Assembly: GCA_947446025.1 (NCBI GenBank)
Contig: CANFEY010000004.1
Location: 62,001 to 126,000, forward strand
Origin: Bryobacterales bacterium
GTDB taxonomy: Bacteria; Acidobacteriota; Terriglobia; Bryobacterales; Bryobacteraceae
Direction of reading: 5' to 3'
DNA length: 64,000 bases
The notes beneath the pieces are model-generated. The model was not told the origin of the DNA and did no database searches. It was given only the letters and a program-made list of their open reading frames with translations. The number at the start of each line of letters is the position of its first letter. Position 1 is the first letter of the stretch. A program made the position numbers and the translations under genes. Shown here piece by piece: positions 1 to 64,000 of this stretch.

Positions 1-351
1 CTGATGACCTACGGCTGGGCCGACCAGATCCTGCAGCCCATGATGGGCGTCAACTACTTTGAAGCCGCCGTCGCCAAGAACGGCCCCGCCACCACCGATT
101 TCTTCCGCCTCTTCATGGTCCCCGGCATGGCCCACTGCGGCGGCGGCATCGGACCCGACCGCTTTGACTCCATGACCGCAATCGTCAACTGGGTGGAAAA
201 AGGCAAGGCTCCCGATACGCTGCTGGCCAGCCGCGTGGTCGACGGCCAAGTCCAGCGCACCCGCCCGCTGTGCGCCTATCCGCAGGTCGCCCGCTACTCC
301 GGCCAAGGCAGCATCGACGATGCCGCCAACTTCCGCTGCGTCGCACCGTGA
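1..351 (+). CDS. Tannase/feruloyl esterase family protein, C-terminal fragment (5' end outside the window)
   Basis: The ORF is open to the window edge. FFRLFMVPGMAHCGGG...TAIVNWVEKGKAPDTLLASR matches the tannase C-terminal pattern. Confidence 0.75.
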   Translation: MMTYGWADQILQPMMGVNYFEAAVAKNGPATTDFFRLFMVPGMAHCGGGIGPDRFDSMTAIVNWVEKGKAPDTLLASRVVDGQVQRTRPLCAYPQVARYSGQGSIDDAANFRCVAP

Positions 352-373
352 ACCTCGATATAATAGCCGCCGG

Positions 374-2701
374 ATGGCAATAAACACCAAGGTGTGGCTG
401 AGCCTGACCGCGACAGCGTCCCTCTGCGCCCTGTTACCCGCGCAACAACCGCAACCCGCGCGCCAGCTTGTCGACAAGTATTGCGTCGGCTGCCACAACC
501 AGCGCACCAAGACCGGGGATCTCATCCTTGATACCGCCGACTACGCCGCCATCCCCGCCCACAGCGCGATGTGGGAAAAAGTCGTCAAGAAGCTCCGCTC
601 CGGCACCATGCCTCCTCCGGGCGCCCCTCGCCCCGACGCGGCCAGCTACAACGCCGCTGCCTCGTGGATAGAAGCCAAGCTCGACACCGCCCCGCCCTAC
701 GCAGGCCGCCCCGCCCTCCACCGCCTCAACCGATCCGAGTACGCCAACGCCATCCGCGACCTGCTGCACCTCGACGTCGACGTGAACTCGCTGCTCCCAC
801 CCGACGACGCAGCGTTCGGATTCGATAACGTAGCCGAAGTCCTCGGCGTTTCCCCCGCGCTCCAGGAGCAATATCTGGGAGCCGCCTCCAAAATCGCCGC
901 ACTCGCCATCGGCGACCCTGCGCAAACCCCCACCACACACACCTGGCGCGTCCCCCAAGACCTCACGCAAAACCAGCACGTGGAAGGCCTGCCCCTGGGC
1001 ACCGTCGGCGGAATTTCCGTGCGCCACAACTTCCCTCTGGACGCCGAATACCGCCTGCAGGCCAAGCTGTATCGCACCAACTTGAACATCATGCGCGGCC
1101 TGCAGACCGTGCAGCAAGTCGAGTTCAGCGTGGATGGCAAGCGCGTCCAGCTGATCAAGATCGGCGGCCCTGAGGAAATGGCCGCGCTGTTCGAAACGCC
1201 TACCGATACAAGTGACGCCGTGGACGCGCGCCTGCAAGCCGTGGTCCCCATCACCGCCGGTCCGCATACAGTGAGCATCGCGTTTCTTCAAGATCTGCAG
1301 TTCGCCGAACCCGTACGCTTGCAGTCGTTCCTGCGCAGCTCGGTCGACAACTTCGATTGGGCGGGTCATCCGCACTTGCAGGTATTGTCCGTCGCGGGGC
1401 CGTTCAAGGCCACAGGCGTGAGCGAAACGCCCAGCCGTCAGCGAATCTTAGTCTGCAAGCCCTCCAGCGTTTGCGCCAAGCAAATTGTCACCACGCTGAT
1501 GACGCGCGCGTATCGTCAACCGCCCTCAGCTGCCGACCTGGACCGCGCCATGAAATTTTACACCCCGGCTGCCAACTTCGAGCGCGGCATTCAAGCCGCG
1601 CTGGAACGCATCCTTGCCAGCCCGAAATTCCTCTTCCGCGCGGAGCGTGAGCCCGCCGGGGTCAAGCCCGGAACAACCTATCCCCTGACCAATCTCGAAC
1701 TCGCCTCGCGCCTCTCGTTTTTCCTTTGGAGCAGCATCCCCGACGACGCCTTAGTCAAAGTCAAGCTCACCAGCAGTGTGGCGCTCGACCGCGAGATCAG
1801 CCGCATGCTGGCCGACCCGCGCTCCGCTTCCCTCACCAACAACTTCGCCGGCCAGTGGCTGCAACTCCGCAACCTGCGCAACTTCCAGCCCAACACGGAC
1901 CTCTTCCCCGACTTCGACGACAACCTCCGCCAAAGTTTCCGCCGCGAAACTGAGATGCTCTTCGAGAGCGTCCTCCGCGAAGACCGCAGCGTGCTGGACC
2001 TGATGACCGCTGACTACACCTTCGTCAACGAACGCCTCGCCCGCCACTACGGCATCCCCAACATCTACGGCAGCCGCTTCCGCCGCGTGCCCGTTCGCGA
2101 CGAAGCCCGCAAGGGCCTACTGGGCCAAGGCAGCATCCTCGCACTGACCTCCCACGCCGAGCGCACATCGCCCGTAGTCCGCGGCAAGTGGATTCTGGAA
2201 AACCTGCTGGGCCTGCAAGTTCCCCCGCCTCCGCCCGGCGTTCCCCCGCTGCCCGAAAAGAAGGACGGCGACAAGCCCCGCACCATGCGCGAACAGATGA
2301 GCGAACATCGCGCCAACCCCGTCTGCGCCGCCTGCCACAAGACGCTGGACCCCATCGGCTTCGCGCTCGAAAACTTCGACGCAGTGGGCGCGTGGCGCTC
2401 CCAGGACGCCGGTGCCGCCGTCGATGCCCGCGGCGAACTCGCCGACGGCACCATGGTCGACGGTGTAGTTGAGCTTCGCCAAGCTCTGCTCAGCCGCCCG
2501 GAAAGCTTCGTCACCGCGGTGGTCGAAAAGTTGATGACCTACGCCCTGGGCCGAGGCCTCGACGCACGTGACATGCCCCAGGTGCGCGCTATCGTGCGCC
2601 AGGCGAAACCCGGCAACTACAAGTTGTCTGCCCTGATCCAAGGCGTCGCGCGCAGCACGCCATTCAGAATGAGTACCGCCGCTGAGGTCGCAACTCGATG
2701 A
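374..2701 (+). CDS. Secreted DUF1592/DUF1588/DUF1585-type protein with planctomycete-type cytochrome c motif (CVGCH)
   Basis: Signal peptide from ATG 374, VDKYCVGCHNQRTKTGDL, HRLNRSEYANAIRDLL, late CAACHKTLDPIGFALENFD motif. Confidence 0.85.
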   Translation: MAINTKVWLSLTATASLCALLPAQQPQPARQLVDKYCVGCHNQRTKTGDLILDTADYAAIPAHSAMWEKVVKKLRSGTMPPPGAPRPDAASYNAAASWIEAKLDTAPPYAGRPALHRLNRSEYANAIRDLLHLDVDVNSLLPPDDAAFGFDNVAEVLGVSPALQEQYLGAASKIAALAIGDPAQTPTTHTWRVPQDLTQNQHVEGLPLGTVGGISVRHNFPLDAEYRLQAKLYRTNLNIMRGLQTVQQVEFSVDGKRVQLIKIGGPEEMAALFETPTDTSDAVDARLQAVVPITAGPHTVSIAFLQDLQFAEPVRLQSFLRSSVDNFDWAGHPHLQVLSVAGPFKATGVSETPSRQRILVCKPSSVCAKQIVTTLMTRAYRQPPSAADLDRAMKFYTPAANFERGIQAALERILASPKFLFRAEREPAGVKPGTTYPLTNLELASRLSFFLWSSIPDDALVKVKLTSSVALDREISRMLADPRSASLTNNFAGQWLQLRNLRNFQPNTDLFPDFDDNLRQSFRRETEMLFESVLREDRSVLDLMTADYTFVNERLARHYGIPNIYGSRFRRVPVRDEARKGLLGQGSILALTSHAERTSPVVRGKWILENLLGLQVPPPPPGVPPLPEKKDGDKPRTMREQMSEHRANPVCAACHKTLDPIGFALENFDAVGAWRSQDAGAAVDARGELADGTMVDGVVELRQALLSRPESFVTAVVEKLMTYALGRGLDARDMPQVRAIVRQAKPGNYKLSALIQGVARSTPFRMSTAAEVATR

Positions 2702-4008
2702 ATTTCGTCACCAAGAAATCTCTCTCCCGCCGCACCATGCTGCGCGGGATGATCTCTCTACCGTTGCTCGATGCCATGCTCCCCGCACTCAGCGCGCAGG
2801 CCGCTCCCACCATGCGCTTCGGCGCGGTGTACTTCCCCAACGGCGCAATCATGCAGCAGTTCACGCCGAAGACGTTCGGAGCGGACTTTGAATTCACGCC
2901 CATTCTCAAGCCCTTCGAGCCCTACAAGAACAACCTGGTCGTCGTCACCAATCTCACCCGCTCGCATCCAGGCAGCCAAGTGGGTGACCACGCCGTCAGC
3001 GCCGCCGGATTCCTCACCGGCGTGTGGCCCAAGCGCACCGAAGCCGAGGACGTTTACGCCAACACCACCATTGACCAGATCGTCGCCCAGCGCATCGGAC
3101 AACAAACGCCGTTGCCGTCACTCGAACTCGCCACCGAAGACTTCTCTGGCTACGTCGGCGGCTGCTCCCCCGGCTTCAGCTGCTCCTACATGAACACGAT
3201 CTCCTGGTCGTCGCCGAAAACGCCGCTGCCCATGGAGACGAATCCCCGCGCTGTCTTCGAGCGAATCTTTGGCGAACCCGGCACCTCCTCTGATCGCCGC
3301 GCGCGGCTCGCCAACCGCCGCAGCATTCTTGATTCCCTCGCCGAAGACGCCCGCGACATGGAGCGCCAGCTCGGCACCCGCGACCGCGCACGCCTGGGCG
3401 ACTACCTCGAAAACGCCCGCGAAATCGAACGCCGTATCCAACAAGCCGAGGCCCGACCAGTGAGCGAAACCGCCACACCCGAAGCCCCCCTCGGTACGCC
3501 CGAAAACTTCACTGACCATGTCGCCTTGATGTTCGACCTGGCCGCCGCCGCCTTTGAAGCCGACGCGACCCGCGTCTTCACCTTCATGATGTCGCGCGAG
3601 CTTAGCCAGCGCACCTACCCGCAAATCGGCGTGACCGAGCAGCACCATTCCGTTTCGCATCACTTGAACAACGCGCAGAAAATGGCGCAGATGGTCAAAG
3701 TCAACACGTACTACGCTGAGATGTACGCCCGCTTCCTGTCCAAGCTGCGCGCGACGCCCGACGGCGACGGGTCCCTGCTGGATCATTCGCTGCTCGCCTA
3801 CGGAGCTGGAATGTCGGATTCCAACGGCCACGTGTCAGACCCGTTGCCGATGGTCCTCACCGGCGGCGGCGTTGGCAAGGGGTCCCGCCACATGCAGGTG
3901 CCAGTGCGCACGCCCATCGGCAACCTGTGGCGCGACGTAGCGGAGCGCTTCGGCGCGAACGTGGAACAATTCGGAGACAGCACGGGGATCACCAATGTCT
4001 TTGCGTAG
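2698..4008 (+). CDS. DUF1552 domain protein with Tat-like signal (SRRTMLRG)
   Basis: ATGA overlap with the upstream gene; SRRTMLRGMISLPLLDAMLP...HHSVSHHLNNAQKMAQM...LLAYGAGMSDSNGH. Confidence 0.85.
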   Translation: MNFVTKKSLSRRTMLRGMISLPLLDAMLPALSAQAAPTMRFGAVYFPNGAIMQQFTPKTFGADFEFTPILKPFEPYKNNLVVVTNLTRSHPGSQVGDHAVSAAGFLTGVWPKRTEAEDVYANTTIDQIVAQRIGQQTPLPSLELATEDFSGYVGGCSPGFSCSYMNTISWSSPKTPLPMETNPRAVFERIFGEPGTSSDRRARLANRRSILDSLAEDARDMERQLGTRDRARLGDYLENAREIERRIQQAEARPVSETATPEAPLGTPENFTDHVALMFDLAAAAFEADATRVFTFMMSRELSQRTYPQIGVTEQHHSVSHHLNNAQKMAQMVKVNTYYAEMYARFLSKLRATPDGDGSLLDHSLLAYGAGMSDSNGHVSDPLPMVLTGGGVGKGSRHMQVPVRTPIGNLWRDVAERFGANVEQFGDSTGITNVFA

Positions 4009-5407
4009 ACTCATCGCAGTCGCCTTCCTTGCCGTCAGCTTGCACGCCGCCGATGAAGACGGCCTGACGCCGCTGCACCGGGCCGTGGAAGCCGACGATG
4101 TCCCCGCCGCGGCCAAGCTGCTGCAATCCCGCGCCGCCGTCAACGCGCCTACGCGTAACGGGGTAACCCCCCTGTGGCTGGCCGTAATGAACCGCAACGC
4201 CGAAATGGTGGAGCTGCTGCTCAAGGCCGGAGCCGACCCCAACGGCGCGCTCCCCAGCGGCGAAACCATCCTCATGACCGCCGCCCGCACCGGCAACTCC
4301 GAAGTAGCCGACGCGCTCATCAAACGCGGCGCGAAGGTGAGCGCCACCGGTCCCGCATTTGGTGAAACTCCGCTCATGCTCGCCGCCGGAGAAAACCACG
4401 CCAGCGTGATCCGAGTCCTGCTGCAACACGGTGCGGAAGTCAACGGACGCTCTTCTAAACTCGACTACGCCAAGGACCGGTTCGGCCTCGAAGGCGTGCT
4501 CACCATCCTGCCCCACGGCAGCTGGACGCCGCTGATGTACGCCGCGCGCGAAGGCTCGCTCGACGCCGCCCACGCGCTCACCGAAGCCGGAGCCGAGCTC
4601 AACGCCGCCGACACCGAAGGCACCACGGCCCTGCTGCTCGCGATCACCAACAGTCACTACGACACCGCTCAGCTGCTGATCGAAAGAGGCGCGGACGTGA
4701 ACCTGGGAGACACCACCAGCATGGCTCCCCTGTTCGCCGCCGTGGACATGAACACGCTGGGCGAAGTCTTCGGCCGCCCCACCCGCGTCTCGCGCGACAA
4801 GCTCTCCGCTCTGGATCTCATGAAGGTTTTGCTGGACCGTGGCGCGAATCCCAACGCCGGACTCAAGACAACCACACTGCAACGCGCCCACACTCCCGGC
4901 GAGCCCACGCTCAACGAAGGCGCAACCCCGCTGGCTCGATCCGCCCGCGCCGGCGACATCGCCGCTATGGAAATCCTCATCGCCCGGGGAGCCAACGTCT
5001 CCCAACCTCTGAAGAACGGCACCACGCCCCTGATGTTCGCCGCCGGACTCGGCCGGGGCGTCAGCGCGTTCGTGAAGGATTACGGTACCGACGCCGACCT
5101 GCTTGCCGCCGCGAAACTGCTGCTCGACAAGGGAGCCGACATCAACGCCCTCAGCGCCGCCGGCCAAACCGCCATGCACTTCGCCGCCCAAGCCACAGAC
5201 GCGAATTTCCCCGCTCCGCCTGACGATATGGTGAAGCTGCTTGCGGCGCGCGGCGCAAAGCTGGACGTGGTGGATAAGCAGAACCGCTCACCCATTGAGA
5301 TGGCAGAAGGCAAAGGCCTCCGCGGTCGCGCGGGCGGACCGGTGAAGGCGCGCGAAGGCACCATCGCCCTGCTGCGCAGCCTACAAGCGCGGGTAGTCCA
5401 GCAATAA
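3995..5407 (+). CDS. Secreted ankyrin-repeat protein
   Basis: Signal peptide MSLRRLIAVAFLAVSLHAA plus multiple ankyrin units (GLTPLHRAVEADDVPAAAKLL, GVTPLWLAVMNRNAEMVELLLKAGADPN). Confidence 0.9.
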   Translation: MSLRRLIAVAFLAVSLHAADEDGLTPLHRAVEADDVPAAAKLLQSRAAVNAPTRNGVTPLWLAVMNRNAEMVELLLKAGADPNGALPSGETILMTAARTGNSEVADALIKRGAKVSATGPAFGETPLMLAAGENHASVIRVLLQHGAEVNGRSSKLDYAKDRFGLEGVLTILPHGSWTPLMYAAREGSLDAAHALTEAGAELNAADTEGTTALLLAITNSHYDTAQLLIERGADVNLGDTTSMAPLFAAVDMNTLGEVFGRPTRVSRDKLSALDLMKVLLDRGANPNAGLKTTTLQRAHTPGEPTLNEGATPLARSARAGDIAAMEILIARGANVSQPLKNGTTPLMFAAGLGRGVSAFVKDYGTDADLLAAAKLLLDKGADINALSAAGQTAMHFAAQATDANFPAPPDDMVKLLAARGAKLDVVDKQNRSPIEMAEGKGLRGRAGGPVKAREGTIALLRSLQARVVQQ

Positions 5408-5433
5408 CCGCCCGGTGCTGTCCCCGAGGCAGC

Positions 5434-6240
5434 CTAGCGCTTCTTCGTATCCGTCGCCGTCTTGATCGGCCGCGTCGTCGCGTCCGGCTTGGCGAAGCGC
5501 TTCTCATCAATCATCTGGTTGATGACCACGGAATCGGAAAACATCTCGTAGATCTTCTTCCCGTTGCGCTCCCGGTTGGTCTGGAACGGCCACTGGATGC
5601 CATCCACCGCGCGGTAGCGCGAATACCGCGTGACCTCTTCAAAACGCTCCCGCGTCTCATCGCGCCACTCCCACTTCTGCCGCAACGGAAGCTTTGTGGT
5701 CGGATGAAAGTACGCCGTCACCACCCGGTTCTTCGCGTCAATGATGTCCACGATGCTCATCGGCGTGTTTTCGATCACGTCGCTGCCCCGGTATTCGAAC
5801 ACCATACCCGGCTCCTTCAGCCGGTTGCGCAGGATGTAAAACAAGTTGTGCAGTGTCGAATCGTGGTACCGCGCCACCTGCTCTTTTTCGAGCTCCGTCG
5901 GGCCGCGATACGTCACTTCCCAGGCGCCCTCCTCGCGGAACACGCGGAAGAAGCCCTCATCCTTGCCCAACCCCTGGTGCTCCTGCTGGGCCAGTTCGAT
6001 CCCGCTCTTGGACGCATCAATCGGAACGTAGCGCGTGTAGAAACGCGCGATGGAAAGCCCGCTCAACTGGTCAAACGCGAACGAATAGGCCCGCCCCGTC
6101 TCAATGCGGTTCTGCACGGTGAGGAACTTCTCCCCGCCCAGCGCCTTCACGGCGTCGTCGACAATCTGCCGCCCTTTCAGCTGCGCGTCCTGCGCCGGTG
6201 CCGCAGCGGCAATCAAACAAAGTGCAAAGAATCGCTTCAT
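5434..6240 (-). CDS. Secreted protein, outer-membrane lipoprotein-sorting-like
   Basis: Signal peptide MKRFFALCLIAAAAPAQ, VKALGGEKFL..., YSRYRAVDGIQWPFQ. Confidence 0.6.
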   Translation of the reverse strand: MKRFFALCLIAAAAPAQDAQLKGRQIVDDAVKALGGEKFLTVQNRIETGRAYSFAFDQLSGLSIARFYTRYVPIDASKSGIELAQQEHQGLGKDEGFFRVFREEGAWEVTYRGPTELEKEQVARYHDSTLHNLFYILRNRLKEPGMVFEYRGSDVIENTPMSIVDIIDAKNRVVTAYFHPTTKLPLRQKWEWRDETRERFEEVTRYSRYRAVDGIQWPFQTNRERNGKKIYEMFSDSVVINQMIDEKRFAKPDATTRPIKTATDTKKR

Positions 6241-8285
6241 GGCCGCTTCCCGATCACCTCCGCTGTGATCCCGCTGTTGATGGTGTACGCACTGATGATG
6301 CCCGGACCCGCCTTAAACGGCAGCTTGATGCCGCTCACTTCGCGGAAGTCCGAGTAAGCCTCCGACGTTTCCGGCTGCCCCGCCTCGGTTTAGCTCAACT
6401 TCGCGGGCAATCCCGCGGCATCGAACTCCAGCCGGGCTACTTGCCCCCCGCCGGAAATCTCCACCGCGTTGGCGCTCACCGCGTTCACCGTGCGCCCCGC
6501 CAGGCGATCCGAAAGCATCAGAGTGATTAGATTGCGGAATACCTCGCCCTGTGCCTGCTTCACAATCTGCGCCGGCATATCCTGCGTACCCTGCGGCGTC
6601 GAGAGCCAGCCCGCATCGCCGTTGATATACGCAACGATGGTCCCGAACGGCAGCACCTGGTCCTGCCGGAAATGGCCGGGAGCCAGGTAGCGCACCGTCT
6701 GCTTCATCGTGATGCCTCCCTGCGCCGCAGGCAGCGTCAAATCCAGCGCAATCGTCAGATCCTTGATCCCCGCCAGCCGATCCGCCCCGCCCATCGCCGC
6801 CTGCGCGCTCTGCAAAAGCGCCTTGCCGCGAGCCAGACTCGCCGCATCCGCCGCCGCTAACTGCTGCTTCGGCTCCGGAATCGTCAGATCAATCGCGGTC
6901 ACCGTGCCCAGCGTGCTCAGCGGCTTCGGCATCTCTTTCGGATTGCCCACCGCCACAATCGTCAGCTGCTCCGGTTGCACAGATTGCTTCATCACGCGCA
7001 GAACATCGGCCCGCGTGACCGATTCAATCGTCTTTTGATACTGGAACAAAAAGTCCTTCGGGTAGCCGTGATACGCGTATTGCAACACGCGGTTCAGCGT
7101 CTTCTCCGGACTATCGAAGAAGAACACGAAGCTGTTCAGCACCGCCTGTTTGGCCTCGCTCAGTTCCACCGCCGACACTTCCGTGGTGCGCATCTTCTCG
7201 ATCTCGGTCTTGATCGCCTGAATTGTTTCCACCGTCGACGCCGACTTCGTGCTGCCCCCGATGCGGAACGTACCCGGATGGTTGTAGTTCGCCGCCCACG
7301 TCGCGCCGATGGAATACGCGTACCCTAACTTGGTCCGGATCTGCGCCATCAGCCGGCTCTTGAAGCCCTCGCCCAGAATGTTGTTCGCAACTTCCAGCGC
7401 CGGATAGTCCTTGTCCCGCAGCGTTCCGCCCAAATGGCCTATGGAGAAAAATGTCTGCGTGACGTCGGCCTTTTCCGCGAAAAAAATCCCCGGAGCCGCC
7501 TTCGCGGTCACCTGCGGGAACGCCGGGACCGCCGCCTGCTCCACCGTCCATCCCCCGAACAGCGCCTCCAGCTTGGTCCGCATCTGCGCCACCGTGAAGT
7601 CCCCATACACTCCCAGCAGGACGTTCTTCGGGAAGTAGTAGCGGCGATAGAAATTCACCACGTCTTCCCGCTTTATGTTGTTTAGGTGCTCATACTCAGT
7701 GGACCAGCCGTAAGACGTGTCGCGTCCATAGAGAATGCTCAGCAACTCGCGCCGGGGAATCTCCCCCGCTTCGTCATTGCGCCGCGCAATCCCGCCTCGG
7801 AACTGGTTCAGCGACAAGTCGATCTTTTCTTGCCGGAACTCGGGCGATGTAAGCACATCTTTAAAGACGGCCAACACCTGGTCTTCGGTTTCCTTCAATC
7901 CTGAGAAGCCAACCGAAGCGCTGGTCTCTCCCATCGAACTTTCCACCGACGCCGCGATGTTCTCCAGGTCTTCATCGATCTGATCCCCGGTCTTCACCCG
8001 CGTACCGCCAGAGCGCATCACCTCCGCCATCACCTGCGAAAGCCCCCGCTTGTCACTCGGATCAAACAGATTGCCCGTCCGGACCATCGCGAAGCCGCGC
8101 AACACCGGCAGTTCGTGATTCTCCAGCAGGAACACCCGCATCCCGTTTGAGAGCGTGATCTCCACCGGCTCCGGCGGCGTCACAGCCTTCAGCGGCGGAT
8201 AGACCAACTGCTTGTATGTGGGGATCGGCGCAGTTTGTGCGAGCGCCGCAGCAGCGGCGATCAAAATAACAACGATTCGCTTCAC
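6237..8285 (-). pseudogene. M16 (insulinase-like) peptidase with C-terminal lipoprotein-sorting-like domain; in-frame TAA at 6390-6392 separates the last 50 codons
   Basis: The main ORF is 6390..8285. After TAA the same frame continues TEAGQPETSEAYSDFREVSGIKLPFKAGPGIISAYTINSGITAEVIGKRP and stops at TGA 6239-6237, giving an ATGA overlap with the next gene. Confidence 0.75.
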
Positions 8286-9769
8286 TTTGCACCCCCCTCA
8301 GGCGCGTACGTCCAAGCCACAGTGCGGCTAGTTTCAATCAAGTACTCTTTGGCCACCCGCTGCACGTCTTCGACCGTGACCTTGTTGTACTCCTCCAGTT
8401 CCGTGAAGACCTTCCGCCAATCCCCAAAGCTAGCCTGGTACGACGCCAACGTCTCGGCGAGCCCGCTGTTGCTGGCCAACCCTTCGATCAACCCCGCGCG
8501 CAGCTTCGTCTTGACGCGTTGCAGCGCCGCCGCATCAATCGGTTGCGTCTTGATCCGCTCCAAGATCTCATACGCCGCCTTCTCGTTCTCCTCCAACGTG
8601 TGCCCCGCATTCGGCACCATGAACAGCAGAAATAACGACGGATACTTGCTGCCGGGATAGTTCGAGATCGCCTGGGCTGCCAGCGCCATCTGCTTGTCGC
8701 GGACCATCTCCTTATACAGCACACCCGTCCGCCCCCCGGAAAGAATCTCCGTCAGCAGGTCCAGCGCCGGTGCGTCGCCCGAGTATTGGTCCGGCCGCTT
8801 GTACCCGATCACCATGATCGGCTGCGCGGGCGAAGCCACCTTCACCCGCTTCTCGCCATTCTGCTTCGGCTCCACCGTGCGCACCATCGGCGGCGTGGGA
8901 CCTGCGGGAATGCGACCGAAGTACTTCTGTGCCATCCGCTTCGCCGTTGCAGGATCCACATCCCCCGCGATCGCGATGGTCAGGTTCGACGGCCCGTAGT
9001 ATTTCTTGAAAAACGCCTCAGCATCCGTGCGGCGGAAGCTTTCAATGTCACTGGCCCAGCCCCCCGCAAAGTTGTGATACGGATGCGCCTCGAACGCGGT
9101 TGCGAGCAGAGCCTCCACCAGCATTCCCTGCGGGCTCGATTCCACCCGCATGCGACGCTCCTCACGGACCACGTCGCGTTCCTTATAGAACTCCCGCAAC
9201 ACCGGCCGCAGGAACCGCTCGGATTCCAGCAGGAACCACAACTCCAGCCGGTTCGAAGGGAAGCTGTAGAAGTACTGCGTGTTGTCTTCCGACGTCCCTG
9301 CATTCATGCCGACCCCACCGTTCGACTCCACGATGCGGTCGTACTCGTTCGATTCTACGTAGCTGTCCGCTGTGCCGATGGCGTCCTTGAGGTTCGCCTC
9401 CAGCGTAGCGAGCTTGGCTTTGTCCGCCCGAAACCCCTTGTTCCGCTCGGCTTCCACGTTGTCGTATGCGCGTTCTATCGCGTCCAGCGCGGCCTTTTCC
9501 TTGAGCCAATTCTTACTGCCGATTGCCGACGTCCCCTTGAACGCCATGTGCTCGAACATGTGGGCAAGGCCTGTGGAGCCGCTGGGATCGTCGACGGCTC
9601 CCGCATTCACGTAAGTGTGGAAACTAACCACCGGCGCGTCATGGCGTTCGATGACCAAAAACTGCAGCCCGTTGGCAAGCGTGAAGGTGGTGACTTTTTT
9701 CTCAAAGTCCTGCAAGGATTGCGCGCAAAGCAGCGCAGGCAACAGGAACAGAAGCAAACGAATCCGCAT
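8282..9769 (-). CDS. M16 family zinc peptidase
   Basis: HxxEH motif in GSTGLAHMFEHMAFKGTSAIGSKNW; signal peptide. Confidence 0.9.
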   Translation of the reverse strand: MRIRLLLFLLPALLCAQSLQDFEKKVTTFTLANGLQFLVIERHDAPVVSFHTYVNAGAVDDPSGSTGLAHMFEHMAFKGTSAIGSKNWLKEKAALDAIERAYDNVEAERNKGFRADKAKLATLEANLKDAIGTADSYVESNEYDRIVESNGGVGMNAGTSEDNTQYFYSFPSNRLELWFLLESERFLRPVLREFYKERDVVREERRMRVESSPQGMLVEALLATAFEAHPYHNFAGGWASDIESFRRTDAEAFFKKYYGPSNLTIAIAGDVDPATAKRMAQKYFGRIPAGPTPPMVRTVEPKQNGEKRVKVASPAQPIMVIGYKRPDQYSGDAPALDLLTEILSGGRTGVLYKEMVRDKQMALAAQAISNYPGSKYPSLFLLFMVPNAGHTLEENEKAAYEILERIKTQPIDAAALQRVKTKLRAGLIEGLASNSGLAETLASYQASFGDWRKVFTELEEYNKVTVEDVQRVAKEYLIETSRTVAWTYAPEGGAK

Positions 9770-9822
9770 GCTCCCAGTGTAGCGTTGGTAGGGCAGGCCT
9801 TTGGCCTGCCAGGGTACAAGCC

Positions 9823-10398
9823 CTAAATCGCCATGATCTCTTTTTCTTTAGCCTTCGCGTTGACGTCGATCTTAGCAATGTAGCCGTCCGTCATCTTCTG
9901 CGTCTCTTCCAGACCCCGCCGCTCTTCATCCTCGCTGATGGTCTTATCCTTCATCAGCTTCTTCAGATGATCGTTGGCATCGCGCCTCACGTTGCGCACC
10001 GCCACGCGGTGATCTTCCGCGATCCCCAGCAGCTTCTTCGCGATTTCCTTGCGGCGCTCTTCGGTCAACGCCGGCACCGGCACACGAATGATTTTTCCGT
10101 CATTGCTGGGGTTCAGCCCCAACTCGGCCGCCTTGATTGCCTTCTCAATCGCGTTGATTTGCGAGACGTCCCAGGGTTGGATGGTGATCAGCTGCGCTTC
10201 AGGCACATGCAGGTTCGCCAGCTGGTTGATGGGCGTCATGGTGCCGTAGTAGTCCACCTTGACGTTGTCGAAGACGGAGACCGAGGCTCGCCCGGTGCGG
10301 ATGGTGGAAAGGTTCTGCTGTAGGTCCGCCAACGCTTTTTCCATGCGGGCTTTGGCGTTGGCTTCGACGTCTTTCACGCTCTTGAATTGGTCAGACAT
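9823..10398 (-). CDS. frr: Ribosome recycling factor
   Basis: ALADLQQNLSTIRTGRAS...TPINQLANLHVPEAQLITIQPWD. Confidence 0.97.
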   Translation of the reverse strand: MSDQFKSVKDVEANAKARMEKALADLQQNLSTIRTGRASVSVFDNVKVDYYGTMTPINQLANLHVPEAQLITIQPWDVSQINAIEKAIKAAELGLNPSNDGKIIRVPVPALTEERRKEIAKKLLGIAEDHRVAVRNVRRDANDHLKKLMKDKTISEDEERRGLEETQKMTDGYIAKIDVNAKAKEKEIMAI

Positions 10399-10407
10399 AA
10401 ATTGGTT

Positions 10408-11115
10408 TTATGCGATCAGGGTTCCAACTGCTTCGCCCATCGCCATTCGCATTATATGGCCTCGGACGTTCAAATCAAAGACCGTAATGGGAAGATTGTT
10501 GTCGCGGCACATGGAAACAGCCGAGGCGTCCATCACGCGCAGGTTCTGGCCGAGCACTTCAGAGAAGCTGATCTTCTCATAACGCTTGGCCGAGGGGTTC
10601 TTCTTGGGGTCCGAATCGTAGACGCCGTCCACGCTTGTGGCTTTGGCGACGATTTCCGCCTTGATCTCCAGCGCCCGGAGCGTAGCCGCGGTGTCGGTGG
10701 AAAAATACGGATTGGACGTCCCCGCCGCAAAGATCACGATGCGGCCTTTTTCGAGGTGCCGCAGCGCCCGCCGGCGGATGTAAGTCTCCGCCACAGGGCG
10801 CATCTCGATGGCAGTCATCACCCGCGTAGGTACGCCGGTTTTCTCGAGTGCATCCTGCAAAGCCAGCGAATTGATGACCGTTGCCAGCATGCCCATGTGG
10901 TCCGCGGCTACACGGTCCATGTGTTTCGCCGCGGCAGCCACGCCGCGAAAGAAATTTCCTCCGCCCACGACTAGACCGATTTCGACGCCGGCGCGGGACA
11001 CTTCAGCGATTTCTTCCGCAAGGCTGGCGACCTTTGCGGGATCAATTCCGAGCGAAGCCTGTCCGGCAAGCACTTCACCGGACAGCTTCAGCAGAATGCG
11101 GCGGTAGCGGGGCAC
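10408..11115 (-). CDS. pyrH: UMP kinase
   Basis: [15 protein letters not shown]...[10 protein letters not shown]...[17 protein letters not shown]; synteny with tsf and frr. Confidence 0.97.
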
Positions 11116-11120
11116 GGTGC

Positions 11121-11741
11121 CTATTCCGCTGCGGGTTCGTCGGTCTGGCCTGCGCCGACCTTAAACCGCACGAAACGGGCCACGGCAATCTTTTCACCCA
11201 ACTTGGCAATCTTCGCCTTGATGAGGTCCTGAATGGTGACCGTGTTGTCCTTGATGAAGGGTTGTTCGTAAAGGCAGAACTCTTCGTAATACTTGTTCAT
11301 ACGCCCCTCGACGATCTTATCGACCATCTTTTCGGGCTTGCCTTCAGCTAACGCGCGCGCACGCTGGATGTCTTTTTCCTTGTCCAGCGAGCCCTGCGTC
11401 ACTTCCTCCCGCCGGATAAACGACGGGTCGGACGCCGCGATCTGCATCGCGATGTCCTTGACCAGTTCCTGGAAGTCTTCGGTGCGCGCCACGAAGTCGG
11501 ATTCGCAGTTCACTTCCACCATCACGCCCAACTGGGCGCCGGGATGGATATAGGTACTGATGACACCCTGTTTGGCGCTGCGCGATTCCTTCTTGCTGGC
11601 GTTGGCAATGCCCTTCTTTCGGAGGACCACTTCGCCTTCTGCCAGGTCGCCCTTGGCTTCCACCAGCGCGGTCTTGCATTCCATCATGCCTGCGCCAGTG
11701 CGTTCGCGTAGTTGTTTGACTAATGCTGCGGTGATTTCCAT
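11121..11741 (-). CDS. tsf: Translation elongation factor Ts
   Basis: [29 protein letters not shown]. Confidence 0.97.
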
Positions 11742-11747
11742 GGTTCT

Positions 11748-12626
11748 TTAAGCGTCCGGATCAATGGCTTTTTTCAGCGAATTCGACGGCAGATCTTCGT
11801 CGGGCATGCTTTCCGACATCAACTGCTGCGCGTATTTCGGGTCCACGTATTGCGCGTATTCCGGGATGTCTTCGACGGATGTGACTTCCATTTCGTCGGA
11901 GTGCTCGGCTACCGCAACCGGCTGCGCGAAGTCATGCTCGGTGGCCAACTGGCGGCCTTCCACGCACGCATCGGCGATCTTCGTCGTGAACAGGCGGATG
12001 GCGCGCAAGGCGTCATCGTTGCCGGGAATCACGTAGTTCACCTTGTCGGGATCGCAATTAGTGTCCACAACCGCAACTACGGAGATGCCCAGTTTGCGGG
12101 CTTCTTCCACAGCAATGGCTTCCTTGTTCGAATCGATCACGAACATCACGTCGGGCAGGCCTTGCATGTTCTTGATGCCCGCCAGATTCTGGTCCAACTG
12201 CTTGCGCTCGCGTTCCAGACGGATAACTTCCTTCTTCGCGCGCCCGTCCCAGTTACCCTCTTCGGCCATGGCGTCCAGTTCCTTCAAACGCTTGATGGAC
12301 TTTTGGACCGTGGCCATGTTGGTGAGCAAACCGCCCAGCCAACGTTGGTTGATGTAGTACATGCCGGCTCGCGTGGCTTCTTCGGCAATGGCTTCCTGCG
12401 CCTGCCGCTTGGTGCCCACGAACAGAACGGTCTTGCCTTGCGCGGCCATATCGCCCACGTAACGCATCGCGTCCTTGAACAGCTTCAGTGTCTTCTGGAG
12501 ATCAATGATGTAGATCCCGTTTCGTTCCCCGAAGATGTATTCTTTCATCTTGGGATTCCAGCGCTTGGTCTGGTGCCCGAAGTGAACGCCGGCTTCGAGC
12601 AATTCTTTCATGCTAATTTGAGGCAA
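11748..12626 (-). CDS. rpsB: 30S ribosomal protein S2
   Basis: [41 protein letters not shown]. Confidence 0.98.
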
Positions 12627-12717
12627 AAGTCCTCCTTATGGACTTGTCGCGGAAACCTCACCACGGTCCAAAGCGGGATTTGTGGCGAGGGCTATGACTA
12701 CTACAAAGAAACAACGA

Positions 12718-12738
12718 GCGGGCCAACCTGCGGCCCGC
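12718..12738 (-). terminator. Hairpin downstream of rpsI (7-bp perfect stem GCGGGCC/GGCCCGC), T-rich on the minus strand
   Basis: Minus strand reads gcgggccgcaggttggcccgctcgttgtttctttg. Confidence 0.6.
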
Positions 12739-12763
12739 CCGAAAATACACTTGAAGCTGCCGC

Positions 12764-13162
12764 TTAGCGCTTGGAGAATTGGAAGCGTTTGCGCGCGCCC
12801 TTTTGACCGTACTTCTTGCGCTCCACCTTGCGGGCGTCACGCGTCAGCAGGCCGAGTTCCTTCAGCTTGCCGCGCAGTTCAATGTTGAACTCCAGCAGCG
12901 CACGGGCAATCCCGAGCTTCGCCGCGCCGGCTTGCCCGTTCGGCCCGCCGCCCGATGCGGTGATCAGGATGTCAAACTTATCCGTCGCCTCCGCCGCCAC
13001 CAGCGGCTGCTGCACGATCGCGCGCGCCGTGGGGCTGGGGAAATAATTCTCGAATTCGCGGCCGTTGACCTTGATGTTGCCGCTGCCGGGGCGGAGGAAT
13101 ACACGGGCAACTGCCGTCTTGCGGCGGCCCGTTCCAAGATGTTGTACCAATGTTGCTGCCAT
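12764..13162 (-). CDS. rpsI: 30S ribosomal protein S9
   Basis: [19 protein letters not shown]...ending [17 protein letters not shown]. Confidence 0.98.
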
Positions 13163-13170
13163 GATATTCC

Positions 13171-13605
13171 TTAGGATGCTACTTTCATTTCCACGGGCTT
13201 CTGCGCTTCGTGCGGATGCTTATCGCCCGCATACACGTTCAGCTTGCGGTACATCTGCTTGCCCAGCTTGTTCTTCGGCAGCATGCCCTTAATAGCTTCT
13301 TCGATCAGCCGCGTCGGATGCGTCTGGCGCATGTCGCGTGCCAACACTTCCGTCAACCCGCCCGGATAACCCGAGTGACGCCGATAGAGCTTCTGCTGTT
13401 CTTTACGGCCCGTCATGCGGACCTTCGCGGCATTGACCACGATGATGTGGTCGCCGGTGTCCATGAACGGCGTATAACGGGGCTTGTGTTTGCCCATCAG
13501 GATCAACGCCGCCTGGCTGGCCACGCGACCGAGGACCGCCCCATCCGCATCAATGACGTGCCAATCACGCTGGATGCCGGGGAGCGAAGGAAATGCGGTT
13601 TTCAT
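13171..13605 (-). CDS. rplM: 50S ribosomal protein L13
   Basis: [45 protein letters not shown]. Confidence 0.98.
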
Positions 13606-13876
13606 TGTGAGACCTTTATCTTTTGGCTCCTGCTATCCCGGCCGATGGGAGACGACACGTATCCCGGCCAGCTCGGGGCTAGCAATAGCTCTAACGATGG
13701 TACTCGAACCGGGGTGGCCCTGTCAAAGCTCCGAAAGGCACGTCGGTTCCATCGAGCGCTGTAGCGCAATGGGGCCGGCCTTAACCCGTCCGACAGCTTC
13801 CACCCACCGATTGAACGGCGACCGGACTCGTCGCAACAATTCTTTGTATGCCGCCGGGCGGGGGTATATTTATCTT

Positions 13877-14096
13877 GTGCGAGTCAAGACATCCGTCACC
13901 CTGCCCGAGGAGCTGCTCACCCGTTTGGATCGGGTAGACAAGAATCGCTCTGCTCTGCTTGAGCGCGCGGCTGGCGTATCTCGACCGTTTGTCCAGGCAG
14001 CAGCGGGATCGGCGGGACATCGAGATCATCAACCGTAACGCGGATCAAATCAACCGCGAGGTTGAGGACATTCTGGAATACCAGCAGATCTGGTGA
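13877..14096 (+). pseudogene. MazE/RHH-like antitoxin, frameshifted
   Basis: GTG 13877: VRVKTSVTLPEELLTRLDRVDKNRSALLERAA. From ~13972 the coding signal moves to another frame, AYLDRLSRQQRDRRDIEIINRNADQINREVEDILEYQQIW*, ending at TGA 14094-14096. Confidence 0.7.
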
Positions 14097-14106
14097 GGTC
14101 CTACCA

Positions 14107-14457
14107 TTGAAACGTGGCGAGTTGTACGTCGTTCGCAAACCGGGTTCGCATGACCCCCGCAAGGAAGACCCTCGAAAACAGCTCGTCTTTGTGATTACGA
14201 GCCGGCAGACGCTGATCGATTCGCGTCATTCCTCGGCAATATGCGCGCCGGTTTACTCGAGCCATGGGGCGCTAAGCACACAGGTACTGGTGGGCCCCGA
14301 TGAGGGGTTGAAGAAGGAATCCGGCATTCACTGCGACGAACTGGTCAGCGTCCAAAAATCTCCGTTGACTCACTACCTCGGCTCCTTGAATCCCAGAGCG
14401 TTGCGGGAGTTTGACGTCGCGCTGGGTGTTGCGTTAGGGCTGGAGCCGGAACACTAA
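14107..14457 (+). CDS. MazF/PemK-family endoribonuclease toxin (TTG start)
   Basis: LKRGELYVVRKPGSHDPRKEDPRKQLVFVITSRQTLIDSRHSSAICAPVYSS; 10 nt after the antitoxin stop. Confidence 0.8.
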   Translation: MKRGELYVVRKPGSHDPRKEDPRKQLVFVITSRQTLIDSRHSSAICAPVYSSHGALSTQVLVGPDEGLKKESGIHCDELVSVQKSPLTHYLGSLNPRALREFDVALGVALGLEPEH

Positions 14458-14523
14458 GTATCCGCATTCGGCCCACTAGGGCCAAATCGCCCCGTCCTGT
14501 ATACTGAGCGTTAAGGAATTCAT

Positions 14524-15186
14524 ATGAAACTCTTCAACCACATCAAGCTACTCCCCGTATTCGCGCTCCTGCTCACCGCTCTCCCCGCCACCCCGCAAGG
14601 CAAAGGCAAAGGCGGCGGTGACAACGATCCTGACCGCGTCGTTGCCGGCGCAGCGCTTCCGGCTGGCTGGGCGGTTCGCGTGGACCGCGATGCCAACAAT
14701 AGTGCCAAGGTCTCCGAAGCTGCGGGCGTCATGCACTTCGTGATGGGTGCCGCAGGCAGCTTCTACAACAGCACTTGGACCAAGACCGGCGACTATAAGT
14801 ACTCGGCTCGCGTGACGCAGGTGAAGGCTCCCACGCATCCCACCTCCTACGGCATCATGGTTGGTGGCAAAGATCTGACCGCCCCCAACCAGACCTACAC
14901 CTACTTCCTGGTGCGCGCCGCGGGCGAGTATTTCATCTCCAATCGCGAAGGCGCGACCACGGCGACCCAGGTCAATTGGACCGCGCATCCGGCAGTGGCG
15001 AAGGCCGGCGCTGACGGCAAGCAGGCCAACGTGCTCGGCGTGCAGGTTGCCGGCGCGGACGTCATCTTCAGCGTCAACGGCACCGAAGTGAAGCGCCTCC
15101 CCAAGGCTGGCTTGCACGTGGACGGCATCGTCGGCGTCCGCATCGGCCACAACTTCGACGTCGACGTCGACCAGATCTCGCGCTAG
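14524..15186 (+). CDS. Secreted protein, DUF1080/concanavalin-like, function unknown
   Basis: Signal peptide; YNSTWTKTGDYKYSARVTQVKAPTHPTSYGIMVGGKDL. Confidence 0.65.
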   Translation: MKLFNHIKLLPVFALLLTALPATPQGKGKGGGDNDPDRVVAGAALPAGWAVRVDRDANNSAKVSEAAGVMHFVMGAAGSFYNSTWTKTGDYKYSARVTQVKAPTHPTSYGIMVGGKDLTAPNQTYTYFLVRAAGEYFISNREGATTATQVNWTAHPAVAKAGADGKQANVLGVQVAGADVIFSVNGTEVKRLPKAGLHVDGIVGVRIGHNFDVDVDQISR

Positions 15187-15217
15187 AAATTCTCCTCTTT
15201 CTACTTCTTCGAATACA

Positions 15218-15262
15218 GGGGCGGCTAGGTTCGATTTTGGACCTGCCGCCCTTTCTGTTTTT
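15218..15262 (+). terminator. Rho-independent terminator
   Basis: gggcggctaggttc...ggacctgccgccc followed by tttctgttttt. Confidence 0.75.
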
Positions 15263-15320
15263 GCCGAACTAGGCGCTTCCCCTTAGTGGTCATAGAGCGG
15301 TTCTGCGGTAGAATCGACCC

Positions 15321-16523
15321 ATGACGATCCGCCAGAGTGTCGCGCTGGTTGTATTGTTGCTAGCGGCGTTTGGTGCGGGAACCTGGTACAGCTCCCGGAA
15401 CGCCTCCCTCCCAGGTCCGCAAATCCTTTATTATCAAGATCCTATGCACCCGGCCTACCGGTCCGACAAACCTGGCACGGCCCCGGATTGCGGCATGGCC
15501 CTGGTCCCGGTCTACTCCAATTCAAAACCCGCCTCGGCCGGCATCCACATCGATCCCGAAAAGCAGCACCTGCTGGGAATCCGCCTCACCACCGTGGAAA
15601 AGGGCGGCGGAACGCGCCTGCTTCGCACCCCGGGCCGCGTCGCCGTGGACACCGCGCTCCTCTTTGTCATCAACGCCGCAACCGAAGGCTACTTCACCAG
15701 CGTCGTCAGAAACGTTGGTGACAAAGTAGCGAAGGACGAACTCCTCGGCACCCACTTTGTCCGCGAATTGCGCGCCGCCGCCCTGGGCCACCTGGCTACC
15801 CTCGACCGCATCCAGCCCTCCGCAAGCACTCCTCTGGACCCCACCCGCAGCCAGTCCGATCGCACAAACCTGGGCCTCTCCCTCGAAATCCTCCGCAACA
15901 TGGGCGTTTCCGATACCCAGATCAAAGCCGTTGAACGCGCTCGCGACGTCCCTCCAAGTATCGAACTGCGCGCCCCCGGTGCCGGCATCGTCCTGGCGCG
16001 CAATGCATCGCTAGGCCAGCGCTTCAATCGCGGCGACGAACTATTCCGCATCGCCGACCTGAGCAGCGTCTGGATCCTGGCGGATTTCTTCCGCGAAGAT
16101 GCCGCATCGCTCCCGCGCGGCACCTCCGCCCGCATCTACGTAGGGAACCCGGCCCGCTCCTTCACCGCCAGAGTAAGTGACACCGTCCCCGATTTTGACC
16201 CCGTGACCCAAACCGCGAAGGTCCGCCTCACCGCGGACAATCCCGGACTCGCTCTAAAACCCGACATGTTCGTCGAGGTGGAACTCTCCCTCCCCATGCC
16301 CACCGGACTAACCGTGCCCCAAGACGCTGTGCTCGATTTCGGCCACGCAACCTCCGTCTTTGTGGCCGCCCCCGACGGAAGCTTTGTGTCCCGAGCTGTC
16401 GAAACCAGGTGGCGATCCGGCGGGCGCGTACAAATCACCAAAGGACTCGCCGCTGGTGACAAAGTCGTCGTCTCCGGCCAGTTTCTCCTCGATTCTGAAA
16501 CCTGCATGCAGGCGCATCCCTAA
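15321..16523 (+). CDS. Heavy-metal efflux RND periplasmic adaptor (CusB-like) with N-terminal heavy-metal-binding domain
   Basis: YYQDPMHPAYRSDKPGTAPDCGMALVPVY; HlyD/CusB-type core; overlaps the cusA-like ORF start. Confidence 0.85.
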   Translation: MTIRQSVALVVLLLAAFGAGTWYSSRNASLPGPQILYYQDPMHPAYRSDKPGTAPDCGMALVPVYSNSKPASAGIHIDPEKQHLLGIRLTTVEKGGGTRLLRTPGRVAVDTALLFVINAATEGYFTSVVRNVGDKVAKDELLGTHFVRELRAAALGHLATLDRIQPSASTPLDPTRSQSDRTNLGLSLEILRNMGVSDTQIKAVERARDVPPSIELRAPGAGIVLARNASLGQRFNRGDELFRIADLSSVWILADFFREDAASLPRGTSARIYVGNPARSFTARVSDTVPDFDPVTQTAKVRLTADNPGLALKPDMFVEVELSLPMPTGLTVPQDAVLDFGHATSVFVAAPDGSFVSRAVETRWRSGGRVQITKGLAAGDKVVVSGQFLLDSETCMQAHP

Positions 16524-19500
16524 TGCTGGCCCGGGTTGTCGATTTCTCCGCGCGCAACCAGGTCCTGGTGATCCTGTTGACAGCCGCGCTCGCCCTCTAC
16601 GGCTGGTGGTCCATGGCCCGCGTGCCTCTCGATGCGCTGCCAGAACTCGGCGAAACCCAGGTCATCGTCTACACCCGCTGGGACCGCAGCCCGCAGATCG
16701 TCGAAGACCAGGTTACCTACCCCATCGTCTCCGCCCTGCTCGGCGCACCCGGGGTAACTTCGGTCCGCGGCTACTCCGACTTCGGCTACTCCTTCGTCTA
16801 CGTCGTCTTTGACGACGCCCACGATCTCTACTGGGCCCGCGCCCGCACCACCGAATACCTCGCCGGCGTCCAAGGCAAGCTCCCCCCCGACGCTAAGCCC
16901 GAACTCGGACCGGACGCCAGTGGACTCGGCTGGATCTTCCAATACGTTCTCCAAGACGATTCCGGCCAGCAAAGCCTCGCCGACCTGCGGTCCCTGCAGG
17001 ACTGGTATCTCCGCTACCAACTCAAGTCCGTCCCCGGTGTTTCTGAAGTGGCTTCCCTGGGCGGCTTCAGCAAGCAATTCCAAGTTACGCTGGACCCCAA
17101 CCGCCTGCGCGCCTTCGGTGTCACCGTGCGCCGCGTGGTGGAAGCCGTGCGCGGCGGAAACGTGGAATCCAGCGGTCGCCTGCTGGAGTTCGGCGGCACC
17201 GAATACATGGTGCGCGGGCGCGGCTACGCGAAATCGATAGAGGACCTGGAGAGTATCGTGCTGCTCGCCACCGAAGGCGGCACGCCCGTGCGCATCCGCG
17301 ACGTGGGTCAAGTGGTCATCGGCCCCGACCAGCGCCGCGGCGTCTCCGATCTGGATGGCGCTGGCGAAGCCGTCTCCGGCATTGTGGTGATGCGCCAGGG
17401 CGCCAACGCCCGCCAGGTCATCGATGCCGTCAAAGCCAAGCTACGGCAAATCGAACCCGGCCTCCCGCCCGGCGTTCGTGTGGTGCCCGTCTATGACCGC
17501 TCCGGCTTTATCGACCGCGTGGTAGCCGCCAACGCGCGCACCATTCTGGAAGTGATGCTCACCGTCATGGTGGTCATCCTGATCTTCCTGCGCCACTGGC
17601 CCAGCGCGCTGATCCCCGCCATCACCATTCCCGCCGTGGTGCTGATCGCCTTCATCCCGTTTCAAGCGCTGGGCGTAACGGCCAACGTGATGTCGCTGGG
17701 CGGCATCGCCATCGCCATAGGCGCACTCGTGGATGCCTCCATTGTGGTCGTCGAACAGGCCCACAAAAAACTGGAGCAATGGGATGCACTTGGCCGCCCC
17801 GGATCGCAGAGCGCCGTCATCCTGAGCGCCGTGCAAGAAGTGGCCGGAACCAGCTTCTTCGCGCTCCTGATCATCGCCGCCGCCTTCCTCCCCGTCTTGG
17901 TCCTGGAAAACCAGGAAGGCCGCCTCTTCACTCCCCTGGCCATTGCCAAGACGCTCTGCATGCTGATCGCCGCCGGCTTGGCCGTTACACTGGACCCCGC
18001 CCTCCGCCTGCTGCTGGCCCGCTTCTCCATCGGCACCATCCGCAAGGAAGAGAGCCACCCGCTGAGCCGTTGGCTCATCCGCACCTACGAACCCGCCGTA
18101 TGGTGGGCGCTGGCGCACCGCAAAGCCGTGTTCTCCATCGCCGCCGGTTTGCTGGCCGTCACCGTCCCCGCATTCCTGTCCCTCAACTCAGAATTCCTCC
18201 CGCCGCTGGACGAAGGCACCCTCCTCTACATGCCTTCCACCATGCCCGGCATCTCCATCGCGCAGGCGCAACAGCTGCTGCAAACCACCGATGGCGTGCT
18301 CAAACAATTCCCCGAAGTGGAGCACGTATTGGGCAAAGCCGGCCGCGCCGAAACCGCCACCGATCCCGCACCGCTTTCCATGCTCGAAACCCTGGTCACC
18401 CTGCGCCCCAGGCAGCAATGGCGCAAGGTCAACACCTGGTATTCCGCCTGGTCGCCGGAGTGGCTGAAACCCGTGTTCCGCCGCATCACTTCCGACAGCA
18501 TGCCCGTGGAACAACTGGTCGCCGAGATGAACGGAACCAGCTACGCCGATTCCGGCCTCGCCGCCGGCCTCTACTACTACAAGATCACCGCCCAGGACGC
18601 CAACGGAAACGTGAGCGCTCCCTCAGGCCAGGGTTCTGCCAGCGTCACCGCTGACGTCACCGGACCCACCGTGTCCCTCACTGCGCCCACCGTGGGTACA
18701 TCCGTCTCCGGTACCGTCACCGTTTCCGCCAACGCTAGCGATGATGTCGCCGTGGCTAGCGTGCAGTTCCTGCTGGACGGCGCGCCGCTCCTCGCCGAAG
18801 ACACCTCCGCCCCCTACAGCATCTCGTGGAGCACGCTCGCTACTTCCAACGGTGTGCACCAGCTGGCGGCCCGCGCCAGGGACACCGGCGGCAACCTGAC
18901 CACCACCGCGAACACCAGCATCACTGTCGCCAACAGCTCGCTCACGGGCGCGGTTGCGCTGTACGCATTTGAGGAAACCGGCGGCGTCACCACCGTGACC
19001 GATGGCTCCGGCAACGCCAATACAGGCAGCATCGCCGGCGCTACCCGCGTCCTGGGCAAGTATGGCAACGGGCTGTTCTTCAACGGCGCGAACGCTATGG
19101 TCAGCGTTCCCAACTCCTCTTCCCTGAACGTCACCACCGGCCTCACCTTGATGGCCTGGCTCAACCCGTCGTCCCTTGGGGCCTGGAAGACCGCCATTAT
19201 GAAGGAGATGCCCGGGGATGAGAATTGGGCCCTGTACTCCAGCGACAGTGCGGATCACCCCCGCACAGGCCTCCGCGCAGGCGGGAACCAATACGCCATT
19301 TCCGCACCCTCGCCGCTGCCGCTCAACACCTGGACCCATGTGGCCGTCAGTTACAACGGCTCCGCCTTCAACATATACGTCAACGGGACCCTGGTCAACA
19401 CGCTCCCCGTAACGGGTGCGGTCACCACCTCCACCAGCCCGCTCCGCATCGGGTGCAACGCCATCTGGGGGGGAGAGTTCTTCCACGGCATCATTGACGA

Positions 19501-19573
19501 GGTCCGCGTCTACAACCGCGGCCTCACACAAGCCGAAATCCAGAGCAGCATGAACAACGCCATCGTCCCCTAA
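16523..19573 (+). CDS. Chimeric ORF: N-terminal ~60-65% of a CusA-type RND permease fused in frame to Fn3/Ig-like and LamG domains
   Basis: CusA signature to ~18531 (...FRRITSDSMPVEQLVAEMN), then GTSYADSGLAAGLYYYKITAQDANGNVSAPSGQ and LamG (MVSVPNSSSLNVTTGLTLMAWLNPSS...IDEVRVYNRGLTQAEI). Confidence 0.85.
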   Translation: MLARVVDFSARNQVLVILLTAALALYGWWSMARVPLDALPELGETQVIVYTRWDRSPQIVEDQVTYPIVSALLGAPGVTSVRGYSDFGYSFVYVVFDDAHDLYWARARTTEYLAGVQGKLPPDAKPELGPDASGLGWIFQYVLQDDSGQQSLADLRSLQDWYLRYQLKSVPGVSEVASLGGFSKQFQVTLDPNRLRAFGVTVRRVVEAVRGGNVESSGRLLEFGGTEYMVRGRGYAKSIEDLESIVLLATEGGTPVRIRDVGQVVIGPDQRRGVSDLDGAGEAVSGIVVMRQGANARQVIDAVKAKLRQIEPGLPPGVRVVPVYDRSGFIDRVVAANARTILEVMLTVMVVILIFLRHWPSALIPAITIPAVVLIAFIPFQALGVTANVMSLGGIAIAIGALVDASIVVVEQAHKKLEQWDALGRPGSQSAVILSAVQEVAGTSFFALLIIAAAFLPVLVLENQEGRLFTPLAIAKTLCMLIAAGLAVTLDPALRLLLARFSIGTIRKEESHPLSRWLIRTYEPAVWWALAHRKAVFSIAAGLLAVTVPAFLSLNSEFLPPLDEGTLLYMPSTMPGISIAQAQQLLQTTDGVLKQFPEVEHVLGKAGRAETATDPAPLSMLETLVTLRPRQQWRKVNTWYSAWSPEWLKPVFRRITSDSMPVEQLVAEMNGTSYADSGLAAGLYYYKITAQDANGNVSAPSGQGSASVTADVTGPTVSLTAPTVGTSVSGTVTVSANASDDVAVASVQFLLDGAPLLAEDTSAPYSISWSTLATSNGVHQLAARARDTGGNLTTTANTSITVANSSLTGAVALYAFEETGGVTTVTDGSGNANTGSIAGATRVLGKYGNGLFFNGANAMVSVPNSSSLNVTTGLTLMAWLNPSSLGAWKTAIMKEMPGDENWALYSSDSADHPRTGLRAGGNQYAISAPSPLPLNTWTHVAVSYNGSAFNIYVNGTLVNTLPVTGAVTTSTSPLRIGCNAIWGGEFFHGIIDEVRVYNRGLTQAEIQSSMNNAIVP

Positions 19574-19585
19574 GGGAGTTCTACC

Positions 19586-19654
19586 CCGCAAAACGGGCAC
19601 TGGCTCGAATTTCGCCGCCCTTGCGAAATTTGTCCTGTACCGTTTTGCCCCGTC
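19586..19654. repeat. Dispersed imperfect palindrome, family 2 copy 1
   Basis: ccgcaaaacgggcactggctcgaatttcgccgcccttgcgaaatttgtcctgtaccgttttgccccgtc; related to 22195-22263. Confidence 0.8.
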
Positions 19655-20396
19655 AATTCTCCGTCGGCACCTTGTCGGCGGAGTCGACCACAAACATCTC
19701 GAACGGCGCGGTCCCCTTCACCAGCCGCAGGCCGAGCTGCTCTTGTAGCGCGGTGCCCAAACTTGGAAACACGAAGCCTTCATCGCTGGTGATGCCGGAG
19801 AGCTCGGCGTTGGTAGGGATTCGAGGGCGCGAGTTCCAGGAAGATGTCATACTTGCCGGTCAGCCCGGTCTTGTCAACCAACTGGTAGTTTTCCAAGTTG
19901 CGGCTGTAGATATTGCAGGATCTTGGCAATCGGAACGGCGGCACTGCCCAACTGAACTCCGCCCCCGTTTTGTCGGGCATCGTAGCGACTTGTCCGCTGC
20001 TCTCCTTGCGCTTGAATCCGCCATTCGCGACGACCAATTCATACGCCGGCAGCACCTTGGTCACTCGATGGAAGCGTAGATGGAAGGGCTCCGCCAGCAG
20101 GTTCTGCATCATTCGGCGAAACTGCCATCGTACTGCGTCTCACGGGCGTCTTGGTTTCTGATCCAATCCGGACCCTCCACTTGGAAATAGGGAAGGTCGT
20201 AGGCAATTTGGATCAACTGCTGCGGCGTCACCAGGCGGCCGTTGAAGCGGCCGGGTAAGTCGGTGCCCGGACCCCCGCTAGTCATCCCGATCACTCCGGT
20301 AGGCGGCACCGCGCCGATGCGAACGGAGGCAACCTCAAACTTGTCCTGCGCCAACGCAGCGCACGCAGCCAAGCAAAGGGTTGCCGCGGTTTTCAA
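19653..20396 (-). pseudogene. TIGR03435-like (DUF3738) soil-Acidobacteria protein split over three frames
   Basis: LKTAATLCLAACAALAQDKFEVASVRIG...QVEGPDWI; MMQNLLAEPFHLRFHRVTKVLPAYELVV...LVDKTGLTGKYDIFLEL; FPSLGTALQEQLGLRLVKGTAPFEMFVVDSADKVPTEN*. Confidence 0.8.
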
Positions 20397-20827
20397 GGAT
20401 GGATCACCTTGATCATGTAGTAGAACACCGGCGTCTTCACTTCCTTGAACCAATGCGGCGTCCCCGCCGGGATCGTGATGATGTCGCCTTTGGTCAACGT
20501 GTGCGTCACCCCGCCCTGAATATCCGTGCCCAGCCATTGCGCCGGACGGCTCAACTTGCCGCCCACCATCTGGCCGCCCGTCACGAACGTCGCCTCACCT
20601 GACGTGATGTAGAAGATGTCGGTTTCCTTCTCATGGACCTCCACCTGCCCCGCAGCCGTGCGGCTGGCGACCGACGCCGTGAAATCGCTGCTCTTGGCCA
20701 CCGCGCCGCCCTTCGCAAACAGCTCGGCTACTTTGTCGTGGCCCACGTAGGTGGCCGGCTCCGGCTCCGCTGCCGCCATCGCAAGCGCGCCCCCGATTAG
20801 CGCGGAAAAGACGACCAGGTGTTTCAT
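20393..20827 (-). CDS. Secreted cupin-domain protein
   Basis: MKHLVVFSALIGGALAMAAA...GEATFVTGGQMVGG...ITIPAGTPHWFKEVKTPVFYYMIKV. Confidence 0.75.
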   Translation of the reverse strand: MKHLVVFSALIGGALAMAAAEPEPATYVGHDKVAELFAKGGAVAKSSDFTASVASRTAAGQVEVHEKETDIFYITSGEATFVTGGQMVGGKLSRPAQWLGTDIQGGVTHTLTKGDIITIPAGTPHWFKEVKTPVFYYMIKVIHP

Positions 20828-20837
20828 GGAGTTCTCC

Positions 20838-22178
20838 TTAACCAATGGTGAGCGGATCTGGCCGCAACGGACCCGTGCTATCGCCGATCTTATCCATCGG
20901 CACGCCGATCTTGTCCATCAACGTCACCAGCAAATTCGACATCGGCGTTTCGTCAGGATACCGGATGTGGCTGCCTGTCTTGACCGCGCCGTTCAACTTG
21001 CCCAGCAGCAGACACGGCAGATCATGGTGCCGGTGCAGATTCCCATTGCCCATGCCGCCGCCGTACATCAGTAGGCTGTGGTCCAGCAGCGTGCCATCGC
21101 CGTCGGGAGTCTCGTGCAGCCGCTTGAGGAAATGCGTGAACAGCAGCACGTTGTAGGTATCGATCTTGGCCTTCTTCGTGATCAGGTCGGGATCGTTGCG
21201 GTGATGCGAAACCGCATGCCCGCCTTCTGGGACGCCGATGTAAGGATACGTGCGCGTGCTCAACTCGCGGCTCATCATCAGGCTGAACACGCGCGTTATG
21301 TCGGCCTGGAACGCCAGCGCCTGCAGATCGAACATCAGCTTCACGTGCGCTTCGTAGGCTTCCGGGATGTCGACGGGGCGCTCCGGCAACTCGATGTTGT
21401 GCGCGCCGGCGGACTCGGCCGCCTGAATGCGCTGCTCAATTTCCCGCACGGACTCCATGTATTCGGTGAGCTTAGAGCGGTCGCCCTTGCCCAGCGTATT
21501 CGAAAGCCGTGCGACTTCTTTACTGACCGAATCGAGAATGCTGCCCGTGTTCTTCGCCACGGCCCTGCGCTGCGCCGCGTCCCCGCCATCGCCGAACAGC
21601 CGCTCGAAAATCACCCGAGGCTGCATCTCCGCAGGATTCGGCGTGGTCTCATTCCGCCACGATACACTGTTGACGTAGAAGCAATCCCCGGAATCGCAAG
21701 CCGCCTGCGTAGGCCCGTCCACTGACATTTCAATCGACGGGATCTGCGTGCCCTTGCCGATGTGCCGCGCGGCGATCTGGTCCGCCGTGGTCGCCAGCTT
21801 CACCTCAACACCCGGCTTGCTGCGGTCGTACGCATGGACGCCCGTGAGCCACACAGCCGAAGCGCGCGGATGGTCGCCGGTCCCGTCCCCGAAAGTATCG
21901 GCTTGCAGGTGCGCCAGTCCGCTCAGGATGTTCAGCTGATTCTTGAACGCCTCCAGCGGCTTCAAAATAGGCGGGAGGTCGAACTTCGTGCCCGTCGCCG
22001 TCGGATTCCACTGCTCCTGAATGACGCCGTTGGCCACGTAGATGAAGCCCAGCCGTGACGGAGCCTTCGTCGCGGCCCGAAGCGCCGGAGCCATCGCGTC
22101 CAGAAACGGCAACGCTAACGTGGTCCCCACGCCTTTCAGAAACGTCCTGCGCGGAAGCGATTTTTGAGTAACGTACAT
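20838..22178 (-). CDS. DUF1552 domain protein with Tat signal (PRRTFLKG)
   Basis: KSLPRRTFLKGVGTTLALPFLDAMAPAL; paralogous to 2698..4008. Confidence 0.85.
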   Translation of the reverse strand: MYVTQKSLPRRTFLKGVGTTLALPFLDAMAPALRAATKAPSRLGFIYVANGVIQEQWNPTATGTKFDLPPILKPLEAFKNQLNILSGLAHLQADTFGDGTGDHPRASAVWLTGVHAYDRSKPGVEVKLATTADQIAARHIGKGTQIPSIEMSVDGPTQAACDSGDCFYVNSVSWRNETTPNPAEMQPRVIFERLFGDGGDAAQRRAVAKNTGSILDSVSKEVARLSNTLGKGDRSKLTEYMESVREIEQRIQAAESAGAHNIELPERPVDIPEAYEAHVKLMFDLQALAFQADITRVFSLMMSRELSTRTYPYIGVPEGGHAVSHHRNDPDLITKKAKIDTYNVLLFTHFLKRLHETPDGDGTLLDHSLLMYGGGMGNGNLHRHHDLPCLLLGKLNGAVKTGSHIRYPDETPMSNLLVTLMDKIGVPMDKIGDSTGPLRPDPLTIG

Positions 22179-22194
22179 GCTGACCTCCTCTGTT

Positions 22195-22263
22195 CCGCAA
22201 AAGGGGACTGGCTCGAGTTTCGCCGCCTTTGCGAAATCTCGTGCCTGTACCCTTTTGCCCGTC
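22195..22263. repeat. Dispersed imperfect palindrome, family 2 copy 2
   Basis: ccgcaaaaggggactggctcgagtttcgccgcctttgcgaaatctcgtgcctgtacccttttgcccgtcc. Confidence 0.8.
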
Positions 22264-22278
22264 CGAACTGCGACCGCC

Positions 22279-24654
22279 CTACTTCACCTGCCGCATCTGG
22301 AACGGAGCGCTCTTCACCACCCCCACCACCAGCGACGAAAACTTGTAGTTGCCCGCAGCCGCGCCACGCACAATCTTGCGGATCGCCGGCGCGTCGTAAT
22401 ACTGCACGTTGCGCCCCAGCGAATACATCAGCAGCTTCTCAGCCACCGTGTTCACGAACTGCTCCGGCTGCCGCAGCAGCGCCTGCTTCAATCCCGCTAC
22501 GCCTTCAATCTTGGTCCCGTCCGGCAGCACGCCGCTCACGTTGATCGGCTGGTCGCTATCCCGCTCCCGCCAGTGGCCCACAGCATCGTAATTCTCCAGC
22601 GCGAACCCGATCGGATCCATGCTCGCGTGGCACCCTGCACACGCCGGAGCAGCCCGATGCAGCACCATCGCCTCGCGAATCGTCATCGGCTTGCCGGTCT
22701 GCTCAGCTTCCGTTTTCAGTGACGGAACGTTCGGCGGCGGCGGCGGCGGTGCCGCGTTCAGCAAATTCTCCAGCACCCACTTGCCCCGCACCACCGGCGA
22801 GGTGCGCGTGGAATACGACGTCAACATCAGAATGCCGCCCTGCCCCAGCAACCCGCCCCGCGGACTGCCCTGAGGAAACGTCACCTTGCGGTAGTAGCTG
22901 CCACCAACATCCGGCACCCCATAATGCTTCGCCAGCCGTTCATTCAAGAACGTGTAGTTGGCCGATAGCAGCTCCAGCACGCTGCGATTCTCGCGCAGGA
23001 CGCTGTCGAGGAACAGCTCCGTCTCCCTGCGGAACGCGATGCGCAGCGTCTCGTCAAAATCCGGAAACAGAATCTCGTCCGGCTCCTTGGCCTCAACATC
23101 GCGCAGGAATAGCCACTGCGTAGCGAAGTTGTTGACCAGCGCTGCGGACCGCTTGTCCGCCAGCATGCGCCGGACTTGCTGTTCCAGCACCACCGGTTCT
23201 TTCAACGTCCCGGCAATCGCAGCGTTGAGCAGCGCATCGTCCGGAATACTGCTCCATAACGCGAAGGAAATTCGCGAAGCCAGTTCGATGTTGCTCACCC
23301 GGTAGCTGCTGCCCGATTTCGCCGCCGCCGGTTCGCGCTCAATGCGGAACAAAAACTGCGGACTGATCAGCATCCGCTCCAGCGCCCGCTGGATTCCCAA
23401 ATCAAAGTTGCTCTCCGCCCGCCCCGCTTCGTAGAACGGCAGCACATCTTCCAAATCCGCCGCTCCCACAGGCTTCCGGTACGCCCGTCGCAGCATCGTC
23501 GACAGGATCTTCTTGGCACACGGCAACTCTTCAGCCGCGCTCGCCGGACGGCACGAAAAAATTCGCTTGCGGCTGGGCGTCTCCCCCGGACCCTTCGGTT
23601 CATAAGGACCCGAAACCAGCACGCTCGCCACTGCGGGACCGCTACCGCGCGCCCTCATCCGAGGCCGCAGCGTCGATTCATCCCGAGCCTGATTCCGCTC
23701 CACAAACGTCACGCCCACCACATGCGGCCCAGCCTTGATTGGAATGCGGAACTCCGGCGGCTTGGCCGCAGCGGCTCCACGTCCACCGCCACCGCCCGTG
23801 AGCGCGGAATCGACATGTTCGCCATCCACCGTGATTTCGATCTGGTGGGGATCGCGCCCGCCGCCCGCTATGTCCAACTTGAACTCGTACAGCCCATCCT
23901 GCGGAAACTCGCTGTGAATCGACAGCCCGCCGCGCGTCCCGAACGGCAGATCCTCCACGCGCGAATCTTGCAAGTGCTCCGGCGACAACCGGTACGTGCT
24001 CGCCAGCAACGGAGCCTTCGGATCCCCCACGGCCAGCCGGCTGATCTTGCGCGCCGAATCTAGGTACCGCTCCATGATGGTCGGCGACATGAACAGCAAG
24101 TCCGCAATATTGTCGAATCCGCTGCTGACGTTGTCCGCCGGCAGCAGCATCGAATAATCGATCTCCCGAGGTAGCGCATCCAGCGCTAGCAAATCGCGGA
24201 TGGAATTCTGATACTCCGTGCGCGTCAGCCGATGCAACAGCGGCATCGCTCCCGGCTTCGGCTTCAGCACCGCCGCCCGGTCCAGCGCATTCTCTAAATA
24301 CGCCGCCGTGGAATTGTAAGTCGCCGCGCTCGGCCGAGGCATCCCCGCAGGCGGCATCGCCCCCGTGCGCAGCTTGCGGATCACCTTCTCCCACTTCTCC
24401 GCGTGCCCCGAAATGTCCTTCAGCTCCGCCGTGTCCAGCACAAACTCGCCGCTTTTCAGCCGCTCATTGTGGCACCCCGCGCAGTATTGCTTGAATACCG
24501 CCTCCGGCCCCGCCGGTGGAGGTTGCGAACGCACCACAGCCGCGCCCACTCCTAGAGCGGCAGCAGCCGTCGCGAGGTAGACCCCCCACTTCTTCTTATA
24601 GTTGATGCGCACGAAATCCACGCCTATTATATGCTCCCGCTTCCACGGGAGCAA
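22279..24654 (-). CDS. DUF1592/DUF1588/DUF1585-type protein with cytochrome c motif (CAGCH); actual start may be ~24621
   Basis: FKQYCAGCHNERLKSGEFVLDTAELKDI...CAGCHASMDPIGFALENYDAVG. Confidence 0.85.
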   Translation of the reverse strand: MLPWKREHIIGVDFVRINYKKKWGVYLATAAAALGVGAAVVRSQPPPAGPEAVFKQYCAGCHNERLKSGEFVLDTAELKDISGHAEKWEKVIRKLRTGAMPPAGMPRPSAATYNSTAAYLENALDRAAVLKPKPGAMPLLHRLTRTEYQNSIRDLLALDALPREIDYSMLLPADNVSSGFDNIADLLFMSPTIMERYLDSARKISRLAVGDPKAPLLASTYRLSPEHLQDSRVEDLPFGTRGGLSIHSEFPQDGLYEFKLDIAGGGRDPHQIEITVDGEHVDSALTGGGGGRGAAAAKPPEFRIPIKAGPHVVGVTFVERNQARDESTLRPRMRARGSGPAVASVLVSGPYEPKGPGETPSRKRIFSCRPASAAEELPCAKKILSTMLRRAYRKPVGAADLEDVLPFYEAGRAESNFDLGIQRALERMLISPQFLFRIEREPAAAKSGSSYRVSNIELASRISFALWSSIPDDALLNAAIAGTLKEPVVLEQQVRRMLADKRSAALVNNFATQWLFLRDVEAKEPDEILFPDFDETLRIAFRRETELFLDSVLRENRSVLELLSANYTFLNERLAKHYGVPDVGGSYYRKVTFPQGSPRGGLLGQGGILMLTSYSTRTSPVVRGKWVLENLLNAAPPPPPPNVPSLKTEAEQTGKPMTIREAMVLHRAAPACAGCHASMDPIGFALENYDAVGHWRERDSDQPINVSGVLPDGTKIEGVAGLKQALLRQPEQFVNTVAEKLLMYSLGRNVQYYDAPAIRKIVRGAAAGNYKFSSLVVGVVKSAPFQMRQVK

Positions 24655-24668
24655 TCGTCAGGATATCT

Positions 24669-27600
24669 TCAGAATGATAGCCGCGCCGCGATTTGCGCCG
24701 TGCGGGGACCCGCCGTGGTCAAAATTTTTCCGAAGTCCGGCGAGGTAATGTTGGTGTTCGGGTTGCTGTAGTTCACGTGGTTGAATCCATTGAATGCATC
24801 CAAACGGAGCTCCAGCTTGATCGTCTCTTGAATACTGAAGACTTTATTAATGGAAGTATTGACCTGCCAGCTACCAGGACCCCGTACCATGCCGGGATTC
24901 GCGTTACCCGGACGCAGGGTGGCCGTGGTCACCGCGGAGACAGGTACGCGGACGAACTGCGTCGTGTCCAGATACTTCAATGTCTGCCGGTAATCCTGGA
25001 GTACCGGATTGCTGCGCAGCAGGTCCGGGCGGCTTTGGGTGATGCCGGAAGGCTGGGTGACCCGGAGAGGAACGCCGGTCCGAGTGGAAAGAATTCCAGA
25101 GAGCTGCCACCCTCCCAGGATGCGCCCCAAGAACCCTGTTTTCGGCCCAGGCAGCTGATACAAAACATCCATGGCGACCCGGCTGCGAGCCTCCTGTGAA
25201 AGCGGATTCCGGTCGTAGAAAGGATCAAAGAAGTCCTGCGTCACAAAGAAATCGCTATTGACGAAGTTCGAGGCCAATGAACCGCCTTGCTCGGCGTAAC
25301 CTCGGCTGTAGGTGTAGTGGAAGCCAAGCCCCAGACTGTTCACAAATCTCTTGCGCACCGAAGTCTGTAGCGCATTGTAGACCATGGTCTGTTCGCTGGT
25401 CAGGTACACGCCGCCGGGCGCGCCCAGCGCAGGATTTGGCCGCACACCTGTCTGCCGGTCAAACGCGTTTGAGAGGGGACGGCTCAGCGGGAACTTTTGA
25501 CCATCCGTCCGAATGTAGCCCGCCTCCACCATCCACGAGCCTCCCAGCGAGCGTTGCACGTTGAGCATCGTCTGGATGGTGTAGGGAGCCCGCAGGTTGG
25601 GGTCGATCAGTGAGAAGATCGCTTTCTTGCCCGCGCCGTTTGTACGGACCACGGATTGGATCTGGTCCGCATAATTTCCCCACTTCAGTCCGTTGGATGC
25701 AAGATCGGTCCGGTTGAACTGGGTTGCGGCGCCGATGAGCGGGTCGGCGATGTTGTTTTGAATCAGCGCAAGCAAGATCGGGGTGTACAGTACGCCGACG
25801 CCGCCACGGATGACGAAGTCGCTCTTCTTGTCCGCTGTCCATGCGAAGCCAAGGCGAGGTCCAACATTGCCCCAGTCAGAGGTGTAGGGTTTGTGTGGGT
25901 CCAGCGGCGCGCCGAAGTCCATTTTCCGGATATCCGTGGGCGAGGCCAGGTTCACGATCTCCGCTGGCCGGCTGGTGGTGGCTTTGAAGCTAAACGCGGG
26001 ATAGAAGTCGAAGCGCATACCCAGATTGAGAACCAAATTCTTGGTGACCCGCCAATCGTCCTGGATGAAGAATCCATAATCGTCAATGTGCGCGTCATGC
26101 GCCGGCTGGCCGGACTGTAGGTTCATCGCGTTGGGAGTGTTGGCTAAGAGATCAGCGATGGTTTGGAACGTAAAGTTGGGGTTCTGCGGATTGGTCTTGC
26201 TGCCCGCCGCGCGGCCCCAACGGAAGCCTGTCTTGATGGTGTGGCCGGAGTAGATCTTGCTGAACTTCTGCTCGAAACTCCAGGAACGTCCGCGCAAGGC
26301 CAGGACTTCCGAAGTCGGCGTGGCGAATCCGCCCGTCAGAGTGAACATGGGGACGCGCCGGGCCGGATCGGTCAGGTCGGCATCGCCGGAGCGGCGGGGG
26401 TCGAGCACCATCCAGAAATCATTCAAACGGTCCAGCGATGAGCGGTTCCAGCCAAAGCGCGACTCCGCGGTCCAATCTGCTCCCGCCCGGACGTATTGGA
26501 GGGCAACCCGGTCCTGCGCATTGAGGAAACGCTGATCATTACCCGGGCCGATGAAAATCGAAGGGTTCACTGTCTCTGGTCGCATCCGGCTAAAGGTCGC
26601 GGAAAGGTTGCCTCCAAACACCGAAGCATCGCCCTTCAGCATCAATGTGTCATCACGACGGGTGCGCGGCTTGGCGTTGCGGAAACGGCCGTAGTTCGCG
26701 TCAATGGCTTCGTTGGGCTGCGGCAGCGTGTCCATCACGATCTTCGTTTCAGGGTTGGGGAGTGCCAACAAGATCCGGTCGCGCAACTGCTGCGTGGGCA
26801 CGACTCCGTTCTGGCTAAGGCCGAACGTTTCGCGGTAGCCTTCGTAGGTTGTGAAGAAGAACACCTTGTTCTTCACAATGGGTCCTCCGAACGATCCGCC
26901 AAACTGATTGAAGCGAACCGCGGGCTTGGCCTGGGCGATCGGCAAGAAAGGATCGCGCGCCAGCAGCTTGTCGTTCTGCCAGTTTTCAAACAACGAACCA
27001 TGGAACGTATTCGTGCCGGAGCGCGTAATCATGTTGATTTGACCGCCGGCGGAACCGCCGTATTCAGAGGGCAGAATTCCCTTGTTCACCTGAACTTCGG
27101 CGACCGCTTCGATGCTCATCACGCTGATCTGGTTCTGCGCGCCATAAGAATTGAGGCCGCGTGTTTCATTGTTTGCCGTGGCGTCCGTGCCGTCCACAGT
27201 GACCAGGGTTCCGCCCTCTGCGACGCCGTTGAGCCGGATATTGCCGCCGCCCGCCAGTCCCGTCGAGGCCTCGGTGACACCGGTGCTAAGCGTCAACAAA
27301 TTAGTGACATTGCGGCGAGCAAGGGGAAGCGCCCGGATCTCCGTTGTTCCCAGCACTTCTTTTTGGGCCGAGGTTTCGGTCTGCACCAACGGCGCGTTTT
27401 CAGACACCGTGATGCTCTCCGACACCTGTCCCACTTCCAAGGTGACGTTCAGCCGCGCCACTTGGCCGGCACTCAAGTCCAATCCATCATTAATGTAAGA
27501 CTTAAACCCGGACAATCCGACCTTGATTGTGTAGCGGCCCGCCGTGAGGGCAGGCAGGGTAAACTCACCGCGTGCGTCGGTTACGATTTCTCGCACGGCA

Positions 27601-27761
27601 CCCGTGCCCTGATTCGTGGCCGTGACGTTCGCCCCGGGCGCCACGGCCTCGGTTGAATCGAGAACGAGGCCATTCAAAGTAGCGGTCGTCACCTGCGCCA
27701 TAAGCGGAGAGACGGCAGCCAGCAATAGGGCGCAAACAATCTGTCGTGTGGTAGATATCAA
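24669..27761 (-). CDS. TonB-dependent receptor with N-terminal carboxypeptidase-regulatory-like domain (Oar-like)
   Basis: MISTTRQIVCALLLAAVSPLMAQVTTATLNGLVLDSTEAVAPGANVTATNQGTG; plug motifs; C-terminal ...TAQIAARLSF. Confidence 0.9.
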   Translation of the reverse strand: MISTTRQIVCALLLAAVSPLMAQVTTATLNGLVLDSTEAVAPGANVTATNQGTGAVREIVTDARGEFTLPALTAGRYTIKVGLSGFKSYINDGLDLSAGQVARLNVTLEVGQVSESITVSENAPLVQTETSAQKEVLGTTEIRALPLARRNVTNLLTLSTGVTEASTGLAGGGNIRLNGVAEGGTLVTVDGTDATANNETRGLNSYGAQNQISVMSIEAVAEVQVNKGILPSEYGGSAGGQINMITRSGTNTFHGSLFENWQNDKLLARDPFLPIAQAKPAVRFNQFGGSFGGPIVKNKVFFFTTYEGYRETFGLSQNGVVPTQQLRDRILLALPNPETKIVMDTLPQPNEAIDANYGRFRNAKPRTRRDDTLMLKGDASVFGGNLSATFSRMRPETVNPSIFIGPGNDQRFLNAQDRVALQYVRAGADWTAESRFGWNRSSLDRLNDFWMVLDPRRSGDADLTDPARRVPMFTLTGGFATPTSEVLALRGRSWSFEQKFSKIYSGHTIKTGFRWGRAAGSKTNPQNPNFTFQTIADLLANTPNAMNLQSGQPAHDAHIDDYGFFIQDDWRVTKNLVLNLGMRFDFYPAFSFKATTSRPAEIVNLASPTDIRKMDFGAPLDPHKPYTSDWGNVGPRLGFAWTADKKSDFVIRGGVGVLYTPILLALIQNNIADPLIGAATQFNRTDLASNGLKWGNYADQIQSVVRTNGAGKKAIFSLIDPNLRAPYTIQTMLNVQRSLGGSWMVEAGYIRTDGQKFPLSRPLSNAFDRQTGVRPNPALGAPGGVYLTSEQTMVYNALQTSVRKRFVNSLGLGFHYTYSRGYAEQGGSLASNFVNSDFFVTQDFFDPFYDRNPLSQEARSRVAMDVLYQLPGPKTGFLGRILGGWQLSGILSTRTGVPLRVTQPSGITQSRPDLLRSNPVLQDYRQTLKYLDTTQFVRVPVSAVTTATLRPGNANPGMVRGPGSWQVNTSINKVFSIQETIKLELRLDAFNGFNHVNYSNPNTNITSPDFGKILTTAGPRTAQIAARLSF

Positions 27762-27873
27762 TTTTCCCTCAGAGACCCAAATGTGGAACTTTCCTAGACT
27801 CTACTTGACCAGGCGGGTGAAGTCAAGGCTGTTTGCTCAAAACCAGCATGGTATATAATGGCGCCGTGGAGGT

Positions 27874-29454
27874 GTGCCCGTGAAACGTCTTTCTCTCGTG
27901 CTGTTGCTGGTGGCGGGCGCTTATGCGGCTGACCTGCGGCTGATCAATGCGGTGAAGCAGCAGGATGCCAAATCCGTCCGCGCGCTGCTCACTCAAAAAG
28001 CCGACGTCAACGCCACCGAGCCCGACGGTTTCACCGCGCTCCACTGGGCCGCGCAGCACGACAATCTCGCCATCGCCGACCTGCTGCTCTCCGCCGGCGC
28101 GAAACCCTCCATCGCTAGCCGCTACAAAATCACGCCCCTGTCGCTCGCCGCCACTAACGGCAGCGCCCCCATGATCGAACGGCTCCTCAAAGCCGGCGTC
28201 GATCCCAACAGCACCTCCGAAGAAGGCCAGACCGCCCTGATGACCGCCGCGCTCACCGGCAACGTGGACGCCGTGAAAGCGCTGCTGGCCCACGGAGCCA
28301 ACGTCAACACAGCCGAGCCTCTGCAGAACCAAACCGCCCTGATGTGGGCAGCATCGGAAGGCCGCACCGGCGCCGCCGCCATGCTGGTCGAATTCGGAGC
28401 CGACGTCAAAGCCAAATCCAAGGGCGGTTTCACGCCCTTCCTATTCGCCGTCCGCAACGGCCACATCGACGACGCCACTCTGCTCCTCGATCACGGCGCC
28501 AACATCAATGACGCCGCCCCCGATACCACCACCGCCCTCAACATGGCCGTCGTGAACGCCTACTTCGAACTCGCATCCGTACTGGTCAAGCGCGGCGCGA
28601 ACCCCAACGCGCCCGACCCACGAGGTTCCGCCCTCCACACCCTGGCCTGGCTCCGCAAGCCCGGTGCCGATGGCGCGGCCGGCGTCGGCAACACGCCCCA
28701 CGGCCCGCCGCCTCCGCAAGGCAACGTGACGTCCTTCGAACTCGCCAAGACCCTGCTGGAACACGGCGCGAACCCCAACATCCGCGTCGATTGGAAGGAA
28801 AACCGCTTCGACAACGGCGGTGGAACCACACGCAACCCCCCGAACATCCAGCTGGGCCGCCACTTCCTGAGCTTCGTCGGAGCCACGCCCTTCTACATCG
28901 CCGCCTTCAACGGCGACGCTCCTTATATGAAGCTTCTAGCCGACCACGGCGCTGACCCCAAGCTAGGCACCGTGCAGAAGATCACCCCGCTGATGGCCGC
29001 CGCCGGCCTCGGCTACTGGGAAGGCGAAGCCCCTGGCCCCTTCTCCGGCTGCACCGAAGCCGAGCGCCTGGAAGCCGTCAAGCTAGCCGTCGCCCTCGGC
29101 AATGATGTCAACGCCGTGGCCAACTTCGGCGACTACGAAATCGAAGGCCCGCCCGAATACACGCTCCTCTACTACCCCTACAACATGGACGCCTTGCGCG
29201 ACAAAGTCCTAGGCGACCCCCGCTGGGACGGCAGCACCCCGTTGATCGGCGCAGTCATCTCCGCGCAGCCCTCACTGGTGCAATACCTGCTAGACCAAGG
29301 CGCCAAGCCGGACATTAGAACCAAAGCCGGTTGGACCCCGCTTTCCGTAGCCGAAGGCGTCTTCTACGCCAACGCCAAGAAGGAATTCCCCCAAGCCGCC
29401 GCCCTCCTTCGCAAAGCCCTAGCACCCCCCCGCAGCACTGAACAGCGACCGTAA
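27874..29454 (+). CDS. Secreted ankyrin-repeat protein
   Basis: Signal peptide KRLSLVLLLVAGAYAADLR; ankyrin units (GFTALHWAAQHDNLAIADLLLSAGAKPS). The C-terminus STEQRP* lies inside a palindrome arm. Confidence 0.88.
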   Translation: MPVKRLSLVLLLVAGAYAADLRLINAVKQQDAKSVRALLTQKADVNATEPDGFTALHWAAQHDNLAIADLLLSAGAKPSIASRYKITPLSLAATNGSAPMIERLLKAGVDPNSTSEEGQTALMTAALTGNVDAVKALLAHGANVNTAEPLQNQTALMWAASEGRTGAAAMLVEFGADVKAKSKGGFTPFLFAVRNGHIDDATLLLDHGANINDAAPDTTTALNMAVVNAYFELASVLVKRGANPNAPDPRGSALHTLAWLRKPGADGAAGVGNTPHGPPPPQGNVTSFELAKTLLEHGANPNIRVDWKENRFDNGGGTTRNPPNIQLGRHFLSFVGATPFYIAAFNGDAPYMKLLADHGADPKLGTVQKITPLMAAAGLGYWEGEAPGPFSGCTEAERLEAVKLAVALGNDVNAVANFGDYEIEGPPEYTLLYYPYNMDALRDKVLGDPRWDGSTPLIGAVISAQPSLVQYLLDQGAKPDIRTKAGWTPLSVAEGVFYANAKKEFPQAAALLRKALAPPRSTEQRP

Positions 29455-29468
29455 GGGAGCGGACAGAC
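29433..29468. repeat. Palindrome family 1, single arm (copy A)
   Basis: cagcactgaacagcgaccgtaagggagcggacagac. Confidence 0.75.
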
Positions 29469-29515
29469 GAGGTAGCGCTGAGTTCCCGACTTCCGTTCTG
29501 GATCGTGGGCAAACT

Positions 29516-29634
29516 ATGCGCGAGACCGGCACCAACCAGTCGGAGTTGGCCCGCCGCTTGAACATATGCTGGACCCGAATCACACCACGCGCACTGAGAA
29601 ACTCCAGGCCGCGCTCGAAGTACTCGCTATTAGC
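29516..29634 (+). pseudogene. HicB-like antitoxin HTH remnant
   Basis: Frame 1 MRETGTNQSELARRLN, then in a shifted frame [22 protein letters not shown]; no continuous ORF. Confidence 0.5.
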
Positions 29635-30421
29635 CCTTCACCGCCGGCTCATCTCGCTCCACCTTGCCGTCCCGCACGTGGATAATCCGGTGCGCATGCA
29701 TTGCGATGTCGTGCTCGTGCGTCACCAGCACAATGGTGTTCCCCTGATCGTGCAGCCGCTGGAACAGCGCCATGATTTCCACGCCCGTCGCCGTATCCAG
29801 CGCGCCCGTGGGCTCATCCGCCAGCAGAATTGACGGATCATTCACCAGCGCTCGGGCAATCGCCACGCGCTGCCGCTGCCCGCCCGATAGCTCGCTCGGC
29901 TTGTGCAGCATGCGCTGCTCCAGATCCACCGCCCGCAACGCGCCCTTCGCCTTCTCCGTCCGCTGCTTCGCCGTCAGTCCCGCATAAATCAGCGGCAACT
30001 CCACATTGTGCAGCGCCGTCGCCCGAGCCAGCAGATTAAACGTCTGGAACACGAATCCGATTTCCTTGTTGCGGATGCGCGCCAGCTCATCGTCGTCCAT
30101 ATCGCTGACCAGATTCCCGTTCAGGTAATACAGCCCCGAGGACGGCGAATCCAAGCACCCGATCAGATTCATCAGCGTCGACTTACCCGACCCCGACGGA
30201 CCCATGATCGCCACGTACTCGCCCTTGCGGATCTCCACGTCCATGCCCGCCACGGCGTGAATCGTCTGGTCGCCCATCACGTAGGTCTTCATCAAATCCC
30301 ACGTGCGGATGATGACGCCTTCGCGCCGCAACTTCGTGCCCAGCTGGGCTTTCGTCAAGCTCTTGTCGAGAACCGCGGATTCTGGCATCGCGCGGTTATC
30401 CCTTATTCTCCAGCTCAACAC
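29630..30421 (-). CDS. ABC transporter ATP-binding protein (MacB/LolD-like)
   Basis: Walker [34 protein letters not shown]. Confidence 0.92.
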
Positions 30422-31886
30422 CCGTTCGATTGTCGATATTCACCTTGGTCCCCGGCCTCAGGTTGCGAATCGTCTGATAGGGACCCACCATGATCTCCGC
30501 GCCCGCCTCCAAACCTTCCGTGACTTCGATGTCGGTGGCGCCCGTAATGCCCGTCTTCACCGCCGTGAATTCCGCCAGCCCGTTCTTGACCACGAACACG
30601 CCCGTGACTTCCTCGCGGCTCACTTCCTGCGCTGCAATGTCGATTGGACCCCGGCTGTCTTTCGCCTCAACCTTGACGCCCTTCTGCGCCGCTTCCTTTG
30701 CCGCCACTTCCAGATCGCCCTTCTGCCGCACCGTCAGCGCCTGAATCGGGATCCTGATGATGTCATTCCGCGTCGCCACAGTGATCTTCGCCGTGCAGGA
30801 AAGCCCCGGTCGCACCGTATCCGGTGGATTGTCCAGCGCGATCACCACTTTGAAATCCTTGGCTTCGTTCGATGACGTATTGTTCGCCGCCACCGCGCCC
30901 GTTGACCGCAAAATCGCCGTGTTGCCGATCTCAATCACGTGCCCCGGAAACTTCTGGTCCGGCACCGCGTCAATCGTAACTTCCGTCGCCTGCCCCAGCC
31001 GCAACGTCACGATGTCGGTCTCATCCACTTTGACTTCCGCCGTGATCAGACTCATGTCCGCAATCGTCATCACTGCCGATGCAGCCGAGTTCTGCACGCC
31101 CGGCACCACCGTCTCACCGATGCGCACCGGCAGATTCGTCACGATCCCATCCAGTGGAGCAATCACATCGAACTTCGCCAGCACGTCCACCTGACGTTTC
31201 AATTGCGCCTGCGCCTGCGCCACCCGCCGCTGTGAGGAGTTGATCTGCGCCATGGTCTGCGAACGTTGGGAAACCATCTGCTTTAGCCGCAACTCCGCTT
31301 CCCGCAGCCCCGCCTGCTGTTGCTCATACTCGGCTTTCTTCTGGTCGTATTCCTGCCGCGCGATCACCTGCGCTTCCCACAGCTCCGCCACGCGGTTGAA
31401 GTTCACCCGCGATAGCTCCATCTGCGCCCGCGTCCGGGCGATGGACGCCTCTTGAATCGCCATGCTGTCGTCAGACACCCGCAGTCCGACTTCCGTGGAG
31501 GCCGCATCCGCTTCCACTGAAGCTACGTTCGCCCGCTGCGCCTCCAGGTCCGCCGCCGCCTGCACGCTTTCCACGCGCGCCACCACCTGGCCCTTTTTCA
31601 CGTACTGCCCCTCAGCCACCATCAATTCCACGATGCGCCCTTGTGCGTTCGCGGCAAGATTCGTGTAGGTGCGCGGCTTGATTTCGCCCGACGCGGTTAC
31701 CTGCGAAATCAGCGTTCCTCGCACAGCCGTTGTAGTCTGTACCGTCACTTGGCCGCTTTGCCGGTAGCGAATGCTCGCGACCACACCGCCGCCGATGGCG
31801 GCCAGTACTGTCAGTCCGATTGCTACTTTCCAACCTGTTTTCACCGATACGCTCCTCTTATCCGCCGCGAACTCGTATGTAGACAA
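30396..31886 (-). CDS. Efflux periplasmic adaptor subunit (MacA/HlyD-like)
   Basis: [38 protein letters not shown]...; coiled-coil; overlaps the ATPase gene. Confidence 0.88.
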
Positions 31887-32060
31887 CGACGAACCTACCG
31901 CAGCGAAAGTTCCACTCTATGACGATGCAGTACTGACGCCAAGGGATGGGTTTTCTTTCAAAATCATCGTGGCGGGACGCCTGCTCATTAGTGTCCCACG
32001 AAAGCATTTTCCGCGGGGACACATGCACGCCGTCTGCCAGGTCCGTACTAGGAAACGTCC

Positions 32061-32259
32061 TGTGGGAAAAATGTTTCCGTTTCTGTCACTTTACGAATTA
32101 TGGCTTGTAACTTATTCAAAACAGACCTTTTAAAATTTCTTAACTTTCGCTTCCCCTTAGGATTAACTGTGCTATTCTAGGAGCCCGGTGAAGGACAAGG
32201 GAGCCACTCTCGGCCATGTACGCCAGTATTCCCACAGCGTGTGGAAATTGTGTGGGAAA
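32061..32259. promoter_or_regulatory. Candidate DnaA-box-like cluster upstream of dnaA
   Basis: tgtgggaaa (32061), attcccaca (32228-32236), tgtggaaat (32240), tgtgggaaa (32251). Confidence 0.45.
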
Positions 32260-32294
32260 GCTTCGTCCGCTTGCTCGTAACGAGGAGATCCGTA

Positions 32295-33662
32295 GTGCAA
32301 ATGCAGTCCGATAAGGGCGCGGCGACAGCGCCTTCCACCACCGCTACGGCGTGGGAACAAATCAAGACTCAGCTCGCTGGGCAACTTGCTCCGCAGGAGT
32401 TTGAGAATTGGGTGCAGTCCACCGCCCAGCTGTCCTTTGCGGATGGCACGCTCACGGTGCAAGTCGCAGACCAGGTCAACAAAGAGTTCCTGGAGCAGGA
32501 ATATGGGGGGCAAATCGACATCCTGTCGCGTCGCTTAGGACTCGGCGTGGAGCGAATCGTCTACGTCCCCGGTGCTGCGGCGCGCTCCGAAGCGTTGCCT
32601 TCCTCCGCCCCGCGCTTTGTGGCGGAACCGGCCTTTGCCTCCATCAGCGGTCAGCTCAATCCCAAGTTCCGCTTCGAAAATTTTGTGGTCGGCTCCTGCA
32701 ACCAGTTCGCGCACGCCGCCGCGCAGGCCGTTGCCTCCAGCCCTTCCCGCACCTATAACCCGCTTTTCATCTACGGCGGTGTGGGAATGGGCAAAACCCA
32801 CCTGATGCACGCCATCGGCACAGCCCTGCTGGAGCGTTACCCCAACATCCGCGTCGTCTACACCTCCAGCGAACGCTTCATGAATGAGATGGTCAGTTGT
32901 ATTAAGGCCAATCGCAAGGAATCGTTCCGGCGTCACTATCGCTCCGCTGACGTGTTGCTGATCGACGACATTCAAATCCTCGCCGGCCGCGAAGGTACCC
33001 AGGAAGAGTTCTTCCACACGTTTAACGAACTCTACGAAAGCCAGAAACAAATCATCATCTCCAGCGACTTGCCGCCGAAAAGCATGCCCGGTTTGGTAGA
33101 ACGCCTGCGCTCCCGCTTTGAGTGGGGCCTGATGGTGGACGTTCAACCTCCCGACCTCGAAACCAAGATGGCCATCCTCGATAAAATCGCCGAGCACAAC
33201 CAGGTCCATTTACCCGAAGACGTCCGCATCTTCATCGCCACTAAGACCAAGTCCAACGTGCGCGAACTCGAAGGCGCGCTGGTGAAGTTGATCGCCTACT
33301 CCTCCATGAGTCACTCGCCCATCACGCTGACCATGGCGCAGCAAAACTTGAAGTACCTCACCTGTACCACCGAACGCCGCATCACCATGGAGAGCGTTCT
33401 ACGGGCCGTGGCGGACCACTTCAGCTTGACTCCCGCACAGGTGAAGCAGAAGTCCAACTCCCGCCAAATCACCTACCCGCGGCAGATCGCCATGTATCTT
33501 ATCAAGGATCTCACCCAGGCATCTTTGCCCGAAATCGGCCGCATGTTCGCCGGAAAACACCACACCACGGTGCTCCATTCGGTGCAGAAAATTGAGAAGC
33601 TCCGCACCGAAGACCAAGATCTCAACAGCTTGCTCCACAGCCTAATTGATAGAATCCATTAG
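32295..33662 (+). CDS. dnaA: Chromosomal replication initiator protein DnaA (GTG 32295 or ATG 32301)
   Basis: FVVGSCNQFAHAAA, GGVGMGKTHLMHAIG, LLIDDIQILAGREGTQEEFFHTFN, C-terminal FAGKHHTTVLHSVQKI. Confidence 0.98.
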   Translation: MQMQSDKGAATAPSTTATAWEQIKTQLAGQLAPQEFENWVQSTAQLSFADGTLTVQVADQVNKEFLEQEYGGQIDILSRRLGLGVERIVYVPGAAARSEALPSSAPRFVAEPAFASISGQLNPKFRFENFVVGSCNQFAHAAAQAVASSPSRTYNPLFIYGGVGMGKTHLMHAIGTALLERYPNIRVVYTSSERFMNEMVSCIKANRKESFRRHYRSADVLLIDDIQILAGREGTQEEFFHTFNELYESQKQIIISSDLPPKSMPGLVERLRSRFEWGLMVDVQPPDLETKMAILDKIAEHNQVHLPEDVRIFIATKTKSNVRELEGALVKLIAYSSMSHSPITLTMAQQNLKYLTCTTERRITMESVLRAVADHFSLTPAQVKQKSNSRQITYPRQIAMYLIKDLTQASLPEIGRMFAGKHHTTVLHSVQKIEKLRTEDQDLNSLLHSLIDRIH

Positions 33663-33909
33663 GTTTGCTTTTGTTATCCACAGTAGGGGTTTGAAAAAGG
33701 TTGTTGGAAGCTGTGGGAGAGTCCTGAGGCTGTCCAGTTGTAGTGGAAAGTTGCACCGCCTCTTCCACAACTTTCATAGACTTAACCCCTCGGTGTTGCT
33801 ATAATTTACCAGGAAATCAACGTTTCAACAGTCCCTATGAATTGAAGTTCTATCTGTACTCTTATAATTACTTCAATACAGAAGAACTTCTTCAGGAGCA
33901 AACCTGTCC
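33663..33909. other. Putative oriC segment between dnaA and dnaN
   Basis: Consensus DnaA box TTATCCACA at 33674-33682, further ttccaca-like 9-mers, AT-rich stretch ~33790-33890. Confidence 0.6.
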
Positions 33910-35022
33910 ATGGAATTTACCGTTAGCAGGGCCGACCTGGTTCGCGAACTGAACCTGTCACAAGGCGTGGTCGAGAAAAAGACCACCATTCCGATCCTCT
34001 CGAACATTCTGGTCGAAGCCGACCGGGATCGCATCGTGCTGACCGCGACGGATCTTGAATTGGGCATCCGTGTCTCTTGTCCGGCACGTGTGAAGAAAGC
34101 CGGAGCTGGAACCATTCCAGCGCGCCGCTTGCTGGATTATGTCCGCCTGCTGCCCGAATCAGATGTGCAGGTGAAGACGCTCGACAATCATTGGGCCAGT
34201 ATTGTTTCGGGCCGCTCACGTACCCGCATTGCTGGCATGTCGCGTGAGAGCTTCCCCGAACTCCCCGTCATGCCTCCGGTGTTGGCGGAGATGCCGATTG
34301 GTGTCTTGGGTGGAATGATTAGTAAGACGATTTTTTCCATCTCCACCGAAGAGTCCCGCTTCACACTGAACGGCGCATTGATGGTTCTGAGAAAAGGCGG
34401 CATCGTGATGGTTGCCACCGACGGACATCGTTTAGCGATGGTCGAGAGCACCGAAGAACTCCCGGGCGTCACGGGAGCGTATCGGGCGCTGCTGCCGCGC
34501 AAGGCCATGATGGAACTGCAAAAGCTCGCGGGCGACTCCGACCCCGCCGCGGTGGTGCGTTTCTCCGGCGACGAGAATCATCTCTTCTTCGAACTCGGTG
34601 AACGCCTGCTGCTGAGCCGCAAACTCACCGGCAACTTCCCTGATTACGAACGTGTGTTGCCGAAAGAGCAGCCGCATTCGGTCACCATCAACAAAGACGA
34701 GTTCCGCGGCTCCATCGAACGCGTAGCCCAATTCTCTGACGAACGTTCCCGCGCCATCCGCGTACACGTTGGTCCTGGTGAGATGAAGATTCACTCCTCC
34801 GTCTCCGACACCGGCGATAGCGAAGAAAGCATCCCGGTCACCTACGACGGCCCCCCCGTCGAAATCGGTTTCAACGCCCAATATCTCCTCGACTTCTTCC
34901 GCGCCGTCGGAACCGACGAGGTCCGCTTCCTGTTCAAGGACGCGCACAGCGCCGGCGAACTCCGCGCCGGCGGTGAGGGAGCCGACCAATACCGATACGT
35001 GATCATGCCGATGCGGATTTGA
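33910..35022 (+). CDS. dnaN: DNA polymerase III beta subunit
   Basis: MEFTVSRADLVRELNLSQGVVEKKTTIPILSNIL...YVIMPMRI. Confidence 0.97.
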   Translation: MEFTVSRADLVRELNLSQGVVEKKTTIPILSNILVEADRDRIVLTATDLELGIRVSCPARVKKAGAGTIPARRLLDYVRLLPESDVQVKTLDNHWASIVSGRSRTRIAGMSRESFPELPVMPPVLAEMPIGVLGGMISKTIFSISTEESRFTLNGALMVLRKGGIVMVATDGHRLAMVESTEELPGVTGAYRALLPRKAMMELQKLAGDSDPAAVVRFSGDENHLFFELGERLLLSRKLTGNFPDYERVLPKEQPHSVTINKDEFRGSIERVAQFSDERSRAIRVHVGPGEMKIHSSVSDTGDSEESIPVTYDGPPVEIGFNAQYLLDFFRAVGTDEVRFLFKDAHSAGELRAGGEGADQYRYVIMPMRI

Positions 35023-35030
35023 TGAGGAGC

Positions 35031-35123
35031 GTCTGTCGGCTCCCTTACGGTCGCCGTTCATTGCTGGGTGCCCACCTCAGCCCCCCTCAGCAATGAACAG
35101 CGACCGTAAGGGAGCCGACAGAC
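35031..35123. repeat. Palindrome family 1, full inverted repeat (copy B)
   Basis: gtctgtcggctcccttacggtcgccgttcattgctg ... cagcaatgaacagcgaccgtaagggagccgacagac. Confidence 0.9.
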
Positions 35124-35128
35124 AGTAG

Positions 35129-37558
<2,430 letters not shown>

Positions 37559-37563
37559 GTCTG

Positions 37564-37911
37564 CTACTGGCCGCCCGCTGTTCGGCGGAGGCCTGCTTCG
37601 CAGACCCAACCCGCCTTGCGTTTGTTCGGTCCTGATGTGAGGCGGATCTTCACAAAGCCGGAGCCGGTCCCGCAACTCACACCGCTGTGCTGAAGTATTT
37701 TGCCATTGGAGTCCGGCGCGTTGATTTGCGGGAACCTGGCGAGATCCGGCGCAGAAGAATACGCCACACCCTGGCCTGAGCGGACCTGTCGATGAAAGTC
37801 GTCTACCTTCATCAACTGCACAAGTTTTGGGGAATCGACATAGAGGACTGTAGAGTTCCGTGTCCTCACGAGACTGCACAGGCACTCTCCTGACCAAGCG
37901 GCGGACACATT
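37564..37911 (-). CDS. Small hypothetical protein (start uncertain)
   Basis: TRNSTVLYVDSPKLVQLMKVDDFHRQVRSGQGVAYSSAPDLARFPQINAPDSNGKILQHSGVSCGTGSGFVKIRL looks protein-like. Confidence 0.4.
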   Translation of the reverse strand, partial: NVSAAWSGECLCSLVRTRNSTVLYVDSPKLVQLMKVDDFHRQVRSGQGVAYSSAPDLARFPQINAPDSNGKILQHSGVSCGTGSGFVKIRLTSGPNKRKAGWVCEAGLRRTAGGQ

Positions 37912-38935
37912 GAGGCTAGCGGAGTACCTGCGTGCGGCGCGCGGGCAGCAATTGCTTACACCGCAGCAAACGAAGCGAGTGCGGGCGGATCTTCTCGCGT
38001 GGACCGATACGCGTCTACGGCAAGGGCGCAGCGTTGAGCAATTGAATGATGAGCTGGCGGCGAACGTGCTGTTTCCCGACGACGACATCTATCGGTCCTA
38101 TGCAGGATATCTGGAGCGAATTGCGGAAGAGGCAATACCCTCAGCGCCGGACTTGATGCGCATCAACCTCGCGGTCGGCATGACCTGCGCTTTCGACCAG
38201 ACTTCCGTGATCTACCGGAAGGATCGAGCGGAGAGAATCGGCTGGATCAACGAAGTGGATTCCAATGGCTCGGTTGCGTGGGGTGTTGCGCCGATTGTGG
38301 CGGGGCAGCCGGATGCTTCTGGGAAGCGGATTCTTGCGGCCGGGCTGATGCATCGCTGGTGTACAAGTGCGTGGGGCAGCATCGAGCTCCGAATCTGGGA
38401 GATGGATAACAAACAATTGCGTCCTCTCCTGATACGCGGACTGGGTGCGCGGCGCGACGGAGAGATGACCGCGACGATTGAGGGTCAAGTTGTGACATTT
38501 CGCTACTCTACCTCCGCACCCGACGTAACGCTCCTGGTTCGGCCCGCGATTCATCGGTACCGGATTGAAGGAAATCGCGTGACGCGTGTTCCCCCGTTTG
38601 CTGAGACGATCATCGGGTTCGTCGACGAATGGATCGACTTAGAAGGTGATCTACTCCGGCAGACGAGCAGTCGTGAAGCGCTTCAGGCGCATGCGGACGC
38701 CATGAAGTGGAGAAGGAATGGGTCGGGAGAGCTGTTTCAAAGCAGCCGATGTATGGGGACTCCGGCGCTTTGGCAGGTAGGGTTCAAGGCTTTCGACGGG
38801 CCGGAGGTGCGCTACTTCCTCATCAACGAGAACGGACCGGCCAACCTCCAAATGGCCGGGTTCACGACGCAACCTGTGCGCGAATGCCCAGTTGTTGGTG
38901 TCCCCGAGTTGACCGGTCCGCTACAATTTCACTAG
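37910..38935 (+). CDS. Hypothetical protein
   Basis: Long ORF with coherent composition; no family recognised. Confidence 0.55.
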   Translation: MRLAEYLRAARGQQLLTPQQTKRVRADLLAWTDTRLRQGRSVEQLNDELAANVLFPDDDIYRSYAGYLERIAEEAIPSAPDLMRINLAVGMTCAFDQTSVIYRKDRAERIGWINEVDSNGSVAWGVAPIVAGQPDASGKRILAAGLMHRWCTSAWGSIELRIWEMDNKQLRPLLIRGLGARRDGEMTATIEGQVVTFRYSTSAPDVTLLVRPAIHRYRIEGNRVTRVPPFAETIIGFVDEWIDLEGDLLRQTSSREALQAHADAMKWRRNGSGELFQSSRCMGTPALWQVGFKAFDGPEVRYFLINENGPANLQMAGFTTQPVRECPVVGVPELTGPLQFH

Positions 38936-40221
38936 TGCCTGCCGTCGCATTTTCGCGTGTTTCTAAGTCGTACTCCATCTATGCCGCGCCGCGGGATCGA
39001 TTGATGGAGCTGGCTACGTTCAACTCCCGCAAGTTTCATACGGACTTTTGGGCGTTGCGGGATGTCAGCTTTGAAGTCGAACGGGGCGAGACCTTTTGCG
39101 TCGTCGGCGAGAACGGGTGCGGGAAGAGCACCGTGCTCCAGATGTGCGCGGGGATTTTGGCGCCGTCCAGCGGGCACATCGCGACGCATGGGCGGATTGC
39201 GGCGTTGCTGGAGCTGGGGTCGGGGTTCAATCCTGAGTTCTCTGGGCGCGACAATGTGTATCTCAACGGAGCCATTCTTGGGTTTTCTGAGAAGGAGATG
39301 GACCGGCGCTATGCGGACATCGAAGCCTTCGCCGAGATTGGGGATTTCATCAATCAGCCGGTGAAAACGTACTCGAGCGGCATGTCCGTGCGGCTGGCCT
39401 TTGCAGTGGCGATTCACGTGGACCCGGAGATTCTGCTGGTGGATGAGGCGTTAGCGGTGGGCGATGTGTACTTCCGGCAGCGCTGCATGCGGAAGGTTCA
39501 TGAACTGAAGCAGCGTGGCATCACGATCCTCTTCGTCTCGCACGCTACGGGGGATGTGAAGGCGCTCGGGGACCGCGCGATGTGGCTGGAAAGGGGCTCG
39601 ATCCGCGCCATCGGCAAGACGGACCACGTAGTGAATCAGTACCTCGCGGCGATGTCGGCGAAGGACAGGGCGTATCAGGGTCAGGAGATCGTCATCGACC
39701 GCGAGCGCGTGCAACCGGAGGAAATCGTCTACGGCATCCCGAACATCGATCATCGCTTCGGTGACGGGAAGGCGGAGATCCTGGGTATCGCGGTGGTGAG
39801 GCCGGACGGCTCGCGCGCGGCCACGTTGGAGCCCGGCGGCACTGCCATTGTGCGCATCAGCGTCAAGGCGAAGGCGAATGTGGATTCGCCCATTGTCGGC
39901 TTCATGTTCCGCAATCACCTGGGCGTCGATTTCGCGGGGACGAATACCACGCGGGAGCGGGCCGATCTCCCTCCCATGATGATCGGCGACATCTGCACGG
40001 TCGATTTCTATCTCGACCTGCCGCAGCTCTACGCATCGACCTTCTCTTTTTCGCCGGCCGTTGCGAACGGCACGCTGGAGCATTACTCGACTTGTGATTG
40101 GATCGACAACGCCGTCGTGCTCCACATGGATAAGTCGGAAGATCCGATTTATGGCCAGCTCCATTTGCCTTGCCGGGTTGCCGTGAATCAGAAGATCGGC
40201 GAAGGAGCGTTGGCCCAGTGA
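38935..40221 (+). CDS. Polysaccharide ABC transporter ATPase (Wzt-like) with C-terminal Wzt_C-type domain
   Basis: GTG 38935: ALRDVSFEVERGETFCVVGENGCGKST, LELGSGFNPEFSGRDNVYLNGAILGFS, YSSGMSVRLAFAVA. Confidence 0.9.
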   Translation: MPAVAFSRVSKSYSIYAAPRDRLMELATFNSRKFHTDFWALRDVSFEVERGETFCVVGENGCGKSTVLQMCAGILAPSSGHIATHGRIAALLELGSGFNPEFSGRDNVYLNGAILGFSEKEMDRRYADIEAFAEIGDFINQPVKTYSSGMSVRLAFAVAIHVDPEILLVDEALAVGDVYFRQRCMRKVHELKQRGITILFVSHATGDVKALGDRAMWLERGSIRAIGKTDHVVNQYLAAMSAKDRAYQGQEIVIDRERVQPEEIVYGIPNIDHRFGDGKAEILGIAVVRPDGSRAATLEPGGTAIVRISVKAKANVDSPIVGFMFRNHLGVDFAGTNTTRERADLPPMMIGDICTVDFYLDLPQLYASTFSFSPAVANGTLEHYSTCDWIDNAVVLHMDKSEDPIYGQLHLPCRVAVNQKIGEGALAQ

Positions 40222-41420
40222 GCGAATTCACAGGTGAGCGCGTTATCCCGGGCCAAGTGGAAGACGACCTGTGGGCGGAGCATTTGGCCCGCTACGCATT
40301 CGCATCGCGACTGGCTGCCGGCAAGCGCGTGCTCGACCTGGGCTGCGGCACAGGCTACGGCACCGCTGAGCTGGCGAAGCATGCCACCGAGGCTGTCGGC
40401 GTGGACATTGCGGTGGAAGCGATCGATTACGCCACCGCGCACTACCCCGCCGCACGGTTCGTGACCGTACCGGCCACGGAGTTGCCCTTCGCGGAAGCTG
40501 CGTTCGATCTGGTGACCAGCTTTGAGCTGATTGAGCATCTCTCTGATTACCGCCCCTTGCTTGCGCAGGCCAAGCGAGTGCTGCATCCCGCGGGATTGTT
40601 TGTTGTCTCGACGCCCAACAAGCTTTACTACGCCGAGGCGCGTGGCGCGTCCGGGCCGAACCCTTTCCACGAGCACGAGTTTGAATACGCCGAGTTTGCC
40701 GCCGCTCTGCGCGCGTTTTTCCCGTACGTGAAACTCGTGTTGCAGGATCGCCTGGAAGCCTTCGCGTTCTACGACGCGAGCGCCGATGGCGAATGCCGCA
40801 TTGAACGCGTGTCCGGCGATCCCGCGGCCGCGAATTTCTTCGTTGCGATCTGCTCGCAGTATCCGTTGCCGGAGCTGCCACCGTTCGTCTACGTTCCCGC
40901 CGCAGCCAACTTGCTGCGGGAGCGGGAGACGCACATTCGCAAGCTGGAAGCCGAGTTGGGGAAGGTCCGGCGCTGGCTGGATGAAACGACTTTTTCTCGG
41001 GATGAACTGCTGGCGCGTCACATCGAACTCGAACGGCAGGCTGACGACAAAGCGCTGTGGGCGAAACAGCTGGAGGAGTTGTTGCACGCAGCACAGGCTC
41101 GCATCGTTGAGCTGCAGGATCAGAATGCGACGCAGCAGGCTGAAGCCACGGTGATCATCGAAGGGCTGCATGCGGAGAACCACAAGAATATTGAGTGGGC
41201 TCAGGAGACGGGGCGCAAGCTGGAGGCGAAGGCGAGGGAATTGGCGGCCACGGTGAAGCTGCTGGACCAAGCCGAGGCTACCGTGGTGGAACGCACCGAG
41301 TGGGCGCAGCGCCTGAACGCGGAGCTCTCAGCTGAGCGCGCGCGCATCGACGCTGTGCGGCAGTCGCGGTGGATGAAGCTGGGGAAAGCCGCCGGATTGG
41401 GGCCGAAGCTGGATTCATGA
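40218..41420 (+). CDS. Class I SAM-dependent methyltransferase with C-terminal coiled coil
   Basis: GKRVLDLGCGTGYGTAELA, LTSFELIEHL-like region, glutamine/glutamate-rich coiled coil. Confidence 0.85.
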   Translation: MSEFTGERVIPGQVEDDLWAEHLARYAFASRLAAGKRVLDLGCGTGYGTAELAKHATEAVGVDIAVEAIDYATAHYPAARFVTVPATELPFAEAAFDLVTSFELIEHLSDYRPLLAQAKRVLHPAGLFVVSTPNKLYYAEARGASGPNPFHEHEFEYAEFAAALRAFFPYVKLVLQDRLEAFAFYDASADGECRIERVSGDPAAANFFVAICSQYPLPELPPFVYVPAAANLLRERETHIRKLEAELGKVRRWLDETTFSRDELLARHIELERQADDKALWAKQLEELLHAAQARIVELQDQNATQQAEATVIIEGLHAENHKNIEWAQETGRKLEAKARELAATVKLLDQAEATVVERTEWAQRLNAELSAERARIDAVRQSRWMKLGKAAGLGPKLDS

Positions 41421-43774
41421 GGCGGCTTCTCTCCGAGGCGTGGCGGCTGGTGCGAGGCCTGCCACTGGTGGTGCTCGCGTTCGTGATGTTCGCAGGCTCG
41501 GCGCTGGTGTTGGCGGTGGCGGACCTGGTCCGCATGCTAGCCCAGGGCGCCTCAACACTGAACGGCGACCGTAAGGAAGCCGACAGACCGAACACAACGT
41601 CTGCGAGCGTCGTAATCCCCACCTGGAATGGCCGGGATCTGCTCGAGAAGTATTTGCCTTCCGTTGTCACCGCCATGTCCGGCAACCCCGACAACGAGAT
41701 CATCGTAGTAGACAACGGATCCGAGGACGGCAGCGCGGCTTTTCTGCGCGAGCATTTCCCGCAAGTCCGCCTGCTAGCGCTCGACCAAAACCTGGGTTTC
41801 GGCGCCGGCTCCAACGCGGGCTTCCGCGCCGCCAAAAACGACATCGTCGTGCTGCTGAACAGCGACATGCGCGTCGAGCCGGACTTCCTCCAACCGTTGC
41901 TCGACGGTTTTCAAGACGCCGACACCTTCGCCGTCTCCTGCCAAATCTTCCTCTCCGACCCGGCCAAGAAGCGCGAGGAGACCGGCCTCACCGAAGGTTG
42001 GTGGCAACAAGGCAGCCTGCGCGTCGGCCATCGAATCGAGCCTGAGATCAGTGACCTCTTCCCCTGCTTCTACCCCGGCGGCGGCTCCAGCGCCTACGAC
42101 CGACGCAAATTCCTCGAACTCGGCGGCTTCGACCCGCTCTACCATCCGTTCTACCTGGAAGACGGCGACCTCGGGTATATGGCGTGGAAGCGCGGCTGGA
42201 AGACGTTCTATCAGCCGGCGAGCGTGGTGTACCACGAACATCGCGGGACCATCGGGAAGAAGTTCTCGCGTGAGTACATCGACGCGGCGTTGCGCAAGAA
42301 CTTTGTGTTGTTCGCGTGGAAGAACATTCATAGCTGGCGGATGTTGGGTGAGCATTTCTTCTTCACCTGGGCTGGCGCGAAGATTTACTGGCTAGCGGGC
42401 GGGGGGAACATCGACCGTCCGAATTTCGCGGGCATCGTGCGCGCGGCACGACAATTGCCGCAAGCGCTGGCAGCCCGGAGGCGCGCGCAGTCGCTCGCTG
42501 CGATTCCCGACCGCGAGGCGTTCCGGCGGCCGCTGGGCGGGCACTTCCGCGACACATTTGAAAAACTTCCTGCTCGGCCGGAGAAGCTGAGCGTGCTGTT
42601 CGTATCGCCCTATCCGATCTGCCCGCCCATCCACGGGGGCGGTGTGTTCATGTATCAGACGGTGCGTGAGCTGGCGAAGTTGGTGGATCTGCACTTGATC
42701 GTGCTGCTGGATCATGAGCGGGAGCGCGCGCCGCATGCCGAGCTGGACCCGATTTGCGCGTCAACGAACTACATCGCGCGCTTGGTGGGGCGGCAGAAAG
42801 CGTTGGGGTCGACCGAGCCGCACGCGCCGCGCGAGTTCCGCAATCGCGACTTGGCGTGGCTGATTCATCGGACCATCTATACGAAGAAGGTGGACGTGCT
42901 GCAGTTGGAGTACACGGTGTTGGGTCAGTACGCGGGTGAATTCCGCCGCAGTCCGAGCATGCTGTTTGAGCACGACGTGTACTTCCAGTCCATCGCGCGG
43001 CGGCTGCCTTACATGAACGGACTGGTGGAACGCGTGGAGGCCCGGTGGGAATATCTGCGGGCGCTGCGGTATGAGTTGAAGTTGCTGCCGCGCATGGATC
43101 GGGTGCAAGTCTGCACGCGGGATAACGCGGAGTATCTGGAATCCTTTCTGCCGGGGCTGAAGGGCAAGATTGATGACGGGTTCCGCGCGGGGATTGATAC
43201 GGCTCAGTATGCGTTCAAACCGGCGGGGCGTGAGCCGTTTACGCTGTTGTTCCTGGGCAGCTTTCGGCACTTGCCGAACGTGGAAGCGTTGCAGTGGTTT
43301 CTGAAGTACGTGTTTCCGAAGATCCGGGCCGCGGAGCCGCGCGCGAAGTTGGTGATTGTGGGGTCCGATCCGCCGCCGCGGCATTCGTTGCTGGATGCGG
43401 AGGCGATTGAGATGATCGGCTTCGTGGAGGATGTGCGGGAGCCGCTGGCGCGGTATGCGGTGTTCGTATGCCCGATTTTAGCGGGGTCGGGAATCCGGGT
43501 GAAGTTGCTGGAGGCGTTCGCCGCGGGGATTCCGGTGGTGTCTACTCGGGTGGGGGCCGAGGGATTGACGGACAAGGATGGCGCGGTGTGCGCGTTGGCG
43601 GATGATGCCACGGGTTTTGCGGCGCATGCGGTGCGGTTGTTGCAAGACTCGGCTGAAGCGGAGGCGTTAGCGCGTCGCGCTCGGGCAGATGTGATGGCGA
43701 AGCGCGACATGCGCGTCATCACCGGGAAGTTGGCTGAGTGCTATCGGGTCGAGGTAGCGCGCATGCGGGGTTAG
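41417..43774 (+). CDS. Two-domain glycosyltransferase (GT2 then GT4)
   Basis: SVVIPTWNGRDLLEKYLPSV...NSDMRVEPDFL; later KLSVLFVSPYPICPPIHGGGVFMYQ...GSGIRVKLLEAFAAGIPVVSTRVGAEGL. Confidence 0.88.
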   Translation: MRRLLSEAWRLVRGLPLVVLAFVMFAGSALVLAVADLVRMLAQGASTLNGDRKEADRPNTTSASVVIPTWNGRDLLEKYLPSVVTAMSGNPDNEIIVVDNGSEDGSAAFLREHFPQVRLLALDQNLGFGAGSNAGFRAAKNDIVVLLNSDMRVEPDFLQPLLDGFQDADTFAVSCQIFLSDPAKKREETGLTEGWWQQGSLRVGHRIEPEISDLFPCFYPGGGSSAYDRRKFLELGGFDPLYHPFYLEDGDLGYMAWKRGWKTFYQPASVVYHEHRGTIGKKFSREYIDAALRKNFVLFAWKNIHSWRMLGEHFFFTWAGAKIYWLAGGGNIDRPNFAGIVRAARQLPQALAARRRAQSLAAIPDREAFRRPLGGHFRDTFEKLPARPEKLSVLFVSPYPICPPIHGGGVFMYQTVRELAKLVDLHLIVLLDHERERAPHAELDPICASTNYIARLVGRQKALGSTEPHAPREFRNRDLAWLIHRTIYTKKVDVLQLEYTVLGQYAGEFRRSPSMLFEHDVYFQSIARRLPYMNGLVERVEARWEYLRALRYELKLLPRMDRVQVCTRDNAEYLESFLPGLKGKIDDGFRAGIDTAQYAFKPAGREPFTLLFLGSFRHLPNVEALQWFLKYVFPKIRAAEPRAKLVIVGSDPPPRHSLLDAEAIEMIGFVEDVREPLARYAVFVCPILAGSGIRVKLLEAFAAGIPVVSTRVGAEGLTDKDGAVCALADDATGFAAHAVRLLQDSAEAEALARRARADVMAKRDMRVITGKLAECYRVEVARMRG
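41553..41588. repeat. Palindrome family 1, single arm inside a CDS (copy C)
   Basis: caacactgaacggcgaccgtaaggaagccgacagac, translated STLNGDRKEADR in the 41417..43774 gene. Confidence 0.8.
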
Positions 43775-44229
43775 TTCTTGCGATCCTTGGCAAGTTTGTC
43801 GACGATGCGTTTGGCGGCGGAGTTGAGGTCGGGGATTTGGGAGCTCTTGGGTTGTTCGAGTGTGCTCCACAGGACGTCGCCGGATTTTCGGTCCACCAGG
43901 AAGACTGTGCCGCGGGCGCGGGCCAGAGGGCGCATGTTGGGTCTGGCGAAGACGACTTCACCGGCTTTGCCAGTCTGGGCGGCGGCGGGTTTGTTTTCGA
44001 GTTCAGCAAGCGTGGTTTGCAGATCTTCGCCGATGCGGTCGGTGAAGACGACGTCGGCTTTGCTGGAATCGGTGACCACTTGAAGCACGGCGCCCTGCGT
44101 TAGGTGAAGCGCGACGTATTGTTCCAAGCCGCCGGGCATGGGCGTGAGGAACACGTTCTTGGCTCCGGCGAGAGGCGTTTGGGCCACCGCGGCGGCGGAG
44201 AAAATCAGGGCGAACAAGAAGTGTCTCAT
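43771..44229 (-). CDS. Secreted hypothetical protein
   Basis: Signal peptide MRHFLFALIFSAAAVAQ; SSKADVVFTDRIGEDLQTTL; overlaps the convergent GT gene end. Confidence 0.65.
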   Translation of the reverse strand: MRHFLFALIFSAAAVAQTPLAGAKNVFLTPMPGGLEQYVALHLTQGAVLQVVTDSSKADVVFTDRIGEDLQTTLAELENKPAAAQTGKAGEVVFARPNMRPLARARGTVFLVDRKSGDVLWSTLEQPKSSQIPDLNSAAKRIVDKLAKDRKN

Positions 44230-44260
44230 GCCTTCATCATATTATGGTGAAACGGTCCGA

Positions 44261-44926
44261 ATGTATAAGAGCCAGAAAATTACTGTGATCATCCCGTGCT
44301 TGAATGAGGAGCAGGGCATTGAACGCGTGCTGAATCGCATGCCTGATTTCGTTGATGAAACGATTGTTGTGGACAATGGGTCCACGGATCGGACGTCGGA
44401 TGTTGCGAAGAGTTTGGGCGCGAAAGTGGTGCGGGAGGATGTGCGCGGGTACGGGCGTGCGTACAAGACAGGCTTCGCGCAGGCGACGGGGGACGTGATC
44501 ATCACGCTGGATGGGGACCACAGTTATCCGCCGGATGCAATCTCCTATCTGCTGGAGGCGTTTCTGCATTTGGAGGTGGATTTCCTGAACACGTCGCGCT
44601 TTCCGGTGCGGGAGCGGGCGGCGATGAGTTTGAAGCACAAGTTCGGGAACCTGATCTTGTCGGTCGCGATGTCGGTGTTGTTTTTGCGGTGGGTGCGGGA
44701 TTCGCAATCTGGGATGTGGGTGTTCAAGCGGTCGATCTTGAAGGACATGAAGCTGGTGTCGGACGGCATGGCTTTTTCGGAAGAAATCAAGATTGAGGCG
44801 TTGAAGCGGGTGCGGTTTGAGGAGATTTCGATTCAGTACAGTTCGCGGCTAGGGGAGATCAAGTTGAATCCGTGGCGGGACGGGTTCGCGAATTTGTGGT
44901 TTCTGGTGACGAAGCGCTTCTCATGA
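44261..44926 (+). CDS. GT2 glycosyltransferase (DPM1-like)
   Basis: MYKSQKITVIIPCLNEEQGIERVLNRMPDFVDETIVVDNGSTDRT...GDVIITLDGDHSYPPD. Confidence 0.88.
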   Translation: MYKSQKITVIIPCLNEEQGIERVLNRMPDFVDETIVVDNGSTDRTSDVAKSLGAKVVREDVRGYGRAYKTGFAQATGDVIITLDGDHSYPPDAISYLLEAFLHLEVDFLNTSRFPVRERAAMSLKHKFGNLILSVAMSVLFLRWVRDSQSGMWVFKRSILKDMKLVSDGMAFSEEIKIEALKRVRFEEISIQYSSRLGEIKLNPWRDGFANLWFLVTKRFS

Positions 44927-46674
44927 AAGTGGCCGCTGTCATTCCGCACTGGAATCGCGCGGCGTTGCTAGCGGCGCTGCTTAATAATCTGCGGTTGCAG
45001 ACGCGGCTGTTTGACGAAGTGATCGTGGTGGACAACGGGTCGGCGGACGGGTCGGCGGATTTGGCGGAGCGGGCTGGGGCGCGGGTAATCCGGTTGGACC
45101 GGAATTTTGGGTTCGCGGTGGCGGTGAACCGGGGTGTGGCGGCGACGGATGCGGATTGGGTGGCGATTCTCAACAATGATGTGACGCTGGATGCGGGGTG
45201 GCTGGAGCGGCTGCTGGCGGCGGGGACGAATGCCGCGGATGTGCGGGCGGCGGCGTTGGGGGCTCTTGAGCAGAGGCGCGAGGAATTCCTGGGGGAGTAT
45301 ACGCGGCGGTTCGGGAACGTGCTTAATGCCGACTGCGCGGCGGAATTGTTTCCGGAGTACGCGACATCGCTGGAAAGCCGCGCTCGATTCCGGGTTGCGG
45401 TACACCCGGCGGCGCAGTGGATTCGGGATGAGTTGTTTGATGGAGCGTTGGCGGATTCGAAGATTGGTGAGGTTATCTTCACCGCTGGCGGCAACGGGGC
45501 CGGAAAGACCAGTGGCGCTCCCCAAGGTGACGTTATCTACGACAGTACTCTGAATAACGCCGAGCACGCGGAGCGATGCATTCAACGGTGCCTGTTGGCG
45601 GGCAAGAGCATCGTCGTGGCCTACACGTACCGTCCGATCCGAGAAGCATTTCTAGGAGTCTTGCGGCGTGCCGTTTCCGAGGGGCGGACGGTTGCGATCG
45701 ACACCGTCATCAAGACCCACACGGAGTCGGCGAAGACAAGCGCGGTGTTGTCCGAGCGCTTTCGTGATGAACCAAGGGTTTCGTTTCGCTTTCTGGACAA
45801 CAGTGCCGGGAGGCCGCGTCTGGGCGATGTTGCGCTGACGGCCAAAGAGAATTACGCTAGTAGTCGAGATGACCTTTACGGTATCCTCGAATCCGAGCGC
45901 CACAGAATCCCTGGGCATATCTACGGTGCCAGCTCGGGATCCAAAGCTCGAAGCGCGAGCGGACGATATCGCGCAGCAGATTCTGGACAATCTCACCAAG
46001 CTGGCGCAGGCCAAGCGCGATCAGGCCGGTCAGAAGTAGTTTCCTTCGCTACGGGCAAGATACTCTCCGCCCGCGATGCCTCCCTTCTTGATGGTGCCTG
46101 GGATGCGATATCCCGGGGGGCGTGCGCGCTGCGCATTGGCCAGGGTGCGCCGGACGGGCCCGAATGGAATGAACTCCGCACGATCCGCATGGCGTCACTG
46201 ACGGCTTGCCTGGTGCGCCGGTCGGCGTGGATGCCGCTGGATGAGCGGTTTGGATCCTACCTGGAAGATGTGGATCTTTGTCTGCGGTTCGCGAAGGTTG
46301 GCCTGGAAGGCGTCTACGAACCCACTGCCGTTGCCTACCACCAGGGAAGTTCGACATGGGGGCGGTGGAATCCTGACACAGTGCTGTTACTTTCGCGTAA
46401 CCAGGTTTTGGTGGCAGCGAAACACTTCCGGGGCCAGCCGAGGTGGCCCATCCTGGCCGGACAATTGCTTTGGGGGTTAGTGGCCCTGCGTCACGGCGGG
46501 GGCTGGGCTTGGCTGAAGGGCAAGCTCGCCGGGCTGCGGCTGGCCGGAACCATTGAAAATGACACTCACGACGCGCAGGGCTTCGCCACTTTTCTCCGGC
46601 AGAGCGAAGGCGAAATCGCAGAACGGCAGCGCGGACTCTATTGGAGGCTCTACTTTTGGCTGGCCTCGCGATAG
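44923..46674 (+). CDS. GT2 glycosyltransferase ORF interrupted in frame by a zeta-toxin-like kinase segment (~45243-46040)
   Basis: GT2 N-part MKVAAVIPHWNRAALLAALL...WVAILNNDVTLDAGWLERLLAAGTNAADV; insert LEQRREEFLGEYTRRFGNVLNADCAAELFPEYA...IFTAGGNGAGKTS; GT2 C-part SFATGKILSARDASLLDGAWD...FGSYLEDVDLCLRF. Confidence 0.85.
   Translation: MKVAAVIPHWNRAALLAALLNNLRLQTRLFDEVIVVDNGSADGSADLAERAGARVIRLDRNFGFAVAVNRGVAATDADWVAILNNDVTLDAGWLERLLAAGTNAADVRAAALGALEQRREEFLGEYTRRFGNVLNADCAAELFPEYATSLESRARFRVAVHPAAQWIRDELFDGALADSKIGEVIFTAGGNGAGKTSGAPQGDVIYDSTLNNAEHAERCIQRCLLAGKSIVVAYTYRPIREAFLGVLRRAVSEGRTVAIDTVIKTHTESAKTSAVLSERFRDEPRVSFRFLDNSAGRPRLGDVALTAKENYASSRDDLYGILESERHRIPGHIYGASSGSKARSASGRYRAADSGQSHQAGAGQARSGRSEVVSFATGKILSARDASLLDGAWDAISRGACALRIGQGAPDGPEWNELRTIRMASLTACLVRRSAWMPLDERFGSYLEDVDLCLRFAKVGLEGVYEPTAVAYHQGSSTWGRWNPDTVLLLSRNQVLVAAKHFRGQPRWPILAGQLLWGLVALRHGGGWAWLKGKLAGLRLAGTIENDTHDAQGFATFLRQSEGEIAERQRGLYWRLYFWLASR
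45869..46039 (+). CDS. 56-aa ORF overlapping the end of the zeta-like segment in another frame (possible antitoxin)
   Basis: MTFTVSSNPSATESLGISTVPARDPKLEARADDIAQQILDNLTKLAQAKRDQAGQK*; shorter than the supplied ORF cutoff. Confidence 0.5.
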   Translation: MTFTVSSNPSATESLGISTVPARDPKLEARADDIAQQILDNLTKLAQAKRDQAGQK

Positions 46675-47582
46675 TGGTGGTGACGTACAACTCGGAGGAT
46701 GTGGTGGAGGCGTGTCTGGCTGCGCTCGCTGCGTATGAAGTGGTGGTGGTGGACAACGCATCCACGGACCGCACGGTGGAGCGGGCGCTGGGGGGGCGGG
46801 TGATCGCCAACGCCAGCAACCGGGGTTTTGCCGCTGCAGTGAATCAGGGTTTCCAGGCTACCTCTTCGGATTTGGTGCTGATCATGAACCCGGACGTGCG
46901 GGTGAGTTCCAGCTTGGAACCGTTGGCGAGGGTTTGCCGGGAATTTGGCGTGGCCGGGGGACGATTGACGGATGCCGCGGGAAACACCCAGGAAGGCTTC
47001 ACCATCCGCCGTTTTCCCACCTGCGGGGTGCTGGCGTTGGAACTGCTGGGGTTGAATCGGGTGTGGCCGGGTAATCCGTGGAACCGGGAATACCGTTATC
47101 TTGACAGGGATCTTTCCAAAGGGGGTCCAGCGGACCAACCGGCAGGAGCGTTTCTGATGGTGCGCCGGGACGTGTGGATAACCTTGGGCGGCATGGACGA
47201 GAGCTTCTGGCCGGTATGGTTTGAAGACGTGGATTTCTGCCGCCGGGCGGTGGAGGCGGGTTTTTCGGTGCAGTATGTCCCGGAGACGGCGGCGTTTCAT
47301 TCCGGGGGCCACTCGATCAAAAAAATCGATGGGGCAAGCAGGCAACTATATTGGTATGATAGCCTTCTAAGGTATGCGGGGAAGCATTTCCGGCCGGGGG
47401 AGTACCGCATTTTGTGCCTTGCTGGGGCTTTCGGAGTGTCGCTGAGGACAGTGGCGGCGATGATCCAAGAGCGTAGCCTTCGCCCGGTGGAGAACTGTTT
47501 GAGAATCCTGAAGTTTGTGGGAAGGCGTCTGGTTTCGCGTCCGCCGTCAGGACTTGCGCAACGGCCAGGAAGCGAATACTAG
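46641..47582 (+). CDS. GT2 glycosyltransferase
   Basis: LAIVVVTYNSEDVVEACLAAL...NPDVRVSSSLEPLARV...FWPVWFEDVDFCRRAVEAGF. Confidence 0.88.
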   Translation: MEALLLAGLAIVVVTYNSEDVVEACLAALAAYEVVVVDNASTDRTVERALGGRVIANASNRGFAAAVNQGFQATSSDLVLIMNPDVRVSSSLEPLARVCREFGVAGGRLTDAAGNTQEGFTIRRFPTCGVLALELLGLNRVWPGNPWNREYRYLDRDLSKGGPADQPAGAFLMVRRDVWITLGGMDESFWPVWFEDVDFCRRAVEAGFSVQYVPETAAFHSGGHSIKKIDGASRQLYWYDSLLRYAGKHFRPGEYRILCLAGAFGVSLRTVAAMIQERSLRPVENCLRILKFVGRRLVSRPPSGLAQRPGSEY

Positions 47583-47589
47583 CGTAAAC

Positions 47590-48639
47590 ATGCCCGTCAA
47601 GGACTCGGTTTCTGTCACACTCGTCACCTATAACAGCGGACGCTTCATCAAGCGCTGCCTGGAATCGGTGTTGGAGCAGAAGTACGCCAACATGGAAGTT
47701 GTCGTCATTGACAACGCGTCCACCGATGGAACGGTTGACTTGCTGGAGCCATTCGCGGACCGGTGCCGGATTTATTACAACGACAGTAATCTGGGTTTCG
47801 CGGCTGCGCAGAATCAGGCCATCGAATTGGCCAAGGGTGAGTGGATTCTCACTCTGAACCCGGACGTTCTCTTGCAGACTAACTTTATCCAGGCACTGGT
47901 CGACGCCGCGCGTGTGGATGCGAAAGTTGGCACGGTGTGCGGCAAGTTGCTGAGCATCCGGGCGTCGTTTGATCTGCCGGAGAAGCAACTGGTGGATTCC
48001 ACGGGCATTTTCTTCACGCCGATGCTGCGGCATTTGGATCGGGGTAGCCAGGAAGTGGACAACGGGCATTACCTGAGTACCGAATACGTTTTCGGGGCCA
48101 CCGCGGCCGCCGCGCTGTACCGCCGGACCATGATCGAAGACATCGCCATCATGGGCGAATTTTTTGATCCCGACTTTTTTGTGTATCGGGAAGATGCCGA
48201 CGTGGCATGGCGCGCGCAGCTGATGGGCTGGCGCTGCTTGTACACGCCGCAGGCCCGGGGTTATCACGTGCGTGCCGTGCTGCCCGGCAACCGCCGCGCC
48301 CTGCCGCCGGAGATCAATATGCACTCCGTCAAGAACCGTTTCTTGATGCGCATGAAAAACATTACCTGGGATCTGTACCGGCGCAACTGGTTTTCCATCA
48401 CCAGCCGGGACTTGGTGGTGGTGGGTGCCTGTTTGGTCCGCGAGTGGTCATCGCTCAAGGCGTTTTGGTACCTGGCCAGCAACTGGCGCCGGGTGCTGGA
48501 AAAGCGCCGCGAGATTATGAAGCGCCGCCGCGTTTCCGAGGCCTATATTTCGGGTTGGTTCCGTTACCAACCCGTCAGCCATCCCGCACCTAAGCCGTCC
48601 GCGCGGTCTGCCGCCAGGGCCCGCTCGGCGCGCGGCTAA
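47590..48639 (+). CDS. GT2 glycosyltransferase
   Basis: MPVKDSVSVTLVTYNSGRFIKRCLESVLEQ...LNPDVLLQTNFIQALV...FVYREDADVAWRAQLMGW. Confidence 0.9.
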   Translation: MPVKDSVSVTLVTYNSGRFIKRCLESVLEQKYANMEVVVIDNASTDGTVDLLEPFADRCRIYYNDSNLGFAAAQNQAIELAKGEWILTLNPDVLLQTNFIQALVDAARVDAKVGTVCGKLLSIRASFDLPEKQLVDSTGIFFTPMLRHLDRGSQEVDNGHYLSTEYVFGATAAAALYRRTMIEDIAIMGEFFDPDFFVYREDADVAWRAQLMGWRCLYTPQARGYHVRAVLPGNRRALPPEINMHSVKNRFLMRMKNITWDLYRRNWFSITSRDLVVVGACLVREWSSLKAFWYLASNWRRVLEKRREIMKRRRVSEAYISGWFRYQPVSHPAPKPSARSAARARSARG

Positions 48640-48643
48640 CGTT

Positions 48644-49726
48644 GTGAGAATCGCCATCGTTGGAACTCGCGGAATTCCTGCGCGCTACGGTGGCTTCGAA
48701 ACCTTCGCCGAAGAACTCTCCACAAGGCTCGCCGCCCGCGGTCATACCCTTACCGTATACGGTCGCTCGCGGCACAGCGAACCCACCTATCGCGGCGTGC
48801 GGCTGGTGTACCTTCCCACGATTCAGAACAAATATCTCGACACGATCGCGCACACTTGCGTTTCGACGTTCCACGTTTTGTTCCAGCGCTATGACGTGGT
48901 GCTGTACTGTAACGCTGCCAATGCGATCTTTACCTGGATGCCGCGCCTGCTTGGCATTCCGACGGCGCTCAATGTGGATGGGTTGGAGCGAAATCGCAAG
49001 AAGTGGAATGCGTTGGCGAAGGCCTGGTATCAGATGTCGGAATGGCTTGCCACGTGGATGCCGAATGGGATCGTTACGGACGCTGTGGCGATTGAGGCGT
49101 ATTATCGGGAGCGGTATAAACGCGCGTCCACGATGATTGCGTATGGGGCGGAGCTGGGGCCGGTGGCGACGGCGGAGGTTTTGCCCAAACTTGGTCTGGA
49201 GCGGCTCAAGTATTTTCTCTACGTCAGCCGCATGGAGCCAGAGAACAACGGGCTATTGGTGCGCGAGGCGTTTGAGAGAGTGGCGGGCGATGTGAAGCTC
49301 GCGCTGATTGGGGATGCTCCGTACGCGGCTGAGTATATCGCGCGGGTGCGGGATACGCGGGACGCGCGGGTGGTCATGCCGGGGGCGATTTATGGGGCGG
49401 GGTATCACGAGCTGGGGTCGCATTGTTTCGCTTACATCCATGCCACGGAGGTGGGCGGGACGCATCCCGCCTTGATTGAGGCGATGGGGCGCGGGGCGTT
49501 GACGTTGTATTTGGATACGACGGAGAATCGCGAGGTTGCGGGAGGGGCGGGGTTGGCGTTCACGCATGAGAATTTGGCTGAAGTAATGCGGGGGGTGTTG
49601 GAGATGCCGCAGGGGGAGCGCGACGCGTGGCGTGCGAAGGCGATAGCTCGGGTACGGGAGCGGTATAGTTGGGACGCGGTTACGGATGCGTATGAAGGGT
49701 TGTTGGGGAGTCTGACGGCTTCCTGA
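48644..49726 (+). CDS. GT4 family glycosyltransferase (DUF1972-containing)
   Basis: MRIAIVGTRGIPARYGGFETFAEELSTRLAARGH; the stop codon lies in the adjacent palindrome. Confidence 0.9.
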   Translation: MRIAIVGTRGIPARYGGFETFAEELSTRLAARGHTLTVYGRSRHSEPTYRGVRLVYLPTIQNKYLDTIAHTCVSTFHVLFQRYDVVLYCNAANAIFTWMPRLLGIPTALNVDGLERNRKKWNALAKAWYQMSEWLATWMPNGIVTDAVAIEAYYRERYKRASTMIAYGAELGPVATAEVLPKLGLERLKYFLYVSRMEPENNGLLVREAFERVAGDVKLALIGDAPYAAEYIARVRDTRDARVVMPGAIYGAGYHELGSHCFAYIHATEVGGTHPALIEAMGRGALTLYLDTTENREVAGGAGLAFTHENLAEVMRGVLEMPQGERDAWRAKAIARVRERYSWDAVTDAYEGLLGSLTAS

Positions 49727-49800
49727 CGGCCCGCCCTTCAGTGCTGAGCGCGTTATTAGTACTAAACGGCGACCGTCAGGAAGCCGTCAGACGCTCCCCC
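49705..49800. repeat. Palindrome family 1, full inverted repeat (copy D)
   Basis: ggggagtctgacggcttcctgacgg ... ccgtcaggaagccgtcagacgctcccc. Confidence 0.85.
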
Positions 49801-49832
49801 ACCCACCAAGGCGTTACCATGGGATCGTCCCC

Positions 49833-50930
49833 ATGAGAAGTTGGTTAGAAGTCTCCCTGGGCCGCATCCGCGGCAACTACCGCGCGGTCCGCGACCACGT
49901 CAACGATAGCGCGGATCATCCCATTGACGTTATGCCCGTGGTGAAGGCTGACGCCTACGGGCACGGTGCGTTTGAGGTTGCGCGCGTGCTGGAAGATGAA
50001 GGCGCGCGTTGGCTGGCTGTATCGAATGTGGAAGAGGGCGTGTTTCTGCGCCGGGCGGGTATCCATGGCCGCGTGCTGGTGATGGCGGACTTTCTGCCCG
50101 AGAGCCGCGCGGCGCTCGAGGAGTTCGGCCTCACCCCGGTGGTGCATTCGCTGGAGGACGTGAAGCAGGTGGAGGTTCCGTACCACTTGAAGATCGACAG
50201 CGGGATGGGGCGCTTGGGTACGCGCGCCGAGGCCGAAGCCATCGTTGCAGCCGTCGCGGCCAATCCATCATCGCTTGAGGGCGTCATGACGCACTTTGCG
50301 TCTTCGGCGAACTTCGACAGCCGCCAGACCGAGGAACAGATTGAGCACTTCGAGGGTGTGCTGGCGGCGTTGCGGGCTGCCGGGCTCGCGCCACGCTACG
50401 TTCACGCCTCGAGCACGAACTCCATCGCCTACCAACGCCGTAACGCCTGGGGAAATCTGGTGCGCCCGGGACACGCCATCTACGGCTACGTATCGTCGGC
50501 GAAGGGAGCCCCGCGTGCGCAATTGGAAGTGCGGCCGGCGTTGAGTTGGAAGGCGACGGTGCTTGCCATAAACAGTGTGCCCGCTGGAGCACGCATCGGT
50601 TACGGCGGAATCCACACGGCCGAACGGCCCATGCGCACCGCTGTTCTCGCCGCCGGTTATGCCGACGGCATCCCTCACCGCTTGGGCAATCGCGGCCAGG
50701 TCATCGTTAACGGCAAGTTCGCACCGATCATCGGTGCCGTGTCGATGGATCTCACCACGATCGACGCGACGGACTGTCCGGAGCTGAAGATCGGCGACGC
50801 GGTGCTGCTGCTAGGCGAGCAAGGCGGCGTTTCCATCAATGCGCAGCAGATGGCGCGCATGGCGGGGACGATTTCGTATAGCGTGTTGTGCGGCATCAAC
50901 TCTCGGGTGAAGCGCGTTTACGTGGAGTAG
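49833..50930 (+). CDS. alr: Alanine racemase
   Basis: WLEVSLGRIRGNYRAVRDHV, PVVKADAYGHGAFEVARVL, YGGIHTAERPMRTAVLAAGYADGIPHRL. Confidence 0.95.
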   Translation: MRSWLEVSLGRIRGNYRAVRDHVNDSADHPIDVMPVVKADAYGHGAFEVARVLEDEGARWLAVSNVEEGVFLRRAGIHGRVLVMADFLPESRAALEEFGLTPVVHSLEDVKQVEVPYHLKIDSGMGRLGTRAEAEAIVAAVAANPSSLEGVMTHFASSANFDSRQTEEQIEHFEGVLAALRAAGLAPRYVHASSTNSIAYQRRNAWGNLVRPGHAIYGYVSSAKGAPRAQLEVRPALSWKATVLAINSVPAGARIGYGGIHTAERPMRTAVLAAGYADGIPHRLGNRGQVIVNGKFAPIIGAVSMDLTTIDATDCPELKIGDAVLLLGEQGGVSINAQQMARMAGTISYSVLCGINSRVKRVYVE

Positions 50931-51252
50931 GCCTTTGCTTCGCGCGCGAGAGTTGTCGCTTGCCGCGCTGGATATTCGCGGCGGCGACCTGTTGTGCACT
51001 CTTCTCGGGTCCACCGAGTTCGCCGTGCACGCAAGGCAGGCGGTGAAAATAGAGCCCCATCTCCGTAAAGCTCGTGAACAGTGCTGAGCGTCCGTCGAAG
51101 CCCCGTCCGCAATCATCATCGTTGGCAACTTTGAGAATCAACTTAGCGAGGTACTGCAGGCTCGTCTTGTCGCCCTCAATTAGAACGGATGGAAGATAGC
51201 TTCGGTGCGTCGGATGAAGCATCACGACGCTCAGCTTTGTAGGTTTCTTCAC
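50896..51252 (-). CDS. Hypothetical protein
   Basis: MKKPTKLSVVMLHPTHRSYLPSVLIEGDKTSLQYLAKLILKVAND; overlaps the alr 3' end. Confidence 0.5.
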   Translation of the reverse strand: MKKPTKLSVVMLHPTHRSYLPSVLIEGDKTSLQYLAKLILKVANDDDCGRGFDGRSALFTSFTEMGLYFHRLPCVHGELGGPEKSAQQVAAANIQRGKRQLSRAKQRPTPRKRASPES

Positions 51253-51602
51253 TTTCGGCTCCTTCCTATAGCGGCCCGTAGTGTAACAATCCTGTAGCTC
51301 TCTCCCACCAACTCCCTCACCTCAGCCCAATCCACCTTGCCCACGTCGAGCCGCAGGGCGACCCAGCCGCGCGGGCCGATGTAGGCGGGGAGGTAGAAGC
51401 GCTCTGGCTGCGCGCGCACTAATGCTTGGTTGTCGCCGGGGTTCGCCTTGCACGCCACCGCTACAATGCCGTCGCCGTGGTGATTGTCGAGGAAGTAGGC
51501 GAAGACTGTCTTGCGTGCGCGGAAGGTGGCGTGAGAGCCCTTTCGTTCACACTCCGCGCCGGGCAGTGCGAGACAGAGCTTGGTGAGGCGGTCGAGCAGC
51601 AT
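51249..51602 (-). CDS. MmcQ/YjbR family DNA-binding protein
   Basis: LALPGAECERKGSHATFRARKTVFAYFLDNHHGDGIVAVACKAN...YLPAYIGPRGWVALRLD. Confidence 0.8.
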   Translation of the reverse strand: MLLDRLTKLCLALPGAECERKGSHATFRARKTVFAYFLDNHHGDGIVAVACKANPGDNQALVRAQPERFYLPAYIGPRGWVALRLDVGKVDWAEVRELVGESYRIVTLRAAIGRSRK

Positions 51603-51906
51603 GTGATTTCACCCTAGCAAATACCCATTGACAACATCGCGCCCCGGGAGCACAATGAACTCGCGATACAAAGTGATGCACGGGCCAGCGATGTGCTGGC
51701 AAAACTTCCGCAGGAGGTGACAATGGAGCCTGACTCAGAACGGGCGGCGCCAGTCAAGGGTTCTATCGAAGGATCGGGAACTCACCTCACCGGATCGCAC
51801 TATGCTTTGGCTGTGCTGTAGGGTTTCATGCCCCATGATGGCGTGGGTGTATGCTCGTACCGGAACGCGTTGGCTGCTGCCGCCCTTTATTCGATAACAT
51901 AGAAGT

Positions 51907-52344
51907 ATGACGCCGACCGGCACCACCGATAGAAAATCCGCAACCGTACTTGTCAACGATGAACCCGCTCGCGATGTCTTCCGCAAGCAGCACCTGGTAC
52001 GTATCGTAGAAAACGCCAACGAAGGCTCCGGTTTGAAGGAGCAGCCCAACGGAACATACGGCTTCACCTATTCACCCACAGCCGCGGCTCCGATCTTTGC
52101 CAACCGCAAAGTGATGAACTTCGAGATTCACAAGGCTTCCAGCGGGAGCAAGTTCATTCTTGGGTACGTAACGGCTGCGGAATTCGCGGACATCAGCAAG
52201 AAGGCGCACACGGATTTGCAGTTATATCCTGATGCCTACCAAGAGTCGACCCAGCTGGTGTGCCTGGCGCTAGACGACGTGCATCCGAGGGCGCAGAACT
52301 CGGGGCAGCCGGGGAGTCCTGCGCCGCTGCGGTACGAGCCTTAG
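51907..52344 (+). CDS. Hypothetical protein
   Basis: Coherent 145-aa ORF; no family recognised. Confidence 0.5.
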   Translation: MTPTGTTDRKSATVLVNDEPARDVFRKQHLVRIVENANEGSGLKEQPNGTYGFTYSPTAAAPIFANRKVMNFEIHKASSGSKFILGYVTAAEFADISKKAHTDLQLYPDAYQESTQLVCLALDDVHPRAQNSGQPGSPAPLRYEP

Positions 52345-53209
52345 TTTTCGGTCGGCGTATGGTTGATCGAATCGACGATTAGGACGTCGAGGGGAACCTT
52401 CTTGGACTCTAATCTCAGGCCCACTTTGGCGAGAGCTTCGTGAAGTGAATCGCCGGAGGCGACGTCCAGCAGCTTCATCGCTTGCGGAGGTAACGTGACC
52501 CCAGCGGCTACTGCGCTACGAATCATCAGGGCCTGAAAGTCTTCCGGAGTTAGTTCCAGTGCCAGGTCGTAGGTGGCCGTCAGTCCCGTTTGATCTACTA
52601 CCGGCTTTTCCACGAATCGGGCAAGTGTATCCGCCAAGACCTGCATCCCGAATTTCCTTCCCTCGATCCGGTTGCCTCCCACGCTGAGAGAGGATCCTCG
52701 TCCTAGGCTGATAACGGTGCCGGCGGCGCTGCCCGTACCGCCCACCGTGACGCCACGGGCGTCCACTGGGTCCAGCGGGTCTTCGATTGCCTTGATGCCA
52801 GTCTTCAATTGAAAACGAGGGCATAGACCGGGAATTCCTTTTGAACGCGATGCGACTTGATCGCAAAGCGCTCCACCAATAGAGCATCCAACATCTTCAT
52901 CAAGTTGTCGTTCTCGAGGGCGACGCCTTCGGGGATCTTCGCATTCATGTCGAAGCGGTCCGAGGTGATCCAATCCGGGCCTTCGACCTGGTAGATGCGC
53001 ATCTTATTCGCCGCAGCCAGCAAATCACGCACGGTCATAGAACTGGCGTTGAATTGCGAGCCATCAACGTGTACACCGAAGTTGATGCGTTGCCCAGCCC
53101 CAGCGATGATGGCCTCAACGGGCTTGATGGTCGCTACATCAAACTGGATCGGCGCTTGCGCCCACACCACTGCTCCAAACACCACGAATCCGGCAATTGT
53201 TCTTGTCAT
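52341..53209 (-). pseudogene. TIGR03435-like (DUF3738) protein with a single frameshift near 52805-52812
   Basis: MMTRTIAGFVVFGAVVWAQAPIQFDVATIKPV...QKEFPVYALVFN* then in another frame KTGIKAIEDPLDPVDARG...PVVDQTGLTATYDLALEL...LDVLIVDSINHTPTEN*. Confidence 0.8.
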
Positions 53210-53255
53210 CATGTCGTTCGATACGACCTCCGGATTCAGTTTGGTCGAGCAAACG

Positions 53256-53290
53256 CAAAAACGGGTCCGCCAATCGGCGAACCCGCTTTT
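53256..53290 (-). terminator. Hairpin terminator downstream of the PEBP gene
   Basis: cgggtccgccaatcggcgaacccg; minus strand followed by tttttgc. Confidence 0.6.
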
Positions 53291-53312
53291 CTTACCGGTA
53301 AATGCCGAATCG

Positions 53313-53900
53313 TTACTGGGGACGTTTAAACCGTCCCACCAGAACGGCCTTGCCAAGGACGTGGCCTTCCATGGCCTTCATCACAGCGGGGCGGTCAGCG
53401 TTGGCGTCGAGCGGGAGCTTCGCGTCGAGAGCGAACAACTCAAAGGTGTAGTGGTGATACGGATTCTGTGCGCCGTTGCCCGGGCCCATGTAGGCATTGT
53501 TGTTGCCGCGGTTCTTGATTTGGATAGAGCCGTCGGGCAGGTTACCTGCAGGTACGCCGCCGGGCAGGGACGTGGCCGTGCCGGGGATGTTGAAGATCAT
53601 CCAATGGAGCACGTCTTCGGTGCCTTTGTTAATGGAGGGATCGGGATCGTGCAGCATGAGGGTGAAGGCTTGTGTGCCGGCGGGGACCTGGATCCAATTC
53701 AGGATGGGTGAGGGCGCGGTGGGTCCGGCGGCCTGCGTGAATTTGTCGGGGATGATGCCGCCGTCCTGGAAGTCGGGTGAGGAGAGTCCCATGCCGGGAA
53801 CGGGAGCTGCCTTGGGCGCTCCGCCTTTTCCTTTGTCTTGGGTGAATGCGACGCCGGCGGCCAGCGTGAGAGCGAGTGCGGTGGTGATGAGTGTTCTCAT
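53313..53900 (-). CDS. YbhB/YbcL family PEBP-like protein
   Basis: LSSPDFQDGGIIPDKFTQAAGPTAPSPILNWIQVPAGTQAFTLMLHDPDPS...DVLHWMIFNIPG. Confidence 0.92.
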   Translation of the reverse strand: MRTLITTALALTLAAGVAFTQDKGKGGAPKAAPVPGMGLSSPDFQDGGIIPDKFTQAAGPTAPSPILNWIQVPAGTQAFTLMLHDPDPSINKGTEDVLHWMIFNIPGTATSLPGGVPAGNLPDGSIQIKNRGNNNAYMGPGNGAQNPYHHYTFELFALDAKLPLDANADRPAVMKAMEGHVLGKAVLVGRFKRPQ

Positions 53901-53937
53901 GCGTTATAGCATACCAACTCGCTACAATCGAGTGTAG

Positions 53938-55719
53938 GTGTCAAAGCCCTATCAAGTTATCGTTGTCGGAGCCGGCCACGCGGGGTGCGAGGCTGCCCGG
54001 GCGTGCGCGCGGTTGGGGCTGCGCACGGCGATGGTGACGATGAACATCGACCTCATCGCGCAGATGTCGTGCAATCCGGCGATTGGGGGGATCGCGAAGG
54101 GGCACCTGGTGCGTGAGATTGATGCGCTGGGCGGCATCATGGGGCAGGTTACGGATGCGGTGGGGATTCAGTTCCGGTTGCTCAATACTTCGCGGGGGCC
54201 TGCGGTGCATAGTCCTCGGGCGCAGTGTGACAAGAAGCTTTACCGGCTGAAGATGCGCGACATTCTGGAGGCGGAGCCGAATCTGCGGATTGTGCAGGCG
54301 GAGGTCGCCGCGCTGAAGCTGGAAGGTCGTCGCGTCACTGGCGTGGAGTTGCGGGACGGACGCAGTCTTGCGGCAGAGGCGGTCATAATCACCTCAGGGA
54401 CGTTCCTTAACGGTCTGGCGCATATTGGAGAGCAGACGATTCATTGCGGGCGGAACGGTGAGGCTCCGTCGGATCTGCTCGGCGATCAGCTGCGGACGTT
54501 CGGGCTGCCGTGGAAGCGGCTGAAGACGGGCACGCCCCCGAGGCTCGACGGGCGGACGATTGATTGGACGCGGTTCCAGCCGCAGCACGGCGATGCGAAT
54601 CCGACGCCGTTCTCCTTTATTACCAACGAGATACCGCAGAAGCAGGTGCCGTGTTACATTGCGTATACATCGGCGGAAACCCATTCGATTCTACGAGATA
54701 GCGTCGCGCGGTCGCCGCTTTACAGCGGGCAGATTGAAGGGATTGGGCCGCGGTATTGTCCGTCTATAGAGGACAAAATCGTCAAGTTCCCGGACAAGGA
54801 TCGGCACCAGCTCTTTCTGGAGCCGGAGGGGCTCGACACTTACGAGGTCTACGTCAACGGCATGTCGACGTCGATGCCGATCGACGTGCAGACGCGGATG
54901 ATCGCGTCGGTGGAGGGGCTGGAAGATGCGGAGATGATCCGCCCAGGCTATGCGATTGAATACGACGCGATTGACCCTCGGGAGCTGAACCACACTCTGG
55001 AGGTCAAGTCGATTCCGGGGTTGTTCCTGGCCGGGCAGATTAATGGGACATCGGGATACGAGGAAGCCGCTTGTCAGGGGCTGATCGCTGGGCTGAACGC
55101 CGCTGCGAAGATCGGCGGATCGGAGCCGGTCATCCTTGAGCGCAACCAGGGGTACACGGGGATTCTGATTGGGGACCTGATTACCCGTGGGGCCGACGAG
55201 CCTTATCGTATGTTTACCTCCCGAGCGGAATTCCGCTTGCACCTGAGGATCGACAATGCCGACGAAAGACTAACCCCGATTGGCCGTAGGATTGGTCTGG
55301 TGGACGATCATCGGTGGGGGGTGTTTCAGCGGAAACAGGCTGAAAAGGAACTGTTGCGCAATCACCTTACGGACAAGCGCTTGGCGGAGTGGCTGCGCAG
55401 GCCGGAATCGAAGTTGGCGGCGCTGGAAGGACTCCCGCAGGCGGAATTCATGCGGGGAGTGCTGGAAACGGTGGAGACGGAGTTCAAGTACGCGGGTTAC
55501 CTTGCCCAGCAGGATCGGCAGGTGCAGCGGATGAAGGATTCGGTGGGGCGGCGCATTCCCAGCGAGTTTCTTTACACGGGCATTCCGGGGCTATCGCGTG
55601 AGATGCAGGAAAAGCTGACGCGGGTTCGGCCGGAGACGCTGGGTCAGGCGGGGCGGATTCCTGGGGTGACGCCGGCGGCGATTGCAGTGCTGGATGTGTA
55701 CCTGCGGCTGTCGCAATGA
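53938..55719 (+). CDS. mnmG: tRNA uridine-5-carboxymethylaminomethyl modification enzyme MnmG
   Basis: [48 protein letters not shown]. Confidence 0.97.
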
Positions 55720-56300
55720 ATTTCGCTGAGTTTCAACGCTACGCGCCGCTTTCGGCCACGCAGGTCGCCCAGCTGCGGGCGCACTACGAACTGCTGGTGC
55801 GCTGGAACGCCAAGTTGAATCTGACGCGGATTGAATCGCCGGAGTCGGCTGAACTGTTGCACTATTGCGAGTCATTGTACCTGGGGCAGGCGCTGCCGGC
55901 CGGGCCGGTGAAGATTGTGGATATTGGGACGGGGGCGGGGTTTCCGGGGATTCCGATTGCGATCCTTCGGCCGGAGAGCCACGTTACGCTGGTGGAGTCG
56001 CATCAGCGGAAGGCGGTTTTCCTGCGGGAGGCGACGCGGGAGTTGCCGAACATTAAGGTTTATTCCGGGCGGGCGCAGGATTTGCCGGGGTCGTTTGACT
56101 GGGTGGTGAGCCGGGCTGTTACGCCTTCGGAGGTGCTGGAACTGCCTAATTCTAAGCAGTTTGCGGTGCTGGTGGGGCCGGAAGACGCGGCCAAGCTCGG
56201 TGGGTTCGTTTTGCCATGGGGCGAGGGTCGAAATCTCGCAAGTGTTCCACGTGGAACACTTTCGCCCTTGACGTTGAATGTTCCACGTGGAACACTGTAG
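55716..56300 (+). CDS. rsmG: 16S rRNA (guanine527-N7)-methyltransferase RsmG; C-terminus encoded by parS sites
   Basis: [46 protein letters not shown]; ends [19 protein letters not shown]. Confidence 0.95.
56243..56258. promoter_or_regulatory. parS site 1, TGTTCCACGTGGAACA
   Basis: 16-bp perfect palindrome matching the parS consensus class, next to parAB. Confidence 0.92.
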
Positions 56301-57096
56301 GACCGTGGCAAGAGTCATCGCAATAACGAATCAAAAGGGCGGAGTGGGCAAAACCACCACCGCCATCAATCTCGCCGCCTCGCTCGCGGCTAACGATCTA
56401 AAGGTCTTGCTCATCGATTCCGACCCCCAAGGCAACTCAACGAGCGGCCTGGGTGTTGAGAAAACCGGTGAGTTGAAGACGCTCTATGAGGTGTTGCGCG
56501 GCGACGCGCTGCTACAGGACTCCATCAAGCCCACCGACTGCGATGGGTTGACGATTCTGCCCTCTGACAAGAACCTGGTGGCCGCCAATCTGGATCTGGT
56601 GGATATGGATGACCGCGAATTCCGCCTGCGAAAGGCCTTGGAGCCAATTCGCCCGCTGTACGACTACATCCTAATCGACTGCCCGCCCGCGTTGGATTTG
56701 CTCACGCTCAACGCCCTGGTTGCGGCCGATTCCGCGCTTATCCCCATCCAATGCGAGTTCTTCGCCCTGGAAGGGATTTCCCAGTTGATGGACACGATCG
56801 ATAAGGTTCGCGAAGCTTTTGCCCACAACCTTCTCGTAGAGGGCATCCTGCTGACGATGTACGACGAGCGCACCAACCTTACCCGCCAAGTGGCCGAGGA
56901 TTTGCGTGACTTCTTCACGGACGACGTGCTGACCACCGTGATCCCGCGCAGCGTCCGGCTGGCCGAGGCCCCTAGCTACGGCAAACCGATCCTCATGTAC
57001 GACCCCCGCTCCCGCGGCGCGGAGAGCTATATCAAACTGGCAAAGGAAATCCTGGCAAATGAGCAACAGCGACGACAAGCAACGCAGGTTGGGTAA
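56278..57096 (+). CDS. parA: Chromosome partitioning ATPase ParA/Soj (start ATG 56278 or GTG 56305)
   Basis: [25 protein letters not shown]. Confidence 0.96.
56279..56294. promoter_or_regulatory. parS site 2, TGTTCCACGTGGAACA
   Basis: Identical 16-bp palindrome 36 bp after site 1. Confidence 0.92.
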
Positions 57097-57955
57097 GGGC
57101 CTTTCGGCCCTGCTGCCGTCACGCCCTGTTACTCCGCCAATCGCCCCCACCGCCGCTCCGGCTCCTGCGCCCAAGAACGTGCTGCCGATCACCGCGATTC
57201 AGCCCAACGCCCAGCAGCCTCGCTCAGACTTCGACGAAGCCCACTTGGCTGAGCTGGCGGCGTCTATCACGGTACACGGCATCATCCAGCCGATCATCGT
57301 CCGCAAGTACAAGGAAACATACCAGATCGTGGCGGGTGAGCGCCGCTGGCGCGCGGCCCAACTTGCCGGACTCCGCGAAGTCCCCGTCGTCATCCAGGAA
57401 ATCGCGGATGAGCTGCTCCTTGAAATCGCCCTCATCGAAAACATCCAGCGCGAGGACCTCAACCCCATCGAAACCGCCCATGCCTTCGACCACCTCTCGA
57501 AGAGGGGCTTTTCCCAGGAGGAGATTGGGCGAAGAACAGGCAAAGATCGTACGACCATCGCCAACCTCATCCGCCTGCTTCGCCTGCCCAAGGAAGTGCA
57601 GGACATGGTCGCCAGCTGGCGGCTGACGATGGGCCACGCAAAGGCCCTCCTGAGCCTCCCGACGAGCCAGGAGCAGCTCGACCTAGCCCAGACCGCCGTG
57701 AACAAGGGACTCTCCGTACGCCAAGTGGAGCACCAGGCCCAGGTTCTTCTGGGGGATAAGGAACCGGTCAAGCCGAAGAAAGAATCTCCGGTGGATCCGA
57801 ACGTGAAGGCGGCGATCGAGTCGTTGGAGCGGGCGATGGGCACACGGGTGAAGATTGTGCCGGGCCTGGGCGAGCGCGGGCGGATTGAGATCGAGTATTA
57901 CTCGCAGGCGGAGATGGACCGCCTCTACTATTTGTTGGTTGGAGAAGAGCGTTAA
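57059..57955 (+). CDS. parB: Chromosome partitioning protein ParB
   Basis: [71 protein letters not shown]. Confidence 0.96.
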
Positions 57956-58053
57956 TGCGGCTAGAAATGTTTTAGACCCTCGCGCGCTTCCGGGAATCTA
58001 TCTAAGCAAGGGCCCTTAGAAGTTTCAAATTCGAACCAAACTAAGGAGAATTC

Positions 58054-58740
58054 ATCAAGTACCTTGCTGCAACGATAGCTACGCTCGCGCTTTCCGCCAC
58101 CTCGGTGTGGGGACAGGCGCGACCCGACGAATCCCGCATCCGCGTGGTCAATGCGTCCGCCGATGCTCCGGCCGTTGATGTCTACGCAAACGGCGTCTTG
58201 GTGGTGGAAGCGCTGCCCTTCAAGGCTGCGTCCGCCTATCTTTCCGTGCCGCCTGGCTCCTACAACATCCAGGTCCGTGTCGCCGGCACCCAGACCACGG
58301 TCCTTTCCCAACCCCTAATCCTGATGGGTGGCACCGACTACACGGCATTCGCCATGGGATCGGTGTCCGGTTCCCGTCCGCTCTTTCTGATCGCTCTGGG
58401 TGACAACCTCTTGCCGCGCCCCTCTGGAACCATCAGCCTCCGCGTGGTTCATGCGGCTGCGTCCGCTCCCGCGGTCGACGTATACGTGGGGGGCCCGTGG
58501 GCACCGGTCACGGGAGCGACTCCCGCCCTGACCAGCGTTCCGTACGGCGCCTCAAGCCTGCATCTGGATGTTCCCAACGCCATTTATCAAGGCAGGGTCA
58601 CCGTGGCTGGGACGAAAAACATCGCAATCAATTCGCCGGTCTTGCGGCTCCCAGGCGGCGCGGTCCGCACGCTGGTGGCTGTAGACGCCAAGGGCGGAGG
58701 TGCACCCTTCGAGATCGTGGAGTTCGTAGATCGGGATTAG
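58054..58740 (+). CDS. Secreted DUF4397 domain protein, apparent ATC start codon
   Basis: aaggagaattc-ATC-AAG-TAC; (I/M)KYLAATIATLALSATSVWGQA signal peptide; RIRVVNASADAPAVDVYANGVLVVEALPF; in-frame TAA just upstream. Confidence 0.75.
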   Translation: MKYLAATIATLALSATSVWGQARPDESRIRVVNASADAPAVDVYANGVLVVEALPFKAASAYLSVPPGSYNIQVRVAGTQTTVLSQPLILMGGTDYTAFAMGSVSGSRPLFLIALGDNLLPRPSGTISLRVVHAAASAPAVDVYVGGPWAPVTGATPALTSVPYGASSLHLDVPNAIYQGRVTVAGTKNIAINSPVLRLPGGAVRTLVAVDAKGGGAPFEIVEFVDRD

Positions 58741-58761
58741 TCGAATCCCCCGAGTAAAGAG

Positions 58762-58806
58762 GGCCGCGCGAAAGGTGGGATGCCCCCGAGCGTGGCCTTT
58801 TCGTTT
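58762..58806 (+). terminator. Rho-independent terminator
   Basis: ggccgcgcg...cgcgtggcc-like stem (ggccgcgc/gcgtggcc) then ttttcgtttt. Confidence 0.65.
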
Positions 58807-58811
58807 TCGGA

Positions 58812-58888
58812 TGGTGCCGGCGAGAGGAGTCGAACCTCTGACCTACGGATTATGAGACCGTCGCTCTAACCACCTGAGCTACGCCGGC
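58812..58888 (-). tRNA. tRNA-Met (anticodon CAT), CCA encoded
   Basis: Minus strand gccggcgtagctcaggtggttagagcgacggtctCATaatccgtaggtcagaggttcgactcctctcgccggcacca; 7-bp acceptor stem pairs perfectly. Confidence 0.93.
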
Positions 58889-58912
58889 GATGTGGGGCTA
58901 CAATCTAAGCGT

Positions 58913-60193
58913 ATGAACCGGCGGCAATGGATGTCAAGTTTGTTGTGCTTGATTGCGCTGCTTTGCGCGTGCGGCGGAGGGGTGAATAAGCAGCCGCTGC
59001 CGACAACTTGGACCACTGGATATTGGGTGTGGGGAGGCCAATCTGGTCCGGCCTCCCTGGCGAAGCCGCTGGATGCAGCTTACGTTCAGGTGGCGCAGGA
59101 CGAGTACCTTCCCGACAAAAAACTTCCTGCTGCTCAAGCGTATTGGGCCGTCTACCGATTTGAAAGTCAGGGTGTGCCAGAGCTTGCCAGGGCCTCGGAG
59201 ATTCCGCCAAAGGTGGAGCGCCTCCTCACCGAAGCCCGGCGGCAACAGCTGAACGTTGTTGGTATCCAACTCGACATTGATAGTCCGACAAGCCGCCTTG
59301 CTGATTACGCGCAATTCCTGGCTGCCGTAAAGAAGGGGCTAGCGCCAGGCACGAAGCTCTCCATCACGGCGCTGCTCGATTGGTTCCGTGATGGGACGGG
59401 CGTGGAAGCGGTCATCGAGCAGGTGGACGAGTTTGTACCGCAGTTCTACGATGCCGGCGGCGCTGAGCGCGAAGTCATCGCGGCGAAGGTGGACGCGGCG
59501 AAGTGGGGGGCGCGCTTCAACCGGTTCGGCAAGCCCTACCGCATCGGGATTTCGACGTTTGGGCGTGCAAAGTTTGTGAGTGATCATCCTAGGCCGGGTG
59601 AGCCGACGACGCTGTATCGCGAGGTGACACCGCTTGATCTGGGCTCGGAGTTTGCCCGTGAGACCGTTCACAACGATGTTGGCGAAGTGGTGTTGACCTA
59701 TCGCGCGATGCATGAGACGTCGGTGGACTATCAGCGCTTTCAGGCGGGCGAAGGCGTGCAGTTCGTGGTGCCCACGCCGGAGGGGGTGCGGGCTGCAACG
59801 GCGGAGGCGAAGAAGATGGGCGGATACGCGGCCGGGGTCGTCTACTTCCGCTGGCCTGGGGAGTTCGAATCGCTGCTGGTTCCGCCGGAAGAAATCTTCG
59901 GGGAGACGAAGACGCTAGCGGTGGAGACGGAGGATGGAGGCTGCGTGGCAGTGAAGTGTGTCGACGTTGTGTTGCGGCATGCGGACCGGTTTGCGCCGGG
60001 CGTGGTGCGGTATCGGGTTCGATCTTCCGCGCCGCTTGACTACTTTCTTCCTGTCGAGAGGATTCCTGTCCGGTTGGCGGCTCCGGATGTGGTGGAGTTG
60101 ACAGTGCCTCCGTTCGCGGGGCGCGACCGGCTGGCGCTGGGGCGCGCGGTGAGCAGCCATGCAGTCATCTTCACGGTGGAGGCGGTGCGATGA
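58913..60193 (+). CDS. Lipoprotein, DUF3142-like
   Basis: Lipobox-like LLCACGGG; VVGIQLDIDSPTSRLADYAQFLAAVKKGLAPGTKLSITALLDWF. Confidence 0.7.
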   Translation: MNRRQWMSSLLCLIALLCACGGGVNKQPLPTTWTTGYWVWGGQSGPASLAKPLDAAYVQVAQDEYLPDKKLPAAQAYWAVYRFESQGVPELARASEIPPKVERLLTEARRQQLNVVGIQLDIDSPTSRLADYAQFLAAVKKGLAPGTKLSITALLDWFRDGTGVEAVIEQVDEFVPQFYDAGGAEREVIAAKVDAAKWGARFNRFGKPYRIGISTFGRAKFVSDHPRPGEPTTLYREVTPLDLGSEFARETVHNDVGEVVLTYRAMHETSVDYQRFQAGEGVQFVVPTPEGVRAATAEAKKMGGYAAGVVYFRWPGEFESLLVPPEEIFGETKTLAVETEDGGCVAVKCVDVVLRHADRFAPGVVRYRVRSSAPLDYFLPVERIPVRLAAPDVVELTVPPFAGRDRLALGRAVSSHAVIFTVEAVR

Positions 60194-61902
60194 GAATTCT
60201 GCGGATGGGCGCGGTTCTGCTGCTGGGGCTGAGTTTCGCGTGGGCATGCGGATTTGATGGCACCCTGCGCGAGTATCTGGATGTCCACTTCTGGCTGCCG
60301 TTCGCGAAGACAGCGAAGAATTTCGAGAAGCCGAGTGTGCGGCGGATTTCGGTGCCGTACGCGGGAATGGGCAAGGTGGATGCCACGCTGCTCGGGCAGC
60401 TCCGCGGGGTTTACCAGTATCCGGCGGACAATGCCGCCATCCTCGCGGCTGCGCGCGCTGACCGCTCACTTTCGCAGCGTGATCGAGAAGAAGTGGAGTT
60501 GATTGATGCCAAGATTGACATGCGTTCGGGGTCGCCCGAAGTACCTAGGCTGTTGCGGGGCGCACAAGCGAAGCTGGAACAATTTCTGAAAACCGCGCGC
60601 ACCCCGGAGTGGTTGAGTGAGGCTCGGGGGTGGCTGGCGCATATTCACCACGTCATGGGCGAGCAGACGGAGGCGGGGAAGATTTACCTCGACGAGTTGA
60701 ATCGCGACGGGTCGAATTTGAGCCGGGAGACGTTGCTGAACTCGCTCAAGATGAACTACGGCATCACGGGCGATCAGCAGTTGCTCGACCATCTGGAAGA
60801 GTACTTCGACACAGCGGAACACGCGGCGTTCGCGATTCAGTTGCTGACAAATCCCCGGTGGGAGCGGAATGGCACGACGCTGGACCGGCGCGAGATCTAT
60901 GCCCGGGTGAACGGGCTGTTGCAGAAACACTGGAGGATCTTGCGGTCGCCCACGCTGGCGGTGCTGACGATGCGCGCGGCGTTGTCGATGGGCGATCCCG
61001 GACAGGCGCTGAAGATTGCGGAGCGGGTGGGGGATTCGAGAGATCCTGATTATTTGTGGATGCTGGGGTCGGCGCATTTTGTATCGCGGGACTACGCGGG
61101 TGCCGAGGATTCGTTGTTGCGGCTATTTGAGGTTGCGAAGGATGATCGCAAGGCGGCCGCGGCATATGGGTTGTGCGGCGTGTATCAAAAGCTCGGTCTT
61201 CCCGTGGAACAACTCCGGTTTGCATTATGGCTTTCTGCGCAAAGCAGTGACCATTGGAATCCGTTCCCCGACACCTACGATTACTCGGTCTATTGGGCGG
61301 CTTCCGGTTTTGATTTGGATTTGCTGCTGGATGCGGAAGCTCCGACGGAGGCGCTCGACCAGTTTCTGGAACGCTACCCCGATGTCCAGAACGTGCGTTT
61401 GGTGAAGTACGCACTGGCTGTGCGGCTCGCGCGCGAGAATCGCTACGCTGAGGCGGCGGACATTTACGAAGCCATCGGGCAAAAACGCCGCGGGCCGCGC
61501 ATGCGCCAGTTGGCGGCACTGTGGGCCGATCAAACTCCCGAAGGCAGGTTCGCGTTCGCGGAGTACGTCGGCAGTAATTCCGTGGGGATCTACTTCAATG
61601 ACTCCTTGTGGGATGGCGACCAAAGGTACGCGCTCATCGCCACGAGCGATTCCCGTCTCACGCGCGAGGAACGCGACAGCCACATCGCTAGGGAGCGCAA
61701 GCTGCGCGATGATCAGGAAGAATTGTGGCGGGCTCAGCTGATTCTCCGTGAAGTGATGGACGAGGTGGGCCGCACTGAACTCGGGATCAAGGCGGCACGG
61801 CTCGCGCAACGCGATCTGCGCAAGTTGAGTGAACGTTTCGGGCGGCGGGATGAGATCCGTGAGGCGGATATCCAAGTGACGCGCTGGTTGCGCGCACGCT
61901 AA
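60190..61902 (+). CDS. Secreted TPR-like hypothetical protein
   Basis: ATGA overlap with the upstream gene; signal peptide; helical repeat-like composition. Confidence 0.65.
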   Translation: MRILRMGAVLLLGLSFAWACGFDGTLREYLDVHFWLPFAKTAKNFEKPSVRRISVPYAGMGKVDATLLGQLRGVYQYPADNAAILAAARADRSLSQRDREEVELIDAKIDMRSGSPEVPRLLRGAQAKLEQFLKTARTPEWLSEARGWLAHIHHVMGEQTEAGKIYLDELNRDGSNLSRETLLNSLKMNYGITGDQQLLDHLEEYFDTAEHAAFAIQLLTNPRWERNGTTLDRREIYARVNGLLQKHWRILRSPTLAVLTMRAALSMGDPGQALKIAERVGDSRDPDYLWMLGSAHFVSRDYAGAEDSLLRLFEVAKDDRKAAAAYGLCGVYQKLGLPVEQLRFALWLSAQSSDHWNPFPDTYDYSVYWAASGFDLDLLLDAEAPTEALDQFLERYPDVQNVRLVKYALAVRLARENRYAEAADIYEAIGQKRRGPRMRQLAALWADQTPEGRFAFAEYVGSNSVGIYFNDSLWDGDQRYALIATSDSRLTREERDSHIARERKLRDDQEELWRAQLILREVMDEVGRTELGIKAARLAQRDLRKLSERFGRRDEIREADIQVTRWLRAR

Positions 61903-61926
61903 CATATGAGTCTCAGGGAGACTTGT

Positions 61927-62394
61927 ATGAAGAAACTGTTGATCGCAGGATTGATGCTGACGTCTGCCGTCGCCAACGCGCAGTTGGCTACCAAGAAGGC
62001 GTTGACGCTGGACGCGGCGAAGGCAATTGTCGCAGCGGCCGAAGCCGAGGCTAAGAAGAACAACTTCACCATGGTGATCTGCGTGGTCGACGATGGCGGC
62101 AACGTGATGCTGCTGGAGCGGATGGACGGCACGCAGCTGGGCAGCGTGCAGGTGGCGCAGGATAAGGCGATGACGGCGCTGAATTTCAAGCGGCCTACCA
62201 AGGCTCTGGAAGACGCGGTGGCGGGCGGGCGCAACGCGGTGTTGAAGCTCACGGGCGCAATTCCGATTGAAGGCGGTATTCCGATCACGGTAGGGGGATA
62301 GATTATCGGTGCGGTGGGCGCGAGCGGCGGGACGTCTCCGCAAGACGCGCAGGTGGCGGCGGCGGGAGTGAAGGTCGCTGAGGCGATGAAGTAG
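61927..62394 (+). pseudogene. GlcG/HbpS (DUF336)-like heme-binding family protein with in-frame TAG at 62299-62301
   Basis: LDAAKAIVAAAEAEAKKNNFTMVICVVDDGGNVMLLERMDGTQLGSVQVAQDKAMTALNF...EGGIPITVGG*IIGAVGASGGTSPQDAQVAAAGVKVAEAMK*. Confidence 0.8.
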
Positions 62395-62400
62395 GTCGCG

Positions 62401-63477
62401 TTAGCGGGATTCCTGAATGCGGCCGTCAGGGTCCAACTGGAGGCTCCGGCCACGCCATAGGACGGTGTTGCCGAACAGTCCGGCGCACCAGACCGCGGCA
62501 CCGAACAGGTCGCGGAGCGGGATCAGTGGCCAGAGTTTCCACGTGTCGGGAGCGCTGAGGATGGCTCCGCCGGCGATGGAGGCCATCAGCATGCGCGCGG
62601 CTAGCGCGAAGAGCGCCACTTCGTGGTGTTGGGTGGCTGCGGCGGCGAGGGCCCACGCACTCGCGAACGTTACGGGCAGGCCGAGGTACCCCCAGAAGTT
62701 CGACACGCGGATGGTGCGGCTCCAGCGGACCTGGTGGTGCCACACGTCGCTCCAGGTGCCGCCGAGGTGCGTGGTCACGATCACGTCGCTGAGCATGCAC
62801 TTGAGGCCGAGGGCGTGGATGCGCTGGCCGAGCTGGTAGTCGTCGGCTAGGTAATCCTTGATCGACGCGAAGCCCCCGATCCGGTCGAGCGTCTCGCGGC
62901 GGAACGCCATCGTTGAGCCCATGGCGAATTCGTCCACGCCTACTAGGCGCGCGACTAACGTGGACGGTGCGAAGTCGGTGGCGATGCCGAGGCCTTCAAA
63001 GCGGGCGGCGAAGGTGGAGCCTTCGGCGCGGTAGAGGCAGGTGACCAGGCCGACGCTCGAATCGGCAAGCGGCGCGGTGACGCGGGGGATGTAGTCGGGG
63101 TCGACGCGGATGTCGGCGTCGTTGACGATGAGGATGGGGTTTACGGCGGCTTGGGCGAGGTCGATCAGCACGCCGACCTTGGCGTTGGGGGTGTGGGTGC
63201 GGGCGGGGATGACCCGGGCTTTTCGGAACTCTGCGATCACTCCGGTGGCGGGGTCGCCGTCGCGGACGCCGCACAGGAATTCGTAGTTGCCTTCGAGGGT
63301 CGCGTGGGAGGCGATGGCTTCGCGCATGGAAGGTTCCACGCCGTGCACCGGTTTCAGGATGCTGACGGGCGCGGGTTGTGGGCGGGTGTCACGTCTCTGG
63401 GATTTGAAGACCAGGCACGCCACTACGGCAAAGAGTTGATAGCCGGCGGCCAGGGCGCAGATGACGGTGATGATCAC
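62401..63477 (-). CDS. Ceramide glucosyltransferase-like GT21 (HpnI-like)
   Basis: PVSILKPVHGVEPSMREAIASH, NDADIRVDPDYI, AMGSTMAFRRETLDRIGGF, HLGGTWSDVWHHQVRWSRTIR. Confidence 0.8.
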   Translation of the reverse strand: MIITVICALAAGYQLFAVVACLVFKSQRRDTRPQPAPVSILKPVHGVEPSMREAIASHATLEGNYEFLCGVRDGDPATGVIAEFRKARVIPARTHTPNAKVGVLIDLAQAAVNPILIVNDADIRVDPDYIPRVTAPLADSSVGLVTCLYRAEGSTFAARFEGLGIATDFAPSTLVARLVGVDEFAMGSTMAFRRETLDRIGGFASIKDYLADDYQLGQRIHALGLKCMLSDVIVTTHLGGTWSDVWHHQVRWSRTIRVSNFWGYLGLPVTFASAWALAAAATQHHEVALFALAARMLMASIAGGAILSAPDTWKLWPLIPLRDLFGAAVWCAGLFGNTVLWRGRSLQLDPDGRIQESR

Positions 63478-63824
63478 AGAGCAAGCAAGTATACGCCGAG
63501 CGCGACGCAGGCGACACCCATCCAGCGGCGGCGGTCGACGCGCTCCTTGAGGATGATGCTGGCGAGGATGGTTTCGAGCACCACGCTGGCGGCCGAGGCG
63601 GGGACCGCGAAGCTCAGGTCGGCCACCTGCACCAGGGCCATGAAGGCGAAGAAGGAGCACGCCATGCAGAGGATGGAGAGAATGAGGAGTTTCTTCTGAA
63701 AGACGGTGGCCAGGAAGGAGCCGGCTGTGTGGACTTCGCCTTGGCGCTTCATCTCGAAGGCTTGCAGTAGGTCACTGACTACGGTCGCGCCGACCACGAC
63801 GCTGAGGAGAAGCCACGCTTTCAC
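63474..63824 (-). CDS. SMR/EamA-like small membrane transporter
   Basis: Four hydrophobic helices; GTGA overlap; VVLETILASIILKERVDRRRWMGVACVALGVYLLAL. Confidence 0.65.
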   Translation of the reverse strand: MKAWLLLSVVVGATVVSDLLQAFEMKRQGEVHTAGSFLATVFQKKLLILSILCMACSFFAFMALVQVADLSFAVPASAASVVLETILASIILKERVDRRRWMGVACVALGVYLLAL

Positions 63825-64000
63825 GGCTTTTTCTCCGCGTGGGGGTCGCCCAGTCCGACCAGGACTGTGCCGGCGACGATGAGCAGCGTTCCGGCCCAGC
63901 GGACTGGCGTGATGGTCTCCGCCAGAAACGCCCAGCCTAGGATGGCGCTGATCACGTAGCCGAAGGCGGTCACGGGCAGCACATAGGTGAGATCAGCCCA
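63821..64000 (-). CDS. Second SMR/EamA-like protein, truncated by the window edge
   Basis: Reverse frame reads WADLTYVLPVTAFGYVISAILGWAFLAETITPVRWAGTLLIVAGTVLVGLGDPHAEKKP*. Confidence 0.7.
   Translation of the reverse strand, partial: WADLTYVLPVTAFGYVISAILGWAFLAETITPVRWAGTLLIVAGTVLVGLGDPHAEKKP

What the first reader, a model, noticed from the sequence alone, without database searches (positions are those of the whole stretch)
45228..46045. Zeta-toxin-like kinase nested in frame inside a GT2 glycosyltransferase
The 44923..46674 ORF starts and ends as one GT2 enzyme (NNDVTLDAGWLERLLAAG ... SFATGKILSARD ... GSYLEDVDLCLRF). It is interrupted by ~266 codons that read as a zeta-type P-loop kinase (VIFTAGGNGAGKTS; KSIVVAYTYRPIREAFLGVLRRAV). 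Removing about 45243-46040 gives ...TNAADV|SFATGKIL..., a normal GT2 continuation. The frame stays open through both junctions, so the result is either a real inserted-domain fusion or a recent insertion of a compact toxin cassette. I saw no obvious terminal inverted repeats or transposase. A kinase of the UDP-GlcNAc-phosphorylating zeta class inside a sugar-nucleotide-using enzyme would be new to my knowledge.
Basis: partly seen in the sequence, partly recalled or inferred. Interest (0 to 1): 0.75.

Follow-up and report, generated by a model that had tools for sequence, protein, structure and literature searches.

The report
Zeta-kinase inserted inside a glycosyltransferase
In two related bacteria (Bryobacteraceae) a sugar-transfer enzyme carries, spliced into its middle without breaking the reading frame, a whole zeta-toxin-like kinase of the kind that phosphorylates sugar-nucleotides, and the same DNA stretch hides a second conserved small gene in another frame that is a good candidate for the kinase's antidote.

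Summary
ORF 44923-46674 (583 aa) is a GT2 glycosyltransferase with a zeta-like kinase inside it. A second species of the genus has the same fusion (69% identity in the kinase), while the other orthologs aligned are uninterrupted at that site. It is therefore neither an assembly chimera nor a recent insertion. GT and kinase are under strong purifying selection (dN/dS about 0.1).

Two corrections. First, the kinase is not a classical zeta toxin. By sequence, block order and predicted fold it is of the block-swapped ng_zeta1 type, whose gonococcal prototype phosphorylates UDP-sugars at C4'. P-loop Lys, catalytic Asp and both active-site Arg are kept; two UDP-MurNAc contacts are not.

Second, the last ~35 codons of the insert are not kinase. 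They evolve in the +1 frame, as a 56-aa ORF (45869-46039) that starts inside the kinase and ends at a conserved TAG at the insert's edge. Comparable +1 ORFs, with an ATG at the same place, follow 17 of 19 relatives examined (Bryobacteraceae, proteobacterial plasmids, a phage polyvalent gene).

Best reading: a toxin-antitoxin-like overlapping pair that inserted cleanly in frame and was kept. Antitoxin function and UDP-sugar substrate are inferred.

The parts
44923..45234 (+). N-terminal half of the GT2 glycosyltransferase (nucleotide-sugar-binding half of the GT-A fold, with DNGS and NND motifs)
   Evidence: PF00535 2.9e-24; aligned to 8 uninterrupted orthologs; AF2 pLDDT 85-96 for residues 1-100, Foldseek hits TarP, GalNAc-T2, heparosan synthase; dN 0.14 with synonymous sites saturated
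45235..46041 (+). In-frame insert of 269 codons, absent from the 8 genus orthologs aligned across the site, present in one sister species
45241..45930 (+). ng_zeta1-type (block-swapped) zeta-like kinase domain: Asp 45331-45333, P-loop GGNGAGKT 45487-45510 with Lys 45505-45507, Arg 45667-45669 and 45685-45687
   Evidence: PDB sequence profile hit 6EPG/6EPH/6EPI E 1.4e-14; AF2 pLDDT 79, Foldseek best hit 6EPI TM 0.79 against about 0.5 for canonical zeta; dN/dS 0.11; residue mapping from the alignment with PMC5923241
45869..46039 (+). Overlapping +1-frame ORF of 56 aa (MTFTVSSNPSATESLGISTVPARDPKLEARADDIAQQILDNLTKLAQAKRDQAGQK), candidate antitoxin; stop TAG 46037-46039
   Evidence: Substitutions in 45937-46039 fall on the +1 third position (15 of 28); +1 dN/dS 0.25 in its last 35 codons against frame-0 dN/dS 2.1 in the tail; comparable +1 ORF in 17 of 19 kinase relatives with an ATG at the same structural site
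45853..45872 (+). 20 nt identical between the two species, including third positions, spanning the ATG of the +1 ORF (TACGCTAGTAGTCGAGATGA)
45931..46041 (+). Frame-0 linker (Ser/Gly/Gln/Arg-rich) between kinase and GT C-half, dual-coded with the +1 ORF; open in both species but unconstrained in frame 0
46042..46674 (+). C-terminal half of the GT2 glycosyltransferase (SFATGK, LEDVD catalytic region) and stop
   Evidence: alignment to orthologs with LEDVD residues kept; dN/dS 0.12

Best explanation
An ng_zeta1-type toxin-antitoxin-like pair (kinase gene plus a small gene overlapping its 3' end in the +1 frame) entered a GT2 gene cleanly and in frame before two Bryobacteraceae species diverged, and both reading frames have been kept since. 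One transcript makes (i) a GT2 with the kinase as an inserted domain in the loop after the NND helix, and (ii) from an internal ATG, a 56-aa helical protein. Most likely the small protein binds the kinase and holds it inactive. If it runs short, the kinase phosphorylates UDP-sugars and drains the nucleotide-sugar pool that this and neighbouring glycosyltransferases use. The pair would be locked in because frame-shifting loss breaks the GT, and loss of the small ORF alone frees the kinase. Shown: fusion, its age, purifying selection on GT halves, kinase and the 3' part of the +1 ORF, kinase subclass, intact catalytic residues. Inferred: translation of the small ORF, antitoxin role, substrate, addiction.
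For: Fusion in two species, uninterrupted orthologs elsewhere in the genus, clean junctions. dN/dS: kinase 0.11, GT-C 0.12, GT-N dN 0.14 with dS saturated, +1 ORF C-part 0.25, frame-0 tail 2.1. In G014 the codon at the kinase start is GTT, not a start codon, and no upstream untranslated region came with the insert, so the kinase can hardly be made except as a fusion. Kinase matches ng_zeta1 by profile (1.4e-14) and fold (TM 0.79). ng_zeta1 phosphorylates UDP-GlcNAc, UDP-Glc and UDP-MurNAc at C4' and is a TA toxin (PMC5923241). Catalytic Asp, P-loop Lys and both Arg kept. Small ORF: +1 in 11 of 11 cassettes measured; ATG at the same site in 17 of 19 relatives, and the Tyr there is TAT in all 11 cases where it supplies the ATG against 46% background; substitution phase supports +1 coding in independent pairs where frame 0 is already closed by stops (L076/L077 7,3,20; L080/L035 8,10,20).
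Against: The small ORF has no detectable relative in NCBIfam, PHROGs, PADLOC or the PDB, nor its C-part in Pfam, and is not ng_eps1, which lies upstream of ng_zeta1 (primer design in PMC11964940). No clear Shine-Dalgarno stands before its ATG. Its first 21 residues show no constraint in +1. Two ng_zeta1 contacts to the UDP-MurNAc lactyl group (Asn75, Lys59) are not kept, so the substrate may differ. Relatives compared are not phylogenetically independent. The full-length AF2 model is poor (pLDDT 58.5), so the relative placement of kinase and GT is not modelled.
Confidence: 0.5

Rival explanations
1. Domesticated bifunctional enzyme: the kinase domain has become a regulatory or catalytic part of the GT (for example modifying the donor sugar-nucleotide or the product) and is no longer a toxin; the small +1 protein is its regulatory subunit.
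For: Both enzymes act on sugar-nucleotides (by family); GT-C and kinase evolve under similar constraint (dN/dS about 0.1); the fused gene is the only ortholog of this GT found in either genome; it lies in an O-antigen-type cluster with a Wzt-type ABC transporter and several GTs.
Against: The small +1 ORF is shared with free-standing and phage copies, so it is not a feature acquired for the GT. No evidence of a product or partner.
Confidence: 0.25
2. Neutral passenger: the pair landed in a permissive loop, the GT still folds, and selection keeps the small ORF only because the kinase would otherwise be harmful (pure addiction, no benefit).
For: Clean loop insertion, unconstrained frame-0 linker; cassettes elsewhere sit directly behind or at the end of host genes, in two cases flanked by long direct repeats.
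Against: Kinase constraint (0.11) is as strong as that of the GT over a deep split; inactivating changes of the P-loop have not occurred in either species.
Confidence: 0.15
3. The +1 tail is not a separate gene but the kinase's own C-terminus, reached by programmed +1 frameshifting; unshifted ribosomes make the GT-kinase-GT fusion and shifted ones make a truncated GT-N-kinase.
For: Invariant +1 relation in all cassettes; in the window pair the constraint is seen only downstream of about 45930.
Against: An ATG in the +1 frame at one structural site in 17 of 19 relatives, biased TAT codons supplying it, and a fully conserved 20-nt stretch around it; no recognisable slippery site (by eye).
Confidence: 0.09
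4. Assembly chimera or pseudogene.
For: None found.
Against: Same structure on a separate contig of another species; dN/dS about 0.1; insert far from contig ends (107 kb into a 144-kb contig).
Confidence: 0.01

Closest known systems
ng_zeta1/ng_eps1 toxin-antitoxin pair of Neisseria gonorrhoeae (PDB 6EPG, 6EPH, 6EPI; PMC5923241)
   Same: Sequence profile match over the whole kinase (1.4e-14), same swapped order of blocks (Asp block before the P-loop), fold TM 0.79, same Lys, Asp and two Arg
   Different: No OB-fold domain; Asn75 and Lys59 not kept; no ng_eps1 relative; candidate antitoxin overlaps the toxin 3' end in +1 instead of preceding it; here fused inside a GT2
Classical zeta/PezT UDP-GlcNAc 3'-kinases with epsilon (PDB 1GVN, 2P5T, 3Q8X)
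   Same: Same kinase superfamily; Pfam Zeta_toxin hit over the P-loop-distal half
   Different: Block order differs, fold match much weaker (TM about 0.5, rmsd about 10), no epsilon three-helix antitoxin
AvrRxo1-ORF1/ORF2 of Xanthomonas (PDB 4Z8Q-4Z8V)
   Same: Zeta-like kinase with a small partner gene
   Different: Weak sequence (E 0.36) and fold match; NAD kinase according to the literature; not fused
Zeta-toxin-like kinase domains of polyvalent proteins (PMC5512222)
   Same: Such kinases embedded in long multidomain proteins of phages and conjugative elements; relative L065 lies in a 1,876-aa phage ORF
   Different: Here the host is a chromosomal GT2; passages read in that paper do not mention a nested +1 ORF
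Uninterrupted GT2 orthologs of the same genus
   Same: Orthologous flanks, catalytic motifs kept
   Different: No insert, about 322-331 aa

Membership tests
ng_zeta1-type zeta kinases | Overall sequence similarity to ng_zeta1 kinase domain | tested here: met
   Profile A1 hits 6EPG/6EPH at 1.8e-13 to 1.4e-14 over positions 2-186
ng_zeta1-type zeta kinases | Swapped block order, P-loop nearer the C-terminus, catalytic Asp block first | tested here: met
   NAD (Asp) at 45331 precedes P-loop at 45487; best fold match 6EPI TM 0.79 against about 0.5 for canonical zeta
ng_zeta1-type zeta kinases | Catalytic Asp56, P-loop Lys115, Arg175, Arg181 | tested here: met
   All four align to invariant residues of the family
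ng_zeta1-type zeta kinases | UDP-MurNAc contacts Asn75 and Lys59 | tested here: not met
   Aligned residues are Arg and Ala; a substrate difference is likely, so UDP-MurNAc preference is not claimed
ng_zeta1-type zeta kinases | C-terminal OB-fold domain (not general in the subclass) | tested here: not met
   Kinase core is followed by a linker and the GT C-half; the paper finds the OB domain only in gonococcal and one Eikenella homolog
ng_zeta1-type zeta kinases | Phosphorylates UDP-sugars at C4' | not testable with these tools
   Needs enzymology
Type II toxin-antitoxin module | Small protein gene linked to the toxin gene and co-conserved with it | tested here: met
   +1 ORF in 17 of 19 relatives, under +1 constraint; translation itself not shown
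Type II toxin-antitoxin module | Antitoxin homologous to a known antitoxin | tested here: not met
   No match in PHROGs, NCBIfam, PADLOC or PDB; C-part no match in Pfam
Type II toxin-antitoxin module | Toxicity and its neutralisation by complex formation | not testable with these tools
   Needs expression in a laboratory strain
GT2 (GT-A) glycosyltransferase | GT-A nucleotide-binding half with acidic motif; ED catalytic motif in the second half | tested here: met
   PF00535 2.9e-24; NND and E-D-x-D columns invariant in 10 sequences including both fused ones; Foldseek GT-A hits
Mobile genetic element or cassette | Terminal repeats, target duplication or recombinase at the copy | tested here: not met
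   No repeats at the GT2 copy; flanking direct repeats only at two relatives, L072 161 bp and L076 85 bp

The most novel reading that the evidence does not exclude
ng_zeta1-type kinases as a class carry a previously unannotated antitoxin gene overlapping the toxin's 3' part in the +1 frame, and here such a pair has become part of a glycosyltransferase, giving an enzyme with a built-in, antidote-gated switch on its own nucleotide-sugar supply.
Probability: 0.3. Interest if true: 0.85.

Novelty: new variant of a known kind. Interest (0 to 1): 0.66.

Why it matters
If right, it is a toxin-antitoxin pair that lives inside a metabolic enzyme and shares its frame, which bears on how selfish modules become fixed in genomes and on regulation of surface-glycan synthesis. 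The conserved +1 ORF also gives a directly testable partner for 'orphan' zeta-like kinases on plasmids, phages and chromosomes. No report of either was found in the open-access papers searched; subscription papers could not be searched.

Tried and rejected
Assembly chimera (rejected by the second species). Recent insertion (rejected by divergence). Insert as one continuous kinase (rejected by substitution phase). Conserved minus-strand ORF as the cause of the tail's phase pattern: no minus frame is as conserved as +1 in the window pair (best 0.50 against 0.56, with stops); in the L076/L077 pair one minus frame ties (0.82) but has stops, so it is unlikely though not excluded by this test alone. 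The small ORF as ng_eps1: no match and other position. Terminal repeats or promoter at the GT2 copy: none. Ungapped comparison of the L074/L075 tails was misaligned and not used; the gapped one is. In the L071/L072/L065 comparisons both frames are about equally conserved, so those pairs do not discriminate. A full-length AF2 model was obtained, but only the GT N-half is reliable. PHROGs and PADLOC gave no usable hit.

Full report
Observation. ORF 44923-46674 codes for 583 aa without a stop. Pfam finds GT2 at its N-terminus and Zeta_toxin in its middle. Eight uninterrupted orthologs of about 322-331 aa from the same genus align on both sides of a clean gap, 'NA|[ADV...EVV]|SFATGK', so the insert is 45235-46041 and no host residue is clearly missing. 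The catalytic columns of the GT are kept in the fused copies.

Not an artefact, not recent. A second species (G014, whose contig was also found as CALQCC020000004.1) has the same fusion in an open frame of 604-609 codons, 69% identical in the kinase. Of 23 genus genomes only these two have the kinase; other family genomes that have a related kinase have it elsewhere in the loci read. Between the two, synonymous sites are near or at saturation while dN/dS is 0.11 for the kinase and 0.12 for the GT C-half; GT-N has dN 0.14 with dS not computable. In both genomes this is the only ortholog of the GT found at E 1e-20.

What the kinase is. A six-sequence profile finds the gonococcal ng_zeta1 toxin in the PDB at 1.4e-14 and no classical zeta. 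A model of the domain (pLDDT 79) matches ng_zeta1 best, TM 0.79, with classical zeta toxins at 0.4-0.5. In ng_zeta1 two sequence blocks are swapped relative to classical zeta, the enzyme phosphorylates several UDP-sugars at C4', and it is neutralised by an extended helical antitoxin (PMC5923241). The window kinase has the same block order and the same Asp, Lys and two Arg, but not the two residues that contact the lactyl group of UDP-MurNAc, nor an OB domain. I therefore call it ng_zeta1-type and leave the exact substrate open.

A second frame. From 45937 to 46039 substitutions between the two species fall on the +1 third position (15, 7, 6 by frame-0 phase), unlike everywhere else in the gene. 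The frame-0 tail has dN/dS 2.1, the last 35 codons of the +1 ORF 0.25. The +1 ORF starts at ATG 45869, within 20 nt that are identical in both species including third positions, and ends at TAG 46037-46039, two bases before the first host codon. Because only 28 substitutions are involved the single-pair test is modest (P 0.02 for the excess at the +1 third position, P 1e-4 for the deficit at the frame-0 third position against the body's pattern).

The same arrangement elsewhere. In 11 of 11 kinase cassettes measured the 3' ORF is in +1. In 17 of 19 relatives, including Burkholderia, Methylomonas and Novosphingobium plasmids and a phage polyvalent gene, a +1 ATG lies at the last kinase helix and opens 53-99 codons. 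Where a Tyr codon supplies the ATG it is TAT in 11 of 11 against 47 of 102 in the bodies. Pairs in which frame 0 has already stopped still show +1 constraint: L076/L077 (7, 3, 20) and L080/L035 (8, 10, 20). The small proteins are alike within clades but diverge strongly between clades, and they match no library used. The plasmid gene tables read do not list them, though those tables are incomplete.

How it probably works. The kinase start carries GTG in one species and GTT in the other and no upstream untranslated region came with the insert, so the kinase is most likely made as part of the GT. The small ORF most likely is a translated, separate protein. By analogy with ng_eps1 and other small partners of zeta kinases, binding and inhibition of the kinase is the simplest role; this is inference. 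A kinase acting on UDP-sugars inside a GT, in a cluster of GTs with a Wzt-type exporter, could either be an addiction module held in place by the GT or a regulator of the GT's donor pool. The data do not decide between the two.

Origin. Relatives sit in a polyvalent-type phage protein (L065, 1,876-aa ORF), as free genes directly behind host genes (L071, L073), and in two cases between long direct repeats (L072, 161 bp of the lactate-permease-like gene's 3' end at 92.5%; L076, 85 bp at 88%). No terminal repeat was seen at the GT2 copy, so the route of insertion is unknown.

Limits. Relatives are phylogenetically related, so counts over them are not independent. The conservation test cannot by itself exclude programmed frameshifting or, for single pairs, a minus-strand signal. 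No expression data were available. The literature search covered open-access full texts only.

Noticed in passing
L072:4806-6048 (G212): A relative of the kinase cassette lies at the 3' end of a lactate-permease-like gene between 161-bp direct repeats (92.5% identical) of that gene's end, as if insertion duplicated the target.
   Followed up: partly
L076:4855-4939 and 6016-6100 (G081): Another cassette is flanked by an 85-bp direct repeat (88%).
   Followed up: no
L075:4967-7333 (G245): The kinase frame runs without a stop into a histidine-kinase-like sensor ORF (788 aa), a possible second in-frame fusion or a chance read-through.
   Followed up: no
L065:715-6345, +1 ORF about 3653-3847: In a viral contig the kinase is one domain of a 1,876-aa polyvalent-type protein and the +1 small ORF is nested inside that gene.
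   Followed up: partly
L163:1863-3095 (Burkholderia multivorans plasmid NZ_CP090691.1): An annotated zeta toxin family gene has a +1 ORF of 66 codons after the kinase core that is not in the gene table; a similar one is in Methylomonas plasmid CP157007.1.
   Followed up: partly
L021 (CALQCC020000004.1): This MAG is titled Bordetella parapertussis but is grouped with the window's genus (Bryobacteraceae-like relatives); the title looks like a mislabel.
   Followed up: no
window 41369-43774: 801-aa ORF joins a GT2 and a group-1 glycosyltransferase in one protein.
   Followed up: no
L080 and L035, +1 ORFs: In this kinase clade the +1 small protein ends in a different conserved motif (SIELFIK.AIARF.D.TTPFP.VW), so the small partners differ between clades.
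   Followed up: partly
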